From Arenibacter echinorum (GTDB taxonomy: Bacteria; Bacteroidota; Bacteroidia; Flavobacteriales; Flavobacteriaceae): a DNA stretch of 64,000 bases. Numbering within the stretch: the stretch's first letter is position 1; each line of letters starts with the position of its first letter. The notes below the pieces were generated by a model. It did no database searches. It was not told the origin of the DNA and saw only the letters and a list, made by a program, of their open reading frames with translations. The position numbers were made by a program, and so were the translations under genes. Below are positions 1-64,000 of this stretch, one piece after another. The DNA lies in NCBI RefSeq assembly GCF_003259375.1, contig NZ_QLLN01000003.1, positions 238,955 through 302,954 of the forward strand, read 5' to 3'.

Positions 1-629
1 TTTTCAGGGGAAGCAAGACCTTTGGAGAAAGTCATAATTTACTTGAATTGATCAAGAATACCATTTCTATCGAGGAATTTGAACATTTAAAAAATGGCCC
101 CTTGGATATAGTAGTTACCGTATCCAATTTGTCTTTAAACCAGGTAGAGTATAAGTCCATCAATGACTGTACTTATGAGGAATTTTGTGAATGGATTTGG
201 GTTTCCTGCAATTATACCCCCTTTATGACTTTGGTAAAGAAAAATGGATGTGAATATGCCGATGGTGGCTTGGGCAGTATGGTTCCTATTGAAGAGGCTA
301 TTAGAAGAGGGGCAAAGGTTGTGGATGCCATAATTTTGCAAACAGAGGTTACACAATTAAATAGAATGCCCTCCAAGAATGTATTTTCATTACTTACAAG
401 TATGTTTGCCTTTATGCTGGACAGGATAGAACAACAAAATATTAGGATAGGCAAGTTTGTTGCCAACCATAATGATGCCATCATCAATTTCTATTATACG
501 CCTACTGTACTCACTACCAACTCCCTTATATTTGAAAAGGAAAAAATGACGGTTTGGTGGGAAAGTGGCTTTAATTTTGCAAAGCACAAAAACTCCGAAA
601 CAAACCCAATAGAGACTGGAATTTTATGA
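1..629 (+). CDS. patatin-like phospholipase, 5'-truncated by window edge
   Basis: The reading frame is open from base 3, so the true start lies outside the window; a TTG at 48 is internal. The residues before it (FRGSKTFGES) align with KSKRTFGES of the next gene, which shows the two are tandem paralogues. The visible part is the C-terminal two thirds of a patatin fold, with the DGG catalytic-aspartate motif in CEYADGGLG. The GxSxG nucleophile region is off the window, so catalytic competence cannot be judged. Patatins are serine/aspartate-dyad lipid acyl hydrolases. The stop overlaps the next start as ATGA, which suggests translational coupling. Confidence 0.85.
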   Translation, partial: FRGSKTFGESHNLLELIKNTISIEEFEHLKNGPLDIVVTVSNLSLNQVEYKSINDCTYEEFCEWIWVSCNYTPFMTLVKKNGCEYADGGLGSMVPIEEAIRRGAKVVDAIILQTEVTQLNRMPSKNVFSLLTSMFAFMLDRIEQQNIRIGKFVANHNDAIINFYYTPTVLTTNSLIFEKEKMTVWWESGFNFAKHKNSETNPIETGIL

Positions 630-1516
630 AGGCATTGGTAATTAGTGGGGGAGGGAGCAAAGGAGCCTTTGCTGGTGGCGTGGCCCAATATCTGATGGAA
701 GTTGAAAAACGGGAATATGATATTTTGGTGGGTACCTCCACCGGCAGTCTATTAATTCCTCAATTGGCCCTAAACCAAATTGACAAACTACATGATATTT
801 ATACCAATGTTAACCAACGTTCCATTTTTAGCCTTAATCCTTTTGTAGTTCGAAAAAAGGGTGATCGGGAATATGTCTCCATAAATTTTCTAAACACCTT
901 TCTTCAATTTGTAAAGAGCAAGCGTACTTTTGGGGAAAGCAAGGCTTTGAGAAGGACCATTAAAAAGAATTTTAGTGAAGGGGAATTCCGGAAGTTGAAA
1001 AAAGGTGATAAAGATGTGGTGGTGACGGTTTCAAACCTTTCCAAAAACAGGATCGAGTATAAATCCATTAAGGATTTTTCCTATGATGATTTCTGTGATT
1101 GGATCTGGATTTCGTGCAACTACATTCCTTTCATGTCCTTGGTAAAAAGAGACGGATTTGAATACGGCGACGGTGGCCTTGGATGCGTTGTCCCCATTAC
1201 GGAGGCCATTAGAAGGGGAGCTACTGAGATAGATGCCATTATACTAGAGTCCGAAAACATGGAACACAACAAGGTTTTGGGCAGAAATCCTTTTTCACTT
1301 ATGTTGAGTATTTATGGTTTTGTTTTGGACCAGATTGAATATCACGACATTTCTGAAGGGGTATTGGCGGCAAAACATAATGGGGTGCAATTAAATTTAT
1401 ATTACACCCCCACTAAATTAACTGAAAACTCCTTGGTTTTCAATAAAAAACTTATGCGTCTATGGTGGCAACAAGGTTATAAGTACGCCGAAGAAAAATT
1501 TTCTAGCGTTGGTTAA
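626..1516 (+). CDS. patatin-like phospholipase family protein
   Basis: 296 aa, complete. It carries the three patatin signatures: oxyanion loop GGGSKGAF at residues 8-15, nucleophile motif GTSTG with Ser38, and DGG with Asp182. It is therefore a probable serine/aspartate-dyad lipid acyl hydrolase. No signal peptide is seen, so it is likely cytosolic or peripheral. It is the intact second copy of a tandem pair, starting inside the stop of the upstream copy (ATGA). Substrate cannot be deduced. The family assignment is firm. Confidence 0.92.
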   Translation: MKALVISGGGSKGAFAGGVAQYLMEVEKREYDILVGTSTGSLLIPQLALNQIDKLHDIYTNVNQRSIFSLNPFVVRKKGDREYVSINFLNTFLQFVKSKRTFGESKALRRTIKKNFSEGEFRKLKKGDKDVVVTVSNLSKNRIEYKSIKDFSYDDFCDWIWISCNYIPFMSLVKRDGFEYGDGGLGCVVPITEAIRRGATEIDAIILESENMEHNKVLGRNPFSLMLSIYGFVLDQIEYHDISEGVLAAKHNGVQLNLYYTPTKLTENSLVFNKKLMRLWWQQGYKYAEEKFSSVG

Positions 1517-1528
1517 GCTAACTTTTAG

Positions 1529-2047
1529 TTACCATAATTCCCCAATTTCCTTTTTAACATAGGACAAAGCAGTTGCCGAAGGAGAACTTTTTTCCATAGT
1601 CTCATTTAGAATGTCCTCACGGAGTTTGTCTGCCGAATCCGATTCGCTCATACCTGCCTTCCTGATCATTTGTATGGTGGCACTTTTTGCCGCCTTAATT
1701 ATATTCCAACATTCATCCGTCATATAAATTTGTTGGGATAGGTTATGCTCAAATTCATTTTCGATACTTTTGATCAACAAATTTTCATAATCGTTTTTAT
1801 TGCTGTTTTTTGGTCCTACCCTTACCACCAAACTAGGAATTGCAATTCGCTCCAGAAATAGGGCCATTCTTTCGTAAGCTTGTAATCTAATGGGCAGAGT
1901 GTTTTTCTGACTGTCTTTATGCAGTAGGTAACGTCTTCTTCCTTCTTCGTTTCTTGTATGTAATCTAAAAAAGTAAAAAGCAACCACTCCGGTTACAACA
2001 GCGGGTAACAAATAGGCAAATAGTTGAAAAATTTCCTCTCCAGTCAT
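1529..2047 (-). CDS. conserved hypothetical membrane-anchored protein
   Basis: 172 aa. One N-terminal transmembrane segment (about residues 8-28, FAYLLPAVVTGVVAFYFF) is followed by a basic stretch (RNEEGRRRYLL) and a soluble, mostly helical domain containing LPIRLQAYERMALFLERI. The layout suggests an inner-membrane protein with a cytosolic domain. It resembles a Bacteroidota-restricted uncharacterised family (possibly DUF7935, from memory, not verified). It converges tail-to-tail with the patatin pair 12 bp away. No function is proposed. Confidence 0.8.
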   Translation of the reverse strand: MTGEEIFQLFAYLLPAVVTGVVAFYFFRLHTRNEEGRRRYLLHKDSQKNTLPIRLQAYERMALFLERIAIPSLVVRVGPKNSNKNDYENLLIKSIENEFEHNLSQQIYMTDECWNIIKAAKSATIQMIRKAGMSESDSADKLREDILNETMEKSSPSATALSYVKKEIGELW

Positions 2048-2169
2048 TTTGTTTTGGTGTTTTTTGGTTTGTTGATTATTTAACGGCTTATTCCCTTAAA
2101 AATTATGGTAGGTTTCAAATTTTTAGCCGTCACAAGTATATTTAGTTTAATCTCGCCCAGGTCATAAAA

Positions 2170-2191
2170 AAAAGCGCTAATAAGCGCTTTT
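2170..2191 (-). terminator. intrinsic terminator downstream of the OmpA-like gene
   Basis: Inverted repeat AAAAGCGCT / AGCGCTTTT (9 bp, 4-nt loop). On the minus strand it follows the stop of the OmpA-like gene by about 115 nt and ends in a U-rich tract. The remaining sequence between 2048 and 2306 shows no other gene. Confidence 0.75.
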
Positions 2192-2306
2192 AAAATTGTG
2201 GGGACTTTTCATCTGTTTGGTTACATCGGTTGTTGAATTGTTCCTTTAGGGAGGTGAAAATAATTCACCATAATACTTTCCAGACGGTTTGAAGAGTTAT
2301 GAAGAA

Positions 2307-3110
2307 TTATTTCATGCTTTCCTTTACCAATTTAAAGAATTCATAAAATCTTGGTTGTACAATGATTTCGGTAGCAGTTTCAATACTGTAAAGTCCTAAT
2401 TCCGATTTCCCTGTGGCGATGATTCGCTTGGGCTCTATTTGATATTTACTTTCCAAAATACGGGCTACAGCAGCAGCTTGTTGGGTTCCAATTTCCCAGT
2501 TATTCAATTTATTATCCTTGGATTCCACCAAATTGCTATTGCTTACAATTTGAATATCCATTGTGGGGTTGGCTTTTAAAACACTTCCAATATTGGCAAT
2601 AATGGCCTCTGCCTTTTCCTGTACTTTGAAATTCTTGGAGTTCTCCCCAAATAAATAACTGTTATCCATTACCACCGCTACGGCACCATTACTAACGGTT
2701 ATCTTGGGATCACTGCCCAAAGTCTGCTTAAATTGGGTAAAAACAGCTAAGGTTATAGAGTCACGGCTACTCAATTCATCATTGATAATTCTTAATTGCG
2801 CTTCCTTTTTAACTAGACTCTCAAGGGTACTATTAATGTGGTCAGATCTCTTGTTGGAGGCTTCCGTAAAACTGTTTAAGTTTTTTAATAGGTTGGCATT
2901 GGTTTCCTTAAGTTCATTTACCTGTGCTTCGTACGACTCCACTTTTGCCGAAGCAATTCTTTCTTCGCGTTTGGATTCGGATAGAGCTGTTTCAGACTCC
3001 CTTAACTGAGATCTTAGACCATCTACCTCCAGAATAAGATCCTTTTTGCTCTGTGCCTGTGAAATGGATGTGTACATTAATAAAACTAGAATGGTAAAAA
3101 TTCTTTTCAT
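2307..3110 (-). CDS. OmpA-like coiled-coil protein with degenerate peptidoglycan-binding site
   Basis: 267 aa. A signal peptide (residues 1-19, cleavage near SQAQS) is followed by a long coiled coil (about 20-105) and a C-terminal OmpA/MotB-like domain (about 115-267). It is a paralogue of the OmpA lipoprotein at 9012-9863, sharing the NWE/NWD...A..V.RIL..KY...PKR...G.E core. The GHTD motif is replaced by VSNSN and the NRRTRI motif by ETATEII, so the Asp and Arg that bind diaminopimelate in OmpA-like domains are absent. There is no lipobox Cys. It is probably periplasmic, with lost or altered peptidoglycan binding (inference). Confidence 0.85.
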   Translation of the reverse strand: MKRIFTILVLLMYTSISQAQSKKDLILEVDGLRSQLRESETALSESKREERIASAKVESYEAQVNELKETNANLLKNLNSFTEASNKRSDHINSTLESLVKKEAQLRIINDELSSRDSITLAVFTQFKQTLGSDPKITVSNGAVAVVMDNSYLFGENSKNFKVQEKAEAIIANIGSVLKANPTMDIQIVSNSNLVESKDNKLNNWEIGTQQAAAVARILESKYQIEPKRIIATGKSELGLYSIETATEIIVQPRFYEFFKLVKESMK

Positions 3111-3521
3111 AGATAAAATTTGTTTATTTGAATGTTCTGGTACTTTTAATTAGTTGATTTACTGCAAGGATATGCAATTTATTTTTCATGCAAAATTAAG
3201 ATTATATTTAAATAAGGGCCAATCTTATTTGTGCATTAACTTTTTGCCTCCCAAATAAGGGCAATTATAAAGATATTCTAAGGTAGAAAAGGGTACTTTG
3301 GTCTTTTTTATATCCCTAAGTTGGGGAAAGTGACTGTTCAATTCGTTATTATCCACATTTACCCATATCAAAGACCATGGCTGCTTGTGTGGAAAACACC
3401 ATTTTCCATTTCCGATAAACACTGTTCTTTTAGTTGGAAGGTACTTTTAAAATGCCACATAAAGACTGCAAAATCCGTATACCACTATATTAAATTGGGC
3501 TTCCTCAGTTTTACAGAGTTT
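3111..3521. other. 411-bp intergenic region, possible gene remnant
   Basis: The only ORF of any length is on the minus strand at 3225-3422 (65 codons from GTG). It is tryptophan-rich (WCFPHKQPWSLIWVN) and has no recognised family. A second short minus-strand frame starting with MWHFKST overlaps its 5' part. The arrangement could be a decayed gene, but no frame is convincing. No terminator or clear promoter was recognised. Confidence 0.3.
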
Positions 3522-4796
3522 TTAGTTGTTCAGGAAGTCCAAACTCATTTCTGTGAGTGCCTTTACCCCAAGGATCATTCCATTTTCGTCTATGCTGAAG
3601 TCAGGCGTATGATGTGGAAAAGACTCCGCATTTCCCGGAGTCATGCCTCCCAAGAAAAAGAAGAATCCCGGTACCTCATTTTGAAAATAAGAGAAATCTT
3701 CGCCACCGGTTACGGCTTTTTGGATTTGCACATTATCCTGGCCCGCGATCCTTTCTAAAGTAGGTAGCATTTTTACTACCAGTTCGGGATTGTTAAAGGT
3801 AATGTCCGTATTGCTTTTTATCTCAATAGTCGCCGTACCGCCATACGCCTTGGCAATGTCAGGTACCATTTCTTTCATTCTCTCGGTAATCTGTTTTTGC
3901 ATGTCATAGTCCAAAGTTCTTATGGTTCCTATCATTTCCGCACTTTCAGGGATAATATTAAAACGGACACCACTTGTAATCTTGCCCACACTTATAACCG
4001 CTGCTTCATTGGTAAGGTTAACTTCCCTGCTAATAATGGTCTGTAGGCCATCTATTATCTTGGCGCTGATAAGAATGGGGTCTATACCCTTCCATGGTTG
4101 TGAGCCATGGGTTTGTTTTCCCTCCACCTTTATAACGAATCGTTGCACTGCCGCCATTAGTCCTTCAGATTTATACCTAATAACGCCAACTGGCGTAGCA
4201 GAGTTAATATGAAGTCCAAAAATAGCATCCACATCCGGATTTTTAAGAACCCCTTCCTTTAACATTAAAAGAGCTCCACCTTCTTCCCCTGGAGGAGGAC
4301 CTTCTTCGGCAGGTTGAAAAATAAACTTAATGGTTCCTTTAATCTTGTCCCTATTTTTGGACAGAATTTCCGCAACCCCCATAAGGATGGCCGTATGGGT
4401 ATCATGACCACAGGCGTGCATAACACCGACCTCTTGTCCTAGAAATTCGGATGTCACAGTAGATTTAAACGTAAGGTCGTTTCTTTCGGTAACCGGTAAG
4501 GCATCAATATCAGCCCTTAAAGCGATTACCTTTCCATTTTTATTGCCCTTTAATACACCTACAACCCCAGTTTTGGCAACTCCTGTTTGTACCTCTATCC
4601 CTAAGGATTTCAGATGAGATGCTATTTTTTCAGCGGTCTTGAACTCCCTATTGGATAATTCCGGATTTTGGTGAAAATCCCTCCTCCAATCTATTACCTT
4701 TAGTTCAATACCCTTATATTCCTTTTCAAAATTATATTTCTGAGCCGAGGAATTTAAACACCATAAAAGCATTGGGAGAATTAAATATAACTTCAT
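3522..4796 (-). CDS. secreted M20 family amidohydrolase
   Basis: 424 aa. A signal peptide (1-18, cut near NSSAQ) precedes a full M20D aminoacylase/amidohydrolase (IAA-amino-acid hydrolase/hippurase type). Metal-binding motifs visible are MHACGHDTHT at 126-135, PAEEG with Glu164/Glu165, and a C-terminal HHTPDF motif. Such enzymes hydrolyse N-acyl amino acids or related amides in a metal-dependent way. The signal peptide places this one in the periplasm or outside the cell. It is monocistronic by layout, divergent from the helicase gene by about 257 bp. The exact substrate is not deducible. Confidence 0.9.
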   Translation of the reverse strand: MKLYLILPMLLWCLNSSAQKYNFEKEYKGIELKVIDWRRDFHQNPELSNREFKTAEKIASHLKSLGIEVQTGVAKTGVVGVLKGNKNGKVIALRADIDALPVTERNDLTFKSTVTSEFLGQEVGVMHACGHDTHTAILMGVAEILSKNRDKIKGTIKFIFQPAEEGPPPGEEGGALLMLKEGVLKNPDVDAIFGLHINSATPVGVIRYKSEGLMAAVQRFVIKVEGKQTHGSQPWKGIDPILISAKIIDGLQTIISREVNLTNEAAVISVGKITSGVRFNIIPESAEMIGTIRTLDYDMQKQITERMKEMVPDIAKAYGGTATIEIKSNTDITFNNPELVVKMLPTLERIAGQDNVQIQKAVTGGEDFSYFQNEVPGFFFFLGGMTPGNAESFPHHTPDFSIDENGMILGVKALTEMSLDFLNN

Positions 4797-5053
4797 ATTA
4801 CTAAATGGGATTTAAAATTATAGATGCCCAAGACTTAATTGTCTTAAACACTGAACCTAGTTTTCAATAATTTTACAGATGAGCAACATCATAAAAAGTG
4901 CTGTTTTTCGTAAAATTGGATTTGTATGATAAATATATTCAAAATAGAACTATTAACTCGGTTGGATTATCACAAATATTAAAGTTGATTTTTTGATAAG
5001 GCTAATTATGGTTAAATTCACCGATCGTAACGAGCTTAATATCTACATACGTT

Positions 5054-7375
5054 TTGGAGAACTATATTAACGAATTAAATGAAGCCCAGAAGGCTCCTGT
5101 TTTGCATAAGGACGGGCCTTTGATGGTAATTGCAGGGGCAGGTTCCGGTAAGACAAGAGTATTGACCTACCGCATTGCTTATTTGATGAGCCAGGGGGTG
5201 GATGCCTTTAACATTTTGGCGTTGACCTTTACCAACAAGGCTGCTAGGGAAATGAAGAAGCGTATTGCAGATATTGTGGGTACCTCCGAAGCCAAAAACC
5301 TATGGATGGGTACTTTTCATTCCGTTTTCGCGAAGCTTTTACGGTTCGATGGCGATAAATTGGGCTATCCTTCCAATTTTACCATATATGATACACAGGA
5401 TTCCCAACGTCTTTTATCCGCTATCATAAAGGAGATGGGCTTGGATAAGGATATTTATAAATATAAGCAGGTACAAAATAGAATATCTTCCTATAAGAAC
5501 AGCCTCATTACCGTAAAGGCCTATTACAACAATCCAGACTTGGTAGAGGCAGATGCCATGGCCAAGCGTCCTAGGATGGGAGAGATTTATCAGAACTATG
5601 TGGATCGCTGCTTTAAGGCCGGTGCTATGGATTTTGATGATCTACTGTTGCGGACCAACGAACTGTTGACAAGATTCCCCGAAGTTTTGGCCAAGTACCA
5701 GGATAGGTTTAGGTATATTCTTGTAGACGAGTACCAGGATACCAACCATTCCCAGTATTTGATCGTCAAGGCACTATCGGACAGGTTTCAGAATATATGC
5801 GTAGTAGGGGATGATGCCCAGAGTATTTATTCCTTTAGGGGCGCAAACATTAGCAATATTCTAAACTTTCAAAAAGATTATGACAATGTGGGGATGTACC
5901 GGTTGGAACAGAACTATAGGTCTACCAAAAATATCGTTAATGCCGCCAATTCCATAATTGCCAAAAATACCAATCAATTGGAAAAGGTGGTTTGGACCTC
6001 CAATGACGAAGGTCCTTTAATAAAGGTTCACCGCAGCCCTACAGATGCGGAGGAAGGTAGATTTGTAGCCGGATCTATTTTTGAAAATAAAATGCAAAGT
6101 CAATTACCAAATGGCAATTTCGCTGTTTTGTACAGGACCAACTCACAATCAAGGTCCATTGAAGATGCCCTTAGAAAAAGGGATATACCTTATAGGATCT
6201 ATGGTGGACTCTCCTTTTATCAGCGGAAAGAAATCAAGGACGTACTGTCCTATTTAAGATTGGTTATCAATCCAAAGGATGAGGAGGCGCTTAAACGTAT
6301 TATAAATTTTCCGGCACGTGGTATTGGACAGAGCACTTTGGACAAACTTACCGTTGCCGCAAATCACTACAATCGTTCAATTTTTGAGGTTATGGATAAC
6401 CTTGAAAGGATAGATTTAAAGATCAATTCCGGTACCAAAAGAAAACTGGGAGACTTTGTGGCCATGATCAAGAGCTTTCAGATCATGAACGAAAGTGCCG
6501 ATGCCTTTACCTTGGCAGAACATGTTGCCAAAAAATCCGGAGTATTGCTGGAATTCAAAAAAGATGGTACTCCAGAGGGAATTGGCAAGATGGAGAATAT
6601 TGAGGAATTGTTGAACGGTATCAAGGATTTTGTAGAAGGACAGAAGGAATTGGCAGATGCCAAAGGGGATATAGGCGAGTTTTTGGAGGATGTGGCATTG
6701 GCAACGGACCTAGATAAAGATACCGGAGATGATGACCGCGTGGCCTTAATGACAATTCACTTGGCAAAAGGCCTGGAGTTTCCGCATGTCTATATAGTTG
6801 GGATGGAAGAAGATCTTTTCCCTTCTGCCATGAGCATGAATACTAGAAGTGAATTGGAAGAGGAAAGGCGTTTGTTTTATGTGGCCCTTACTAGGGCAGA
6901 AAAGCAGGCATATTTAACATATACTCAGAACAGATATCGTTGGGGCAAATTGGTAGATGCAGAACCAAGTAGATTTATTGAGGAAATTGATGAAAAATAT
7001 GTTGAAAACCTCACACCTGTCCAGAGATCCAGATACACTCCCTTAATTGATGTTGATATTTTCGGCGATGTAGATAGAAGCAAATTACGACAGAACAAAC
7101 CCTTACAGGGCACACCTCCCAGTGGTGTTAAGCCCAATGAAAATCAGTTACGAAAACTGCGTAAACTAAAACCGGAACTAAGTACTCCCGTGGGAAACAC
7201 CAATTCGGTAGACCCCAATTTATCGGAAGGTTCCCTAGTAAACCATACTAGATTTGGTAGGGGACAGGTTATAAAAATTGAAGGGGTAGGAAATGACAGG
7301 AAAGCTGAAATTAAATTTGATAAGGGAGACATTAAAAAACTTTTACTAAGGTTCGCCAAGTTGGAGGTACTTTAA
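5054..7375 (+). CDS. uvrD: UvrD/PcrA-type superfamily 1 DNA helicase
   Basis: 773 aa, ATP-dependent 3'-5' helicase of nucleotide-excision and mismatch repair. It carries the SF1A motifs: Walker A GAGSGKTR (28-35), motif Ia LALTFTNKAAREM, motif II DEYQDT (about 225), motif III VVGDDAQSIYSFRG, LEQNYRST, motif V LMTIHLAKGLEF and motif VI VALTRAEKQ. The C-terminal tail (SLVNHTRFGRGQVIKIEG...AEIKFDKG) is the tudor-like domain that binds RNA polymerase in PcrA. The start is TTG: an in-frame stop lies upstream with no ATG between, and the N-terminus matches the family. Confidence 0.95.
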   Translation: MENYINELNEAQKAPVLHKDGPLMVIAGAGSGKTRVLTYRIAYLMSQGVDAFNILALTFTNKAAREMKKRIADIVGTSEAKNLWMGTFHSVFAKLLRFDGDKLGYPSNFTIYDTQDSQRLLSAIIKEMGLDKDIYKYKQVQNRISSYKNSLITVKAYYNNPDLVEADAMAKRPRMGEIYQNYVDRCFKAGAMDFDDLLLRTNELLTRFPEVLAKYQDRFRYILVDEYQDTNHSQYLIVKALSDRFQNICVVGDDAQSIYSFRGANISNILNFQKDYDNVGMYRLEQNYRSTKNIVNAANSIIAKNTNQLEKVVWTSNDEGPLIKVHRSPTDAEEGRFVAGSIFENKMQSQLPNGNFAVLYRTNSQSRSIEDALRKRDIPYRIYGGLSFYQRKEIKDVLSYLRLVINPKDEEALKRIINFPARGIGQSTLDKLTVAANHYNRSIFEVMDNLERIDLKINSGTKRKLGDFVAMIKSFQIMNESADAFTLAEHVAKKSGVLLEFKKDGTPEGIGKMENIEELLNGIKDFVEGQKELADAKGDIGEFLEDVALATDLDKDTGDDDRVALMTIHLAKGLEFPHVYIVGMEEDLFPSAMSMNTRSELEEERRLFYVALTRAEKQAYLTYTQNRYRWGKLVDAEPSRFIEEIDEKYVENLTPVQRSRYTPLIDVDIFGDVDRSKLRQNKPLQGTPPSGVKPNENQLRKLRKLKPELSTPVGNTNSVDPNLSEGSLVNHTRFGRGQVIKIEGVGNDRKAEIKFDKGDIKKLLLRFAKLEVL

Positions 7376-7416
7376 TTCTGAAGAGTCCCAAGTGAACTAT
7401 TTTTGTTTGAGGATAA

Positions 7417-8262
7417 TTATAAATGCTCTTGGATAAAAGCCTTTAATTTAATGGAAGTATCCCACAGATCCAATCCCACCCAGCCATGGCCTCCGTTAGG
7501 GTATAAGGTAAATTGATGTTCTACGTTCAATTCCATTAATCTATCTCTTAGGCTTATTCCTTGGGAATTTGGAATTAAAGGGTCCTGTGCTCCATAAAAC
7601 AATAAGGTTGCTGGAGAAGTAGATTTTAACTGGTACAACGGACTAACCAATTCCAAAACCTCTGGATCATTCCCAAATTGATCTAACAAGGTCCTCAATT
7701 CTTGATTGGGTGTGTTTATATATGCCTCGTCCAAAAGATTGGTAGGCCCAACAATGCTACAGACCATCTTCACCTGTTTTTTAGTGTCGTGTGCGTAGCT
7801 CCACAATAAAGAAATGTGTGCACCTGCGCTGGCACCAATAAATCCGATCTCTGTAGATATTTGAAATTCTTGAGCTCTGTCGGATAATTCCTGAACTAAT
7901 TGGTCTATGTCATTGATTTGCATAGGATATGGCGGATTATTCTCATAGGCCAATCTATAATTCATGTTTACCACTGCTATGTCCGGTAATTGATCCCTTA
8001 TAAAATCTTTAAAGGCATTCATTTCCGATTTTTCGCCAGCATTCCATCCACCTCCATGTATCAAAATGAGAATTTTAGTTTCAGTGCTCCTATTTTTTGG
8101 AAGATAAATGTCATATTTTTGAAGTGAATTGGAACCATATTCCAAATCGATAATGTTTTTGGCCTCCAATGGGCCAACGTCGGTTGCAACAGGATCTTCC
8201 GTACAAGAATTGTTTATTATAAAGAGGAATCCAAGCAGTATAATAAACTGAAACTTATACAT
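7417..8262 (-). CDS. alpha/beta hydrolase lipoprotein (esterase/lipase)
   Basis: 281 aa. The lipoprotein signal ends in NNSC with Cys20. The protein is an alpha/beta hydrolase of the BD-FAE/hormone-sensitive-lipase type, with HGGGWNAGEKS as oxyanion motif, GASAGAH as nucleophile elbow, and a late Asp (GAQDPLIP) and His (GGHGW) completing the triad. It is probably an envelope carboxylesterase acting on small acyl or acetyl esters. It converges with the helicase gene and is divergent from the YrdC gene by 46 bp. Substrate unknown. Confidence 0.9.
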   Translation of the reverse strand: MYKFQFIILLGFLFIINNSCTEDPVATDVGPLEAKNIIDLEYGSNSLQKYDIYLPKNRSTETKILILIHGGGWNAGEKSEMNAFKDFIRDQLPDIAVVNMNYRLAYENNPPYPMQINDIDQLVQELSDRAQEFQISTEIGFIGASAGAHISLLWSYAHDTKKQVKMVCSIVGPTNLLDEAYINTPNQELRTLLDQFGNDPEVLELVSPLYQLKSTSPATLLFYGAQDPLIPNSQGISLRDRLMELNVEHQFTLYPNGGHGWVGLDLWDTSIKLKAFIQEHL

Positions 8263-8308
8263 AAAACATTATTTATTAAATTGATAACGTTTATTTTGAA
8301 CTAATAAT

Positions 8309-8929
8309 ATGTCAGAATTTATTAAAATTTATCCAGAAAATCCTAATCCTAAGGAAATTAAGAGGGTGGTGGATGTTTTGCGTAAAGGGGGCCTAATTAT
8401 TTATCCAACAGATACAGTATATGGTCTGGGGTGTGATATTACCAATACCAAAGCCTTGGAAAAAATAGCGCGTATCAAAGGAGTAAAATTGGCGAAAGCC
8501 AATTGGTCCTTTATATGTGCCGATCTTAGTAACCTTTCGGATTATGTAAGACAAATAGATACCTCTACCTTTAAAATTCTAAAGCGGGCATTACCAGGAC
8601 CTTATACCTTTATACTTCCCGGAAACAATAATCTGCCCAAAGAATTTAAAAAGAAAAAAACGGTAGGTATCCGTGTGCCTGATAATTCCATTGCCAGGAC
8701 CTTGGTTGAAGCCTTGGGTAACCCTATCGTTTCAACCTCCATTCACGATGAGGATGAGCTGTTGGAATATACTACCGATCCGGAATTGATCTATGAAAAA
8801 TGGAAAAATCTTGTAGATGTGGTTATTGATGGTGGTTATGGGGACAATATGGCTTCTACAGTAATAGATCTATCCGAAGATGAACCCATAGTGGTTAGGG
8901 AAGGAAAGGGGAGTTTGGATATATTATAA
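8309..8929 (+). CDS. L-threonylcarbamoyladenylate synthase (Sua5/YciO/YrdC family)
   Basis: 206 aa, a single YrdC domain without the C-terminal Sua5 extension. It makes threonylcarbamoyl-AMP from Thr, bicarbonate and ATP for tRNA t6A37. Motifs seen: GGLIIYPTDTVYGLGCD near the N-terminus, KRALPGPYTFIL, and VGIRVPDN...PIVSTS. YciO-like paralogues of unknown function share this size, so the exact subfamily is less certain than the fold. The gene ends at a strong bidirectional terminator. Confidence 0.88.
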   Translation: MSEFIKIYPENPNPKEIKRVVDVLRKGGLIIYPTDTVYGLGCDITNTKALEKIARIKGVKLAKANWSFICADLSNLSDYVRQIDTSTFKILKRALPGPYTFILPGNNNLPKEFKKKKTVGIRVPDNSIARTLVEALGNPIVSTSIHDEDELLEYTTDPELIYEKWKNLVDVVIDGGYGDNMASTVIDLSEDEPIVVREGKGSLDIL

Positions 8930-8966
8930 GAACAAAGAAAGTTTTCCAATTGAATATTGAACAAAA

Positions 8967-8993
8967 AAAAAGCGACCGATAAGGTCGCTTTTT
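8967..8993. terminator. bidirectional intrinsic terminator
   Basis: AAAAAGCGACC / GGTCGCTTTTT, 11-bp stem with a 5-nt loop, A-tract on one side and T-tract on the other. It sits between the convergent YrdC and OmpA lipoprotein genes. Confidence 0.92.
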
Positions 8994-9011
8994 AATTTGA
9001 ATAAGTTATTC

Positions 9012-9863
9012 TTAGTTGATCTTAGGATCTTTCATTCCTTCTTCGATCATGCTGTAGAATTGATCAATTTTTGGAAGTACAACAATACGTGTTCTTCTAT
9101 TTTTAGCCTTATCAGCTACATCTGATACAGGAATATATTCTCCTCTTCCTGCAGCAGTCATACGCTTAGGATCCACACCGTAATCTTTTTGTAAAATACG
9201 TACAACTGAAGTAGCACGTTTCACACTTAAATCCCAGTTGTCATATAAAACTCCACTGTTGTAAGGATCAGTATCGGTATGACCTTCAACCATAAATTCG
9301 AAATCTGGTTTGTTATTAACAACTTGTGCAACCTTACCTAAAATTTCTTTAGCTCTGTTGGTTACGTTGAAGCTACCGCTTCTAAATAAAAGTTTGTCAG
9401 AAATAGAAACGAATACAACTCCTTTTTCTACACTGATTTCGATATCCTCATCATCCAAGTTTCCAAGAACACCTTTTAAACTTTGAACCAAAGACAAATT
9501 AACAGAATCCCTTCTAGTAATAGCGTCATTAAGCTTTCTAATAGTAAGGTCTTTTTCTTTTAAACTTTCCAAGGATTTCTCCAAGTTATCGGCACCTTTA
9601 CTTGTAAGGGTAGTAAGGTTGCCCATATTGTTGATCAAGTCCTGATTGTTGGCTTTAAGGAAGGCATTCTGATCTTCCAAAGTTTGCATTTTTGAAGTAG
9701 CAGCAGCTTTATCCTCCAAACAGGTGTTTAATTTAACTGTCGCGGAATTTAATAAATCTTGTGCTTCTTTCGCTTTGCTTTCCATATCCGCATATTTTTT
9801 CTGCGATACACATGAAGACAACAAAAGGGTAATACCTAAACAGCCTAAAATGATTTTTCTCAT
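9012..9863 (-). CDS. OmpA family peptidoglycan-associated lipoprotein
   Basis: 283 aa. The lipoprotein signal ends in LLSSC (Cys18), followed by a coiled-coil region (about 25-120) and an OmpA-like domain (about 135-283). The peptidoglycan-binding motifs are intact: EGHTDTDPY, NWDLSVKRA and NRRTRI. It likely tethers the outer membrane to peptidoglycan. It is a paralogue of the protein at 2307-3110, in which these motifs are lost. On the minus strand a TAATTTTG -7-like element (9919-9926) lies about 56 nt upstream of the ATG, without a clear -33. Confidence 0.93.
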   Translation of the reverse strand: MRKIILGCLGITLLLSSCVSQKKYADMESKAKEAQDLLNSATVKLNTCLEDKAAATSKMQTLEDQNAFLKANNQDLINNMGNLTTLTSKGADNLEKSLESLKEKDLTIRKLNDAITRRDSVNLSLVQSLKGVLGNLDDEDIEISVEKGVVFVSISDKLLFRSGSFNVTNRAKEILGKVAQVVNNKPDFEFMVEGHTDTDPYNSGVLYDNWDLSVKRATSVVRILQKDYGVDPKRMTAAGRGEYIPVSDVADKAKNRRTRIVVLPKIDQFYSMIEEGMKDPKIN

Positions 9864-9959
9864 AGTTATGATAATAGAATTAATAATTTATAATTTAATG
9901 GGTTCGTTTTAATGATTGCAAAATTATGTAAAACGCAATATTTTGCGAGACCAATTTAG

Positions 9960-10964
9960 TTAATCTTTTACTAAATTGTTAAAAATTTTTACATGATTTA
10001 TGTAATAAGCCCAAACAATGGATTTTATAGAATAGTAATTACCTGTAAAATAGGCCTTTTCGCGTTTTTTGTACATGGTCCTAAAATTTTTGTAGAAACT
10101 AAAATGGGCCCGCAATATTGCCCAGAAATGATTAAAACTGCCTTGAAAAATAAAATTCAGCCCCGCTAGACCATCCAAAACAAGTCTCAAAAGTACTATT
10201 GGGAATATTTTTCGTGCTGGAAGGTTTTTAATTAGCGAATAAAGGGAGTTTCTAAAATTAAGAAAGGTCTTCTTTGGATTCATGCTATTTAAGGTAGAAC
10301 CACCTAGGTGATACACCTCGGAGGCTCCAACATAATAAACTTTATGGCCCTTATTTTTTGCCCTCCAGCATAAGTCAATTTCTTCCTGATGGGCAAAATA
10401 ATCTTCGTCAAATCCGTTTAGTTCCTGGAATACCTCTTTCTTGATAAACAAACATGCTCCCGTAGCCCAAAATATTTCCTTTATGTCATTGTATTGACCA
10501 TTATCCGTTTCCAATTCATTAAAAATACGACCCCGGCAAAAGGGATAACCAAATTTATCTATAAACCCACCTGCGGCACCGGCGTATTCAAAATAGGCCT
10601 TATTTTTATAATCCAATATTTTGGGTTGAACAATTGATGCTGAAGGGTTGTCCTTAAATTCCTTTATTATTGGAGTAAGCCAATCCTTGGTTACTTCCAC
10701 ATCAGAGTTTAAAAGACAATATATATCGGCATCTATGTGAGGTAAAGCATCATTATATCCCTTGGCGTAACCCCCATTGCTCGAGTTTAGGATGACGCCT
10801 ATTTCTGGATACTTATTTTGTAGGAAAGCGATAGAACCATCTGTAGACGCATTGTCGGCGACATAAATATCGGCCTCCTTGGAGAATTCTGTTACGGAAG
10901 GAAGGAATTTTTCCAAAAGTGATTCTCCGTTCCAATTAAGTATAACTACTGCTATTTTCAACAT
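9960..10964 (-). CDS. GT2 family glycosyltransferase
   Basis: 334 aa. N-terminal GT-A domain: VVILNWNGESLLEKFLPS, YVADNASTDGS, and NSDVEV as the DxD-like metal site. An acceptor-side region follows (WATGACLFIKKEVF, GFDEDYFAHQEEIDLCWRAKNKG), typical of rhamnosyltransferase-like GT2 enzymes. A hydrophobic C-terminal stretch may contact the membrane. It probably adds a sugar to a surface polysaccharide or lipid. There is no polysaccharide cluster next to it, so the pathway is open. Confidence 0.9.
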   Translation of the reverse strand: MLKIAVVILNWNGESLLEKFLPSVTEFSKEADIYVADNASTDGSIAFLQNKYPEIGVILNSSNGGYAKGYNDALPHIDADIYCLLNSDVEVTKDWLTPIIKEFKDNPSASIVQPKILDYKNKAYFEYAGAAGGFIDKFGYPFCRGRIFNELETDNGQYNDIKEIFWATGACLFIKKEVFQELNGFDEDYFAHQEEIDLCWRAKNKGHKVYYVGASEVYHLGGSTLNSMNPKKTFLNFRNSLYSLIKNLPARKIFPIVLLRLVLDGLAGLNFIFQGSFNHFWAILRAHFSFYKNFRTMYKKREKAYFTGNYYSIKSIVWAYYINHVKIFNNLVKD

Positions 10965-11123
10965 TTTTTATAATGCCCAAAACAACAGGCATGCATTAAA
11001 ATTAAGAGGTTCTGATTAAGTCGGCAATGTAAAGAAATAATTTATAAATGCCGCTGAATATTTTGATAACCAATATTCAAAATCCCTGGTTTATAATCGA
11101 TAATTGGAAATTTCAGATGTCCC

Positions 11124-11573
11124 TTATCTGGGACTATAAACGGGAATGTCCGTAAGAAAACTATATTGTTCCTTCTCGAAATCCATACAACAAAAAAAAT
11201 GATCCATACCGTTGGTGACCATTAAATATTTGGCTTTGAGTAAAAGATTATAACGCGCAATTTGATCAAAAACCACCTGATCTATTTTAATTTCGGGCGA
11301 TTTACATTCTACAAGAATTTCGATGCACCCATTTGGATTGAAGACGACCACATCGTATCTTTTTTTTAAATTATTAATAAGCAATTGCTTTTCTACGTTG
11401 ATATGCGCTTTAGGATAATTTTTGTCCGAAATTAGATTATGCACTACGTGCTGTCTTACCCATTCTTCAGGTTGTAAAACCACAAATTTTTTGCGTATGA
11501 CATCAAAAATATAGATTTTATTTTCCCTATTTTTGAATCGAAAGGGATAGGGCGGAAAGTTTAATGGTTGCAT
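11124..11573 (-). CDS. stand-alone HsdR N-terminal-like (PD-(D/E)XK nuclease fold) protein
   Basis: 149 aa counting from the ATG at 11573 (MQPLNFPPY). A longer frame to 11654 would run into the divergent holA gene and is less likely. The C-terminal half has the nuclease-fold pattern of type I restriction enzyme HsdR N-termini: YDVVVFN (Asp), then ILVECKSP (Glu-x-Lys), then DQIARYN. The HsdR motor domains and any hsdM/hsdS genes are missing, so this is not a restriction system. Role unknown. It is divergent from holA with only 26 bp between starts. Confidence 0.8.
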   Translation of the reverse strand: MQPLNFPPYPFRFKNRENKIYIFDVIRKKFVVLQPEEWVRQHVVHNLISDKNYPKAHINVEKQLLINNLKKRYDVVVFNPNGCIEILVECKSPEIKIDQVVFDQIARYNLLLKAKYLMVTNGMDHFFCCMDFEKEQYSFLTDIPVYSPR

Positions 11574-11599
11574 TGTGCAAAGTTGATGATTTTTTTTAG

Positions 11600-12598
11600 A
11601 TGGATGAGGTAAAACAAATTGTAAGCAATATAAAAAATGGGAATATAGCACCAATATATTTTCTGACTGGTGAAGAACCTTACTATATTGATAAGATAGC
11701 GGAATATATAGAAAAGAATGTCCTGACGGAAGAAGAACGTGGATTTAATCAGGTTATACTTTACGGCAAGGAAATCACCATTGAGGACATCGTTGGCAAT
11801 GCCAAGAGATACCCCATGATGGCGGAGCGCCAAGTGGTCATTGTAAAGGAGGCACAACATTTGTCCCGCAGCATAGAAAATCTGGTTTCCTATGCAGATC
11901 AACCCCAACCTTCCACAATTCTTGTATTATGCTATAAATACAATAAACTGGATAAACGTAAGAAGTTATATAAATCCATTAAAAAATCGGGGGTAATATT
12001 TGAAGGCAAAAAACTTTACGAAAATCAAGTAGGGGAATGGATTAAAAAATCCTTGCATTCAAGGGGCTACGGAATTACTTTCAAGGCGGCCAATCTTTTG
12101 GTAGAGTTCCTTGGTACCGATTTGGGCAAGATAGATAAAGAACTTGAGAAATTGTGTTTGGTTGTCCCAAAAGGTGTTGAAATTAATCCAGAAGCCATTG
12201 AATCCAATATTGGAATAAGTAAAGATTATAACAATTTTGAACTTAAAAAAGCAATAGGGGAGAGAGACGTTGAAAAAGCAACAAGAATTGTTAATTATTT
12301 TGCCCAGAATCCAAAAGACAATCCGTTTGTGCTAACAATAACCCTTTTGTACTCATTTTTTATACAGTTACTTTCTTATCACGGTTTAAAGGATCACTCG
12401 CCAAAAAGTGTTTCCTCCGCTCTTGGTATAAGGCCGTTTTTTGTTTCTGAAATTCAGACGGCGGCAAGAAATTATCCCATGAGGCGTGTTAGTGAAATTA
12501 TTTCCAGCTTAAGAGAATTGGATGTTAAGGGCAAAGGTGTTGGTTCCAACATTTCGCAGGCGGACTTGCTAAAAGAATTATTGATAAAAATATTCTAG
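11600..12598 (+). CDS. holA: DNA polymerase III subunit delta
   Basis: 332 aa, standard length. It matches the delta clamp-loader subunit: N-terminal PIYFLTGEEPYYIDKIAEYI, VVIVKEAQHL, then LEKLCLV and NFELKKAIGERDVEKATRIVNYF in the helical domains. Delta opens the sliding clamp within the clamp loader. It lies divergent from the HsdR-N-like gene and is not followed closely by another same-strand gene. Confidence 0.93.
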   Translation: MDEVKQIVSNIKNGNIAPIYFLTGEEPYYIDKIAEYIEKNVLTEEERGFNQVILYGKEITIEDIVGNAKRYPMMAERQVVIVKEAQHLSRSIENLVSYADQPQPSTILVLCYKYNKLDKRKKLYKSIKKSGVIFEGKKLYENQVGEWIKKSLHSRGYGITFKAANLLVEFLGTDLGKIDKELEKLCLVVPKGVEINPEAIESNIGISKDYNNFELKKAIGERDVEKATRIVNYFAQNPKDNPFVLTITLLYSFFIQLLSYHGLKDHSPKSVSSALGIRPFFVSEIQTAARNYPMRRVSEIISSLRELDVKGKGVGSNISQADLLKELLIKIF

Positions 12599-12737
12599 CC
12601 TCATTAGGGCGCCAAAGGCCAAAGAGCAAGAAAAATATTCCAACCTAGGACATATGAAATGCTTGGTTATAGCCATTATACCATAGATCCGAGGGACTTA
12701 AAGGCCTTGGGCATTAACAGACTTTTTGCAGTGAGAT

Positions 12738-13100
12738 TTACTTCTTATCCAAACTATATTTTCCAGGGCCCAACATAAGTATTGAGATAAAGGCAACCAA
12801 AAATAAAACGGCCTTTTCTTTTACAGGGAACGGATCTGCCCCATGAACGATAAATGTGGCAACCAACATGGTTATAATAGTAGGAACTGTGGCCCAACGT
12901 GTTTTAAAACCAATAATAATTAAAATTGGAAAAATAAATTCCCCTATAACCGCAAGAAATAGGGAAGGGGCAGCACCAATACCAATGGGATCACCAAATT
13001 CAAAATTACCACTAATAAGTTTTTGAAATTTAGGTAGTCCGTGGGTTATCATTAAAATAGCGGAAGAAATCCGTAGAAATAGTAGGCCTAGATCTTTCAT
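12738..13100 (-). CDS. DoxX family membrane protein
   Basis: 120 aa with four predicted hydrophobic helices and the family pattern LLFLRISSAILMITHGLPKFQKL near the N-terminus. It ends with GPGKYSLDKK, common in flavobacterial DoxX proteins. It is an inner-membrane protein of poorly defined, possibly redox-linked function. It lies alone, convergent with holA across about 140 bp that shows nothing convincing. Confidence 0.88.
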   Translation of the reverse strand: MKDLGLLFLRISSAILMITHGLPKFQKLISGNFEFGDPIGIGAAPSLFLAVIGEFIFPILIIIGFKTRWATVPTIITMLVATFIVHGADPFPVKEKAVLFLVAFISILMLGPGKYSLDKK

Positions 13101-13219
13101 TGGGGGAATAGTTTATTAAAATTATAGATTTAAAGCTGTTAAAAGTAGCTATTAGTTATTTAAAAACAAAAGGAATTATGATGGTCAATTTTTTGGAAAC
13201 TTTAGAAATACTGCAACGA

Positions 13220-15631
13220 TTATCTTAATTTAGGAAAATCCGTAGGATTGGATTCGTGCATTATAGCATACACCTTTTCAAATATATCCTCGGAGTTAGG
13301 CTTGGAGAAGTAATCTCCATCTGTGGCATATGCAGGCCTATGTGCCTTTGCGGTAAGGGTCTGGGGAGCACTGTCTAAATATTTATATGCACCTTGTTTC
13401 TCAATAATTTCATGCGTAAGATAGGCGGAGCAGCCTCCTGGTACATCTTCATCTATAACCAACAACCTATTTGTTTTTTTAATGCTTTTAAGTACGTCAT
13501 GACGTAAATCGAACGGCAATAAGCTCTGGGCATCCACAACTTCGGCATCAATACCCACTTCCCTAAGTTCTTCAGCGGCTTGCATCACTATTCTTAGGGT
13601 AGAACCATAGGACAGTAAAGTAATATCCCTTCCAGCTCTAACTACTTCAACAATTCCGATGGGTGTACATATATCCCCAAGATTATTTGGTTTGGGCTCT
13701 TTTAGGCGATACCCGTTTAAACTCTCTATCAACAAGGCCGGCTCGTTTCCTTTCATAAGAGTATTGTAAAAACCAGCTGCCTTGGTCATATTCCTTGGCA
13801 CTAGAATGTACATGCCGCGCAATAAGTGGATCAATCCACCCATTTGCGAACCCGAATGCCATATTCCTTCCAGTCGGTGCCCACGGGTCCTTACAATCAA
13901 TGGAGCCCTTTGTTTCCCAACGGTCCTATAAAGTAGTGTTGCCAAATCATCGGTCAATGTAAAAAGCGCATAAAATATATAATCCAAATATTGAATTTCC
14001 GCAATGGGCCGTAAACCTCTCATGGCCATTCCAATACCTTGCCCAATTATACTGGCTTCCCTAATCCCAACATCGGCAACCCGGAGTTCCCCATATTTCT
14101 TTTGCAATCCTTCCAATCCCTGATTAACATCTCCTATAGCTCCACTATCTTCCCCAAAAATTAATGCTTGGGAATATCTTTCAAAAAGGGAATCAAAATT
14201 GTCCCTAAGAATAATTCTTCCGTCAACTAGCTCGGGATCCATATCATAGGTAGGGATCACCTCAGGAACACTCAACGCATTGTTGCTTTGTTCGTTGTAC
14301 AAAAAGGAACTGAACTTGGTTTGGGATTCTTCCAAAAAATTATTGGTCCAAGCCGCCAGAAGATCTTTTTCCTTGCTGCTTTCGCCCAACAAATAGCGCA
14401 TCGCCTTTCTGGCCTTGGAAGCCATATCCTTTTTTATAGGTTCTTCAATGGCTATTAAATCATTTTTTAATTTGGTGATAAAAATTTTGTTCATACTGGA
14501 ATTAGCAGCATTTTCCAATAAGTTCACCAATATTTTTTTCTGTTCCTTATGGGGTGTTAAAAATTCTTCCCAAGCCTCTTTACGAGCGCTCCGGACTTGT
14601 CTTTTAATATTCTTTTCAAGCGTTTTCAACTCTTCTTCGGTGGAAATTTTGTTTTCCAGTATCCATTCCCTGTATCGCTTATTACAATCATTTTCTTTTT
14701 CCCATTGCAATCGTTCCTCACTCTTATATCGCTCATGGGAGCCCGAGGTAGAATGTCCCTGCGGTTGCGTTAGTTCTGTAATATGAATTATTACAGGAAC
14801 ATGTTCGTCCCTGGCAATATCAGAGGCATTTTCATAAGCGTGGATCAAGGCCGTATAATCCCAACCCTTCACTTTTAAGATCTCATAGCCAGCATTGTCT
14901 TTATCCCGTTGAAAACCCACTAAAATTTTTGATATATCCTCCTTGGTGGTCTGGTGTTTCGCATGAACGGAAATGCCATAGTTGTCATCCCAAATACTAA
15001 TTACCATTGGTACTTGTAATACCCCGGCAGCATTTATGGTTTCAAAAAAAACACCTTCACTCGTGCTGGCATTACCAATGGTCCCCCAAGCAACTTCATT
15101 GCCATTATCCGAAAATTTGGCACTGTTTTTAACCTTTACGTTCCTGTATATTTTAGATGCCTGGGCCAAACCTAGCAATCTCGGCATTTGTCCGGCAGTA
15201 CAAGAAATATCGGCGCTACTATTTTTTTGTTTGGTGAGGTCTCTCCAACTTCCATCTTCATTTAGACTAAAGGTGGTAAAGTGACCTCCCATTTGCCTTC
15301 CGGCACTCATGGTTTCCTTAGTTATATCGGTCGTGGCATATAGACCATGGAAGAATTCCTTTGGGGAAAGCAGTCCCAAAGCCATCATAAAAGTTTGATC
15401 CCTGTAATAGCCACTTCTAAAATCCCCATCTCTAAAAGATCTGGCCATGGCCAATTGTGGAAGCTCCTTACCATCCCCGAAAATTCCGAATTTAGCTTTT
15501 CCGGTCAGAACTTCCCTTCTGCCCAATAGGCTACACTCCCTGCTCGTAACTGCAATTTCATAGTCTTTCAATATTTGTAATTGAAAATCGTCAAATGAAA
15601 TATCGTTGCTTGCTTCGGAATCTATATTCAT
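13220..15631 (-). CDS. fused E1 alpha/beta 2-oxoacid dehydrogenase (branched-chain type)
   Basis: 803 aa. The E1 alpha part (about 1-370) has the thiamine diphosphate region GNASTSEG...WDDNYGIS and HSTSGSHERYKSEERL. The E1 beta part (about 470-803) has GEDSGAIGDVNQGLEG, IQYLDYIFYA, GHRLEGIWHSGSQMGG and DEDVPGG. It decarboxylates a branched-chain or related 2-oxoacid and passes the acyl group to an E2 lipoyl protein. No E2 or E3 gene is nearby, so the partners lie elsewhere. Natural alpha-beta fusion of this size is common in Bacteroidota. Confidence 0.92.
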   Translation of the reverse strand: MNIDSEASNDISFDDFQLQILKDYEIAVTSRECSLLGRREVLTGKAKFGIFGDGKELPQLAMARSFRDGDFRSGYYRDQTFMMALGLLSPKEFFHGLYATTDITKETMSAGRQMGGHFTTFSLNEDGSWRDLTKQKNSSADISCTAGQMPRLLGLAQASKIYRNVKVKNSAKFSDNGNEVAWGTIGNASTSEGVFFETINAAGVLQVPMVISIWDDNYGISVHAKHQTTKEDISKILVGFQRDKDNAGYEILKVKGWDYTALIHAYENASDIARDEHVPVIIHITELTQPQGHSTSGSHERYKSEERLQWEKENDCNKRYREWILENKISTEEELKTLEKNIKRQVRSARKEAWEEFLTPHKEQKKILVNLLENAANSSMNKIFITKLKNDLIAIEEPIKKDMASKARKAMRYLLGESSKEKDLLAAWTNNFLEESQTKFSSFLYNEQSNNALSVPEVIPTYDMDPELVDGRIILRDNFDSLFERYSQALIFGEDSGAIGDVNQGLEGLQKKYGELRVADVGIREASIIGQGIGMAMRGLRPIAEIQYLDYIFYALFTLTDDLATLLYRTVGKQRAPLIVRTRGHRLEGIWHSGSQMGGLIHLLRGMYILVPRNMTKAAGFYNTLMKGNEPALLIESLNGYRLKEPKPNNLGDICTPIGIVEVVRAGRDITLLSYGSTLRIVMQAAEELREVGIDAEVVDAQSLLPFDLRHDVLKSIKKTNRLLVIDEDVPGGCSAYLTHEIIEKQGAYKYLDSAPQTLTAKAHRPAYATDGDYFSKPNSEDIFEKVYAIMHESNPTDFPKLR

Positions 15632-15743
15632 TACGCTATTGATGGTTTATCGCAAAAATATCAAATCAATATGGTTTTTGCAACCTATACAAGGGGATAA
15701 TAATTTATAATTCTTTAAAGAAAATTGAAGTGTATTTTTAAAT

Positions 15744-15784
15744 ATTGAGAATATCGTAAAAATAGATTCGATAATTGAGAATAT
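15744..15784. repeat. short direct repeat upstream of the E1 gene
   Basis: ATTGAGAATAT occurs at 15744-15754 and again at 15774-15784, a 30-bp period. It lies in the 162-bp gap upstream of the minus-strand E1 gene and could be a paired regulator site. It may also be chance in AT-rich DNA. Confidence 0.3.
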
Positions 15785-15793
15785 ATCAATAAT

Positions 15794-18640
15794 TTAGAAC
15801 CATTTCCTAGTAAATAACCCGGTTAAAGTCCTTGGACTAAAGGTTATAACAAATCTTATTTTTTGATCGTACTGCGGTTGCGAAATCTCCCAACCGTTGT
15901 TCGAGTACAATGGTAAATAAAGTTCAAAATAATCTGTCAACAAATTTAAGCGTATACCGGAGTCGTAAACAAAACGTTCTTTTAACCCTTTATTTTTTAT
16001 AAAACCCATATCACCGTAAAGTTCTATCCACCGCCAGATATTTACACTAGTATTGATCGTTGCCATCCAGTCATTGGCAAAGGGGTTTTCCAGTTTGGAT
16101 TTAAAACCGCCCTCTGCAACTATAATCTGTTGACTATAGATCCCGGATCCTTCAGATCTACCCAAATAGTCATAATCGAACAGATAGTCTGTGGGCCTAT
16201 CAAGGGCAAAACTAAAAAATTCTGTACTTCCTGCCGTTTCATTTCTAAGGAATTTACCGGCGAAAAAACGCAAATTAAACTGTCTATTGTTCTCAAATAG
16301 TTTTCGGTATTCCAATTCGTAAGCAAGCTTGGTAAATTTATCTGAATACTGTGCATCTACTGACCAGGATAGATAATTGATGATGTTATTGGTGGTATTA
16401 TAATATTTTGCGTTGAACACATTATAATCCGGATCTGTTTCCAATCCCAAACTCTGTAAATTTGGATCAATGTCCCTAAATACACTAATTGACCTAAAAA
16501 TCAAGGCCTCCCTTTTATTAAGTAAAAGATTACTAGGCCTCCATCCAAAACCTATAGAAGGACTCAACGTACTGTAGCGGGAGTTTTCCTGAAAATGCGA
16601 AGTAGATCCCCTCAAGGAATAGTTGGTTACGTATAAACCGCTTTTACCGTGGTATTTGCGGAAATTAAATTTACCGTAGCCAACAAAAGTCTTTTCATTA
16701 GGAGCATAGGAAGGGGCCAGATCAAAAACGAACGGCCTTTCCAATAAGGTTTTGTTATGTAATCTCATGCCGGGAGAGAGTCCGTCATATTTATTGAATC
16801 CCAATACTGGAACATAAAAAACCTGATTGTAGTAGGGATCCTCCGCATCCTTGAAAAACTGAAATTTCAGTTTTTTGTTGCTTGAAAAGAAGCCGTTCAA
16901 TGATTTCCAATTATCCCTTTGGTTGAACTCCGGAATGGTTTGATCATAATTTAAAACCAAACGATCTTCCCCGTTCTTTGGAATTCTAAAGGCCTGTTGA
17001 TCGGTAATATCCGTAAACCAATAATTAGAAACTACGGTGTCATTTTTTATCCCAAAAAGTGAAATAGGTACATTGGTACCTTCTTTATTTTTTAATATGA
17101 CCACCAATGAATCCTCCATTTTTCGGACCTTCTTTATTTTAAAATCGATTTTTTGGGTAGTGGACACATATTCATCAAAAAACCAATTGATATCCTTGTC
17201 GGAGTTTTCTACGACAATAAATTTAAAATCTGCCGCTGTGGATGGCTTTAATCTATAATTTATGTAAAATTCTTTCACACTGCGGTCTACGTGTTCTTTT
17301 CCCGTATAATCCGCCAAATACGCCAAACCTAAACCTGCCTTGTACCTGTTAGCTATTTTTTGATTGAATTTTACAAGAGAATCGTTGGGGGTAGTAAGGG
17401 ACTGATCAATATTTCTTCTGGCCGACAGCATATGAAGCAGAGGATATTGTTCATTAAAATTCATTTTGGCCAAATGAAAATTCCGCACACCCCAAATACT
17501 GGATAATTTGCCCAATAGTTTTTGATCCGGATAGAAGTCCTCCACAAAACCGATCATCAGATAGTTTAAAATGGCATCGGTAACCCATTTTTCGTTTCTT
17601 GGATCCAGAAACATCGTTTCTTTTATAAAGCTATTGAGAGCTGTTTTTAGAAACTTCATTTCAAATTGAAACTGTTCCTCATAGGGTCTAATAAAACTAG
17701 GAAGTTGGTTTATTCCATATAAGGGATCCTTATCATAATCCAATTCGGAGACCAATAATTGTTTATGTGGAAAATCACCCAAATTTTCATAGATATACTT
17801 TGATACCCGGTTGATCGATATTCCGGAAGCTATTTCATCATACTTTGGGGACCGCAGGTCGGTCAATATAGTTAGCTCCGGGGTTACATGCTTTACAAAC
17901 TGTTTGGTGGGCCTAATAATTATTTCTCCACTTTTTTGATCAATTCCTTGAAAATAAATATGTTGAATATTGCCTTCTTGGTTTTTGCCCAATTCATGAA
18001 AATTGGAGACCGCAAATAAATTTTCGGGAATAATAAGTTCTATGGACGTATTGGCCATATCCGTATAAAGGTCTTCCAAATTCTTGTTGGAATATAAATG
18101 CCATTCCCCATCATAAACTGCAGGGGTTAGGTACCAGTCCTTTAAATAATAACCACCCCTATTATCATATCCGTAAGTCGTGAATTTATCCGATGGTAAT
18201 TTTACCCTATAGGTAATAAATATTTTAGTTGATTCATTTGGAGGTAAGGGATGGTTCAGATTAATTTTAATAACGTCCCTTCCAGGGGCATACTCCCAAT
18301 CCAAACCTTGGTAATTATCATCAACGGTACTTGTGATTTTAGTATTTCCCCTTTCATCCTCCTTGGCAAGATGCAAGCCTTTTTTAAATTCTTCGGAAAA
18401 TCTTTTGGCCAAGGCCGTGTTCTTATTGGCATATGCATTGGCCCAATCATTAAAGTAAATAAACTCCAAGGTATCCTTGGAATTGTTTTCATAAATAATT
18501 TCCTGTTGTATATTGAACGTTTTACTTTCTACATCCAAGGTAGCCGTAAGTTTATTGGAATGTTGGGCTATGGAAAGACCATTGACACAAAAGATTATCA
18601 ACAATAAAATGGGTTTCCGTATGTGTTCCAACTTCTTCAA
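15794..18640 (-). CDS. M1-peptidase-like protein without zinc site, fused to outer-membrane barrel-like domain
   Basis: 948 aa with a signal peptide (1-25, near LSIAQ). Residues about 30-250 look like the N-terminal beta domain of M1 aminopeptidases (YENNSKDTLEFIYFNDW, GYYLKDWYLTPAVYDGEWHLY). The segment that should hold HExxH-X18-E reads SFIKETMFLDPRNEKWVTDAIL, and no HExxH occurs anywhere in the protein. The C-terminal ~400 residues are rich in alternating aromatic strands and end in KWF, as in outer-membrane barrels. A catalytically dead, surface-anchored protein is the simplest reading. It is probably co-transcribed with the LOG gene 11 bp upstream. Confidence 0.8.
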   Translation of the reverse strand: MKKLEHIRKPILLLIIFCVNGLSIAQHSNKLTATLDVESKTFNIQQEIIYENNSKDTLEFIYFNDWANAYANKNTALAKRFSEEFKKGLHLAKEDERGNTKITSTVDDNYQGLDWEYAPGRDVIKINLNHPLPPNESTKIFITYRVKLPSDKFTTYGYDNRGGYYLKDWYLTPAVYDGEWHLYSNKNLEDLYTDMANTSIELIIPENLFAVSNFHELGKNQEGNIQHIYFQGIDQKSGEIIIRPTKQFVKHVTPELTILTDLRSPKYDEIASGISINRVSKYIYENLGDFPHKQLLVSELDYDKDPLYGINQLPSFIRPYEEQFQFEMKFLKTALNSFIKETMFLDPRNEKWVTDAILNYLMIGFVEDFYPDQKLLGKLSSIWGVRNFHLAKMNFNEQYPLLHMLSARRNIDQSLTTPNDSLVKFNQKIANRYKAGLGLAYLADYTGKEHVDRSVKEFYINYRLKPSTAADFKFIVVENSDKDINWFFDEYVSTTQKIDFKIKKVRKMEDSLVVILKNKEGTNVPISLFGIKNDTVVSNYWFTDITDQQAFRIPKNGEDRLVLNYDQTIPEFNQRDNWKSLNGFFSSNKKLKFQFFKDAEDPYYNQVFYVPVLGFNKYDGLSPGMRLHNKTLLERPFVFDLAPSYAPNEKTFVGYGKFNFRKYHGKSGLYVTNYSLRGSTSHFQENSRYSTLSPSIGFGWRPSNLLLNKREALIFRSISVFRDIDPNLQSLGLETDPDYNVFNAKYYNTTNNIINYLSWSVDAQYSDKFTKLAYELEYRKLFENNRQFNLRFFAGKFLRNETAGSTEFFSFALDRPTDYLFDYDYLGRSEGSGIYSQQIIVAEGGFKSKLENPFANDWMATINTSVNIWRWIELYGDMGFIKNKGLKERFVYDSGIRLNLLTDYFELYLPLYSNNGWEISQPQYDQKIRFVITFSPRTLTGLFTRKWF

Positions 18641-18651
18641 GAATCTTGTAT

Positions 18652-19338
18652 TTAGAAATTAGGGCTTAAAATATTTCCTTTGTAAAAGGAATCTATTATG
18701 TCCACCACTTCATTTTCCGTGTCCACTATTTGTATCAAATCCAGATCATGGGGACTAATGTTCCCCATTTTCAGCATTACATCCTTTATCCAATCCAACA
18801 GTCCATTCCAAAATTCCGAGCCCACCAGAATAATGGGAAATTTCTCTATTTTGTTGGTCTGTATTAGTGTAATTGCTTCGAAAAGTTCATCCAACGTACC
18901 AAAACCGCCCGGCAAAACCACAAAACCCTGGGAATATTTTACAAACATAACCTTACGGACAAAGAAATAATCAAAATCTAAACTTTTATCCCCATCTATA
19001 TAAGGATTGTCATGTTGCTCAAAGGGCAAATCAATATTTAAGCCAACAGAGGTACCGCCTGCCAAATGGGCCCCTCTATTCCCGGCCTCCATTATACCTG
19101 GACCACCGCCGGTAATAATTCCATAACCAGCTTCTGCAATACTCTTGGCCACACTTACCGCCAATTCATAATATTTTTCCCCTGGTTTTATACGTGCGGA
19201 CCCAAAGACGGAAACGCATGGACCGATGGAACTCATTTTTTCAAATCCGTTCACAAACTCGCCCATAATCTTGAATAGGGCCCAAGAATCGTTTGTCTTT
19301 ATCTCATTCCATCCTTTGTGATGCTGTTCTTTTCTCAT
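18652..19338 (-). CDS. TIGR00730 / LOG family Rossmann-fold protein
   Basis: 228 aa with both family motifs: GGGPGIMEAGNRGA and PGGFGTLDELFE. LOG-family enzymes are nucleoside-5'-monophosphate phosphoribohydrolases (cytokinin-activating type in plants, nucleotide turnover in bacteria). Cytosolic. It lies 11 bp upstream of the M1-like gene on the same strand. The family is certain; the physiological role in this organism is not. Confidence 0.93.
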   Translation of the reverse strand: MRKEQHHKGWNEIKTNDSWALFKIMGEFVNGFEKMSSIGPCVSVFGSARIKPGEKYYELAVSVAKSIAEAGYGIITGGGPGIMEAGNRGAHLAGGTSVGLNIDLPFEQHDNPYIDGDKSLDFDYFFVRKVMFVKYSQGFVVLPGGFGTLDELFEAITLIQTNKIEKFPIILVGSEFWNGLLDWIKDVMLKMGNISPHDLDLIQIVDTENEVVDIIDSFYKGNILSPNF

Positions 19339-19432
19339 GTTAGAATATTATCCATTATCAATTTAGACTACCGTTTTCATAAGGTTATAATGTTGTTTTG
19401 AAGAAAATAGTATCTTTTATTGACAGTTAATT

Positions 19433-22273
19433 TCACAAACCTAATTCTTTTCTTAAAAATTTTGAGGTGTAACTTTTTTTATCGAGAGCTACTTCCTCCG
19501 GTGTTCCTTCCGCAACTACCATACCACCATTGCGCCCCCCTTCGTAACCAATATCTATGATATGGTCCACCATTTTTATGACGTCCATATTGTGTTCAAT
19601 TACGAGAACTGTATTTCCCTTGTTTACAAGCTTATTAAGCACGTGCATCAATACTCTGATATCTTCAAAGTGTAGGCCGGTGGTTGGTTCGTCCAAAATA
19701 TAAAAGGTATTTCCAGTATCCCTTTTGGACAGTTCAGTAGCCAACTTTATACGCTGCGCTTCTCCACCGGATAGGGTGGTAGATTGCTGGCCCAAGGAAA
19801 TATATCCCAACCCAACATCCTGTATAGTTTTTAATTTGCGATATATCTTGGGAATATTCTCAAAAAAATCCACAGACTCGTTTATGGTCATTTCCAGTAC
19901 ATCGGCAATAGATTTGCCCTTATATCTTATCTCCAAGGTTTCCCTGTTAAAACGTTTCCCATTACAGGTCTCACATTCAACATATACATCTGGAAGGAAA
20001 TTCATTTCAATTACCCTAAGACCTCCTCCTTGACAAGTTTCACAACGCCCTCCAGTAACATTAAAACTAAAACGACCGGGCTTGTAACCCCTAATGGAGG
20101 CTTCCTGTGTTTTGGCAAAAAGCGACCTAATTTCACTAAAGACTCCGGTGTAGGTGGCAGGATTGGACCTTGGTGTTCTTCCAATAGGAGACTGGTTAAT
20201 ATCTATGACCTTGTCTATGTGTTCCAAGCCCTTAATTTTCTTGTAGGGCATAGGGACCTTTACTCCATTAAAGTAATAAGCATTTAAAATAGGGTATAAG
20301 GTTTCGTTGATCAAGGTAGATTTTCCACTTCCCGAAACACCGGTTACCCCGATCATTTTACCCAGAGGGAAACGTACTGAGACATTTTTAAGATTATTTC
20401 CCGAACAGCCCGATAATTCCAAGCTTTTTCCATTTCCTTCCCTGCGTTTTTTTGGAATTTCTATTTTTAATTTTCCAGAAATATAGTCGGCCGTTAGGGT
20501 ATTATGGTTTTTTAGATCACCAGGTTTTCCTTCCGAAATTATTTCCCCTCCATGCTTTCCAGCTTTTGGTCCAATATCTATAACATGATCTGCACGCTCT
20601 ATCATATCGCGGTCATGCTCTACCACAATTACTGAATTACCGAGGTCTCTGAGAGATTCCAAAGACTTTATCAATCGTTCGTTATCCCTTTGATGCAAAC
20701 CAATACTGGGTTCATCCAGAATATATAGAACACCTACCAATTGAGACCCAATTTGGGTTGCCAATCTAATACGCTGCGCTTCCCCTCCTGAAAGGGATTT
20801 ACTACTTCTATTTAAGGAGAGGTAATCCAAGCCTACATCCAATAGAAATTGGACCCTTGTTTTTATCTCTTTTATAATTTCCTCGGCAATTTTTAATTGG
20901 TTGCCTTCCAATTTTTTTTCAAGACCGTTAAAGAAATCCGCCAATTCCGCAATATCCAAATTGGATAGATCGGCAATATTGTTGTTGTCTATTTTAAAAT
21001 TTAGGGACTCTTGTTTTAGCCTAGTACCTCCACAGGTGGGACATTTAATTTTGTCCATATATTCCTTGGCCCAGCGTTTAATGGACGTGGAGTTGGCCTC
21101 ATTAAATTGACTTTTGATAAAATTGGAAATGCCTTCATAATCTATTTTATAGAGGCGCTTTACTCCCAAAGTTTTTGAATCTACCTCGAAACTTTCCTTG
21201 CCACCATAGAGCAATACTCCAATGGCTTCCTCAGGAATTTTGGCAATTGGGGTGGTAAGTTCAAAATTATATCGCTGCGCTATAGTTTCTATCTGTTTAA
21301 AGGCCCAGGAATTTTTATATTCGCCCAAGGGCGCAATTCCACCTCCTTTTATGGACAGATTTTTATTCGGGAATATTTTGTTTTCATTTACCTCATAAAT
21401 ATGTCCAAGACCATTACAATCTGGACACATGCCCTTTGGGGAATTAAAAGAAAAGGTATTAGGTTCGGGGGAAGGGTATGAAATTCCAGTGGTAGGGCAC
21501 ATTAAATCCCTACTAAAATACCGGGGTACATCCTTACCTTCTTCCAAAATCATCAGTACATTTTCACCGCTGTACATGGCCGTATTAATTGTTTCCGAAA
21601 TACGTTTGTCCAATTCGGTACTCTCCTCAATTTTGAGTCGGTCTATAACAATCTCAATATCATGGGTCTTATAACGGTCCACTTTCATGCCCTTTACAAT
21701 ATCCTTGATTTCCCCATCTACCCTTACCTTAACAAAACCTTGTTTTGCAATCTGTTCAAAAAGTTCCCTATAATGACCTTTTCTTGATTTGATAATAGGA
21801 GCCAGGATATTTATTTTCTTGCCTTTATAGGAAGATATGATCAATTCCTTTATCTGCTCATCATCATAACTAACCATCTTCTCCCCAGTATTGTAACTGT
21901 AGGCATCTCCGGCCCTGGCAAATAAAAGTCTAAGAAAATCGTATATCTCGGTAATGGTGCCTACAGTGGACCTGGGAGATTTTGAAGTAGTCTTTTGCTC
22001 AATGGCAATTACTGGCGATAGGCCATCTATTTTGTCCACATCCGGGCGCTCCAAGCCACCCAGAAACTGTCGGGCATAGGCCGAAAAAGTCTCAATATAC
22101 CGCCTTTGACCTTCAGCATAAATGGTGTCAAAGGCCAAGGATGATTTGCCGCTTCCGGAAAGTCCGGTAATAACAACCAGCTTTTCACGGGGTATGGTAA
22201 CGTCTATATTCTTAAGGTTGTGCACACGAGCGCCTTTAACCTCAATATTCTCTTCGTAATTAATCATTTTCAT
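19433..22273 (-). CDS. uvrA: excinuclease ABC subunit A
   Basis: 946 aa, full length. Two ABC ATPase modules are seen: first Walker [13 protein letters not shown], signature [18 protein letters not shown]; second Walker [37 protein letters not shown]. Zinc-binding Cys pairs ([26 protein letters not shown]...CETCNG) are intact. UvrA recognises bulky lesions and loads UvrB in nucleotide-excision repair. The start could be Met1 or Met3. It is divergent from the UvrD-tail-like small gene across 115 bp. Confidence 0.97.
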
Positions 22274-22388
22274 AGCAATGTGCGAAGTTACGACTTTGAC
22301 TCCTAAAAATGAAGTAGGTGCTATTTAGTTTTTTGTAGATTAAAAGCTTAGCTATAAATTAGCGTTCTTAACTTTAAAATATTTTTAA

Positions 22389-22916
22389 ATGCAGCTTTTA
22401 GGAATAGGTTCCAGGATTAATCACAGCGAATACGGAAAAGGGGTAGTTACCAATGTAACCTCTAAACATTATTGGGTTACCTTTATGGACAATGGTTTGG
22501 AAACCATAGAATTGGATTCTAATTTTGAAGTTATAGAAGCAGTGGAGGACGAAGTGGATACCATAAGTTTTTCCGAAGTGGAACAATCGTTGATTTCTAT
22601 TTTAAAGCGCTGGAGCGATGCCAGTTCCGTTACCCCAATTGCCGATAAATGGAAGGGTGGGAGCCTAGTTTTAAAACCTGGCGATGCCAACTTATCCGAA
22701 AAAGAAATTCCAATGGATACCTTTTTTCACAAAATAGTCATGGTCAGGGATCGAATTAGGGTAATGGAGCAGAAAATAAACAGTAGCAATAATTTGGATG
22801 ACCAGGAAAAGGTTGACCTACAACAGTATATAACCCGAATTTACGGCAGCCTAACCACCTTTAACGTGCTCTTTAAAAATCAGAGCGATAATTTTGTGGG
22901 GGAAAAAACCAAGTAA
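22389..22916 (+). CDS. small protein with UvrD-tail-like (tudor/KOW-type) N-terminus
   Basis: 175 aa, no named family recognised. Residues about 5-45 (GIGSRINHSEYGKGVVTNV...VTFMDNGLETIEL) closely match by eye the C-terminal tail of UvrD/PcrA in this same window (LVNHTRFGRGQVIKIEG...IKFDKGDIKK), the module that contacts RNA polymerase in PcrA. The rest is acidic and helical (VEQSLISILKRWSD, KIVMVRDRIRVMEQKI). No signal or membrane segment. It lies between uvrA (divergent) and the TIGR03915 repair gene (convergent), so a link to repair is plausible. This is inference from resemblance and position. Confidence 0.75.
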   Translation: MQLLGIGSRINHSEYGKGVVTNVTSKHYWVTFMDNGLETIELDSNFEVIEAVEDEVDTISFSEVEQSLISILKRWSDASSVTPIADKWKGGSLVLKPGDANLSEKEIPMDTFFHKIVMVRDRIRVMEQKINSSNNLDDQEKVDLQQYITRIYGSLTTFNVLFKNQSDNFVGEKTK

Positions 22917-23043
22917 GCCAACCTAGGAATCAATACTGTAATTTGTTTACCTTGAATTGAAGGAACTTAGGAATGTACCTAAAACTAGGGCTAGGATAGA
23001 GGTAGTCATTTAAAACACTGTGGTAAATAAACGCGTGTATTAA

Positions 23044-23763
23044 CTATACTACCGCCTTTTCATCCATATCGGCCATCTCAGGTTTTCTGGAATAGCGTGA
23101 ATGTGAGTGCAATTTATTATTTATCAGTTGTTTTATGTTGGTATGGGAAAGGTCTCCGGTGCAATCATAAACCGATAATTCCAAGGAAATAATTTCGACA
23201 GTATAGAGGTTGTAATAAATGGCATACTTTCTTTTTTGATCGTACACCATGAATTCCTGACCATGAAATTTTGACCTGAAGTATTTGGAAATAAGTGGTA
23301 GCACATCAAACCCAGGGGAAACATTGGAAAAGTAAACCAGATCTTGTGATAATTCAAAATTTGCTATGGCTTCTATTCTATGTTTTTCCCGGGCCACCAT
23401 TCTGGAGTGTTGCTGAATTTTTAAAACAATTTCGGACATTCCCTCTATAGGATTATCATTGGGATTGGCGTACATGGAACGGATGTACTGGTACAAAAGA
23501 AATTCAATGCCTTTGGTTTCGCTTAAAAAAGCAAAGTAAATGGACTTAATGGCTGAATTACTTTTGTTCTGTATACTGTTCCAAACCCGTCTTGCCTTAC
23601 CCATCTGGGTAAATACGGTTATTGCCTCAGAAAACAGACCTTTTTGAAGCTCCTTATTTTTTTGGATGTTCGCGACTGGGATTTTCTCTTCAAAAATTTT
23701 GAAAACCGTAGTTAAAAAACCATTGAAACTGCCATCGTAAATTAAAACCTTTGGATTTTCCAT
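23044..23763 (-). CDS. TIGR03915 family putative DNA repair protein
   Basis: 239 aa. The N-terminus VLIYDGSFNGFLTTVFKIFE and the C-terminal half with FMVYDQKRKYAIYYNL match TIGR03915/DUF4130, a family usually paired with the radical-SAM protein TIGR03916 and predicted to act in DNA repair or modification. No such radical-SAM gene is present in the window. The gene starts 2 bp after the stop of the 59-aa gene, so the two form one transcription unit running from the operator region at 23966-24046. Biochemical activity is not established. Confidence 0.85.
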   Translation of the reverse strand: MENPKVLIYDGSFNGFLTTVFKIFEEKIPVANIQKNKELQKGLFSEAITVFTQMGKARRVWNSIQNKSNSAIKSIYFAFLSETKGIEFLLYQYIRSMYANPNDNPIEGMSEIVLKIQQHSRMVAREKHRIEAIANFELSQDLVYFSNVSPGFDVLPLISKYFRSKFHGQEFMVYDQKRKYAIYYNLYTVEIISLELSVYDCTGDLSHTNIKQLINNKLHSHSRYSRKPEMADMDEKAVV

Positions 23764-23765
23764 AA

Positions 23766-23945
23766 TTAATCGAATAAACTGAGTTGAACACTTAATTCCT
23801 TTTTTAAACGTCTTCTTTCCGTTTTTACCATATGACCTTTAGCTGAACCATTCCCTTTCTTAACATTAACTGAAACAAAGTGATTGTCCTCCATCCCGGA
23901 AAAGGCTAGACTACTTAATGTTTGATGTAAATCGTCCAAAGTCAT
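23766..23945 (-). CDS. 59-aa protein with C-terminal beta-clamp-binding motif
   Basis: 59 codons from ATG at 23945 to TAA, below the usual ORF cut-off. It begins MTLDDLHQTL, has a basic middle (VKKGNGSAKGHMVKTERRRLKKE) and ends VQLSLFD. QLSLF matches the consensus sliding-clamp-binding pentapeptide (QL[S/D]LF) found at the C-termini of UmuC/DinB/ImuB-type polymerases and other clamp clients. Its ATG lies 20 bp from the first operator site and its stop 2 bp before the TIGR03915 start, supporting a real first gene of the operon. A remnant of a larger protein is the main alternative. Confidence 0.72.
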   Translation of the reverse strand: MTLDDLHQTLSSLAFSGMEDNHFVSVNVKKGNGSAKGHMVKTERRRLKKELSVQLSLFD

Positions 23946-23965
23946 AATTTTGTATTTGTAATTAT

Positions 23966-24046
23966 TCCAAATATATGGACTATTTCCTAATTATGGAAAT
24001 AATCCAATATTTTTTTTGGATATATTCCAAAATCCGTATATTTGGA
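23966..24046. promoter_or_regulatory. divergent promoter with repeated repressor-type operators
   Basis: Site A (23966-23979) reads TCCATATATTTGGA on the minus strand. Site B (24033-24046) reads TCCGTATATTTGGA on the plus strand, 13 of 14 identical. Two more dyads lie between: TTCCTAATTATGGAA (23984-23998) and TTGGATATATTCCAA (24016-24030). A and B each contain TATATTTG, a perfect Bacteroidota -7 element. On the plus strand TTTG at 24015-24018 gives an 18-nt spacer; on the minus strand TTTC at 23999-23996 gives 20 nt. A repressor bound here would block both promoters. Confidence 0.75.
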
Positions 24047-24118
24047 ACTATTAGATATGGTCTTATAACTAAATAAGGGGTATGTCTATGTCAACTAAAT
24101 GAATTTAAAACCTGTACT

Positions 24119-24886
24119 ATGAACGAGGAAATGGAAATTGTGACAAAGCGTTTTACCGATCTACGCCGGGAATTGGGGTATACCCAATCTGACTTTGCCA
24201 ACTTGCTCGGAATTTCAAATACTACTGCCGACATAGAAAGGGGACGCACCAAATTATCGGGAAAAGTAGTGGCGGAACTGTTGAAACAATTTAAAATTAA
24301 TCCTCTTTGGCTATTTGGTGAAAGTACCCAAAAGTATCTGGCAGTTACAAACATCAGTGTTATTCCAAAGGTGGTTACGGTAAATTCATCCGAAAACGAG
24401 AATATGGTATTGGTAAATGCCAAAGCCGCTGCTGGATACCCTCAAAATATTCAGGACACCAGTTGGTACAAACAGCTGCCTGCCTTTGATATTCCCTTGC
24501 CAGAATTCAGAAATGCCACTTATAGGGGTTTCCAAATTGAAGGCGACAGTATGTTGCCGAATCTAAAGCCGGGAGAATGGGTATTGGCCAGAGCCGTTGA
24601 AGGACTAAAAGATATTAGTCCCAATAAGATTTACGTGGTGGTATTACAGGACGCCGTGTTGGTGAAAAAAATTGAAAAATCTCCTGATCCAGCCGTAATT
24701 TCCTTAATATCATTAAATGAAAATTATCCTCCATACAGCGTTAATACGGAAGACCTACAAGAGCTTTGGCAAGTTAGCAGTAAAATAACCTTTGGTGTAG
24801 ATGCCACCTCCGAAAAGGGATTGTTGAGACAATTGCAGGAATCTATGGATGAGCTTAAAAATCAATTAAAAAAAGTCAATAATTGA
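24119..24886 (+). CDS. XRE-HTH / S24 LexA-CI-like repressor
   Basis: 255 aa. An XRE-type helix-turn-helix (about 7-68, LRRELGYTQSDFANLLGIS) is joined to an S24 autopeptidase domain. Cleavage motif AKAAAGY offers Ala105-Gly106; the Ser in EGDSM (Ser144) and the Lys in VLVKKI (Lys183) form the expected dyad. A C-terminal coiled coil (LLRQLQESMDELKNQLKK) may aid dimerisation. By analogy with LexA and lambda CI it should self-cleave on RecA filaments. It is divergent from the 59-aa/TIGR03915 operon, with operators over its own promoter, so autoregulation is likely (inference). Confidence 0.9.
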   Translation: MNEEMEIVTKRFTDLRRELGYTQSDFANLLGISNTTADIERGRTKLSGKVVAELLKQFKINPLWLFGESTQKYLAVTNISVIPKVVTVNSSENENMVLVNAKAAAGYPQNIQDTSWYKQLPAFDIPLPEFRNATYRGFQIEGDSMLPNLKPGEWVLARAVEGLKDISPNKIYVVVLQDAVLVKKIEKSPDPAVISLISLNENYPPYSVNTEDLQELWQVSSKITFGVDATSEKGLLRQLQESMDELKNQLKKVNN

Positions 24887-25085
24887 TTTAGCACATTACG
24901 TAGACTAAAATTGCCATATCCGGTAAATTATTTTAATGCAGTTTATTTGCTGTAATATAAAATTATTGAAACCATATATCTCTGTCTTCTACTATCAAGT
25001 ACAGCGCTTTTAACATTCATCAATTTTTAGTTTAAATAGGATTAATACCTACTAATTGTAGGGTTTCCCTTATAGGCTATTTAAT

Positions 25086-25127
25086 CGATGAAATACACAA
25101 TTATTCCGACGAAATACAAGAATATCT
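25086..25127. repeat. 21-bp tandem direct repeat, candidate regulator site
   Basis: CGATGAAATACA at 25086 and CGACGAAATACA at 25107 differ at one base, and the match continues loosely (A.TAT). The 21-bp period equals two helical turns, the usual geometry of LytTR-type and other response-regulator sites. It lies about 395 bp upstream of the sensor kinase start. Confidence 0.4.
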
Positions 25128-25244
25128 TCAATTTCCAGCTTTCACAACAAGATCGAGGTGTTACACAACAAAATTCCAAAATTCACATTTCTACAACATA
25201 TTTTTGAACTGATAAAGAGTCCCAAATCTTATCATTACATATAT

Positions 25245-25285
25245 AAAAAGGCTGTGCAAATTAATTGTATCGCCTTTTTTATTTT
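25245..25285 (+). terminator. orphan intrinsic terminator
   Basis: AAAAAGGC (25245-25252) pairs with GCCTTTTT (25272-25279), followed by a T-rich tract. The 19-nt loop can pair further (GCAA/TTGT). No coding gene ends upstream on the plus strand within 350 bp, nor on the minus strand. Confidence 0.6.
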
Positions 25286-25521
25286 AAATCTTACTATAGG
25301 TACAACAAAATGTAGGCTAAAATAATGGTTAACTTGCCCACAAATCACTTAATTTGATCGGTGCAGTTATCAGCCAATTAATGTTGATGGTAATTAGGGA
25401 TATGCGGGGTACAACATTAACCCTGCTTTGGCGTTTGTAGTATTGAGTGCCAAAAGCTAAAGGTTTAAAAATTATTAAAAAGACCAAGAAGTAATTAGAA
25501 TATTAAGACAACAATTGAACA

Positions 25522-27483
25522 ATGGTGAAGTCTTTTAATAAAATGTTTGTTTCATTAATGATTTGTTCATTGTGCTTTTGGTATTCGCCTGCCCAAGACC
25601 CTTCTACCAAACCCGATTATTTTCAGGAATTTCAAAATAGGAAAGGAGCACAGGAAAGATTTGATTATTTCTTTGGTGTCCCCAATCGCTATTTAGAGGA
25701 TTCGGCCTATGACTGGCAAGCTGCGGTAAACGTCTATCACAACAATGCACAAAAAGTAAAGGATTCAACAAGCATCACCAAATATGAGCTTATGCAATCC
25801 CAACTTTATTATGATATTGGGGACTTTAGCAAAAGTGTGGCCATTGCAAACCAATTGTACAAGAAAATTGATAATTTGGATATGCAATCCAAAAAGATCC
25901 TTTTAGACCTGATAGACAACAACTATGCGAAATTGGGGCTATACGATCGGCAATTTGAAATAAGAAATGAGAAAAAGAATTTAGGCCTAACGGACAAGGT
26001 TATTTTTTATGATATCTATTCCAACCTTGGACTTCATAGAAAGGCAATGGACGACTATATCAAGGACAAGCTGAAAACCATAAGGGAGGACGACTATTTT
26101 GGCCAGGCAGAATATCAGAGCAATGTTGGGAGCTACCTACTATTGGATATGTCCATACCCACTGCATTGACATATTATAAAAAAGCCAAAGGATTTATCG
26201 ATGTCTATCTAAATGATATAAGCCGGAAGAAAACAGAGCAAGAAATTAGCAAAGGCAATTTATTGAAAGCCATTATAGAAGGAAACATTGGTAAATGCCA
26301 TGCGCTGCTCAAGGAATATGATATTGCCATTCCATATTTGGAAAATTCCATTAGTTTGATCAACGAGTACAATAAGGGTAAGTTCTCCTCTGATAAGGTA
26401 GAAAACACCTTGGAATTGGCAGATTGCTATTTGCAGAAAGAAGATTATGAGAAGGCCAAGGAATATCTGTTGAGTGGGCAAGATCCAGTGAAAATAGAAA
26501 ATGTTCTTAGAAGGAATAGATTATTGGCGGCCTATTATGACCGTATAGGTGATTATAAAAATTCGGTCGACTATTTAAAAAGAAACGTACGTATTAGGGA
26601 TTCTTTGAACAGAAATGAATCCTCTATGAAAAAGCAGCAGTTGGCTGCTGTGGCCGGACAAGAGATAGAGTACTCCAAAAAAATGATGGAGCAGCAGAAA
26701 AAGGATTTGGAACAATCCAGAAGCGATTTACAGGCCAAAGAGGAAAGAATAAACATTGTATTTATCTCGTTGATCTTTACACTTTTGGGATTTGCAGGCC
26801 TGGTTTTTGCCTATTTGAAAAGTATTAAGAACCAGCGACTCATTGCTGATCAGAAGCGCATAATAGAAGCTTCACTGGTGGAGAAGGATTCACTTTTAAA
26901 AGAAATTCACCATAGGGTAAAAAACAACCTTCAAATGGTTTCCAGTTTACTAAGCCTTCAGACAAAAAACACCCGTAGTAAAGCGGCTATCGAAGCATTG
27001 GAAGAGGGCAAGAGCAGGGTAAAGGCTATGGCACTTATCCATCAAAAATTATATCAGAACGATGATCTCTCCGTGATAGAAATGCAGGGGTATATAGAAA
27101 GTCTTATAAACAGTGTACAATCGGTCTACAAAAAAGGTGGCCATAATATAAATATTACCATTGATGCCGAAGGCGTTGAGTTGGATATTGATAGGGCAAT
27201 TCCCTTTGGTCTTATTTTAAACGAATTGGTATCCAATTCTTTTAAATATGCCTTCCCTGACGATGACGAAAATGGAAAGATTTATATCCATTTGAGAAAA
27301 AATGGGGGACAAGGTTATTTTGAGTACACGGATAATGGTATAGGACTGCCAGAAGATACGGATGACAGGGCCAATTCCTCCATGGGAATCAGGTTAATGA
27401 ATCGTTTGGTAAATCAGCTTCAATCTACTTTAAATATCGATAAAACATCGGAAGGAGTTCGTTTTTGGTTCAATTTTAAATAA
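25522..27483 (+). CDS. TPR sensor histidine kinase (HisKA_2)
   Basis: 653 aa. Signal peptide (1-25), then a periplasmic tetratricopeptide region (about 60-375), a coiled coil, one transmembrane helix (about 412-432), a HisKA_2 dimerisation domain with EIHHRVKNNLQM (phosphoacceptor at His463/464), and an HATPase domain with NELVSNSFKYAF and DNGIGLP. It is a membrane sensor of the LytS-like class common in Flavobacteriaceae. No response-regulator gene is adjacent, so it is an orphan here. Its ligand is unknown. Confidence 0.92.
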   Translation: MVKSFNKMFVSLMICSLCFWYSPAQDPSTKPDYFQEFQNRKGAQERFDYFFGVPNRYLEDSAYDWQAAVNVYHNNAQKVKDSTSITKYELMQSQLYYDIGDFSKSVAIANQLYKKIDNLDMQSKKILLDLIDNNYAKLGLYDRQFEIRNEKKNLGLTDKVIFYDIYSNLGLHRKAMDDYIKDKLKTIREDDYFGQAEYQSNVGSYLLLDMSIPTALTYYKKAKGFIDVYLNDISRKKTEQEISKGNLLKAIIEGNIGKCHALLKEYDIAIPYLENSISLINEYNKGKFSSDKVENTLELADCYLQKEDYEKAKEYLLSGQDPVKIENVLRRNRLLAAYYDRIGDYKNSVDYLKRNVRIRDSLNRNESSMKKQQLAAVAGQEIEYSKKMMEQQKKDLEQSRSDLQAKEERINIVFISLIFTLLGFAGLVFAYLKSIKNQRLIADQKRIIEASLVEKDSLLKEIHHRVKNNLQMVSSLLSLQTKNTRSKAAIEALEEGKSRVKAMALIHQKLYQNDDLSVIEMQGYIESLINSVQSVYKKGGHNINITIDAEGVELDIDRAIPFGLILNELVSNSFKYAFPDDDENGKIYIHLRKNGGQGYFEYTDNGIGLPEDTDDRANSSMGIRLMNRLVNQLQSTLNIDKTSEGVRFWFNFK

Positions 27484-27507
27484 ATTTGAACAAAAACAGT
27501 TCAACTT

Positions 27508-28188
27508 ATGCAAATTACTTCTTTAGGCCATTCCTCTTTATTAATTGAAACAGGTGGAAAAAGGTTACTGGTAGATCCGTATATTTCAGGAAATGATAAA
27601 GTCGATGGGAAAATCGACATTAAAGATCTAAAGCCCGATTACATCCTGGTTACCCACGCCCATCAAGACCATACTTTGGATGTTGAGGAAATTGAAAAAA
27701 TGAGCAAAGCCATAGTGGTAAGCAATTTTGAGATAACCACTTACTATGAAAACAAGGGCTTAAAGGCTCACCCTATGAACCACGGTGGGAGTTGGAAGTT
27801 CGATTTTGGTACCCTGAAATATGTAAATGCCATTCACACCTCTTCCTTTGCAGATGGGACCTATGGAGGCCAGCCAGGGGGATTTATTCTATCTTCAGAA
27901 GGAAAACATATTTATATTGCCGGTGACACTGCCTTGACTATGGATATGAAACTTATTCCGATGTCCTTTCAATTGGATCTAGCAGTATTGCCCATTGGTG
28001 ATAATTTTACGATGGGCGTCGATGATGCCATTTTAGCGTCCAATTTTGTGGAATGCCCTAAGATATTGGGTTATCATTATGATACTTTCGGGTATATTGT
28101 AATTGACCATAAAGAATCTGTTCAAAAATTTTCCAAGCATGGTAAAGAGCTAATTCTGTTGGAAATAGGAGGGTCTTTAATAGTTTAG
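27508..28188 (+). CDS. UPF0173-type metal-dependent hydrolase (MBL fold)
   Basis: 226 aa. Metallo-beta-lactamase fold of the YtkL/UPF0173 type: N-terminal ITSLGHSSLLIETGGKRLLVDP, metal motif THAHQDH (His50-x-His52-x-Asp54-His55), AIHTSS, AGDTALTMDM and a late GYHYDTFGYI. Cytosolic by lack of a signal. It lies 24 bp after the sensor kinase on the same strand, so co-transcription is likely. The reaction is not known for this family. Confidence 0.9.
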   Translation: MQITSLGHSSLLIETGGKRLLVDPYISGNDKVDGKIDIKDLKPDYILVTHAHQDHTLDVEEIEKMSKAIVVSNFEITTYYENKGLKAHPMNHGGSWKFDFGTLKYVNAIHTSSFADGTYGGQPGGFILSSEGKHIYIAGDTALTMDMKLIPMSFQLDLAVLPIGDNFTMGVDDAILASNFVECPKILGYHYDTFGYIVIDHKESVQKFSKHGKELILLEIGGSLIV

Positions 28189-28992
28189 TTATCTCACTTT
28201 ACTTCGCAGTACTAGCCTGTGGAGTAGTTTGGGAAAAAATCTTTTCATATAAATACCCATTACTTCTTTCCGGCCAATGTAAACTTCGAATTTCTCTTTT
28301 TCTATGGCGTTGACCATTTTCTTGGCAAAAACATGAGGAGATAGTCCATTTTTAGTAGCCACATCATTGTCGACCTGGGGACTGCCATCTGCGGTAAGGG
28401 CATTTATGGCTACATAGGTATTTACAAACCCTGGACATACCATGGTTACCTTTATGTTGTCCTCTTCATGTTCCATGCGCAGAACATCAAAAAAACCATG
28501 TAGTGCGTGCTTGGCCCCGCAATATCCAGAGCGATAGGGAGAGCCAAATTTTCCCATTAGGCTGGTTACGGTAACAAAATGGCCTTTTTTTTGGGAAACA
28601 AAATAAGGAAGGATTGCTTTGGTAAGGGCAATGGTACCAAAGTAATTTACGTCCATTAATTTCTGATAGACTTGCAAATCGGTTTCCATAATTAAAGAGC
28701 GCTGGCTTATACCAGCATTATTTATCAATAGGTGTATTGACCCATAAAAAGATAAGGCTTCAGTTACTTTTTCAGACATTTTATCCCTATCCATCAAATC
28801 CAATGGGAGCAGGGAGATAAGATCACTATTTGTGCATCGGGCCTTTACTTGTTGCAGATCTATTAAATTTCTGGAAGATATTATCAGTTTATAGTCTTTG
28901 CGATTAAGTTCATAGGTCAGTGCTTCACCTATTCCAGATGAAGCCCCTGTTATCCAAACTACCTTTTCAACTTTTGTTTTCATTTTTTTCAT
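28189..28992 (-). CDS. short-chain dehydrogenase/reductase
   Basis: 267 aa classical SDR. NAD(P)-binding TGASSGIG, structural LLINNAGIS, catalytic Ser in TVTSLMGK and YCGAK (Tyr-x-x-x-Lys). The C-terminal KRFFPKLLHRLVLRSKVR resembles DHRS7-like SDRs. A second possible start, MKTK, lies three codons in. It converges end-to-end with the MBL hydrolase (adjacent stops) and is divergent from menC. Substrate unknown. Confidence 0.9.
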   Translation of the reverse strand: MKKMKTKVEKVVWITGASSGIGEALTYELNRKDYKLIISSRNLIDLQQVKARCTNSDLISLLPLDLMDRDKMSEKVTEALSFYGSIHLLINNAGISQRSLIMETDLQVYQKLMDVNYFGTIALTKAILPYFVSQKKGHFVTVTSLMGKFGSPYRSGYCGAKHALHGFFDVLRMEHEEDNIKVTMVCPGFVNTYVAINALTADGSPQVDNDVATKNGLSPHVFAKKMVNAIEKEKFEVYIGRKEVMGIYMKRFFPKLLHRLVLRSKVR

Positions 28993-29031
28993 AATTGGAA
29001 AAAAAGATAGTTAAATTTGATTTTATATTTC

Positions 29032-30084
29032 ATGAAAGCGACCTACAAAAAATACATTTTAGAATTTAAACGTCCCAGCGGTACTTCCAGGGGAATAATG
29101 ACCCACAAAGAAACCTTCTTTATTATTTTAGAACAGGATAAAAAATTTGGAATTGGAGAATGCGGTATTTTAAGGGGATTAAGTGTTGATGATGTGCCTG
29201 ATTATGGGGAAAAGCTAAAATGGACCTGTGATAATATCGGTTTGGGTAAAGACCAATTATGGGAAGCTTTGATACATTATCCCAGTATTCAATTCGGAGT
29301 GGAACAAGCCCATTTATCCCTTAACTCCGAGGATCCTTTTTTACCTTTTCCTTCAGATTTCACGCAAAACAATAGCCCCATAGCTATCAATGGATTGATC
29401 TGGATGGGAGATGAACATTATATGCACCAACAGATCCAGCAAAAGCTGGTGGAAGGTTTCAAATGCATTAAATTAAAAATTGGAGCCATCGATTTTGAGA
29501 AGGAAATAGCACTTTTAAAATCCATTCGAAACAAATACAGTGAAAAAGAAATTGAACTAAGGGTCGATGCCAATGGCGCATTCCTTCCTTCCGAGGCCAT
29601 GCATAAACTGGAACGCCTTTCCGCGTTTGACCTACACTCCTTAGAACAACCTATCAAGGCAGGGAACGCCTATGAAATGAAGGAATTATGTTCAAATTCT
29701 CCTATTCCTATAGCCTTGGATGAAGAATTAATAGGGATTACGGATGTAACGGAAAAGGAGAAACTTCTACAAACTATAGGGCCACAATATATAATCCTGA
29801 AACCCAGTTTGGTTGGAGGGTTTAGAGGAAGTATGGAATGGATCAAAATTGCGGAGAAATTAAATATAAAATGGTGGGTTACCAGTGCGCTGGAAAGCAA
29901 TATTGGCCTCAATGCCATAGCCCAATGGACCTATACCTTGGATAACCCTTTGCCCCAGGGATTGGGTACCGGTGGATTATACACCAATAATTTTGAATGT
30001 CCGCTAAGAGTGAAAAATGGTACAATATCCTATGAAAAAACCGGGAATTGGGATAATAATTTAATTGAGAATATATGTATATAG
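29032..30084 (+). CDS. menC: o-succinylbenzoate synthase
   Basis: 350 aa from the ATG at 29032 (MKATYKKYILEFKRPSG); the upstream in-frame ATT-led extension is unlikely. Enolase-superfamily muconate-cycloisomerase type: KLKIGAID (catalytic Lys), RVDANGAF (metal Asp), SLEQPI (Glu), ALDEELIG (Asp) and ILKPSLVGG (Lys). It dehydrates SHCHC to o-succinylbenzoate in menaquinone synthesis. The 3' end overlaps the CPBP gene by 10 bp, and menE follows, so this is a men operon fragment. Confidence 0.92.
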   Translation: MKATYKKYILEFKRPSGTSRGIMTHKETFFIILEQDKKFGIGECGILRGLSVDDVPDYGEKLKWTCDNIGLGKDQLWEALIHYPSIQFGVEQAHLSLNSEDPFLPFPSDFTQNNSPIAINGLIWMGDEHYMHQQIQQKLVEGFKCIKLKIGAIDFEKEIALLKSIRNKYSEKEIELRVDANGAFLPSEAMHKLERLSAFDLHSLEQPIKAGNAYEMKELCSNSPIPIALDEELIGITDVTEKEKLLQTIGPQYIILKPSLVGGFRGSMEWIKIAEKLNIKWWVTSALESNIGLNAIAQWTYTLDNPLPQGLGTGGLYTNNFECPLRVKNGTISYEKTGNWDNNLIENICI

Positions 30085-31034
30085 AACAGGGATATAAAGG
30101 GAATCATGAATCGTGGCGATACCTTGTAGGGATTTTGATCATATTTATTGGCTGGCAACTTTTGGGTTCCATTCCACTTCTTGGGGTTATAATTGTTAAG
30201 TCGCTTGGTGGGGAAACTTTTCCTTCAGATGTTGCTGGAATGTCCAAAATGGTCGGAAGCAATTTATTTCTTTTCTTAATGCTTATTTCTTTTGTTTTTG
30301 GTCTTTTGGCAACATTTCTTACCGTTAAATTTGTCCATAGACAAAGTATTGTATCACTGACCACCAGCAGAAAGAAAATAGATTGGCAAAGAGTTTTCTT
30401 TGCTTTTGGACTTTGGGGTTTTATAACCATTTTAATTACAGGTTTGGATATATACCTAACCCCAGAGGATTATGTTTTCAATTTTAATTTAATGCCCTTT
30501 GTAATATTGTGCCTTATTTCGGTATTCTTAATCCCGCTGCAAACCAGTTTCGAAGAATATTTTATGCGGGGATATCTGATGCAGGGAATTGGCTTAATGT
30601 CGGGCAAAAGATGGGTTCCTTTAGTAATAACCTCTATGATTTTTGGGTTGTTGCACCTTTTTAATCCTGAGGTTGAAAAATTGGGATATGGAATAATGGT
30701 CTATTATATCGGCACCGGATTTTTTCTTGGGATATTGACATTAATGGATGAAGGCTTGGAATTGGCCATTGGTTTTCATGCAGCCAATAATTTATTGACC
30801 GCCCTTATGGTGACAGCCGACTGGACCGCCTTTCAGACCGAATCCCTTTATAGGGATATATCGGAACCAGAATTGGGCTGGGATGTTTTTGTCCCGGTTT
30901 TGGTAATTTATCCCATTCTCCTGTACCTATTTTCCAAAAAATACGGCTGGACAAATTGGAAGGACCGACTTACGGGTGATGTTCAAAACTTAGAAACAGT
31001 ACAAATAAAAGAAGAAAGTGAGTCCAAGCTATAA
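30075..31034 (+). CDS. CPBP family intramembrane metalloprotease
   Basis: 319 aa with about eight hydrophobic helices. CPBP (Abi/CaaX prenyl protease-like) motifs are intact: EEYFMRGYL (Glu-Glu...Arg), FGLLHLFNP and FHAANNLL. It is an inner-membrane protease or a protein with that fold; substrate unknown. It overlaps menC by 10 bp at its start and menE by 17 bp at its end, so all three should be co-transcribed and translationally coupled. Confidence 0.9.
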   Translation: MYIEQGYKGNHESWRYLVGILIIFIGWQLLGSIPLLGVIIVKSLGGETFPSDVAGMSKMVGSNLFLFLMLISFVFGLLATFLTVKFVHRQSIVSLTTSRKKIDWQRVFFAFGLWGFITILITGLDIYLTPEDYVFNFNLMPFVILCLISVFLIPLQTSFEEYFMRGYLMQGIGLMSGKRWVPLVITSMIFGLLHLFNPEVEKLGYGIMVYYIGTGFFLGILTLMDEGLELAIGFHAANNLLTALMVTADWTAFQTESLYRDISEPELGWDVFVPVLVIYPILLYLFSKKYGWTNWKDRLTGDVQNLETVQIKEESESKL

Positions 31035-32088
31035 AAATATCCACCCTAAATTCAAATTCAACGAAATCCATTACGATTTTGGAGATTTAAAGGAACTTGC
31101 TTATAGCCTTGTAAAGGAAGGGCAGGAGTATGAAAAGTCCATTGGCAATTTTCTGATGGATTGGCTGGATGATTCAGATTCCCTTAAAGTCCATACGTCC
31201 GGATCCACAGGTGTCCCCAAAACAATTACCTTGAAAAAGGAACATATGATCAATTCCGCATTGGCCACAGGTGCATTCTTTAAAATGGGACCTGGAACAA
31301 AAGCCCTTCAATGTTTGTCTGCAAACCATATAGCCGGTAGAATGATGTTGGTCAGAGCCGTGGTACTTGGATGGGAAATAGACACGGTGGAACCTACTTC
31401 CAATCCTTTACAATTCACTTCCAAACATTACGACTTTGTTGCCATGGTTCCTATGCAGGTGCAGGGCTCCTTATCAAATTTATACCAAATATGCACCTTA
31501 ATAATTGGGGGAGCACCCATTTCCCCTGAATTAAAATCAGATCTGAACAAGGTAGAAACGCGTATTTTTGAAACCTATGGAATGACCGAGACCATTACGC
31601 ATATTGCCGTGAAGGAGCTTACCAAAGGTGCTGTCAACAACAATTTCAAAGCACTCCCAGAGGTTGTTTTTACGAATGATGAAAGGGATTGTCTAGTGAT
31701 CGAAGCACCTAAAGTTTCGGACGGTATTATAACAACGAATGATGTGGTAAATCTTATTTCTACCTCAGAGTTCCAGTGGTTGGGCAGGTATGATAATGTT
31801 ATTAATTCCGGAGGAGTAAAAATAATTCCGGAACTATTGGAAAATAAATTGTCATCTTTGATCAAATCCAGATTTTTTGTAGCGGGCATCCCTGATGCAT
31901 ATTTAGGCCAAAAGTTGATATTGGTAGTAGAAGGTAAGGTAGATGTGAATCAATTATTCCATGATATCAAATCCCTTAGCTCAATTTCCAAATTTAAAAT
32001 TCCCAAAGCAATATTTAGTGTAGACCATTTCGTGGAGACAGTTAGTGGAAAGGTAAATAGAAACGAAACTTTAGGAATTATAAAATAG
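31018..32088 (+). CDS. menE: o-succinylbenzoate-CoA ligase-type AMP-binding enzyme
   Basis: 356 aa, shorter than the roughly 450-500 aa MenE of E. coli or Bacillus but usual for Flavobacteriaceae. ANL motifs: HTSGSTGVPKTITL (P-loop), LSANHIAGRMM, FETYGMTETITHIA, WLGRYDNVINSGG, and KFKIPKAI...SGKVNRN with the C-terminal Lys. It activates o-succinylbenzoate to its CoA ester. The start is GTG at 31018; the next Met is too far in, and the N-terminus matches the family. It lies with menC. Confidence 0.9.
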   Translation: MSPSYKNIHPKFKFNEIHYDFGDLKELAYSLVKEGQEYEKSIGNFLMDWLDDSDSLKVHTSGSTGVPKTITLKKEHMINSALATGAFFKMGPGTKALQCLSANHIAGRMMLVRAVVLGWEIDTVEPTSNPLQFTSKHYDFVAMVPMQVQGSLSNLYQICTLIIGGAPISPELKSDLNKVETRIFETYGMTETITHIAVKELTKGAVNNNFKALPEVVFTNDERDCLVIEAPKVSDGIITTNDVVNLISTSEFQWLGRYDNVINSGGVKIIPELLENKLSSLIKSRFFVAGIPDAYLGQKLILVVEGKVDVNQLFHDIKSLSSISKFKIPKAIFSVDHFVETVSGKVNRNETLGIIK

Positions 32089-32167
32089 AGAGGTTCAGGG
32101 GTTTATCTTAAATTAATTCCCTAAATTCAAGAATTGAATATTACTTTCAAATTCTAAAGTGTACCTA

Positions 32168-33913
32168 ATGGCCCGGATTTTTGTCAGTATAACATTTCTC
32201 TTTGTTTTCATTTTAGGGACCTCACAGGAAACTAAGATTACCATCAGTGGCAAGGTCACTTATATGGGCCGGGCTTTACCCAATGCCAATGTGCACATTA
32301 AAGGTACTACCGTAGGAACAAAAACGGATGCCAAAGGAAAATATAGTATAGAAGTGTTTCCTGGAAATATATTGGCTTTTACCTATTTGGGAATGCAAAC
32401 CATTGAAGTAGCTGTTGATGACATGCACAATATAATGGACATACAGCTATCGGAACATGTAGAAGAATTGAATGAAGTAATTGTAAAAAAACGAAAACGT
32501 AAAAGTCAAAAAGAACTTCTGGCTGATTATCCCACCAATACCAACCTAATCAAGTCCTCATGGGGAATTATGGACAAGGATCGGACATCATATTCGATGA
32601 GGGTCATTGATGGTAAAAATTTAATGTCTTCGGGGATTGATTTTCTAGATGCGCTACTTGCATGGGTTCCTAATATTCTAATTGACAGGGTAACTAACCC
32701 CTTGGATCCACGTGTTTATTTGCCACAATATGGAAGTACAAAAGGCACTGTCCTTTTTGATGTGGATGGATTTGTGCATGAAAAAGCCCCTACATTTATT
32801 GCAGTTCAAGAAATTGAACGTGTTGCGGTACTTACCAGAAATGGCGCATTTGCCAGATATGGTCCTAGAGGGGCTGGAGGCGTCATTATTATTAATACCA
32901 AGGAGCAGACCCGTTTAGATGACTTAGGGGTAAAAAGAATCTACAACAATTCAGGATTAAGGGATAGTATTAATGATCAGTTAGCCATAAAGCAGGCGTA
33001 TGTTCCAGAAATTCCTGAGTATATTAAAGAATATTCTTTGGCCGATACGAAAGAAAAGGCTGATCAAATATTTGAAAATCAAAAAACAAGGTTTAGCAAC
33101 TCTCCCTATTATTTACTTGACCTTTCCCAATATTTTAAGGACACCTGGGGAGACAACAAAAAATCTCAAACACTTCTGGATAACATGGCTCACCAATTCG
33201 CCCATGAGGCCACTGCTCTAAAGGCATTGGCCTATAGGTATGAAAAACTGGGTTCACTGGAAAGTGCCTTACAGCAATACTTGGCGATTCTGAAATTGAA
33301 ACCAAGGGATGCCCAATCTCACAGGGATTTGGCAAATGCCTATGATGAAATAGGGAATTACCAAAAGGCTATACATATTTATTCCCGTTATGAGCTTGCC
33401 GTTAACGATCTAGACTCTGTTCCATTTGACAAATATGGTACGGACGAGCTTATGACTACGGAACGGATGAATATTATTAAACTCAACGCAGGGAAGTTTT
33501 TTTTGGAAAGTGGGTCCTTTCAAGAAATTACTGCAAATCCAGAGAGCAGGGTATTATTTGAATGGAATAATAGTGCAGCCGAATTTGAATTGCAATTTGT
33601 AGATCCTGAAAAGTATTATGACAGTTGGGAATATACTGTTGCAACTAAGGAATCCGAATTGTCCGCCGCAATTTCAAAAGGCTACTCCAGTAAACAATTC
33701 TTTTTGGACGACGACCTAAAAGGTGAATGGGTGGTTAATATTTCTTACTTCGGAAATGGTTCACAAGACCCAACCTACCTGAAAGTAACCACATTTTTTG
33801 ATTACGGCACCGTGGAGCAAAGGCAGTCTATTAGTGTTTTTAAACTCGCCGGGATTAAGGAAGATTCTTATTTGTGTAGAATCAATACGGATTCAAAATT
33901 ATTTATTGAATAA
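32168..33913 (+). CDS. secreted CarboxypepD_reg / TonB-plug / TPR protein without barrel
   Basis: 581 aa from ATG 32168 (MARIFVSITF), preferred over GTG 32159. Signal peptide (1-20), carboxypeptidase regulatory-like domain (ISGKVTYMGRALPNANV...TKTDAKGKYSI), plug-like domain (DGKNLMSSGIDFLDALLAWVPNILI ... GAFARYGPRGAGGVIIINTK), then TPR repeats (LKALAYRYEKLGSLESALQQYLAIL) and a C-terminal beta-rich domain. The 22-strand TonB receptor barrel is absent. It is probably periplasmic or surface-associated; a protein-binding role is only a guess. Confidence 0.85.
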   Translation: MARIFVSITFLFVFILGTSQETKITISGKVTYMGRALPNANVHIKGTTVGTKTDAKGKYSIEVFPGNILAFTYLGMQTIEVAVDDMHNIMDIQLSEHVEELNEVIVKKRKRKSQKELLADYPTNTNLIKSSWGIMDKDRTSYSMRVIDGKNLMSSGIDFLDALLAWVPNILIDRVTNPLDPRVYLPQYGSTKGTVLFDVDGFVHEKAPTFIAVQEIERVAVLTRNGAFARYGPRGAGGVIIINTKEQTRLDDLGVKRIYNNSGLRDSINDQLAIKQAYVPEIPEYIKEYSLADTKEKADQIFENQKTRFSNSPYYLLDLSQYFKDTWGDNKKSQTLLDNMAHQFAHEATALKALAYRYEKLGSLESALQQYLAILKLKPRDAQSHRDLANAYDEIGNYQKAIHIYSRYELAVNDLDSVPFDKYGTDELMTTERMNIIKLNAGKFFLESGSFQEITANPESRVLFEWNNSAAEFELQFVDPEKYYDSWEYTVATKESELSAAISKGYSSKQFFLDDDLKGEWVVNISYFGNGSQDPTYLKVTTFFDYGTVEQRQSISVFKLAGIKEDSYLCRINTDSKLFIE

Positions 33914-33990
33914 ACTTCGCTCCTTGGCAGGGCTACAAATGCAACGAGTATTACATCTACACAATGATACATTACCAAATTATCCCATAT

Positions 33991-34068
33991 CCAAATTTTC
34001 AAATAAAAACATTGGTACATTAATGAATTGCTTCATTAGTACCTTGCTTCATTTCCAAATTTTCAAAT
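33991..34068. repeat. hairpin flanked by 14-bp direct repeats
   Basis: CCAAATTTTCAAAT occurs at 33991-34004 and 34055-34068. Between them is a hairpin: GGTAC (34014-34018) + TAATGAA (34021-34027), loop TTGC, TTCATTA (34032-34038) + GTACC (34039-34043). It fills the gap between convergent genes and could be a dispersed intergenic repeat or serve as a terminator, though no T-run follows directly. Confidence 0.55.
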
Positions 34069-34070
34069 TT

Positions 34071-35699
34071 TTAAACCTGTACCACCCCCATGTTAAAAGG
34101 CTTTTCAATAGGGGCATGGTTGGCTGCCTCGATCCCCATCGAAATCCATTTGCGAGTGTCCAAAGGATCTATTACCGCATCCGTCCATAAACGAGAGGCG
34201 GCATAATAGGGCGATATTTGGTTGTCATATCGCTCTTTTATTTTATTAAAAAGTTCGTTTTCCTGCGCCTCTGTTATTTTCTCGCCTTTCTTCTTTAAGG
34301 AAGCTGTTTCTATCTGAAGTAACACTTTGGCTGCCGAATTACCACTCATTACCGCCAATTCGGCACTGGGCCAGGCCACAATTAATCTTGGATCGTACGC
34401 CTTTCCGCACATGGCATAATTGCCCGCTCCGTAACTATTACCAACAATAACAGTGAATTTAGGCACTACGGAATTACTCACTGCATTAACCATTTTTGCA
34501 CCGTCCTTAATTATACCTCCATGTTCACTTTTGCTCCCAACCATAAATCCGGTGACGTCCTGTAAAAAAACCAATGGAATTTTTTTCTGGTTGCAGTTAG
34601 CAATAAAACGTGTGGCCTTATCAGCAGAATCGGAATAGATGACCCCTCCAAACTGCATTTCCCCATTTTTGTTCTTTACCACTTTGCGTTGGTTGGCAAC
34701 GATACCCACTGCCCATCCATCTATGCGGGCATATCCAGTAAGTATAGTTTTTCCATAACCTTCCTTGTATTGTTCAAAATCGGAATTATCTACCAGGCGA
34801 TTTATAATTTCTAACATATCGTATTGTTCGGCCCTTGATTTTGGAATTAAACCATAGATATCATCTTCTTTTTCCTTGGGTTTTGCTGCTGGGCTTCTGT
34901 TGTATCCAGCCTTATCATAGTCGCCTATTTTACCCATGATGTTCTTAATGGTATCCAAGGCGTCTTTATCGTCCTTTGCCTTGTAATCCGTTACTCCACT
35001 AATTTCACAATGGGTGGTGGCACCTCCCAAGGTTTCATTGTCGATTACTTCCCCAATCGCGGCTTTTACCAAATAACTTCCGGCCAAAAAAATACTCCCA
35101 GTTTTATCCACTATCAAGGCCTCATCGCTCATAATGGGAAGATAGGCCCCGCCTGCAACGCAGCTGCCCATAACAGCTGAAATTTGGGTAATTCCCATAC
35201 TGCTCATTACAGCATTGTTTCTGAAAATTCTACCAAAGTGTTCCTTGTCCGGAAATATTTCGTCCTGCATGGGAAGGTATACCCCGGCGCTATCGACCAA
35301 ATAAATAATGGGCAAGCGATTTTCAATAGAAATTTCTTGTGCCCTTAAGTTCTTTTTTGCTGTGATAGGAAACCATGCTCCTGCTTTTACCGTGGCATCA
35401 TTGGCAACAACAATGCATTGTTTGCCCTTTACATAGCCTATTTTTACTACAACCCCTCCTGAAGGACATCCACCATGGGTCTCGTACATACCATCACCCA
35501 CGAAGGCCCCGATTTCTATCGCTTCCTTTCCTGAATCCAAAAGATAATCAATGCGCTCCCTGGCACTTAATTTACCTTGGGCATGCTGTTTTTCCAAACG
35601 ACTTTTTCCACCTCCGAGTTTTACCTTGGCCAGTTTATGTTTTAATGCTGATAGTAGTAATTTATTGTGGTCTTCGTTTTTGTTGAAGTTGATATCCAT
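34071..35699 (-). CDS. acyl-CoA carboxylase carboxyltransferase (beta) subunit
   Basis: 542 aa, ClpP/crotonase-fold carboxyltransferase of the methylcrotonyl/propionyl-CoA carboxylase class. Motifs: KLSARERIDYLLD, THGGCPSGGVVV, GSCVAGGAYLPIMSDEA, LQDVTGFMVG and NSYGAGNYAMCGKAY (oxyanion loops). It transfers CO2 from carboxybiotin to acyl-CoA. No biotin carboxylase/BCCP gene is adjacent, so the partner is elsewhere. Methylcrotonyl-CoA is the most likely substrate by resemblance, but this is not proven. Confidence 0.92.
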   Translation of the reverse strand: MDINFNKNEDHNKLLLSALKHKLAKVKLGGGKSRLEKQHAQGKLSARERIDYLLDSGKEAIEIGAFVGDGMYETHGGCPSGGVVVKIGYVKGKQCIVVANDATVKAGAWFPITAKKNLRAQEISIENRLPIIYLVDSAGVYLPMQDEIFPDKEHFGRIFRNNAVMSSMGITQISAVMGSCVAGGAYLPIMSDEALIVDKTGSIFLAGSYLVKAAIGEVIDNETLGGATTHCEISGVTDYKAKDDKDALDTIKNIMGKIGDYDKAGYNRSPAAKPKEKEDDIYGLIPKSRAEQYDMLEIINRLVDNSDFEQYKEGYGKTILTGYARIDGWAVGIVANQRKVVKNKNGEMQFGGVIYSDSADKATRFIANCNQKKIPLVFLQDVTGFMVGSKSEHGGIIKDGAKMVNAVSNSVVPKFTVIVGNSYGAGNYAMCGKAYDPRLIVAWPSAELAVMSGNSAAKVLLQIETASLKKKGEKITEAQENELFNKIKERYDNQISPYYAASRLWTDAVIDPLDTRKWISMGIEAANHAPIEKPFNMGVVQV

Positions 35700-35772
35700 G
35701 TTGAGATGCCTTTCTTTTGCGCAATAAAGATAAGGAGTTATATTTATTAACTTTAACTAAATCATATTCTAA

Positions 35773-36756
35773 ATGAGCGAAAAAGTAAGATGGGGAATTA
35801 TCGGATTGGGCAATATTGCCGGTAATTTTGTTAAGGACCTTGCCCTGGTAGACGGGGCTCAAATATATGCGGCAGCCTCTAGAAATTTGGAAAAGGCCAA
35901 GGGGTTTGCAGAGGAATATAAAATTTCGAAGGCGTTTGGGAGCTATAAGGAACTTTTTGAGTGCAAGGAAGTTGATGTTGTCTATATTGCTACTCCCCAC
36001 ACTTCTCATTGCGAGCTATCAATTATGGCCATGGAACATGGCAAACATGTGCTATGTGAAAAGCCAATGGGCATAAATAGGGCTGAGGTCGAAAAAATGA
36101 TCGCATCGGCCCAACAAAACAAGGTTTTCTTAATGGAAGCCTTATGGAGCAGGTTTAATCCGTCCATTAAGAAGGTAAAACAATTCGTAGAGACCGGGGA
36201 AATTGGTCCATTGGCATTTGTACGTGCGGATTTTGCCTTTTACGCCCTGAATAGGGACTTTGAAGGAAGGGTGCTAAATCCTAAACTAGCCGGAGGTTCT
36301 TTGTTGGACATTGGAATTTACCCTATATTCCTTAGCTATTTGCTATTAGGTAAACCAGACCAGATTTTATCTACCTCCAACTTTCATGACAATGGTGTCG
36401 AGGTACAAACTTCATTGATCTTTAAATACCCCAAGGCCCAGGCCATTTTATATTCAGGGTTTACAAGTCGATCCGAAATGAAGGCGGAAATATCAGGAGA
36501 AAAGGGAACTATCTATATACCTGCTAGATGGCATGAAGCCCAGGGATATACCGTAGAGAGAAATGGAGAAAAGGAAGAGTTCAGCATACCAACTACAGGT
36601 AGGGGATATTTTTACGAAATAAAGGAGGTTCACGACTGTCTGGATCAAGGAAAGTTGGAAAGCCGTCTCTGGAGCCATCAGAATAGTTTGGATTTAATAA
36701 GCTTAATGGACACCGTGAGAAAACAAAATGGGATTGTATTTCCATTTGAGGAATAA
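35773..36756 (+). CDS. Gfo/Idh/MocA family oxidoreductase
   Basis: 327 aa. N-terminal Rossmann domain (WGIIGLGNIAGNFVKDL), VYIATPHTSH, and the EKP motif HVLCEKPMG with its catalytic-region Lys. The C-terminal domain includes GGSLLDIGIYPI. It is an NAD(P)-dependent sugar or polyol dehydrogenase, closest in feel to dihydrodiol/glucose-fructose-type members. Cytosolic. It is divergent from the carboxylase gene across 73 bp. Substrate unknown. Confidence 0.9.
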   Translation: MSEKVRWGIIGLGNIAGNFVKDLALVDGAQIYAAASRNLEKAKGFAEEYKISKAFGSYKELFECKEVDVVYIATPHTSHCELSIMAMEHGKHVLCEKPMGINRAEVEKMIASAQQNKVFLMEALWSRFNPSIKKVKQFVETGEIGPLAFVRADFAFYALNRDFEGRVLNPKLAGGSLLDIGIYPIFLSYLLLGKPDQILSTSNFHDNGVEVQTSLIFKYPKAQAILYSGFTSRSEMKAEISGEKGTIYIPARWHEAQGYTVERNGEKEEFSIPTTGRGYFYEIKEVHDCLDQGKLESRLWSHQNSLDLISLMDTVRKQNGIVFPFEE

Positions 36757-36829
36757 ATGGTTAAACCCCAAGGGAAGCCCTGAACCCCTATTAGAAAACA
36801 ATCCAAGGGTAGTGGTATTAAACTAGATA

Positions 36830-36907
36830 CCCCGCTAAACAGGCGGGATTCGTTCGACTTTCGTATTTCAATGAGCCTGCGGCTCCTGAAATACGTGTTT
36901 CACGAAT
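36830..36907. repeat. REP-like composite palindrome
   Basis: Hairpin 1: CCCGC / GCGGG (36831-36847). Hairpin 2: CGTATTTCA (36862-36870) pairs with TGAAATACG (36887-36895), with inner stem GAGCC/GGCTC (36873-36885, loop TGC) and outer arms ATTCGT (36848-36853) / ACGAAT (36902-36907). It is more GC-rich than its surroundings. It lies in the 227-bp gap after the oxidoreductase gene and looks like a REP/MITE-type dispersed element; it could also terminate transcription. Confidence 0.55.
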
Positions 36908-36983
36908 AAAGTTTTTTTGTAAGATGATAAATTCTTGTAAAATTTACGATATTTGAGGCTCTACAAACCAAACCAGTTAAAAA

Positions 36984-37166
36984 ATGGGAATGAATAAGAA
37001 TACAGTGCTTGCATGGGCAACCTTTATAATGATAATTGTAGGTCTTTCGCTTATTGCGTTGGGTGCTTTTAGATACGATGATGTAGCCGGATGGGGATTT
37101 GCCTCGGTTGGAATAGGTTTCTTTGCAATTGCATGGGTATTTAATGCACTAAAGGGTAGGGTATAA
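36984..37166 (+). CDS. small two-helix membrane protein (CAL67264-like)
   Basis: 60 aa. It starts MGMNKNTVLAWATF and has two transmembrane helices (about 8-28 and 36-54) joined by RYDDVAGWGFA. It resembles a short membrane-protein family widespread in Flavobacteriaceae (CAL67264 family, from memory). Inner membrane; function unknown. The gene stands alone between the REP-like element and ettA. Confidence 0.8.
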   Translation: MGMNKNTVLAWATFIMIIVGLSLIALGAFRYDDVAGWGFASVGIGFFAIAWVFNALKGRV

Positions 37167-37303
37167 ACAGCCATTGCGGATTTAGTATTTTGAAAATTGA
37201 GTTCCAACTTGGCATCATATTGGAAAACTAACAGCTAAAGACTGCAAGTAACTGGCCTTCTATTTATAATTAAAATAATCACAATTAATAATACATATAT
37301 AAT

Positions 37304-38995
37304 ATGTCGGACGATAAGAAAGTCATTTTCTCGATGTCTGGGGTTACTAAAACGTACAAAACTGCCAACACCCCGGTATTAAAGAATATTTATTTAAGTT
37401 TCTTTTACGGAGCTAAGATCGGAATTTTGGGTCTTAATGGTTCAGGTAAATCTACCCTGCTCAAGATTATTGCCGGAGTTGATAAGAACTTTCAGGGAGA
37501 TGTAGTTTTTTCGCCTGGTTATAAGGTAGGTTATTTGGAACAGGAGCCGCAATTGGACGAGAACAAGACCGTTTTGGAGGTAGTCAAGGAAGGCGTGGCA
37601 GATACTGTGGCAATCCTGGATGAATACAATAAGATCAACGATATGTTCGGACTTCCCGAAGTATATGAGGATGCAGATAAAATGCAAAAACTCATGGATA
37701 AACAGGCCGAACTTCAGGATAGGATAGATGCTACCAATGCTTGGGAGCTGGACAACAAATTGGAAGTTGCCATGGACGCCTTGCGTACCCCGGATTCCGA
37801 CAAGAAAATCGGAATACTTTCCGGAGGTGAAAAAAGGCGAGTAGCCCTGTGCAGATTGTTGTTGCAGGAACCGGATATTCTACTTTTGGATGAGCCTACA
37901 AACCATTTGGATGCCGAATCGGTTCATTGGTTGGAGCATCATTTGGCAGAGTATAAAGGCACTGTTATAGCTGTTACCCACGATAGGTATTTCTTGGATA
38001 ATGTAGCCGGATGGATTTTGGAATTGGATAGGGGAGAAGGCATTCCTTGGAAAGGAAACTACTCTAGTTGGTTGGACCAAAAATCCAAGCGCATGGCCCA
38101 AGAAAGCAAAACAGCCTCCAAAAGACAGAAAATATTGGAAAGGGAGCTGGATTGGGTAAGGCAAGGGGCCAAAGGTAGGCAGACCAAACAAAAGGCCCGT
38201 TTACAGAACTATGACAAATTGATGAGCCAGGACCAAAAACAATTGGATGAAAAATTGGAGATCTATATCCCTAACGGACCTCGATTGGGGACCAATGTAA
38301 TAGAAGCCATCGGGGTGAGTAAGGCCTATGGGGATAAATTGCTTTATGAGGACTTGAATTTCAAATTACCACAAGCGGGCATTGTAGGTATTATTGGTCC
38401 TAACGGGGCTGGTAAAACAACTATTTTCCGTATGATTATGGGGGAGGAACAACCTGATAAAGGGGAGTTTGTAGTTGGGGAAACGGCAAAAATTGCCTAT
38501 GTGGACCAAAGTCATTCCAACATAGACCCCAATAAAACCATTTGGCAGAATTTTAGCGATGAGCAGGAATTGATAATGATGGGTGGTAGACAGGTGAATT
38601 CCAGAGCTTATTTAAGTCGATTTAATTTTTCCGGAAGTGAGCAGAACAAAAAGGTAGATATGCTTTCCGGTGGGGAGCGTAACCGTCTGCATTTGGCTAT
38701 GACCCTTAAAGAAGAAGGCAACGTTCTTCTCTTGGATGAGCCAACGAACGATTTGGATGTTAACACCCTAAGGGCCTTGGAGGAAGGTTTGGAGAATTTT
38801 GCAGGATGTGCCGTGGTCATTTCCCACGACAGGTGGTTCCTTGACAGGGTCTGTACCCATATCCTATCTTTTGAAGGTGACTCCCAAGTGTATTTCTTTG
38901 AAGGATCCTTTTCTGAATACGAAGAAAATAAGAAGAAACGTTTAGGAGGCGATTTAATACCTAAGCGACTAAAGTATAAAAAGTTGGTACGCTAG
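37304..38995 (+). CDS. ettA: energy-dependent translational throttle protein, ABC-F
   Basis: 563 aa, EttA length. Two ABC domains without membrane segments: Walker A GLNGSGKSTLLK, LSGGEKRRVALC, LLDEPTNHLD; second Walker A GPNGAGKTTIFR, LSGGERNRLHLA, LLDEPTNDLD. The inter-domain linker (about 240-320) and the short arm insertion fit EttA. It binds the ribosomal E site and gates elongation by ATP/ADP ratio. It ends at a strong terminator. Confidence 0.94.
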   Translation: MSDDKKVIFSMSGVTKTYKTANTPVLKNIYLSFFYGAKIGILGLNGSGKSTLLKIIAGVDKNFQGDVVFSPGYKVGYLEQEPQLDENKTVLEVVKEGVADTVAILDEYNKINDMFGLPEVYEDADKMQKLMDKQAELQDRIDATNAWELDNKLEVAMDALRTPDSDKKIGILSGGEKRRVALCRLLLQEPDILLLDEPTNHLDAESVHWLEHHLAEYKGTVIAVTHDRYFLDNVAGWILELDRGEGIPWKGNYSSWLDQKSKRMAQESKTASKRQKILERELDWVRQGAKGRQTKQKARLQNYDKLMSQDQKQLDEKLEIYIPNGPRLGTNVIEAIGVSKAYGDKLLYEDLNFKLPQAGIVGIIGPNGAGKTTIFRMIMGEEQPDKGEFVVGETAKIAYVDQSHSNIDPNKTIWQNFSDEQELIMMGGRQVNSRAYLSRFNFSGSEQNKKVDMLSGGERNRLHLAMTLKEEGNVLLLDEPTNDLDVNTLRALEEGLENFAGCAVVISHDRWFLDRVCTHILSFEGDSQVYFFEGSFSEYEENKKKRLGGDLIPKRLKYKKLVR

Positions 38996-39014
38996 TTCAA
39001 CTGATTTATATAAC

Positions 39015-39060
39015 AATACGCTGTTGTCATGATTTTTTGTGGCAACAGCGTATTTTTTTT
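39015..39060 (+). terminator. intrinsic terminator of ettA
   Basis: 12-bp perfect stem AATACGCTGTTG (39015-39026) / CAACAGCGTATT (39043-39054) followed by eight T. It lies 20 nt past the ettA stop and also faces the end of the convergent MBL gene. Confidence 0.93.
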
Positions 39061-39093
39061 AATTAAATGAGACCCCTATTATTTGTAAAAAAC

Positions 39094-39894
39094 CTAATAA
39101 TCTTCCTTGGGATACCAATCCAACTGTACTACTTCAATTATAGGATTCTTAGCGTTTACCAATGCTTTAAATTTGGCCACATCCCCAACATCGGGCTTTC
39201 CTCTGTAATGATAGGGATAAACCTGCTTAGGTTTAAATTCCAACACGGCATCCGCAGCACTTTCCACGGTCATGGTGTAGGGAAGGTTCATACAGACAAA
39301 GGCCTTATCTATATTCTGTAAGGCCCGCATTTCAGGAATATCCTCGGTATCTCCGGAAAAATATATGCGTTCATTATTTTTACTGAGCACATACCCATTG
39401 CCTCTTCCTTTAGTGTGAAAATCCTTAGCTTCTTCACGTAGGTTGTACATAGGTATCGCTTCAATGTTGATACCATAACGTTCTTTAGCTTCCCCATTAT
39501 TTAAAATATCCAGTTGTGGCGTAAATTCTGAAGGAATCTTATCGGCTACTGCCTGTGGAACAATTATCTTGGCTTTTTGGGTATTCAAGCCCTGTAAGGT
39601 TTCCAAACTGAAATGATCGCCATGGATGTCGGTAATCAAAATCAAGTCCGGTTCCTTTGCATCTGCAAAAGCATCCTTTCCTCCAACGGGATCTATATAA
39701 ATGATGGTACCATCCCAATCCAAAACCGCAGTAGCGTGTTCTATTGGCGAAATTTCAATAATAGAAATAACATCTTCAGTTTTGAGTTCAACAGCCTCTG
39801 CTTTTTCTTGGCTGGACTTGGATTTCTCCTTACATCCCACAGTCAATAGACCAGTTAATAAAGCAGCTGTAATAAGGTATTTTGAATGGCGCAT
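39094..39894 (-). CDS. MBL-fold metallohydrolase lipoprotein
   Basis: 266 aa. Lipoprotein signal with LTVGC (Cys21). Beta-lactamase-like fold of the UlaG-related type: HATAVLDWDGTIIYIDPV, ITDIHGDHFS metal motif (with Asp-His), YFSGDTEDIPEM and a final YPYHYRG. It is probably anchored in the envelope facing the periplasm. A paralogous fold, cytosolic, is at 27508-28188. It is likely co-transcribed with the GNAT gene 12 bp upstream. Substrate unknown. Confidence 0.9.
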   Translation of the reverse strand: MRHSKYLITAALLTGLLTVGCKEKSKSSQEKAEAVELKTEDVISIIEISPIEHATAVLDWDGTIIYIDPVGGKDAFADAKEPDLILITDIHGDHFSLETLQGLNTQKAKIIVPQAVADKIPSEFTPQLDILNNGEAKERYGINIEAIPMYNLREEAKDFHTKGRGNGYVLSKNNERIYFSGDTEDIPEMRALQNIDKAFVCMNLPYTMTVESAADAVLEFKPKQVYPYHYRGKPDVGDVAKFKALVNAKNPIIEVVQLDWYPKEDY

Positions 39895-39906
39895 AATTAC
39901 TGTATT

Positions 39907-40371
39907 TTAAATTATTAATAATTCCATTTTAATGTCACTCCTGGCATAAGGGAGATTCTTTTCGATTTCAATTTCCTTAAAACCATACTTTCTATAGATA
40001 TACAGGGCATTTTCCAATTTGGTGTTAGAATACAGTATTATTTTATTCCATTTATTTTGTGTGGCGTATCCAATGGCAAAAGCCAAAAGTGCCTGGCCAA
40101 TTTTCAATCCTTGATAATTTGGATCTACTGCCATTTTACCTAATTCATACTCCCTATCACCCACTTTTAAAAATGCAAAACATCCTACTATTTCGTCATT
40201 GTATTGGGCAAAATAAATATATCCACCTTTATTTATTATGTTGGCTTCACAGTTTTCCAAAATAAAGCTGTCCTTTGGTTCCACATAAAAATACTTCTCC
40301 AACCAAGCTACATTAAGTTCCTTAAACCTCTTGGCATATTTGGAATCAAAGGGAAAAATGCTCAAATCCAT
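39907..40371 (-). CDS. GNAT family N-acetyltransferase
   Basis: 154 aa. GNAT fold with the acetyl-CoA loop GLKIGQALLAFAIGYA and motif A strand YELGKMAVDPNYQG, ending with LYIYRKYGFKEIE (typical tyrosine and final strand). Cytosolic. It precedes the MBL lipoprotein gene by 12 bp on the same strand. The acceptor substrate is unknown. Confidence 0.9.
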   Translation of the reverse strand: MDLSIFPFDSKYAKRFKELNVAWLEKYFYVEPKDSFILENCEANIINKGGYIYFAQYNDEIVGCFAFLKVGDREYELGKMAVDPNYQGLKIGQALLAFAIGYATQNKWNKIILYSNTKLENALYIYRKYGFKEIEIEKNLPYARSDIKMELLII

Positions 40372-40544
40372 CTGAATTAAATCAATATACCCATAAAGTT
40401 AAGGTAAGCATTTTGTATTCTTTAGTAGAAATGTTAATTTTTTTAATCCAAAAAAATCTAAAATCAAAACCTGATCGTATATAGAGTGTTACAAACAAAT
40501 AAATTTAAGGTTAAAAAAAAATTAAATAATTAATAATTACAATT

Positions 40545-41432
40545 ATGACTGAAACAAAAAGTAATAATGGATTGAAGGTTATTGCAGGTTTACTAGGTGT
40601 AATTTTACTTGGGGTAATCATTTACACAGTAAGTTTATATCAGGATAAACAAAAGAACACTGCATTACTTACAAAAGAAAAAGAATTGGTTGTTGAAGAT
40701 TTGACCAGTTTGAAATCAGAGTACGACAAAGCTATCTTGGAAAGCAACGCTACCAATGAAGAATTAGTTTCTGCCAGGGATAACATTGCAAAATACATCG
40801 ATTCTGTTAAGACCATGAAATCTGATATTGCAAGTCTATATCGCTACAGAAAGCAAGTAGGTATCTTGACCAAAGAAAGAGAGCAATTGATAAGAAAAGT
40901 TGATTCTTTAACCAGATCCAATACTTTCTTGGCAATGCAAAGGGACAGTACTTATGTTGAATTGGAAAAACAGACTGTTTTCAACGATTCATTAGTAGTA
41001 CAGAACACTCAGTTGGCAGATGTAGTTTCTAAAGGGTCAGCATTAAATCTATCCAAATTCTCTGTAGATGCAGTTAAGGAAAGAACAAGCGGCAAATTGG
41101 TATCTACTTCTAGAGCTAAGGCTACCGACAAATTAAAAGTTTGTTTCACAGTTGCAGACAACGTAATTGCACAAGCTGGTGATAGACAATTCTTTATTGA
41201 GGTTTTGGATCCACAAGGAAATGTATTGGGAGAAAGTTTCTCTAAAACAAGTGATTCCGGAGCTTCTGTAACTTATAGCAAAGGAACTGAATTCTACTAT
41301 GAGAACCGCTCTTTGGACGTATGTGATTTCATTAACAAGCCAGCAAGTGAATTCCAAAAAGGGAATTATATGGTAAATGTTTATGATAACAATCTAAAAT
41401 TATTGGGAACTTCCAAGTTTCAATTAAAATAA
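40545..41432 (+). CDS. membrane-anchored coiled-coil protein with C-terminal beta domain
   Basis: 295 aa. One N-terminal transmembrane helix (about 10-30), a long coiled coil (about 38-165, heptads through ELVVEDLTSLKSEYDKAI and LTKEREQLIRKVDSL), then a beta-rich domain (about 195-295, VCFTVADN, FIEVLDPQGNVLGES). Homologues in Flavobacteriaceae are sometimes mislabelled as chromosome partitioning proteins; no ParA ATPase motif is present. Topology suggests a periplasmic stalk with a terminal domain. It is a single gene with its own strong terminator. Confidence 0.82.
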   Translation: MTETKSNNGLKVIAGLLGVILLGVIIYTVSLYQDKQKNTALLTKEKELVVEDLTSLKSEYDKAILESNATNEELVSARDNIAKYIDSVKTMKSDIASLYRYRKQVGILTKEREQLIRKVDSLTRSNTFLAMQRDSTYVELEKQTVFNDSLVVQNTQLADVVSKGSALNLSKFSVDAVKERTSGKLVSTSRAKATDKLKVCFTVADNVIAQAGDRQFFIEVLDPQGNVLGESFSKTSDSGASVTYSKGTEFYYENRSLDVCDFINKPASEFQKGNYMVNVYDNNLKLLGTSKFQLK

Positions 41433-41452
41433 GGAACACTATCCATTTAACT

Positions 41453-41486
41453 AAAAAGGCCAATCTTTCGGGATTGGCCTTTTTTT
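41453..41486. terminator. bidirectional intrinsic terminator
   Basis: 13-bp stem AAAAAGGCCAATC (41453-41465) / GATTGGCCTTTTT (41472-41484), loop TTTCGG, with A- and T-tracts on the two sides. It serves the coiled-coil gene and the convergent fumC. Confidence 0.94.
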
Positions 41487-41504
41487 ATTTATTGACTTCA
41501 AGAA

Positions 41505-42902
41505 TTAATCCAAGGTACCAACCATATCTTCCGGTTTTACCCACTCATCATATTCTTCAGCGGTTACATATCCCAAATTAATGGCCTCTTCCTTTAAAGT
41601 AGTACCATTTTTGTGGGCAGTATTGGCAATTTCTGCAGCCTTATAATATCCTATTTTAGTGTTCAGGGCCGTAACCAACATTAAGGAATTGTTTAAAAGT
41701 TGCTTAATAACATCGTGATTAGGTTCTATACCTACAGCACAATTCTCGTCGAAACTAACACAGGCATCCCCTATTAATTGGGCAGATTGCAATATGTTTG
41801 CTGCCATCATGGGTTTAAAAACATTTAGTTCGTAATGGCCTTGCGTTCCTCCTACGGTAATGGCAACATCGTTCCCCATCACCTGAGCACAAACCATGGT
41901 CAGTGCCTCACATTGTGTTGGATTCACTTTTCCGGGCATAATGGAACTACCTGGTTCGTTCGCAGGAATAATAATTTCACCTATACCGGATCTTGGTCCT
42001 GAAGCCATCATTCTTATATCGTTGGCTATTTTATTTAGACTTACCGCCAATTGCTTTAAGGCACCATGGGTTTCTACAATGGCGTCGTGGGATGCCAGGG
42101 CTTCAAACTTGTTGTCAGCAGTTTTAAAGGGCAGTCCGGTAAATCTGGCGATATATTGCGAAACCAATACATCATAACCTTTGGGAGCATTTAAACCGGT
42201 TCCTACGGCAGTACCACCAAGCGCCAATTCACTCAAATGATCCAAGGTGTTGTCCAAGGCTTTTAGTCCATGATCCAATTGGGAGACGTAACCGGAAATT
42301 TCCTGTCCCAAGGTTAGGGGAGTGGCATCCATTAAATGTGTTCGCCCTATTTTTACCACCTTGGCAAATTCCTTGGATTTTTTATTTAATGTATTCCTTA
42401 GTTGTGTAATTCCTGGTATGGTAACTTCAACAATCTTTTTATATGCTGCAATGTGCATCCCGGTAGGAAAAGTGTCGTTGGAAGACTGGGATTTGTTTAC
42501 ATCATCATTGGGTTGGATAGTTTTTTCTCCTTCTCCAATTTTTTTTCCGGCCAATTCATGGGCCCTATTGGCGATAACCTCATTAACGTTCATGTTGCTT
42601 TGGGTTCCTGAGCCGGTTTGCCATATCACTAAAGGAAACTGGTCATCGTGTTTACCATCCAATATTTCATCGCATACTTGGGCAATACGATCTCTTTTTT
42701 CTTCGGAAAGTACACCCAATTCACAATTGGCGTAGGCCGCCGCTTTTTTTAAATAGGCAAATCCATAAACTACATCCAAGGGCATTGATGCCGCTGGACC
42801 AATTTTAAAATTATTTCTCGAGCGTTCGGTTTGAGCTCCCCAATATCTGTTGGACGGCACTTTAACCTCGCCCATAGTATCCTTTTCTATACGGTATTCC
42901 AT
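41505..42902 (-). CDS. fumC: fumarate hydratase class II
   Basis: 465 aa, full length. Class II fumarase signatures: [42 protein letters not shown] and [15 protein letters not shown] (the mobile SS loop). It interconverts fumarate and malate in the TCA cycle without an Fe-S cluster. Cytosolic. It stands alone, with a terminator at the 3' end. Confidence 0.95.
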
Positions 42903-42993
42903 AATTTAAATTGAGTTTATTGATAATTACAAATTTACATTTATCTCGTTAAGTAATAAAATTTCCACAGGGGTTAAGAGAGTACTTTTCCTC

Positions 42994-43398
42994 TTATAAA
43001 AATTTTGATTTTAGTTCAGGTGTAGGAATCATACAGGCGTCCTTTTTACCATACCATTTATACCTGTTTTTGGCAATATAGTCGTACACCCAATTTCTTA
43101 ATTTTTCGGGTATCCATTCGAATACACTTGCCAACTGCCAAGCGCCTCCAAAAGACTGGGCAATTTTAAGGGCTGCGGTAGATTTGGTATAATAGGCCAC
43201 ACCTGGCTCTATAAGAATAATGGAATCGATCTGGGAGGTATCTATCCCGCGCTCCTCAACCAATTTTTTTCCAATTTCGCTCTGCAGAGCTGCGAACCTA
43301 TATGCATTGTTCTTATCGCGTTTAATAACGTATTGCACCGAGCTGTTGCAAAGGTTACAAACCCCGTCAAAGAGAATTATTTTATTGTTTTCAATCAT
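42994..43398 (-). CDS. DCC family thiol-disulfide oxidoreductase-like protein
   Basis: 134 aa. The family motif DGVCNLCN gives Cys14-x-x-Cys17 near the N-terminus, followed by YVIKRDKNNAYRFAALQSE and the C-terminal RNWVYDYIAKNRYKWYGKKD. YuxK/DCC proteins are thioredoxin-fold-like with uncertain substrate. The start lies 23 bp after the mutS2 stop on the same strand, so the two are probably one transcript. Confidence 0.9.
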   Translation of the reverse strand: MIENNKIILFDGVCNLCNSSVQYVIKRDKNNAYRFAALQSEIGKKLVEERGIDTSQIDSIILIEPGVAYYTKSTAALKIAQSFGGAWQLASVFEWIPEKLRNWVYDYIAKNRYKWYGKKDACMIPTPELKSKFL

Positions 43399-43421
43399 TT
43401 CCGTAGTGGCCCAACCACTTT

Positions 43422-45593
43422 TTACATTTTTCTTTCAACCAATTCTAGTTGGTCTACCGCAACATTGGTAGTGAAAATACCATAGTTGACAATAGCCTTG
43501 TTCTTTTCCAAACTATCTATACTGCCCACAGCCTTACCATCCATTAGTCGTACACGGTCGCCCACTTTAAATACCGGACGTGGCTTGTTTTTCTCCTTTA
43601 CTTCGGCCTTCTTTTTCTCAACTTTTTTCTTTTCGCGGATTACTTCCACCTTTTTTATAACCTCTTGTTCTACTTTGGCCTTCTTTTCTTTTTGTTCTTT
43701 TACTTCTTTGGTCGATTGTTTTTTGCGCTTACTGTTCTCCGTTTCCACAATACGTATTAATTCGGAAACCAAATTACGCTTCTTTTTATCCTGAAAATAT
43801 TTTTCCGCAGCAGTATTTACCTTATTTCCTAAATAGATCATCCGTTGGTTATGGTCGTACAACTCCTGATAGTTTTCCAATTTGGATTTGATCTTGGAAT
43901 TAAGGTCCTCCAATTTTTGGGCTTCCGTCCTGGCCTTGGATTCCTCTTCCTGAAGCCTGGAACCAGTTTTCTCCATTTTACTCCGCTCCTTTTGTAGCTT
44001 GGCAATGGTGGCATCAAAACGTACCTTGCCATGCTCTATTTTCTTTTTGGCCTTGTTGATAAGGCTATAGGGAATACCATTCTTTTGAGCCACTTCAAAA
44101 GTAAAGGAACTACCGGCCTGTCCCAATACCAATTGATAGGTTGGTTCCAAGGATTTTCCATCAAAGAGCATATTGGCATTCGTAACATGCGGCAATTCAT
44201 TGGCCAACAGTTTAAGATTGGCATAATGGGTGGTAATAACACCGTAGGCACCCCTTTCATAGAAAACTTCCAAGAAGGTCTCGGCAAGGGCACCGCCCAG
44301 TTCCGGATCACTTCCAGTTCCAAATTCATCGATCAGAAACAAGGTCTTATCGTTGCATTTGCGCAAGAAGTAATTCATGTTCTTCAAGCGATAGCTATAG
44401 GTGCTGAGATGGTTTTCAATGGATTGATTGTCTCCAATATCCGTTAGAACATTGTCGAACAAACATACTTTGGACCGCTCATGAACCGGAATCAATAAAC
44501 CGCTCTGCAGCATTACCTGTAAAAGACCAATGGTTTTCAGGGTAATACTTTTTCCCCCGGCATTAGGTCCCGATATAACGATAATTCTGTTCTCGGGATG
44601 CAGGGCAATGGTTTGTGGATATGTTTTTTCTTTTTTGTACTTATTGCTCAAAAATAACAACGGGTGGTAGGCATCCCTTAAATAAAGCTCTCTATTGTCA
44701 CTAATTTCCGGCAGCAGGGCATCCATTTCCAGAGCATATTTTGCCTTGGACGCCGTAATGTCCATATGAACCAGAAAATCTTGGTAAGCATACAATTCAG
44801 GTGCAAAGGGTCGTATACGGTTGGTGAGATCGTTCAATATTTTTTGTATCTCTTCCCGTTCCTCGAATTCCAAGTTACCGAGTTCCCTACTGTACCTAAG
44901 GGTAGCCTCCGGTTCAATGTACACAATACTTCCTGTTTTGGAGGTTCCCATTACAGCTCCCTTTACTTTTTTTCGATACATGCTCTTTACGGCAAGTACA
45001 CGTCTATTATCTACAACGGATTCCCTGATTTCGTCCAAAATTTCCGAAGCGTGATAGGTATTCAGCGCCGTAGCAAAACTTTGATTTATTTTACCCTTTA
45101 CCACAACCATTTTGGTACGGATATTTTGAAGGTTGTTGGAGGCATTATCCTTTATTTCTCCAAATTTATCAATGACAGCCTCTATATTTCGAGGAATTTC
45201 AGTGTTAAGGGTAACACCATCAGAAACTGCAAATAATAGGGGATAGTACTCCTTAAATTTTATAAAGAACTTAATATGGGTGGCTACTGTTGTACAAATG
45301 GAACCTATTTTCTTGAACCCGCCTACTTCCAAAGTGGTATTCTCAATTTTAAGGAGTTTCAACTCTGGATTAATGGTGTCAAAGTTATGAGTGGGAATTC
45401 TATTGTCGTTAGAGTAGGAGGCCAAATACTCCGAAGTTTGTCCCAAAACGTCCAATAATTCGGATTTGATAGATATTGGTTCCATATTAACAACCTGTTC
45501 CTTTCCGAGCTCTGTAGTGCATCGTGCAGCCAATTGGAGTAGGACAGTATTAAACTCGAGATCTTGAAGCGTTTTTGAACTTATTTTATTCAT
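43422..45593 (-). CDS. mutS2: MutS2 family ATPase lacking the Smr domain
   Basis: 723 aa. MutS core/lever (about 1-310), ATPase with Walker A GPNAGGKSITLK, DNVLTDIGDNQSIENHLSTYS, Walker B FLIDEFGTGSDPELGG, then a coiled coil (about 520-620), a Lys/Glu-rich linker (about 640-680) and a KOW-like segment (VFKVGDRVRLMDGKAVGSI). It stops there: the C-terminal Smr nuclease domain of Bacillus-type MutS2 (about 785 aa) is absent. MutS2 acts on recombination intermediates or collided ribosomes in other bacteria. Confidence 0.92.
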   Translation of the reverse strand: MNKISSKTLQDLEFNTVLLQLAARCTTELGKEQVVNMEPISIKSELLDVLGQTSEYLASYSNDNRIPTHNFDTINPELKLLKIENTTLEVGGFKKIGSICTTVATHIKFFIKFKEYYPLLFAVSDGVTLNTEIPRNIEAVIDKFGEIKDNASNNLQNIRTKMVVVKGKINQSFATALNTYHASEILDEIRESVVDNRRVLAVKSMYRKKVKGAVMGTSKTGSIVYIEPEATLRYSRELGNLEFEEREEIQKILNDLTNRIRPFAPELYAYQDFLVHMDITASKAKYALEMDALLPEISDNRELYLRDAYHPLLFLSNKYKKEKTYPQTIALHPENRIIVISGPNAGGKSITLKTIGLLQVMLQSGLLIPVHERSKVCLFDNVLTDIGDNQSIENHLSTYSYRLKNMNYFLRKCNDKTLFLIDEFGTGSDPELGGALAETFLEVFYERGAYGVITTHYANLKLLANELPHVTNANMLFDGKSLEPTYQLVLGQAGSSFTFEVAQKNGIPYSLINKAKKKIEHGKVRFDATIAKLQKERSKMEKTGSRLQEEESKARTEAQKLEDLNSKIKSKLENYQELYDHNQRMIYLGNKVNTAAEKYFQDKKKRNLVSELIRIVETENSKRKKQSTKEVKEQKEKKAKVEQEVIKKVEVIREKKKVEKKKAEVKEKNKPRPVFKVGDRVRLMDGKAVGSIDSLEKNKAIVNYGIFTTNVAVDQLELVERKM

Positions 45594-45835
45594 TTATTCA
45601 ATTTTCCTTGCCATAAGGTTTTATAACCTTCAAAGGTAAGGAATAGGTGCAATATTGGAAGACTGTAAATACATGTATTTGTTGCCCTGGTACACCTTAT
45701 TTTAGCTCAAGGACCTGCCCTAGGTCATGAAAAGAAGAGGAAAATTGGTTCTTGGAACAATATTTTTGGCACAGTATATGTTTTATAGCTAGGCTATTAC
45801 TTTAGTTTTATTTAATAACCATTTAAAACAACCAG

Positions 45836-46885
45836 ATGAAAAACCATAAATTAATACTTGGATATATTGGAATCGGCATTTTATTAATGTCCTGCAGTGC
45901 CACCAATAATTTAACGATGGGTGCCACAGAACCGGCCATAGTACATCTTCCCAAAGAAATACAGAGAATAGGTATTATCAATAGAAGTTTGCCTTCCGAA
46001 GGAAATAAGCAAATTGACAAGGTCGATCAAATATTATCCGCAGAAGGACTTAATCTTGATAAAAAAGGTGCTGAAGTTGCCATAAATGCCCTATCGGATG
46101 AATTGGCCGGCACTGGAAGGTTTGAAGAAATACTTATTTTGGATAACGAAACGGAAATAAGAAAAGGACTGGATGTCTTTCCAGCCAGCTTATCTTGGGA
46201 GGTTATCGAAGAGATTTGTACAGCCAATGGGGTTGATGCTATTTTTTCCTTGGCTTTCTACGATACGGACACTCAGGTTTCCTATAAACCATCCTTAATG
46301 CAACTTCCCAACAGTTTGGGAGTTAAAGTTTCGGTACCGGCTCATGAAGTCACTCTGAACACTCTTATAAAAAATGGATGGCGAATCTATAACCCCAGTA
46401 CCAGGCAAATTGTGGACGAGTTTATGTACACCGACCATTTGGTATCCTCAGGGAGAGGTATTAACCCTGTAAAGGCAATCGAAGCCGTAGCCCGTAGAAA
46501 CGAGGCTGTTGAGGAATTGAGTAGAAATATTGGATATGCCTATGGATCTAGACTTTCCCCATATAAACATAGGATCAGTAGGGATTACTTTGTTCGCGGA
46601 ACCGACAATTTTGTAGTGGCCAAAAGACGCGCTCAAACCGGGGATTGGCAAGGTGCTGCACAACTTTGGGAAAAAGAACTGGACAATTCAAAGTCGAAAA
46701 TCGCGGGAAGGGCCTGTTACAATATGGCGATAATAAATGAAATCAACGGAGATTTGAATGCCGCCATGGATTGGGCTTCAAAGTCATATACGGATTACGA
46801 TAATAAGGATGCTCTTAGATATTTGAATATTCTTAAATATCGACTATCGCAAAATGAAGTCTTGGAGCAACAAGCATCCCGATAA
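45836..46885 (+). CDS. DUF6340-like lipoprotein, copy 1
   Basis: 349 aa. Lipoprotein signal LLMSC (Cys20), then a domain starting EIQRIGIINRSLP and containing NGVDAIFSLAFYDT, and a C-terminal TPR-like part (RAQTGDWQGAAQLWEKELDNSKSKIAGRACYNMAIINEI). It resembles the Bacteroidota-specific DUF6340 family (from memory). Envelope-anchored; function unknown. The following gene is a close paralogue of the same length. Confidence 0.85.
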   Translation: MKNHKLILGYIGIGILLMSCSATNNLTMGATEPAIVHLPKEIQRIGIINRSLPSEGNKQIDKVDQILSAEGLNLDKKGAEVAINALSDELAGTGRFEEILILDNETEIRKGLDVFPASLSWEVIEEICTANGVDAIFSLAFYDTDTQVSYKPSLMQLPNSLGVKVSVPAHEVTLNTLIKNGWRIYNPSTRQIVDEFMYTDHLVSSGRGINPVKAIEAVARRNEAVEELSRNIGYAYGSRLSPYKHRISRDYFVRGTDNFVVAKRRAQTGDWQGAAQLWEKELDNSKSKIAGRACYNMAIINEINGDLNAAMDWASKSYTDYDNKDALRYLNILKYRLSQNEVLEQQASR

Positions 46886-46933
46886 AAATATCAGCCTTTT
46901 ATAAGGCACATTTCATGGGAATATAACAACAAT

Positions 46934-46970
46934 AAGTCCGTTGTCCATAAAATTGGAACCGGACTTTTTT
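46934..46970 (+). terminator. intrinsic terminator between the DUF6340 paralogues
   Basis: AAGTCCG (46934-46940) / CGGACTT (46960-46966) plus T-tract, with further pairing inside. It separates the two paralogues into different transcripts. The rest of 46886-47193 shows no gene. Confidence 0.8.
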
Positions 46971-47193
46971 GGTTTAATGTATATTCTTTCTAGTATACAA
47001 CAGTTTCTCCTGCCTTTCTAAAACTGTTCAAAAAACACTCTTAAAATCACATTTGTATTAAAAAAAAGACCCATTAGCCCTAAAATTCAATGTTTTAGAG
47101 GCAAAAGGACAATATTTCCCCTATAAAATGAGTTTTACAAAGGTTATGATATTACGTCTAATTTTTTTTAAGCTTGAATTTAATTTACAAAGC

Positions 47194-48243
47194 ATGAGAA
47201 AGTTTTGTATCCGGTTTTTAATGTTATGCCTTATAGTTATAACTGCAGGTTGCAGTTCCACTAAAGAAATTATCCTTCAAACTATTGAACCTTCACCTGT
47301 ACATATTTCCCAAAAAATTAAAAGGATAGGCATAGTTAATAGAAGTATACTGCCTGAGTTAGAGGAGGACGAAACAGGCCTTAACGGAATGGTGGCAGCA
47401 GAGGAACAATGGCTTTCGGAGCAGGGCAGGAATGCAGCCCTTACGGGATTGTTCAACGAGTTATTAAAAGACAACCGTTTTGAGACTATTAAAATCCTGG
47501 ATTCGGTACCCCACGAAATTTTACATTTTGAGATGGGCAACGATTCTATTTCATGGACCTCTGTTGAAAATATTTGTAATACTTACGATGTGGATGCCAT
47601 TTTTTCAATGGCCTTTTTTGATACGGAAACCAAAGTATCCATAAAGAAAACATCTATGATGCAGCCAAACCTCATGAGGGTGAAAGTAAAAGTACCTGCC
47701 CAAGAGCTTACCCTGGAAACCCTTATTGAAAATGGTTGGAAAATATACTATCCAAAATCCAAGGAAATAATTGATGAGATAGTTTTTAACGATCAAGTCA
47801 TATCCAGGGGCAAAGGTACCAATCCTATAGAGGCCTATAAGGCCATAGAGGGAAGAAAGGAAACCCTTGTGGAACAAAGCAAGGCCACAGGTAGCAATTA
47901 TGGACAGCGACTATTACCGTTCGAAAACAGTGTTGAGAGATCATATTTTGCCCGTGGTACAGCAAATTTTGAACAGGCCTGTGTATTAGTGGAAAATGGT
48001 GACTGGCCGGGAGCATCACAACTTTGGGAAAGGGAATTGGATAATTCCAATTCCAAAATTGCAGGCCGCGCCTGCTACAATATGGCAGTTATGCACGAAA
48101 TAAATGGCGACTTGACATCCGCCATAAATTGGGCAACAAAATCTTATAAGGAGCATGAGAACAAGGATGCCCTGGAATATTTGGATATACTTAAATATAG
48201 ATCATTCCAAAATCAAATTTTGGAACAACAGGTTTCTAGATAA
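47194..48243 (+). CDS. DUF6340-like lipoprotein, copy 2
   Basis: 349 aa from the ATG at 47194 (MRKFCIRFLML), chosen because it gives a proper lipoprotein signal (ITAGC, Cys20) and exactly the length of copy 1; the longer frame from 47128 adds 22 unlikely residues. It shares KIKRIGIVNRSILP, YDVDAIFSMAFFDT and DWPGASQLWERELDNSNSKIAGRACYNMAVMHEI with copy 1. Envelope-anchored, function unknown. Confidence 0.85.
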   Translation: MRKFCIRFLMLCLIVITAGCSSTKEIILQTIEPSPVHISQKIKRIGIVNRSILPELEEDETGLNGMVAAEEQWLSEQGRNAALTGLFNELLKDNRFETIKILDSVPHEILHFEMGNDSISWTSVENICNTYDVDAIFSMAFFDTETKVSIKKTSMMQPNLMRVKVKVPAQELTLETLIENGWKIYYPKSKEIIDEIVFNDQVISRGKGTNPIEAYKAIEGRKETLVEQSKATGSNYGQRLLPFENSVERSYFARGTANFEQACVLVENGDWPGASQLWERELDNSNSKIAGRACYNMAVMHEINGDLTSAINWATKSYKEHENKDALEYLDILKYRSFQNQILEQQVSR

Positions 48244-48296
48244 GTGTACCAATCAAATAGATCCAAAGTACAATTATCAAGTGGACCACCACAATG

Positions 48297-48322
48297 TTTT
48301 AAGGCTTGTACAAGCCTTAAAA
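48297..48322. terminator. perfect palindromic bidirectional terminator
   Basis: 26-bp perfect palindrome with arms TTTTAAGGCTTG and CAAGCCTTAAAA around a TA centre. It contains the stop codon of the minus-strand ABC transporter gene and lies 53 nt past the stop of the plus-strand DUF6340 copy 2. Confidence 0.75.
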
Positions 48323-50137
48323 AGACTGCATGGTAACCAACTTTTTGTAAACCCCATCTTTTTCCATTAGTTGTGTATGGGAACCTTGTTCCACAATCTC
48401 ACCCTTTTGCAATACCACAATAGTATCGGCATTTTGTATGGTGGAAAGCCTGTGCGCAATTACAATTGAGGTTCTATTCTGCATCATTTTTTCCAAGGCA
48501 TCCTGTACCAATCTTTCGCTTTCGGTGTCCAAGGCAGAGGTAGCTTCATCCAGAATCATAATCGGTGGATTTTTAAGAACAGCCCTGGCAATGGACAGCC
48601 TTTGTTTTTGTCCTCCGCTTAATTTATTTCCACTATCCCCTATATTGGTATTATATCCCAAGGGCAGCTCACTAATAAAATCGTGGGCATTGGCTATTTT
48701 TGCGGCTTCTATTATTTCATCCTCCGTGGCATCTGCTTTACCGAGTCCAATATTATTTTTAACGGTATCGTTGAACAAAATGGAATCTTGGGTAACAAGT
48801 CCCATTAAATTACGAAGTGATTTTTTGGTAAAATCGCGAATATCAAGGCCATCTATTTTTATTTCACCTTCATTTACATCGTAAAACCTGGTCATTAAAT
48901 TGGCTATAGTACTTTTACCGCTTCCCGATTGACCTACAAGTGCTACAGTTTTACCTTTTGGCACCTTTAGATTAAATTTTTTCAACACATACTCGTCCTC
49001 ATATTTAAAGGAAACATTATTAATCTCAATTCCCTTATCAAATGTGGGTTTTACAACAGCTTCCTTCTTTTCAACAATTGGATTTTCGGTTTCTAAAATT
49101 TCCAATACTCTTTCCGCTGCGGAATTACCTTTTTTCACGCCAAATGAAGCCTTACTTATTGCTTTGGCCGGGGTGAGAATGTTGTATGCAAGTCCCATAT
49201 AGGCAATAAAGGAGGCTGCATCCAAAGTCTTATCTACCAAGACCATTTTTCCTCCAAACCAGAGCAGAACCCCAATGACCAATATGCCTAAAAATTCTCC
49301 AGCTGGGGAGGCTAGATTTTGTCTGTTCAGCAACTTGTTGGAAAAATGAAAAAACCTGGTGGTGGAAGTAGTAAATGTTTTATAGAATCTAGATTCCGAA
49401 TTAAATGCTTTTATTACCCTTAGGCCTCCCAAGGTTTCTTCTACTATTGATAAAAACTCCCCTTGTTCCTTTTGTACCCGATCCGATTTCTTTTTCAGGG
49501 ATTTTCCTATTCTCGAAATGATCATACCCGCAATTGGGATAAAAATAAATACAAACAGGGTAAGCTTTGTACTTATCCCGAACATTATCAATATGGTAAA
49601 CAATATTGTTAATGGCTCTCTAACAATGAGTTCCAAAATGGATAGGAAGGAATGTTGAATTTCCAAAACGTCGGACGTAATACGGGCGATAACATCTCCT
49701 TTGCGCTTCTCCGAATAATAGGAGATAGGCAAATCCACTATTTTGGCGTACATCTTGTTTCTAATGTCCTTTAATACCCCATTTCGTAAAAAAGTAATAA
49801 AATACATGGCCAGGTAATTAAAGAAATTCTTTAAAAGAAAAAGAATCAATACCAATCCAATAACTAGGACCAATCCTTTCATTTCATCATCACCCGAATA
49901 AGCATTGACCCTAAAATTGATGTAATCCTGCAAATAATCCTTTAATTGGCCCATACCTTCATAAATCGGTTCTACCAAAACCTTTTTTTCCGGTGTGAAT
50001 AGCACATCCAACATTGGAATTAAAGCAGCAAATGAAAGCGCACTGAAAAGGGCATATAGAATATTAAAAAAAATGTTTAAAAAACCGTATTTACGGTAGG
50101 GATTCGCAAAGCGAAGAATTTTTTTAAAATACTCCAT
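48317..50137 (-). CDS. MsbA-like ABC transporter, fused permease and ATPase
   Basis: 606 aa half-transporter. Six-helix ABC exporter domain (about 15-330), then ATPase: Walker A GQSGSGKSTIANL, LSGGQKQRLSIARA, Walker B IMILDEATSALD, and the H-loop IVIAHRLST. Homodimeric inner-membrane exporters of this type flip lipids (lipid A) or export drugs or peptides. The start shares one base with the phosphosugar mutase stop (TAATG), so it is translationally coupled. The cargo is not proven. Confidence 0.92.
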   Translation of the reverse strand: MEYFKKILRFANPYRKYGFLNIFFNILYALFSALSFAALIPMLDVLFTPEKKVLVEPIYEGMGQLKDYLQDYINFRVNAYSGDDEMKGLVLVIGLVLILFLLKNFFNYLAMYFITFLRNGVLKDIRNKMYAKIVDLPISYYSEKRKGDVIARITSDVLEIQHSFLSILELIVREPLTILFTILIMFGISTKLTLFVFIFIPIAGMIISRIGKSLKKKSDRVQKEQGEFLSIVEETLGGLRVIKAFNSESRFYKTFTTSTTRFFHFSNKLLNRQNLASPAGEFLGILVIGVLLWFGGKMVLVDKTLDAASFIAYMGLAYNILTPAKAISKASFGVKKGNSAAERVLEILETENPIVEKKEAVVKPTFDKGIEINNVSFKYEDEYVLKKFNLKVPKGKTVALVGQSGSGKSTIANLMTRFYDVNEGEIKIDGLDIRDFTKKSLRNLMGLVTQDSILFNDTVKNNIGLGKADATEDEIIEAAKIANAHDFISELPLGYNTNIGDSGNKLSGGQKQRLSIARAVLKNPPIMILDEATSALDTESERLVQDALEKMMQNRTSIVIAHRLSTIQNADTIVVLQKGEIVEQGSHTQLMEKDGVYKKLVTMQSF

Positions 50138-51852
50138 TAACCTATATTCAGTTCTTTAAGGATTCTTTCAATTTTAGCATCCAACTCAGCGTCTACTTTT
50201 TTGTAATCGGCCGCGTTCTTCAATTTGGTGTTGATACTAAAATAAAATTTGATCTTAGGCTCCGTACCGCTGGGTCTAGCCGCCATTTTGGTGCCATCTT
50301 CGGTAATGTATATCAATACGTTTGATTTTGGAATATCAATTGGGGTTACTTTGCCTGTCATTACATTTTTAGAAGTCGCCGTATTGTAATCCTCTACAAT
50401 AACAACTTTGGAACCGTCGATAGTTTCAACGGGATTATCCTTAAAATCGATCATCATCTGTTTAATTTCTTCCGCTCCCGACATTCCTTTCTTGGTCAAG
50501 GAAATTAATTTTTCCTTAAAGAACCCATAGTCCACATAACAATCTATCAGATCCTTGTAGAACGAACTGCCATTCGCTTTGGCGTTGGCGCCGATTTCAC
50601 AGGCCAATAGGGTAGAGGTTACCGCATCCTTATCGCGCACAAAATCGCCGACCATAAATCCAAAACTCTCCTCGCCACCGCCAATAAAAGGCTGGTCCGG
50701 AAAATCTTTGATCATTTTGGCAATCCATTTAAAACCTGTTAGGGCTGTTTTGCATTCCACTCCATAGCCTTTGGCCAAAGAGTCCATCATTGGTGTAGAA
50801 ACAATGGTGGAAGCTATAAATTCTTTTCCTGTAATTCCTTTTTTCTTCCTTTGGTCCAACAAAAACTTGGTCATCATGATCATGGTCTGGTTACCGTTCA
50901 AGATTTCCATTTCTCCCTCAAGATTCCGTACCGCTACTCCTAGACGGTCGCTGTCCGGATCCGTCCCAATTACCATATCAGCGTCAATTTCCTCTGCCTT
51001 TTTAATGGCCATGGATAGGGCTTCTGGCTCTTCAGGATTTGGCGATACTACCGTTGGGAAATTGCCATCCGGTTTGGCCTGTTCCTCAATAATGGTCACA
51101 TTTTTATACCCGGCCTTTTTGAGTACCTCAGGGATTGCTGTAATAGAAGTTCCATGAAGAGAGGTAAATACAATTTTAAAATCGTCCTTGCCCTTGGCAT
51201 TGAAGTTTCCATTTTTAACGGATGCTTCAATAAAGGCTTCATCTACCTTTTTATCTATTAATTCTATTAAACTTTCATCGGCATTGAATTTTATATCTTC
51301 AAAGGCAAGGCTATTTATTTCGCTAACTATGGCACCGTCCTGAGGTGGCACTATTTGTCCTCCATCGGTCCAATATACTTTGTAGCCATTGTATTCCGGT
51401 GGGTTATGCGAAGCCGTTAAAACTATACCGGCGTGGCAGTTCAGGTATTTTACGGCAAAAGATAGTTCAGGAGTAGTGCGTAGTTCCGAAAAAAGGAAGA
51501 CTTTAATACCATTGGCAGCAAAAACTTCGGCAACGGTCCTGGCCAAGGTATCACTATTATGTCTACAGTCGTAAGCAATAACTACCTTGACCTGTTCCTT
51601 ATTATATACCTGTTTTAAGTAGTTACTAAGACCTTGGGTACTTTTCCCCAAAGTATATTTATTTATTCTATTGGTACCGGCGCCCATAATTCCTCGCATC
51701 CCTCCAGTCCCAAATTCAAGGTTTTTGTAAAAGCGGTCCTTTAGTTCTTCAGTATTACTATCTATCAACTTTTGAATCTCGTTCTTGGTCTTGTCGTCGA
51801 AAAAATCGGTCAACCAATTTTTGGCATTTTTCAGTATGGCTTCCATAGTCAT
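50137..51852 (-). CDS. phospho-sugar mutase (phosphoglucomutase/phosphomannomutase)
   Basis: 571 aa, the long PGM2-like class. Active-site phosphoserine loop TASHNPPEYNGYKVYW, metal loop GTDPDSDRLG, sugar-binding GGEESFGFMVGD and the phosphate-binding RPSGTEPKIKFYF. It interconverts hexose 1- and 6-phosphates. It overlaps the ABC transporter start by 1 bp and follows the GT2 gene by 39 bp, a group consistent with surface glycan or lipid work. Confidence 0.93.
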   Translation of the reverse strand: MTMEAILKNAKNWLTDFFDDKTKNEIQKLIDSNTEELKDRFYKNLEFGTGGMRGIMGAGTNRINKYTLGKSTQGLSNYLKQVYNKEQVKVVIAYDCRHNSDTLARTVAEVFAANGIKVFLFSELRTTPELSFAVKYLNCHAGIVLTASHNPPEYNGYKVYWTDGGQIVPPQDGAIVSEINSLAFEDIKFNADESLIELIDKKVDEAFIEASVKNGNFNAKGKDDFKIVFTSLHGTSITAIPEVLKKAGYKNVTIIEEQAKPDGNFPTVVSPNPEEPEALSMAIKKAEEIDADMVIGTDPDSDRLGVAVRNLEGEMEILNGNQTMIMMTKFLLDQRKKKGITGKEFIASTIVSTPMMDSLAKGYGVECKTALTGFKWIAKMIKDFPDQPFIGGGEESFGFMVGDFVRDKDAVTSTLLACEIGANAKANGSSFYKDLIDCYVDYGFFKEKLISLTKKGMSGAEEIKQMMIDFKDNPVETIDGSKVVIVEDYNTATSKNVMTGKVTPIDIPKSNVLIYITEDGTKMAARPSGTEPKIKFYFSINTKLKNAADYKKVDAELDAKIERILKELNIG

Positions 51853-51891
51853 TTGGTGTTATATGTTCTTAAAAATACAAAGAATATTCGT

Positions 51892-52848
51892 TTATTTTTC
51901 GGAGAGATTTATTTCCTCAGTGATATTGTAACGGGTTTCGTTCTTGCGGGATCTTACCATTATTTCCCCTAAAAAGCCTGCAAGGAAAAGTTGTGTACCT
52001 ATAACCATGGCTATCAGTGCAATATAGAATTGTGGTCGCTCCGTGATGAGTCGCCCAAAAGGATTTATAAATACTTTATCGATACCTAAATAAAGAGCAA
52101 ATCCAAAACCAATTGTAAACATCAAGACTCCCAAAGCACCGAAAAGGTGCATAGGCCGTTTTCCAAACTTGGAAACGAACCAGATGGTAATCAGATCCAA
52201 AAAGCCATTAATAAAGCGATCCATACCAAATTTGGTCTTCCCATATTTCCTGGCCTGGTGCTGTACTACTTTTTCATCTATTTTGTGAAATCCCGCACTT
52301 TTGGCCAAAACGGGAATATAACGGTGCATTTCTCCGGAGACTTCAATTGTTTTTACGACCTCTTTTTTATATGCCTTTAGCCCACAATTAAAATCGTGCA
52401 ACCTAACCCCAGAGGTTTTTCGGGCAGCCCAATTAAATAACTTGGAGGGAAGGTTTTTACTGAGTATGGAATCATATCTTTTCTTCTTCCATCCTGAAAT
52501 TAGATCAAAACCCTCTTGTTTGATCATTTGGTATAATTCCGGAATTTCCTCGGGATTGTCCTGTAGGTCCGCGTCCATAGTAATGACCACATCGCCTTGC
52601 GCTGCTTTAAATCCGGCATGAAGAGCCTGCGATTTTCCAAAATTCTTTAAGAATCGTATACCTTTCACATTGGGGTTGGACTTGCCCAATTTGGTGATAA
52701 TGTTCCAAGAACCATCGGTACTTCCATCATCTATAAAAAGTATTTCATATAAAAAATGATTGGATTGCATTACACGTACAATCCAATCATGCAGTTCTGT
52801 CAACGATTCTTCTTCGTTAAGTAAGGGAATTATAATAGATATATTCAT
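51892..52848 (-). CDS. GT2 glycosyltransferase, polyprenyl-phosphate sugar transferase type
   Basis: 318 aa. DPM1-like catalytic domain (IIIPLLNEEESLTEL, FIDDGSTDGS, MDADLQDNPEEIP as the DxD site, GWKKKRYDS, FNCGLKAYKKEV), then two C-terminal transmembrane helices (about 225-300). Such enzymes load a sugar onto undecaprenyl phosphate. Inner membrane, cytosolic active site. Upstream of the phosphosugar mutase, in line with a sugar-lipid pathway. Confidence 0.92.
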   Translation of the reverse strand: MNISIIIPLLNEEESLTELHDWIVRVMQSNHFLYEILFIDDGSTDGSWNIITKLGKSNPNVKGIRFLKNFGKSQALHAGFKAAQGDVVITMDADLQDNPEEIPELYQMIKQEGFDLISGWKKKRYDSILSKNLPSKLFNWAARKTSGVRLHDFNCGLKAYKKEVVKTIEVSGEMHRYIPVLAKSAGFHKIDEKVVQHQARKYGKTKFGMDRFINGFLDLITIWFVSKFGKRPMHLFGALGVLMFTIGFGFALYLGIDKVFINPFGRLITERPQFYIALIAMVIGTQLFLAGFLGEIMVRSRKNETRYNITEEINLSEK

Positions 52849-52883
52849 TCGGTACTAATGGAAAATCTTTTCAAAAGTACAAA

Positions 52884-53408
52884 TTACTGAATAGTTTCTT
52901 TCTTTTTTAAAATTAAAGCAGGAATAAGTGATAATAAAAAGCTTGCTACGACACTATAAACCAATCCAAAAACGATTTGCATTGATGGTGTAGTAAATTT
53001 TTTGGCACCTTCCATTTGGGCATCAATTTGTTCCGGAGTCATTTTAGTAGTTTCCATGAGCAAGCCCCGTTGGTATTCCATGGCCTTGTTCATCATTTCA
53101 GGATCAATCACCCCTGCGAGGATCTGATTAAAAATAATCCCAATAATACCTGCTATGAGGCCAATACCAACACCAATTTTTAAACCTTCCCCAAAGGACA
53201 TAAAACCTCCATTGTCCTTTTTAAATTGCAACATGCCAATAACGATTACCGCAATGGTTATAAGAAGGCTAACACCCATAACCATAGGGCCGCCCTGATA
53301 ATGCATATCCAACGAATATAACATCAATAAAAACGCTACACTTATGGCGCCTAGGATAAGGCCATAGGTTAACGCATACTTTCCTGTTTTTGGTTTGGTT
53401 TCTTCCAT
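52884..53408 (-). CDS. DUF4199 domain-containing membrane protein
   Basis: 174 aa with four transmembrane segments (about 12-30, 38-58, 73-95, 145-167). The pattern GGFMSFGEGLKIGVGIGLIAGIIG and an amphipathic loop (PEMMNKAMEYQRGLL..MTPEQID) is typical of the Bacteroidota family DUF4199. It lies directly upstream of the GT2 gene (35 bp), as is common for this family. Function unknown. Confidence 0.9.
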   Translation of the reverse strand: MEETKPKTGKYALTYGLILGAISVAFLLMLYSLDMHYQGGPMVMGVSLLITIAVIVIGMLQFKKDNGGFMSFGEGLKIGVGIGLIAGIIGIIFNQILAGVIDPEMMNKAMEYQRGLLMETTKMTPEQIDAQMEGAKKFTTPSMQIVFGLVYSVVASFLLSLIPALILKKKETIQ

Positions 53409-53510
53409 GTTGATTATATATTTAATAGTTTTTACAGTTAGTGTCAGCAGGGTTAAATTTGTTACATTTAAAGATAACTAATTTTTATTTTTCTTTTTTG
53501 AGGTTTTAAG

Positions 53511-53540
53511 TTGTTCTTTTCAGAAAAATATTTAAATTTG
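53511..53540 (+). promoter_or_regulatory. Bacteroidota-type promoter of rpmE2
   Basis: TTG at 53511-53513, 19-nt spacer, then TAAATTTG (53533-53540), matching the TAnnTTTG -7 element. Transcription should start about 7 nt later, giving a leader of roughly 30 nt. Confidence 0.7.
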
Positions 53541-53575
53541 CACCTCGAAATTAAGCAGGAACAAACGTTTTTACA

Positions 53576-53827
53576 ATGAAAAAAGATATACATCCAGGGA
53601 ATTATAGATTGGTAGCCTTTAAGGACATGTCCAATGAAGAGGTTTTTATTACTAAATCCACAGCCGATACCAAAGAAACTTTAGATGTTGAAGGAGTTGA
53701 ATATCCATTGGTTAAATTGGAAATTTCTAGAACTTCACATCCATTCTATACTGGTAAGGCCAAATTTTTGGATACTGCAGGACGTATCGATAAATTTAAG
53801 AGCAAATACGACAAGTTCAAAAAATAA
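53576..53827 (+). CDS. rpmE2: 50S ribosomal protein L31 type B
   Basis: 83 aa. It starts [18 protein letters not shown] and contains [24 protein letters not shown]. There are no cysteines, so this is the zinc-independent type B form. It is a component of the large subunit's central protuberance. It has its own promoter and a strong terminator, hence a single-gene unit. Confidence 0.96.
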
Positions 53828-53851
53828 TATTTTCTTTACAAAAGAGTTATT

Positions 53852-53880
53852 AAGTCACGCAGTTGCGTGACTTTTTTTGT
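53852..53880 (+). terminator. intrinsic terminator of rpmE2
   Basis: AAGTCACGC (53852-53860) / GCGTGACTT (53865-53873), 4-nt loop, followed by a T-run. It begins 25 nt after the rpmE2 stop. Confidence 0.94.
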
Positions 53881-53894
53881 TATAATTTAGTTGT

Positions 53895-55070
53895 ATGAAC
53901 TATATTCTTTTTGACGGTACGGTAAGGAGGGCCTTGTTGCCGTTTACCTTTACAAGACCAGTTGCAGATATTAGGATCGGAATTCTCACCATAAGGGAAA
54001 AGTGGGAAAATTACCTAGGAAACACCATTACAACTATAACCGAGGATTATCTTTCGGAAAGATTTCCTATGGTGGAAATGGACGCGAACGTGCTTATAAA
54101 CGCTTCCTTTTGTCCCAATGCAGAATTAGTGGACCTAGTAGTCAACTTAAATGAAAAAGAAGCTGTATTTTACGGGGAGGAGGTTATAGCCTTTTATACT
54201 AAGGAGACTCAGGATGATGTCGATTTTTCAACCTACAAGCAAATTGAATATGAAGGTCCCGTACTACGAATTGAAAATACCTGGGATATCTTTTCAAAAA
54301 ATGGAGAGGCTATGCAGGCAGATTTTGACCTGTTGACCAAGGGCAGAAAAAGTGCTCCTATTTCCAAGACCAATAGTTTGGTAAACCCGGAAAATATATT
54401 TTTGGAGGAAGGTGCCAGCGTTGAATACAGTATATTAAATGCTTCCGAAGGACCCATTTACCTTGGCAAAAATTCCGAAGTTTGGGAAGGCAACCTTATT
54501 AGAGGTGGTTTCGCCCTCTGCGAAAAGGCAGTGGTAAAAATGGGTGCTAGAATCTACGGCCCCACTACCGTTGGCCCTTACAGTAAAGTATGTGGCGAAA
54601 TTTCCAATTCTGTACTCATAGGATATTCCAGTAAGGGCCATGAAGGCTATCTCGGTAATTCGGTACTAGGGGAATGGTGTAACATAGGTGCCGATTCCAA
54701 TAATTCCAATTTAAAGAACAATTACGCAAAGGTGCGCCTATGGAATTATGATACTGAGAAATTTGAACAGACCGGACTGCAATTCTGTGGATTAATGATG
54801 GGCGACCATAGTAAAACGGCTATAAATACCATGTTCAATACCGGAACCGTAATAGGGGTAAACTGCAATATTTATGTGCCTGGGTTTCCTAGGAATTTTG
54901 TTCCCAGTTTTAGTTGGGGAGGTGCCTCCGGGTTCACTACATACCAACCCCAAAAAGCTTTTGAAGCCGCAAAGGTTATGATGGCACGCAGGGGTGTGGA
55001 ATTCAATGAAATGGATGCCAAGATATTAAACCACGTTTTTGAGGAAACCAAACGGTGGCGTAAAGAGTAA
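53895..55070 (+). CDS. GlmU-like sugar nucleotidyltransferase/acyltransferase
   Basis: 391 aa. It starts MNYILFDGTVRRALLPFTFTRPVADIRIGI, matching the alternative bacterial GlmU-like family (TIGR03991). The N-terminal part is nucleotidyltransferase-like. The C-terminal part is a left-handed beta helix of hexapeptide repeats (GNSEVWEG..., VVKMGARIYGPTTVGPYSKVCGEISNSVLIG). It is predicted to make UDP-GlcNAc for cell-wall and LPS synthesis. Activity is inferred, not shown. Confidence 0.88.
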   Translation: MNYILFDGTVRRALLPFTFTRPVADIRIGILTIREKWENYLGNTITTITEDYLSERFPMVEMDANVLINASFCPNAELVDLVVNLNEKEAVFYGEEVIAFYTKETQDDVDFSTYKQIEYEGPVLRIENTWDIFSKNGEAMQADFDLLTKGRKSAPISKTNSLVNPENIFLEEGASVEYSILNASEGPIYLGKNSEVWEGNLIRGGFALCEKAVVKMGARIYGPTTVGPYSKVCGEISNSVLIGYSSKGHEGYLGNSVLGEWCNIGADSNNSNLKNNYAKVRLWNYDTEKFEQTGLQFCGLMMGDHSKTAINTMFNTGTVIGVNCNIYVPGFPRNFVPSFSWGGASGFTTYQPQKAFEAAKVMMARRGVEFNEMDAKILNHVFEETKRWRKE

Positions 55071-55193
55071 CTTCTACTTAATAAATTAACCATTCCCATG
55101 GCTATACCCCATGGGTTCCCAATTATTGGTATATTTGCAAACGTTTTGGATTAATGTATAAGAAACCGGATTATATTCGGTACAAGAAGAACA

Positions 55194-56537
55194 ATGATGA
55201 AGAAAAAGGTCGCTTTCTATACCTTGGGCTGCAAGCTCAATTTTTCAGAAACTTCAACCATAGCTAGGGATTTGGTAGAGGAAGGCTTTGAGCGTGTGGA
55301 TTTTTCTGAAAATGCGGATATGTATATTATCAATACCTGTTCCGTAACGGAAAATGCCGATAAGCGATTTAAATCGATCGTCAAACAAGCTCAAAAAAGC
55401 AATCCAAATGCTTTTGTTGCTGCCATAGGTTGCTATGCACAGCTTAAACCACAAGAATTGGCGGCGGTAGACGGTGTTGATCTTGTTTTGGGAGCTACGG
55501 AAAAATTCAAGATTGCGGATTATGTCAATGATCTCTCCAAAAACGATTTTGGTGAGGTACATTCCTGTGAAATAGAAGAGGCCGACTTTTATGTGGGCAG
55601 TTATGCCATTGGCGATCGCACTAGGGCATTTTTAAAAGTACAGGATGGCTGTGATTATAAATGCACCTATTGCACCATTCCTTTGGCCAGGGGGATTTCA
55701 AGAAGTGATACCCTTCAGAATGTATTAAACAATGCCGCCGAAATCTCATCAAAGGGCATTAAGGAAATTGTACTTACCGGGGTTAATATCGGCGATTATG
55801 GAAAGGGAGAATTTGGGAATAAAAAACATGAGCATACTTTTTTGGATCTGGTAAAAGCACTGGATAGGGTAGAAGGCATACACCGCTTACGAATTTCCTC
55901 CATTGAACCAAATTTATTAAAAAATGAAACTATAGATTTTGTGGCGCAAAGCAATTCCTTTGTTCCCCATTTCCATATTCCACTTCAGAGCGGTAGTGAT
56001 GCCATTTTAAAATTGATGAGCAGAAGATACCTCACCAATTTGTATGTGGATCGGGTTAAAAAAATAAGGGAAGTTATGCCAGACGCCTGTATTGGAGTCG
56101 ATGTCATAGTAGGATTTCCCGGGGAAACCGAAGAACATTTTTTGGAAACCTATAATTTCCTTAATGAACTGGATATTTCCTATCTGCATGTATTTACTTA
56201 TTCTGAAAGGGATAACACCAAGGCAACGGAATTAACCGGAGTAGTTCCCAAAAAAGTAAGGAATAAGAGAAGTAAAATGCTGAGGGGGCTCTCTGTTAAA
56301 AAAAGAAGGGCATTTTATGAAGGACAGTTGGGCTCTACAAGAACGGTATTATACGAAGCCGAAAACAAGGAGGGCTATATCCACGGATTTACGGAAAATT
56401 ACGTAAAAATAAAAACACCATGGAATCCAAGCTTGGTGAATACCTTGCACGAAATAAAACTTACGGAAATTGATGATGATGGTATGGTAAGAGGTGTAGA
56501 AGTTGGCAGCATGGTATCTGCCCAGTCCTACAATTAA
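55194..56537 (+). CDS. mtaB: tRNA t6A37 methylthiotransferase
   Basis: 447 aa. MTTase N-terminal domain (YTLGCKLNFSETSTIARDL, INTCSVTENADKRFKS, AIGCYAQLKP with three cluster Cys), radical-SAM domain with CDYKCTYC (Cys153, Cys157, Cys160), and a C-terminal TRAM-like domain. The CKLNF N-terminus distinguishes MtaB from MiaB and RimO. It adds methylthio to t6A37 and so acts after the YrdC enzyme encoded at 8309-8929. A TATATTTG element at 55130-55137 may be its -7 box, without a clear -33. Confidence 0.92.
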   Translation: MMKKKVAFYTLGCKLNFSETSTIARDLVEEGFERVDFSENADMYIINTCSVTENADKRFKSIVKQAQKSNPNAFVAAIGCYAQLKPQELAAVDGVDLVLGATEKFKIADYVNDLSKNDFGEVHSCEIEEADFYVGSYAIGDRTRAFLKVQDGCDYKCTYCTIPLARGISRSDTLQNVLNNAAEISSKGIKEIVLTGVNIGDYGKGEFGNKKHEHTFLDLVKALDRVEGIHRLRISSIEPNLLKNETIDFVAQSNSFVPHFHIPLQSGSDAILKLMSRRYLTNLYVDRVKKIREVMPDACIGVDVIVGFPGETEEHFLETYNFLNELDISYLHVFTYSERDNTKATELTGVVPKKVRNKRSKMLRGLSVKKRRAFYEGQLGSTRTVLYEAENKEGYIHGFTENYVKIKTPWNPSLVNTLHEIKLTEIDDDGMVRGVEVGSMVSAQSYN

Positions 56538-56606
56538 GCACCTCCATTGATATGATCAACTATTTTCAGTAGGAATCAAACACTAAAACAAACAAAAAAC
56601 AAAAAA

Positions 56607-56633
56607 AACCTCTCGATTATGAGAGGTTTTTTT
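56607..56633. terminator. bidirectional intrinsic terminator
   Basis: AACCTCTC (56607-56614) / GAGAGGTT (56621-56628) with A- and T-tracts. It lies between mtaB and the convergent small GNAT gene. Confidence 0.93.
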
Positions 56634-56637
56634 ATCG

Positions 56638-56931
56638 TTATATTCTAATTCCTACGGGAAGCATTTCTTTGTATTGTCGATTCTTTCTCAAGAAACCTGC
56701 AATTTGAGGGCTAGTAGGCACCACTCTTAAATTTTGTTCTTGGATATGGCTCAAGACACTTTTAATGAACTCTTCTTTAAAACCTTCCTTTGTTATTTCC
56801 TCAGGAATTACAAGTTTTGTTAAAAAAACTTTGCGCTCTTGGGAAGAATACTCAATTTTAGCCAAGTGGCCGTCAACCCTGGCTTCAAATTGTCTCAAGA
56901 AACCATTGTCCTTAATTTCTACTTCATTCAT
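56638..56931 (-). CDS. small GNAT-like N-acetyltransferase (YidJ/Acetyltransf_CG type)
   Basis: 97 aa, the short GNAT variant. It starts EIKDNGFLRQFEARVDGHLAKIEYS, with LTKLVIPEEITKEGF and a late VVPTSPQIAGFLRKN, where full GNATs have a longer acetyl-CoA site. Cytosolic; acceptor unknown. It ends at the shared terminator with mtaB. Confidence 0.85.
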   Translation of the reverse strand: MNEVEIKDNGFLRQFEARVDGHLAKIEYSSQERKVFLTKLVIPEEITKEGFKEEFIKSVLSHIQEQNLRVVPTSPQIAGFLRKNRQYKEMLPVGIRI

Positions 56932-57087
56932 ATAGTTTGATTTTAAATAATGACTAATTTTGAATTATGATCATAACGTTCTCAAATTACAATCTAGGCT
57001 CATAAACTAAATAAACACATAAGCAGGGACGAAAAAGCCAAGAAAACAAAGTTAGTGAAAAAATAGTTATTATCCTATTAAAATAGT

Positions 57088-57765
57088 ATGCTAGAAAACC
57101 AAACGGTCCAAAATAAAAAACATGTTTATTTCATGCCCGGCATGGCAGCCAACCCCTCCATTTTTGACAACATAAACTTGCCAGCGGAAACTTTCGAAAA
57201 ACATTTCCTGGATTGGTCAGTTCCTGAAAAGAATATTAGCCTGGAGGACTATGCCTTAAAAATGTCCAGTCTCATTAAACATGAGGATGCAATCCTGATC
57301 GGGGTTTCCTTCGGTGGTATTCTGGTCCAGGAGATGGCAAAGCACATTAAAGTAGCTAAGGTCATTATTATTTCGAGTGTCAAAAGCAATTCCGAACTGC
57401 CTAAAAGAATGATTTTTGCCAAGTATACAAAAGCCCACAAGCTATTGCCCACTGGTCTGGTAAACAACATGGAGTTATTGGCAAAATATGCCTTTGGCGA
57501 AACTGTCCCCAAACGTCTGGCACTTTATGAACAGTATTTGTCCTTCCGAGATAAATATTACCTGGATTGGTCCATAGATGCTATAGTAAATTGGAAACAA
57601 ACCCAATGCACGGAAAATATAATTCATATTCATGGTGAAAAAGACCCTGTCTTTCCCATAGGTCATATAAAAAATTGCATTACGGTTAAAAATGGGACCC
57701 ATACTATGATTATTCACCGGTCAAAATGGTTTAATGAACACTTACCTACAATTATTTTGCAATAA
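57088..57765 (+). CDS. alpha/beta hydrolase
   Basis: 225 aa. It starts with a strand followed by FMPGMAANPSIFDNI, then nucleophile elbow GVSFGGILVQEMA, Asp in HGEKDPVFPI and a final His (NGTHTMIIH). No signal peptide, so cytosolic. The shape is like small carboxylesterases or thioesterases. Substrate unknown. It ends 124 bp before the lytic transglycosylase gene, in a gap with strong inverted repeats. Confidence 0.88.
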   Translation: MLENQTVQNKKHVYFMPGMAANPSIFDNINLPAETFEKHFLDWSVPEKNISLEDYALKMSSLIKHEDAILIGVSFGGILVQEMAKHIKVAKVIIISSVKSNSELPKRMIFAKYTKAHKLLPTGLVNNMELLAKYAFGETVPKRLALYEQYLSFRDKYYLDWSIDAIVNWKQTQCTENIIHIHGEKDPVFPIGHIKNCITVKNGTHTMIIHRSKWFNEHLPTIILQ

Positions 57766-57836
57766 GGCAGTTCTATTTAATATCTTTGAGATAGAAATAG
57801 GTATTTAGCATATACTACCCAGGTAGTTGAACTGCC
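57766..57836. repeat. nested inverted-repeat structure
   Basis: Outer arms GGCAGTTC (57766-57773) / GAACTGCC (57829-57836) enclose two hairpins: TATCT-TTG-AGATA (57781-57793) and ACTACC-CA-GGTAGT (57814-57827). It starts directly after the hydrolase stop codon and lies 54 nt before the lytic transglycosylase start. No T-run follows, so it is not a standard terminator. It may be a structured leader or an operator. Confidence 0.5.
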
Positions 57837-57889
57837 AATTTAATGTAGTAAGACACTAAGAAGATTTACAAATTTAAAAAATTGAACAG

Positions 57890-58846
57890 ATGAAGGTTAT
57901 AAAGAATATTTTAATGATTTTGGGAGTTTTTTTCGTAGGAAGCACCTTAATTTTTGCTGTGCAAAATCAGTACAATGAAACTGCTATGCTGGTCGAGGAG
58001 TCGCAGCCCAAAACAAATGATGGAGAGGAAACGGGCTATCGTATAACGGCAATCGAGATACCCGAAGATTTAAACTTCTCCGGGGAACCGGTTCCTTTTG
58101 ACGATCCAGAAATAATGGAGCGCGTAGACCGTGAGTTTTTGGTGAATACGTACTGGCAGTCCAACGCCCTTTTGCTTATGAAAAGAGCCAATAAATTTTT
58201 CCCCATTATAGAGCCTATCTTGGCGAAAAACGGAATTCCCGACGACTTTAAATACTTGGCCTTGGCAGAAAGTGGGCTTCAAAACGTGGTTTCTCCTGCA
58301 GGGGCCACAGGTTTTTGGCAGATAATGAGTGCCACAGGAAAAGAATACGGCCTGGAAATCAACGGCAATGTAGATGAAAGGTACCACGTTGAAAAATCGA
58401 CCGAAGTTGCCTGTAGATACCTAAAAAAGTCTAAAGAGAAATTTGGTAGTTGGACCTTGGCCGCAGCTGCATACAACGCGGGGGCAGGGGGAATCCAAAA
58501 GTACATGGGAATACAGAAGGCAGATGGCTACTATGATCTTCTCTTAGGCGAAGAAACAGGTCGCTATGTATTTCGAATATTGGCCATTAAGGAAATTCTT
58601 TCCAATCCTGAGAAATACGGATTTCATCTTGAAAAAGAGGATATGTATACCGCGGTTCCAACTTTTAATGTTGAAATTAATGAACCAGTGAGCAATTTTG
58701 CCGATTTTGCGAACCAGTATGAGATCAACTACAAAATTTTAAAGAGACACAACCCATGGTTGAGGGAGCCACATTTAAATAATTCTTCCAAAAAGACTTA
58801 TACGGTAGAAATCCCAAATAAAGGATACTACAAGATTTCCAAATAA
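57890..58846 (+). CDS. membrane-anchored lytic transglycosylase (SLT family)
   Basis: 318 aa. N-terminal signal/anchor (1-24), SLT domain (about 105-235) with catalytic Glu127 in LALAESGLQN, VSPAGATGFWQIM and AAAYNAGAGGIQKYM. The C-terminal part (NFADFANQYEINYKILKRHNPWL) resembles a LysM-like module as in MltD. It cleaves peptidoglycan non-hydrolytically to 1,6-anhydro products. Its stop shares a base with the cls start (TAATG), so the two are coupled. Confidence 0.9.
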   Translation: MKVIKNILMILGVFFVGSTLIFAVQNQYNETAMLVEESQPKTNDGEETGYRITAIEIPEDLNFSGEPVPFDDPEIMERVDREFLVNTYWQSNALLLMKRANKFFPIIEPILAKNGIPDDFKYLALAESGLQNVVSPAGATGFWQIMSATGKEYGLEINGNVDERYHVEKSTEVACRYLKKSKEKFGSWTLAAAAYNAGAGGIQKYMGIQKADGYYDLLLGEETGRYVFRILAIKEILSNPEKYGFHLEKEDMYTAVPTFNVEINEPVSNFADFANQYEINYKILKRHNPWLREPHLNNSSKKTYTVEIPNKGYYKISK

Positions 58847-60309
58847 TGGTTTCTTTCCTAAAAGATAATATTTGGTCAGTACTTTTAGGAATTAATTATT
58901 TGTTGGTTATTATATTTTCGGTCTTAATCGTTCTTAAAAACAGGAATCCGGTTAAGACCTTATCTTATATATTTGTTTTGGCAACATTGCCATTTATTGG
59001 ACTACTGGTCTATTATTTTTTTGGACAGGATTACAGAAAGGACAAGATTTTCGAAAAAAAATATGTCCAGGATAATGACCGTTTAAAAAAATGGCGCAAT
59101 AGCTTCAGTCTCGACCGTTCGGAAAGGGAGGATTTAAAGGAGTTTTTGGGAGAAGGTATTTTTAAGATATACCGGTTAATGCGGAATAACGAAAGGGCCG
59201 TACTCACCTTTGATAACGAGGTGGATATACTGATAAATGGGGAAAAAAAGTTTAAATATCTAAGAGAAGACCTGGAAAAGGCCAAACACCACATCCATCT
59301 GGAGTATTTTGTGTTGTTCGATAAGGGTCTAGGAAGTGAAATTATAGAAATTCTATGCAAAAAGGCTAGCGAGGGAATAAGTGTAAGACTTATTTATGAC
59401 GACGTAGGAAGCAATATATCCAATGCCTACAAAAAGAAGCTTACAGATAGTGGCGTGAAGCATTTTCCATTCATGCCTGTTCTGTTCTCCAATTCTACCA
59501 GCAAGCTTAATTACAGGGACCATAGGAAAATAGTGGTAATAGATGGTAATATTGGATATGTTGGGGGTATTAATTTAGATCAGAAATACGATAACACATT
59601 TGATAATGATAGATACTGGAGAGATACTCATTTACGTATTAGGGGAGGAGCTGTAGGTGCTCTTCAATCCTCTTTTGTTTTAAGTTGGAATTTTGCTGCC
59701 AAGGATACGATGGAAATCGAGAAAATTCTACTTCCTGAACAAAAGTCCGCTCCCCAAAAGCCTGTAGCAGTACAAATTGCGGCAAGTGGTCCAGACAGTG
59801 ATTGGGCCAATATAATGGAAGCCATGTTTTGCGCCATCAATTCTGCACATGAAAGTATATTGATCACAACGCCTTATTTTATGCCCAATTCGGCAATTCT
59901 AACGGCATTGACCACAGCAGCGAGGAGTGGGGTGGAGGTGAAAATTATGGTACCCTACGAATCGGATTCACTGGTGGCGCAGTATGCTACCGATTCCTAT
60001 ATTGATGAATGTCTACATTCCGGCATCTCCATAAATCGCTATAAAAAAGGGTTTATACATGCCAAGACCTTAGTAATAGACGACATGTTTTCCAGTATTG
60101 GAACAGCCAATATGGATTACCGGAGTTTCTCCATGAATTTTGAAATAAACGCCTTGTTATATAATAAGGAGGTTAACCAACAAATGCGGAAGCAATTCCA
60201 TTTGGACCTTCAGGACTGTGAGGAAGTTACCTTGGACCGTTGGGAAAACAGAAATATAGGCAGAAGGCTAAAAGAGTCATTTAGCCGACTTTTTGCTCCC
60301 TTGCTTTAG
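58846..60309 (+). CDS. cls: cardiolipin synthase
   Basis: 487 aa, standard bacterial Cls length. Two N-terminal transmembrane helices (about 8-55), then two phospholipase D domains with HxKxxxxD motifs: HRKIVVID (from His226) and HAKTLVID (from His405). It condenses two phosphatidylglycerols into cardiolipin at the inner membrane. Translationally coupled to the lytic transglycosylase. Confidence 0.94.
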   Translation: MVSFLKDNIWSVLLGINYLLVIIFSVLIVLKNRNPVKTLSYIFVLATLPFIGLLVYYFFGQDYRKDKIFEKKYVQDNDRLKKWRNSFSLDRSEREDLKEFLGEGIFKIYRLMRNNERAVLTFDNEVDILINGEKKFKYLREDLEKAKHHIHLEYFVLFDKGLGSEIIEILCKKASEGISVRLIYDDVGSNISNAYKKKLTDSGVKHFPFMPVLFSNSTSKLNYRDHRKIVVIDGNIGYVGGINLDQKYDNTFDNDRYWRDTHLRIRGGAVGALQSSFVLSWNFAAKDTMEIEKILLPEQKSAPQKPVAVQIAASGPDSDWANIMEAMFCAINSAHESILITTPYFMPNSAILTALTTAARSGVEVKIMVPYESDSLVAQYATDSYIDECLHSGISINRYKKGFIHAKTLVIDDMFSSIGTANMDYRSFSMNFEINALLYNKEVNQQMRKQFHLDLQDCEEVTLDRWENRNIGRRLKESFSRLFAPLL

Positions 60310-60357
60310 ATCTTCCTGTTTAGAATAGGATACCAAAATTGGTAAACGCGACTTAAG

Positions 60358-60873
60358 CTAGATTTTTTTCAATTGCTGTTGCATCATCTTGATCTGTTCT
60401 GCAAGCATATTTTGTTTGTCCAGCTTTTTCGCTTCATTTAATAGGGTGGTAGCTTCCCTTTTTCTACGTTTTTGCATGGCTATACCGGCAAGGCTCAATT
60501 TGGCCATTGCCACATCATAATCCATATTTAGACCAAATTTCAATGCTTTTTTAAAGTATTTTTCGGCCTGGGTAAGGTTGGTCTGTGAGAAAATGATACC
60601 ATTCAGGTAATTGTAGTAGCCATTTTGCTTTTTGGTTAGGGCAGCCTCCGGATTTTTAATTTTATCGAGCCATTTTTTTGTTCCGGCCAAATCTTGCTTC
60701 CTCATTCTTAGAAAAGCCAATAAAATAATTTCATTCCTAAAATATAGAAATACAAAAATAGAGGAAAGGAGAATCAAGGAAATCCCATTACCAATATTAC
60801 CTTCTACAAATTGATATACCGCATAAGCTATTATTAATGCGGCTATAACTAGTTTTAAATTTTTATTGAACAT
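60358..60873 (-). CDS. membrane protein with TPR-like soluble domain
   Basis: 171 aa. Two N-terminal transmembrane helices (about 8-24 and 30-50), then helical repeats (LNGIIFSQTNLTQAEKYFKKALKFGLNMDYDVAMAKLSLAGIAMQKRRKREA) resembling TPRs. Inner membrane with a cytosolic scaffold domain. It starts 1 bp after the stop of the DUF6263-like gene, so it belongs to the same transcript. Function unknown. Confidence 0.8.
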   Translation of the reverse strand: MFNKNLKLVIAALIIAYAVYQFVEGNIGNGISLILLSSIFVFLYFRNEIILLAFLRMRKQDLAGTKKWLDKIKNPEAALTKKQNGYYNYLNGIIFSQTNLTQAEKYFKKALKFGLNMDYDVAMAKLSLAGIAMQKRRKREATTLLNEAKKLDKQNMLAEQIKMMQQQLKKI

Positions 60874-60874
60874 A

Positions 60875-61759
60875 TTACTTATTGATTAATTGGTACGTTA
60901 TTTTAGATTTGATAGTGGTCGGAATTTCTTGTCCGCCCATTTGTGTCATTGTGGATATCCCCGTAGAAATTCCCTCTACAAGCATATGTATTATGAAACC
61001 AGTATTGGTATCCGCAGTCAAGGTTGTGGTTTGTGTACCGCTAAGTTTCATTACGGTATTGGCATCCGTAACATCCATCAACACCGCAGCTTTACCACTA
61101 ATCTTGGCCTTATTGTCTTCAATACTCTTAAGGGTCCACACATTGGTTGTCTTTAATTTTCCATTATAGACATTCTCCCATATATCGTTAACATTAACTT
61201 TCTTATCAGGATAAATGAAGGTCATTTGCTTATAACTATTGGACAAAGCCTCAGAACCAAATTCATTTTCCAAGGATTTCTTCATCATATTGATCGAGAA
61301 TTCATCTTCTAGACCAGAAGCCCTTGCCATTTTGGAAACCAGACTATCTCCACCTTGAACCTTTAAAATATCTCCTGTCTTTGCCAAAACCATTTTAACC
61401 GGATTGTTCAATATGGTATTGAATACTTTGGATTGCATATCCGCATCAATAACCTCTTTGGCCTTGACATTCATTAATTCCCCTTGGATACTAGAAGTCA
61501 TTTTTAGGTTTAAATCCTTGAATGTCAATGCAACCTCATAGCCATTATTCAGCTCCCCCAGCACTTTAAATTCCAATATTCCATTAATGTGGTTCGTTAT
61601 TTCATGGGTTGCACCGTCCAATTCCTGGGTTATAATCTGCTCGGCATCCTGCTTTACCTTAAAAACATCTCCCTTTTTTAAGTGATATTGCAATGTGGTT
61701 TGTGCATAAACACCCATATTGCATAGGATGCAAACCATTAAAAAAATAAAGCGCTTCAT
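60875..61759 (-). CDS. secreted DUF6263-like protein
   Basis: 294 aa. Signal peptide (1-19, GVYAQ), then a beta-rich body starting TLQYHLKKGDVFKVKQDAEQIITQELDG, with NNPVKMVLAKTGDILKVQGGD and TGFIIHMLVEGIS. It matches by eye the Bacteroidota family DUF6263. Periplasmic or outer-membrane associated; function unknown. First gene of a two-gene unit with the TPR membrane protein. Confidence 0.82.
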   Translation of the reverse strand: MKRFIFLMVCILCNMGVYAQTTLQYHLKKGDVFKVKQDAEQIITQELDGATHEITNHINGILEFKVLGELNNGYEVALTFKDLNLKMTSSIQGELMNVKAKEVIDADMQSKVFNTILNNPVKMVLAKTGDILKVQGGDSLVSKMARASGLEDEFSINMMKKSLENEFGSEALSNSYKQMTFIYPDKKVNVNDIWENVYNGKLKTTNVWTLKSIEDNKAKISGKAAVLMDVTDANTVMKLSGTQTTTLTADTNTGFIIHMLVEGISTGISTMTQMGGQEIPTTIKSKITYQLINK

Positions 61760-61854
61760 GTTAAATTGTCATACTGGTTAAGCCGTTGCAAAAGTAGTAA
61801 AATCCTGTGGGCCTTATAGTGGGCAATACTAAAAAAAATATTTTTTTAATTAGA

Positions 61855-61885
61855 TTTGCCAATGAAAAAACTCTTTGTATATTTG
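61855..61885 (+). promoter_or_regulatory. consensus Bacteroidota promoter of rpmH
   Basis: TTTG (61855-61858), exactly 19 nt spacer, TATATTTG (61878-61885): a full match to the TTTG-N19-TAnnTTTG consensus. Leader of roughly 75 nt before the rpmH start. Confidence 0.85.
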
Positions 61886-61965
61886 CAGCCGGATTTTGCT
61901 GTCGATGAAGCAAAATTTAAGATTGTCAAAAAGAAATTTAAGCATACTATAAAAAATACGCTACG

Positions 61966-62127
61966 ATGAGCAAAAGAACATTTCAACCATCAAAAAGAAA
62001 GAGAAAAAACAAACATGGTTTTAGGGAACGTATGGCTACTGCCAATGGTAGAAAAGTTCTTGCTAGAAGAAGAGCTAAAGGAAGAAAGAAATTATCTGTA
62101 TCCTCGGAGCTGAAGCACAAAAAATAA
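61966..62127 (+). CDS. rpmH: 50S ribosomal protein L34
   Basis: 53 aa. [20 protein letters not shown] followed by the conserved [17 protein letters not shown] stretch (the family signature is F.PS..KR....GFR.RM.T..GR..L..RR..GR). It is the small basic large-subunit protein. The gene is short enough to be missed by ORF length filters. It has a consensus promoter and a strong terminator. Confidence 0.97.
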
Positions 62128-62153
62128 TGATAGAATTGTTTTTTTAAAATAAC

Positions 62154-62190
62154 AAGGTGTTACTTTTTCCGAAGTAGCACCTTTTTTTTG
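62154..62190 (+). terminator. intrinsic terminator of rpmH
   Basis: AAGGTGTTACTT (62154-62165) / AAGTAGCACCTT (62172-62183), 12 pairs including one G-U, with a T-run of eight. It separates rpmH from carB. Confidence 0.93.
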
Positions 62191-62229
62191 TCCAATTCCC
62201 TTTTTTCATATATATAAATAACTAGTAAA

Positions 62230-64000
62230 ATGCCCAAAAGAAAAGATTTAAATTCTATTTTAATTATTGGTTCCGGACCCATCGTTATTGGTCAAGCGTG
62301 TGAATTTGATTATTCAGGTACACAGGCATTGAGATCTTTAAGAGAAGATGGCATAGAAACAATCCTCATCAACAGTAACCCAGCAACGATCATGACGGAC
62401 CCAACCATGGCCGATCATGTATACTTAAAACCACTGACTACAAAATCCATTAGGGAGATTTTGGAAAAACATCCCAATATAGATGCAGTCTTACCTACAA
62501 TGGGTGGTCAAACAGCTTTAAATCTTTGTATAGAAGCGGATACTAAAGGAATTTGGGAAGATTACGGTGTAAAGATCATAGGTGTAGATATTGACGCCAT
62601 CAATATTACCGAAGACAGAGAGAAATTCCGTGAGCTTATGCTTAAAATTGGCATTGGCATGGCGCCTCAGGCAACTGCTACATCCTTTCTAAAAGGAAAG
62701 GAAATTGCCCAAGAATTTGGATTTCCATTGGTTATCAGGGCCTCCTATACCCTTGGTGGTGCCGGAGCTTCTATAGTGTACAAAGCGGAGGATTTCGACG
62801 AACTTCTTAGTCTTGGATTGGAAGTTTCCCCAATTCACGAGGTCATGATAGACAAAGCCTTAATGGGGTGGAAAGAATATGAACTGGAATTGCTAAGGGA
62901 TAAAAATGATAACGTAGTTATTATTTGTACCATTGAAAATATGGACCCCATGGGAATCCATACCGGAGATTCCATTACGGTAGCCCCGGCTATGACCCTA
63001 TCTGACACTACCTTCCAGAGAATGCGCGATATGGCAATTCATATGATGCGCAGTATCGGGGATTTTGCGGGTGGATGTAACGTTCAGTTCGCTGTTAGCC
63101 CTGATGAAAAAGAAGACATTATCGCTATTGAGATTAATCCCAGGGTTTCCCGATCCTCAGCATTAGCGTCAAAAGCTACTGGTTATCCTATTGCCAAGAT
63201 AGCCGCAAAACTAGCCATAGGGTATAATTTAAATGAGCTGAGCAATCAGATTACAAAATCTACCTCCGCCTTATTTGAACCTACCCTAGATTATGTAATC
63301 GTAAAAATACCACGATGGAATTTTGATAAATTTGAGGGCTCGGATAGAACTTTGGGACTTCAGATGAAATCTGTAGGAGAGGTAATGGGCATTGGCCGAT
63401 CCTTTCAGGAAGCCTTGCACAAAGCCACACAGTCCTTGGAAATTAAGAGGAACGGACTTGGAGCTGATGGTAAAGGATATACCAATTATGATGAGATTAT
63501 AAGCAAACTCACCATCCCAAGTTGGGACCGTGTCTTTGTAATTTATGATGCCATACAATTAGGGATTCCATTGAGCAGGATCCATGAAATCACTAAAATT
63601 GACATGTGGTTCTTAAAGCAATACGAGGAGCTATATCAACTGGAAAAGGAAATTTCCAACTTCAGCATAGAAACACTTTCCAAGGACCTGCTTTTGGAAG
63701 CCAAGCAAAAAGGGTTCGCCGACAGACAGATTGCCCATATGCTGGATTGTTATGAGAGTGAAGTGTATAATAAACGTGTTGCCCTGAATATTAACAGGAT
63801 TTATAAACTGGTCGATACCTGTGCTGCCGAGTTCAAGGCCATGACCCCTTACTATTATTCTACTTTTGAGGCGGAAATAGAAACTCCTGACGGTAAGAGA
63901 TATGTAGAGAACGACAGTATTGTAAGCGACAAGAAAAAAATTGTGGTCTTGGGCTCAGGGCCTAACCGAATTGGACAGGGTATCGAATTTGACTACTGCT
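62230..64000 (+). CDS. carB: carbamoyl-phosphate synthase large subunit, 3'-truncated by window edge
   Basis: 590 codons visible from ATG 62230, running off the right edge (full CarB is about 950-1070 aa). ATP-grasp motifs of the first half: SILIIGSGPIVIGQACEFDYSG, NSNPATIMTDP, MGGQTALNL, IRASYTLGGAGA, EIEINPRVSRSSALASKATG, then the oligomerisation domain and the start of the second half (VVLGSGPNRIGQGIEFDYC). It makes carbamoyl phosphate for arginine and pyrimidine synthesis. carA is not visible. Confidence 0.97.
   Translation, partial: MPKRKDLNSILIIGSGPIVIGQACEFDYSGTQALRSLREDGIETILINSNPATIMTDPTMADHVYLKPLTTKSIREILEKHPNIDAVLPTMGGQTALNLCIEADTKGIWEDYGVKIIGVDIDAINITEDREKFRELMLKIGIGMAPQATATSFLKGKEIAQEFGFPLVIRASYTLGGAGASIVYKAEDFDELLSLGLEVSPIHEVMIDKALMGWKEYELELLRDKNDNVVIICTIENMDPMGIHTGDSITVAPAMTLSDTTFQRMRDMAIHMMRSIGDFAGGCNVQFAVSPDEKEDIIAIEINPRVSRSSALASKATGYPIAKIAAKLAIGYNLNELSNQITKSTSALFEPTLDYVIVKIPRWNFDKFEGSDRTLGLQMKSVGEVMGIGRSFQEALHKATQSLEIKRNGLGADGKGYTNYDEIISKLTIPSWDRVFVIYDAIQLGIPLSRIHEITKIDMWFLKQYEELYQLEKEISNFSIETLSKDLLLEAKQKGFADRQIAHMLDCYESEVYNKRVALNINRIYKLVDTCAAEFKAMTPYYYSTFEAEIETPDGKRYVENDSIVSDKKKIVVLGSGPNRIGQGIEFDYC

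Follow-up and report, generated by a model that had tools for sequence, protein, structure and literature searches.

A 59-codon open reading frame in a stretch of the Arenibacter echinorum genome (64,000 nucleotides, called here the window) is a real gene. Its product has a conserved segment at either end, predicted to be helical at the N-terminus and forming a QLxLF-type tail at the C-terminus, with a variable linker in between, and it is probably neither a dying remnant of the TIGR03916 radical-SAM enzyme nor unrelated to it. On balance we think that it is a small, SOS-induced sliding-clamp adaptor, which would serve as an enzyme-free tether for the TIGR03915-family protein encoded next to it. 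The earlier note on this DNA had set a new small clamp ligand against a remnant of the radical-SAM partner, and each of these two ideas turns out to be partly right.

The gene lies on the minus strand at 23766–23945, starts with ATG and ends in SVQLSLFD, and it agrees with its first description: 59 aa, QLSLF near the C-terminus, a 2-bp gap to a TIGR03915 gene and a divergently oriented repressor. Codons 54–58 (23772–23786, minus strand) form the putative clamp-binding motif QLSLF, which is followed by a C-terminal Asp and so sits at the extreme C-terminus. The motif follows the clamp rule Q-phi-x-[L/M]-[F/L] in its best form, QLxLF, which passages of PMC11139829 give as the highest-affinity natural clamp consensus, adding that a C-terminal acidic residue right after the motif can touch the clamp. 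Among the 313 window ORFs of at least 40 aa no other carries a clamp motif at its C-terminus (screened as Q[LIMV]x[LM][FL] plus at most four residues at the end), and all 51 ORFs shorter than 100 aa that end in QLxLF or in QLxLF plus one residue, among 3,835 ORFs of at least 40 aa in the fetched loci (many of them repeated or overlapping), belong to the small-protein family. The same genome encodes a canonical DnaN (TIGR00663, 261.8 bits; best solved clamp 8dt6, E 2e-119), and we consider it likely that the tail binds the clamp. The protein lacks both cysteine and a radical-SAM core, and searches of Pfam, NCBIfam, PHROGs and the PDB with the protein or its alignment gave no family, two of 17 family members having single weak Pfam matches (E 0.05 and 0.14). 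According to the same passages of PMC11139829, Pol II, Pol IV and Pol III alpha also have a C-terminal clamp-binding motif, but these are polymerases, whereas no catalytic domain is present in the small protein. By description only, it may also be likened to ImuB of the mycobacterial mutasome, which parts of PMC10421592 and PMC11791113 present as damage-linked, catalytically inactive and predicted to connect partners to the clamp; ImuB, however, is a full-length inactive Y-family polymerase.

Homologues of 58–62 aa are found in 17 of the 18 Arenibacter genomes, 16 as BLAST matches and one (G207, C-terminus IQFSLFD) recognised at the operator; in the genome G200 the small ORF is gone and TIGR03915 is kept. 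BLAST with the 59-aa protein against 199 genomes gave nothing credible in other genera (best E 0.05). The idea that the gene is specific to Arenibacter was overturned when loci upstream of TIGR03915 were examined, as reading upstream of weaker-scoring TIGR03915 copies brought to light, in eight further genera, ORFs that have both of these ends. A first profile, built from Arenibacter and these eight genera and run on 395 genomes from 109 genera of the order, matched nine genomes, of which the window's own genome, G032, G160 (E 1e-5) and its congener G372 (E 9e-5) are credible, the last two being outside the profile; the five remaining matches have E from 0.003 to 0.008. With a second profile the same ten of 199 genera were recovered at E below 1e-12, by construction since it holds rows of all ten, and no genus was added; there were two weak extras, at E 0.03 (the tail of the enzyme in G100) and E 0.05. 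In total, the family covers Arenibacter and nine further Flavobacteriaceae genera at 53–64 aa, so that length, a point raised in the earlier note, is conserved within the genus and beyond it. An alignment of 17 rows from the ten genera shows no variation at M1, Q54, L57 and F58 and hardly any at L10 and A14. Position 2 of the clamp motif is L, I, P or F in Arenibacter, the P (G201) and the F (G207) deviating from the aliphatic rule of the motif.

Purifying selection, the other point on which the earlier note had placed weight, is evident and uneven along the protein. Pooled pN/pS, from the 11 ungapped Arenibacter sequences of 16 and over pairs that are not independent, is 0.50 overall, 0.30 for codons 1–20 (the conserved N-terminal segment, 23886–23945, minus strand), 0.71 for codons 21–51 and 0.09 for codons 52–59; silent positions do vary within the clamp-motif codons. 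In five of six hand-chosen close pairs amino-acid changes fall below neutral simulation (P 0.0004–0.018), and the sixth has three differences only (P 0.17). AlphaFold2 predicts a helix over residues 3–15 (mean pLDDT 89 for residues 1–10) and draws another over residues 33–57, tail included, at pLDDT 75–78 over the last 20 residues and pTM 0.28, with no free tail.

The control region fits damage induction. The divergent gene (24119–24886, plus strand) encodes a CI-like repressor of the Bacteroidetes LexA type, with an HTH_3 domain and an S24 peptidase containing the Ala-Gly bond and the Ser-Lys dyad (GDSM serine, VLVK lysine); the same three features are seen in the five orthologues read, of 49. 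Between the two genes there are two GGA-N5-TCC SOS boxes 10 bp apart, TGGATATATTCCA (24017–24029) and TGGAAATAATCCA (23994–24006), both exact matches to TGGA-N5-TCCA and the only two exact matches in the 64-kb window. A candidate third copy that differs at one position, TGGACTATTTCCT (23976–23988), is weak, because the window contains 37 sites with one mismatch or none. Adjoining the boxes, upstream of the small gene, is TATATTTG (23968–23975, minus strand), which we take to fit the Bacteroidetes -7 promoter element TAnnTTTG. In all 18 Arenibacter genomes the perfect pair with the 10-bp gap is found once per genome, at the small-gene locus, four of these genomes having one extra paired place with one mismatch. 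At least one exact site is found in 35 of 36 S24-linked loci (the exception is L133), whether the small gene is present or absent and in most cases close to where the repressor gene begins, and in none of the four loci without S24. These features, the CI-like S24 repressor with Ala-Gly and Ser-Lys and the GGA-N5-TCC boxes, are those of the Bacteroidetes non-canonical LexA regulon described in PMC8565304, where GGA-N5-TCC is given as the operator of the Flavobacteriaceae-type LexA, backed in Salegentibacter by gel shifts with mutated sites and by induction with mitomycin C, and DNA-damage induction is reported for Salegentibacter and Pontibacter. The passages of that paper on the regulon predict a COG1573-COG4277 operon as a member and do not mention the small gene. 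Since this type of operator is backed by experiment in other genera, damage induction of the window operon is a well-founded prediction; the claim of a conserved clamp motif in the first gene of a repressor-controlled operon holds up, and the operator proves to be the published Bacteroidetes SOS box.

The gene downstream (23044–23763, minus strand, 2 bp from the small gene) belongs to the TIGR03915 family (149.5 bits against a cut-off of 112.25; PF13566, DUF4130), in a short class that does not have the C-terminal RYWKYLSEK. A part of PMC3765255 terms DUF4130 a predicted mutagenesis-related enzyme, and a role of TIGR03915 in repair is at present a prediction only. We found the family in 65 of 199 genera, each represented by one genome. 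RYWKYLSEK is present in the copies linked to the radical-SAM enzyme (30 of 30 by a loose and 28 of 30 by a strict reading; three of three by either in the full copies of Arenibacter), and it is absent (as RYWKYL[ST]EK) from all 16 short Arenibacter copies, from all ten short copies without the small gene and, with the exception of a degenerate form in G026, from the eight short copies with the small gene outside Arenibacter. The absence of the motif where there is no radical-SAM gene suggests that it may have a part in the reaction carried out jointly with the enzyme or in the contact between the two proteins. In five of the 20 enzyme-less genera the TIGR03915 copy is below the cut-off; this includes a fragment in G132, where the only trace of TIGR03915 seen in the genome is a 70-aa open frame with KHVPKRYWKYLSKK (L161). 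A structure model of the short protein was unusable (pLDDT 48, from six rows of which the other five are 79–93% identical to that of the window). Further along the same strand, about 0.8 kb from the TIGR03915 gene, there is a 946-aa ORF that looks UvrA-like by eye (19433–22273, minus strand), with a plus-strand ORF of 175 aa in between.

The usual partner of TIGR03915 is TIGR03916 (COG4277, "putative DNA modification/repair radical SAM protein"), of about 420 aa, and it, too, frequently ends in a clamp motif. In Flavobacteriaceae a QxxLF-type tail is found at the end or within about ten residues of it in 30 of 30 loci and 33 of 33 proteins, the latter coming mostly from the same genera as the loci, plus three from Arenibacter. 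In the wider phylum, under a broad rule that also accepts a final L or W, the motif is present in all 26 parsed loci of the first 27 new ones, which are the best-scoring, and the 27th has the hexamer QLQLTF. Another 20 phylum copies, hand-chosen with early-ending matches included, comprise 15 of the family f31, one f57 copy without a motif, three canonical copies and one with the hexamer QLQLTF, one of the 20 being the same G794 gene as before (the TIGR03916 loci read, in all groups, are L055–L057, L108–L137, L189–L219 and L221–L240). The f31 proteins end in a QLVLPGLF-like sequence in 13 of 15 cases and canonically in two; this variant falls outside the published pentamer and hexamer rules and is similar to the RQLVLGL tail given for Pol IV in a passage of PMC11139829. 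The tail is therefore widespread and not universal, f31 variants and the tail-less f57 copy ruling out a canonical clamp tail on every TIGR03916. The motif also appears in copies from Alphaproteobacteria and Clostridia. Four plasmid copies, of 158 records, carry QLSLF (Spirosoma, Azospirillum and Pusillibacter, the last with three residues after it) or QLSLL (Agrobacterium vitis), and no clamp motif was seen in the three partner proteins checked alongside. At the level of titles and the beginnings of abstracts, in mostly open-access literature without preprints, we found neither a clamp motif on TIGR03916 nor a comparable small clamp ligand described.

The small gene and the gene for TIGR03916 share the operon slot before TIGR03915 and, in S24-linked loci, the type of SOS box. 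Their products share the QxxLF tail in Flavobacteriaceae and a similar pattern over the N-terminal ~20 residues, even though the small protein is 59 rather than about 420 aa long, does not contain the radical-SAM core and has no match to an NCBIfam or Pfam family. The enzyme begins M-S-F-E-R-I-K-E-K-L-x-I-L-A-D-A-A-K-Y-D and one of the small proteins (L039) M-T-L-E-D-I-H-Q-K-L-S-K-L-A-H-S-G-M-E-D. On the enzyme profile, 20 of the 24 small proteins, 16 from Arenibacter among them, score above all 195 background N-termini; the scores of L097, L098 and L100 are reached by 1, 2 and 15 of the 195, and that of L088, which starts two residues later, by 129. Averaged over ten lineages, two of whose registers were set by eye, the Met-anchored register 0 is the top position along the whole enzyme, and its score is reached in none of 20,000 class-preserving randomisations and in eight of 20,000 with a shared substitution map. 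In hhalign the two best matches fall at the two termini (P 0.0018 and 0.0045), with low probabilities of 15% and 8%, and the small protein keeps little of the ADAAKYDVS block that is invariant in the enzyme. We regard homology at both ends as probable from these comparisons.

How are the two genes distributed? Among the 65 TIGR03915 genera 45 have TIGR03916 and 20, including that of the window genome, do not; the small gene is present in nine of the 20 enzyme-less genera versus one of the 45 enzyme-bearing ones (Fisher p 4e-5, with kinship ignored and one genome per genus). In these nine of the ten small-gene genera the sampled genome is without the enzyme and the small gene occupies its slot. 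The tenth is the genus of G160 and G372, where the order is repressor, operators, small gene and radical-SAM gene, the small proteins end in QLNLFD and QLNLFE, respectively, the enzyme has its own clamp tail and, in G160, TIGR03915 with an intact RYWKYLSEK motif follows the enzyme gene. No motif-ending ORF was found within 700 bases before the enzyme (384 bases only in G177) in the other 44 enzyme-bearing genera. Three of the 18 Arenibacter genomes (G203, G205 and G207) contain a full enzyme pair elsewhere in addition to the small gene, and ten genera have a short TIGR03915 with neither enzyme nor small gene. On the repressor tree the presence of the small gene changes at least five times, and that of the enzyme likewise; a topology that unites the small-gene rows in one clade narrowly escapes rejection (p-AU 0.051). 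With their poor resolution and some long branches, the trees give no firm order of gains and losses. Because the small gene and the enzyme co-occur in G160 and G372 and selection acts on the small protein, a simple remnant of a lost enzyme is rejected as the whole story: the remnant idea in the earlier note is borne out in so far as both ends resemble the radical-SAM enzyme, and the selection and the operon shared with an intact enzyme gene speak against mere decay. A pure replacement role is too simple as well, since G160 and G372 also keep a tailed enzyme, and TIGR03915 is not always in need of the small gene, since the ten genera and Arenibacter G200 do without it.

What would the small protein do, then? 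In the mechanism that we propose, DNA damage would lead to cleavage of the repressor and so to expression of the small gene and TIGR03915. The C-terminal tail of the small protein would bind in the DnaN pocket, while its N-terminal helix would dock on the TIGR03915 protein, so that the two together would reach replicating DNA with no need of the enzyme, the small protein replacing the tethering that is otherwise given by the enzyme's own tail. The docking step is a guess from the co-occurrence and the shared N-terminus, for which we see about even chances. As to its origin, the small gene is probably a duplicate of the radical-SAM gene in which an internal part was deleted.

The main rival explanation, which we consider unlikely, is that the small protein acts alone as a competitor, filling the clamp pocket after damage and displacing polymerases or other clients; it would then slow or switch replication, and TIGR03915 would be a mere operon neighbour. 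This would fit selection being strongest at the clamp motif, the first place of the gene in the operon and the one genus in which it coexists with the enzyme, as a second tether would seem unnecessary there. However, all ten genera have the gene at the TIGR03915 locus (eight of them were found by looking there), the profile searches gave no convincing copy elsewhere, and the second conserved segment, similar to the enzyme N-terminus, would be needless for a competitor peptide.

It is also conceivable, at a clearly lower probability, that the gene is what was left of the radical-SAM gene after an internal deletion and is kept by the structure of the operon, for example by translational coupling, and not for its protein. 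Both ends are enzyme-like, 14 of 16 Arenibacter loci have a 2-bp gap before TIGR03915, the linker is under little constraint, and the gene was lost in one Arenibacter genome and is absent from ten enzyme-less genera, all of which would agree with such a vestige. Against it, selection acts at the amino-acid level and most strongly at the clamp motif, whose Q, L and F do not vary in the alignment of 17 rows that spans ten genera, and the small gene coexists with an intact enzyme. An origin independent of the enzyme, with the two ends converging through two common partners, the clamp and TIGR03915, appears about equally improbable: the N-terminal match is short, has an hhalign probability of only 8% and mostly omits the ADAAKYDVS block, but the Met-anchored register scores better than any other enzyme position and the operon slot is the same, and this alternative would alter the origin only, leaving the proposed function unchanged.

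Under the adaptor interpretation, the broader picture, which we put forward tentatively and at somewhat less than even chances, is that a repair-linked radical-SAM family that bears a clamp tail over a large part of its distribution gave rise in Flavobacteriaceae to a mini-adaptor of both ends and no enzyme, which is under SOS control, persists enzyme-free in at least nine genera and allows the orphaned TIGR03915 protein to go on working at the clamp. If this is true, TIGR03915 would by itself have a function that is linked to the clamp and independent of radical-SAM chemistry. The widespread and poorly understood two-gene system of TIGR03915 and TIGR03916 would be tied to the sliding clamp in two ways, via the tail of the enzyme and via a stand-alone protein. 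The change of QLSLF to alanine offers a ready mutant, and the enzyme-less genomes that retain the clamp tether together with the TIGR03915 protein represent a natural experiment. The link to the clamp thereby provides a handle on the possible working place of TIGR03915 and TIGR03916, which may be replicating DNA.
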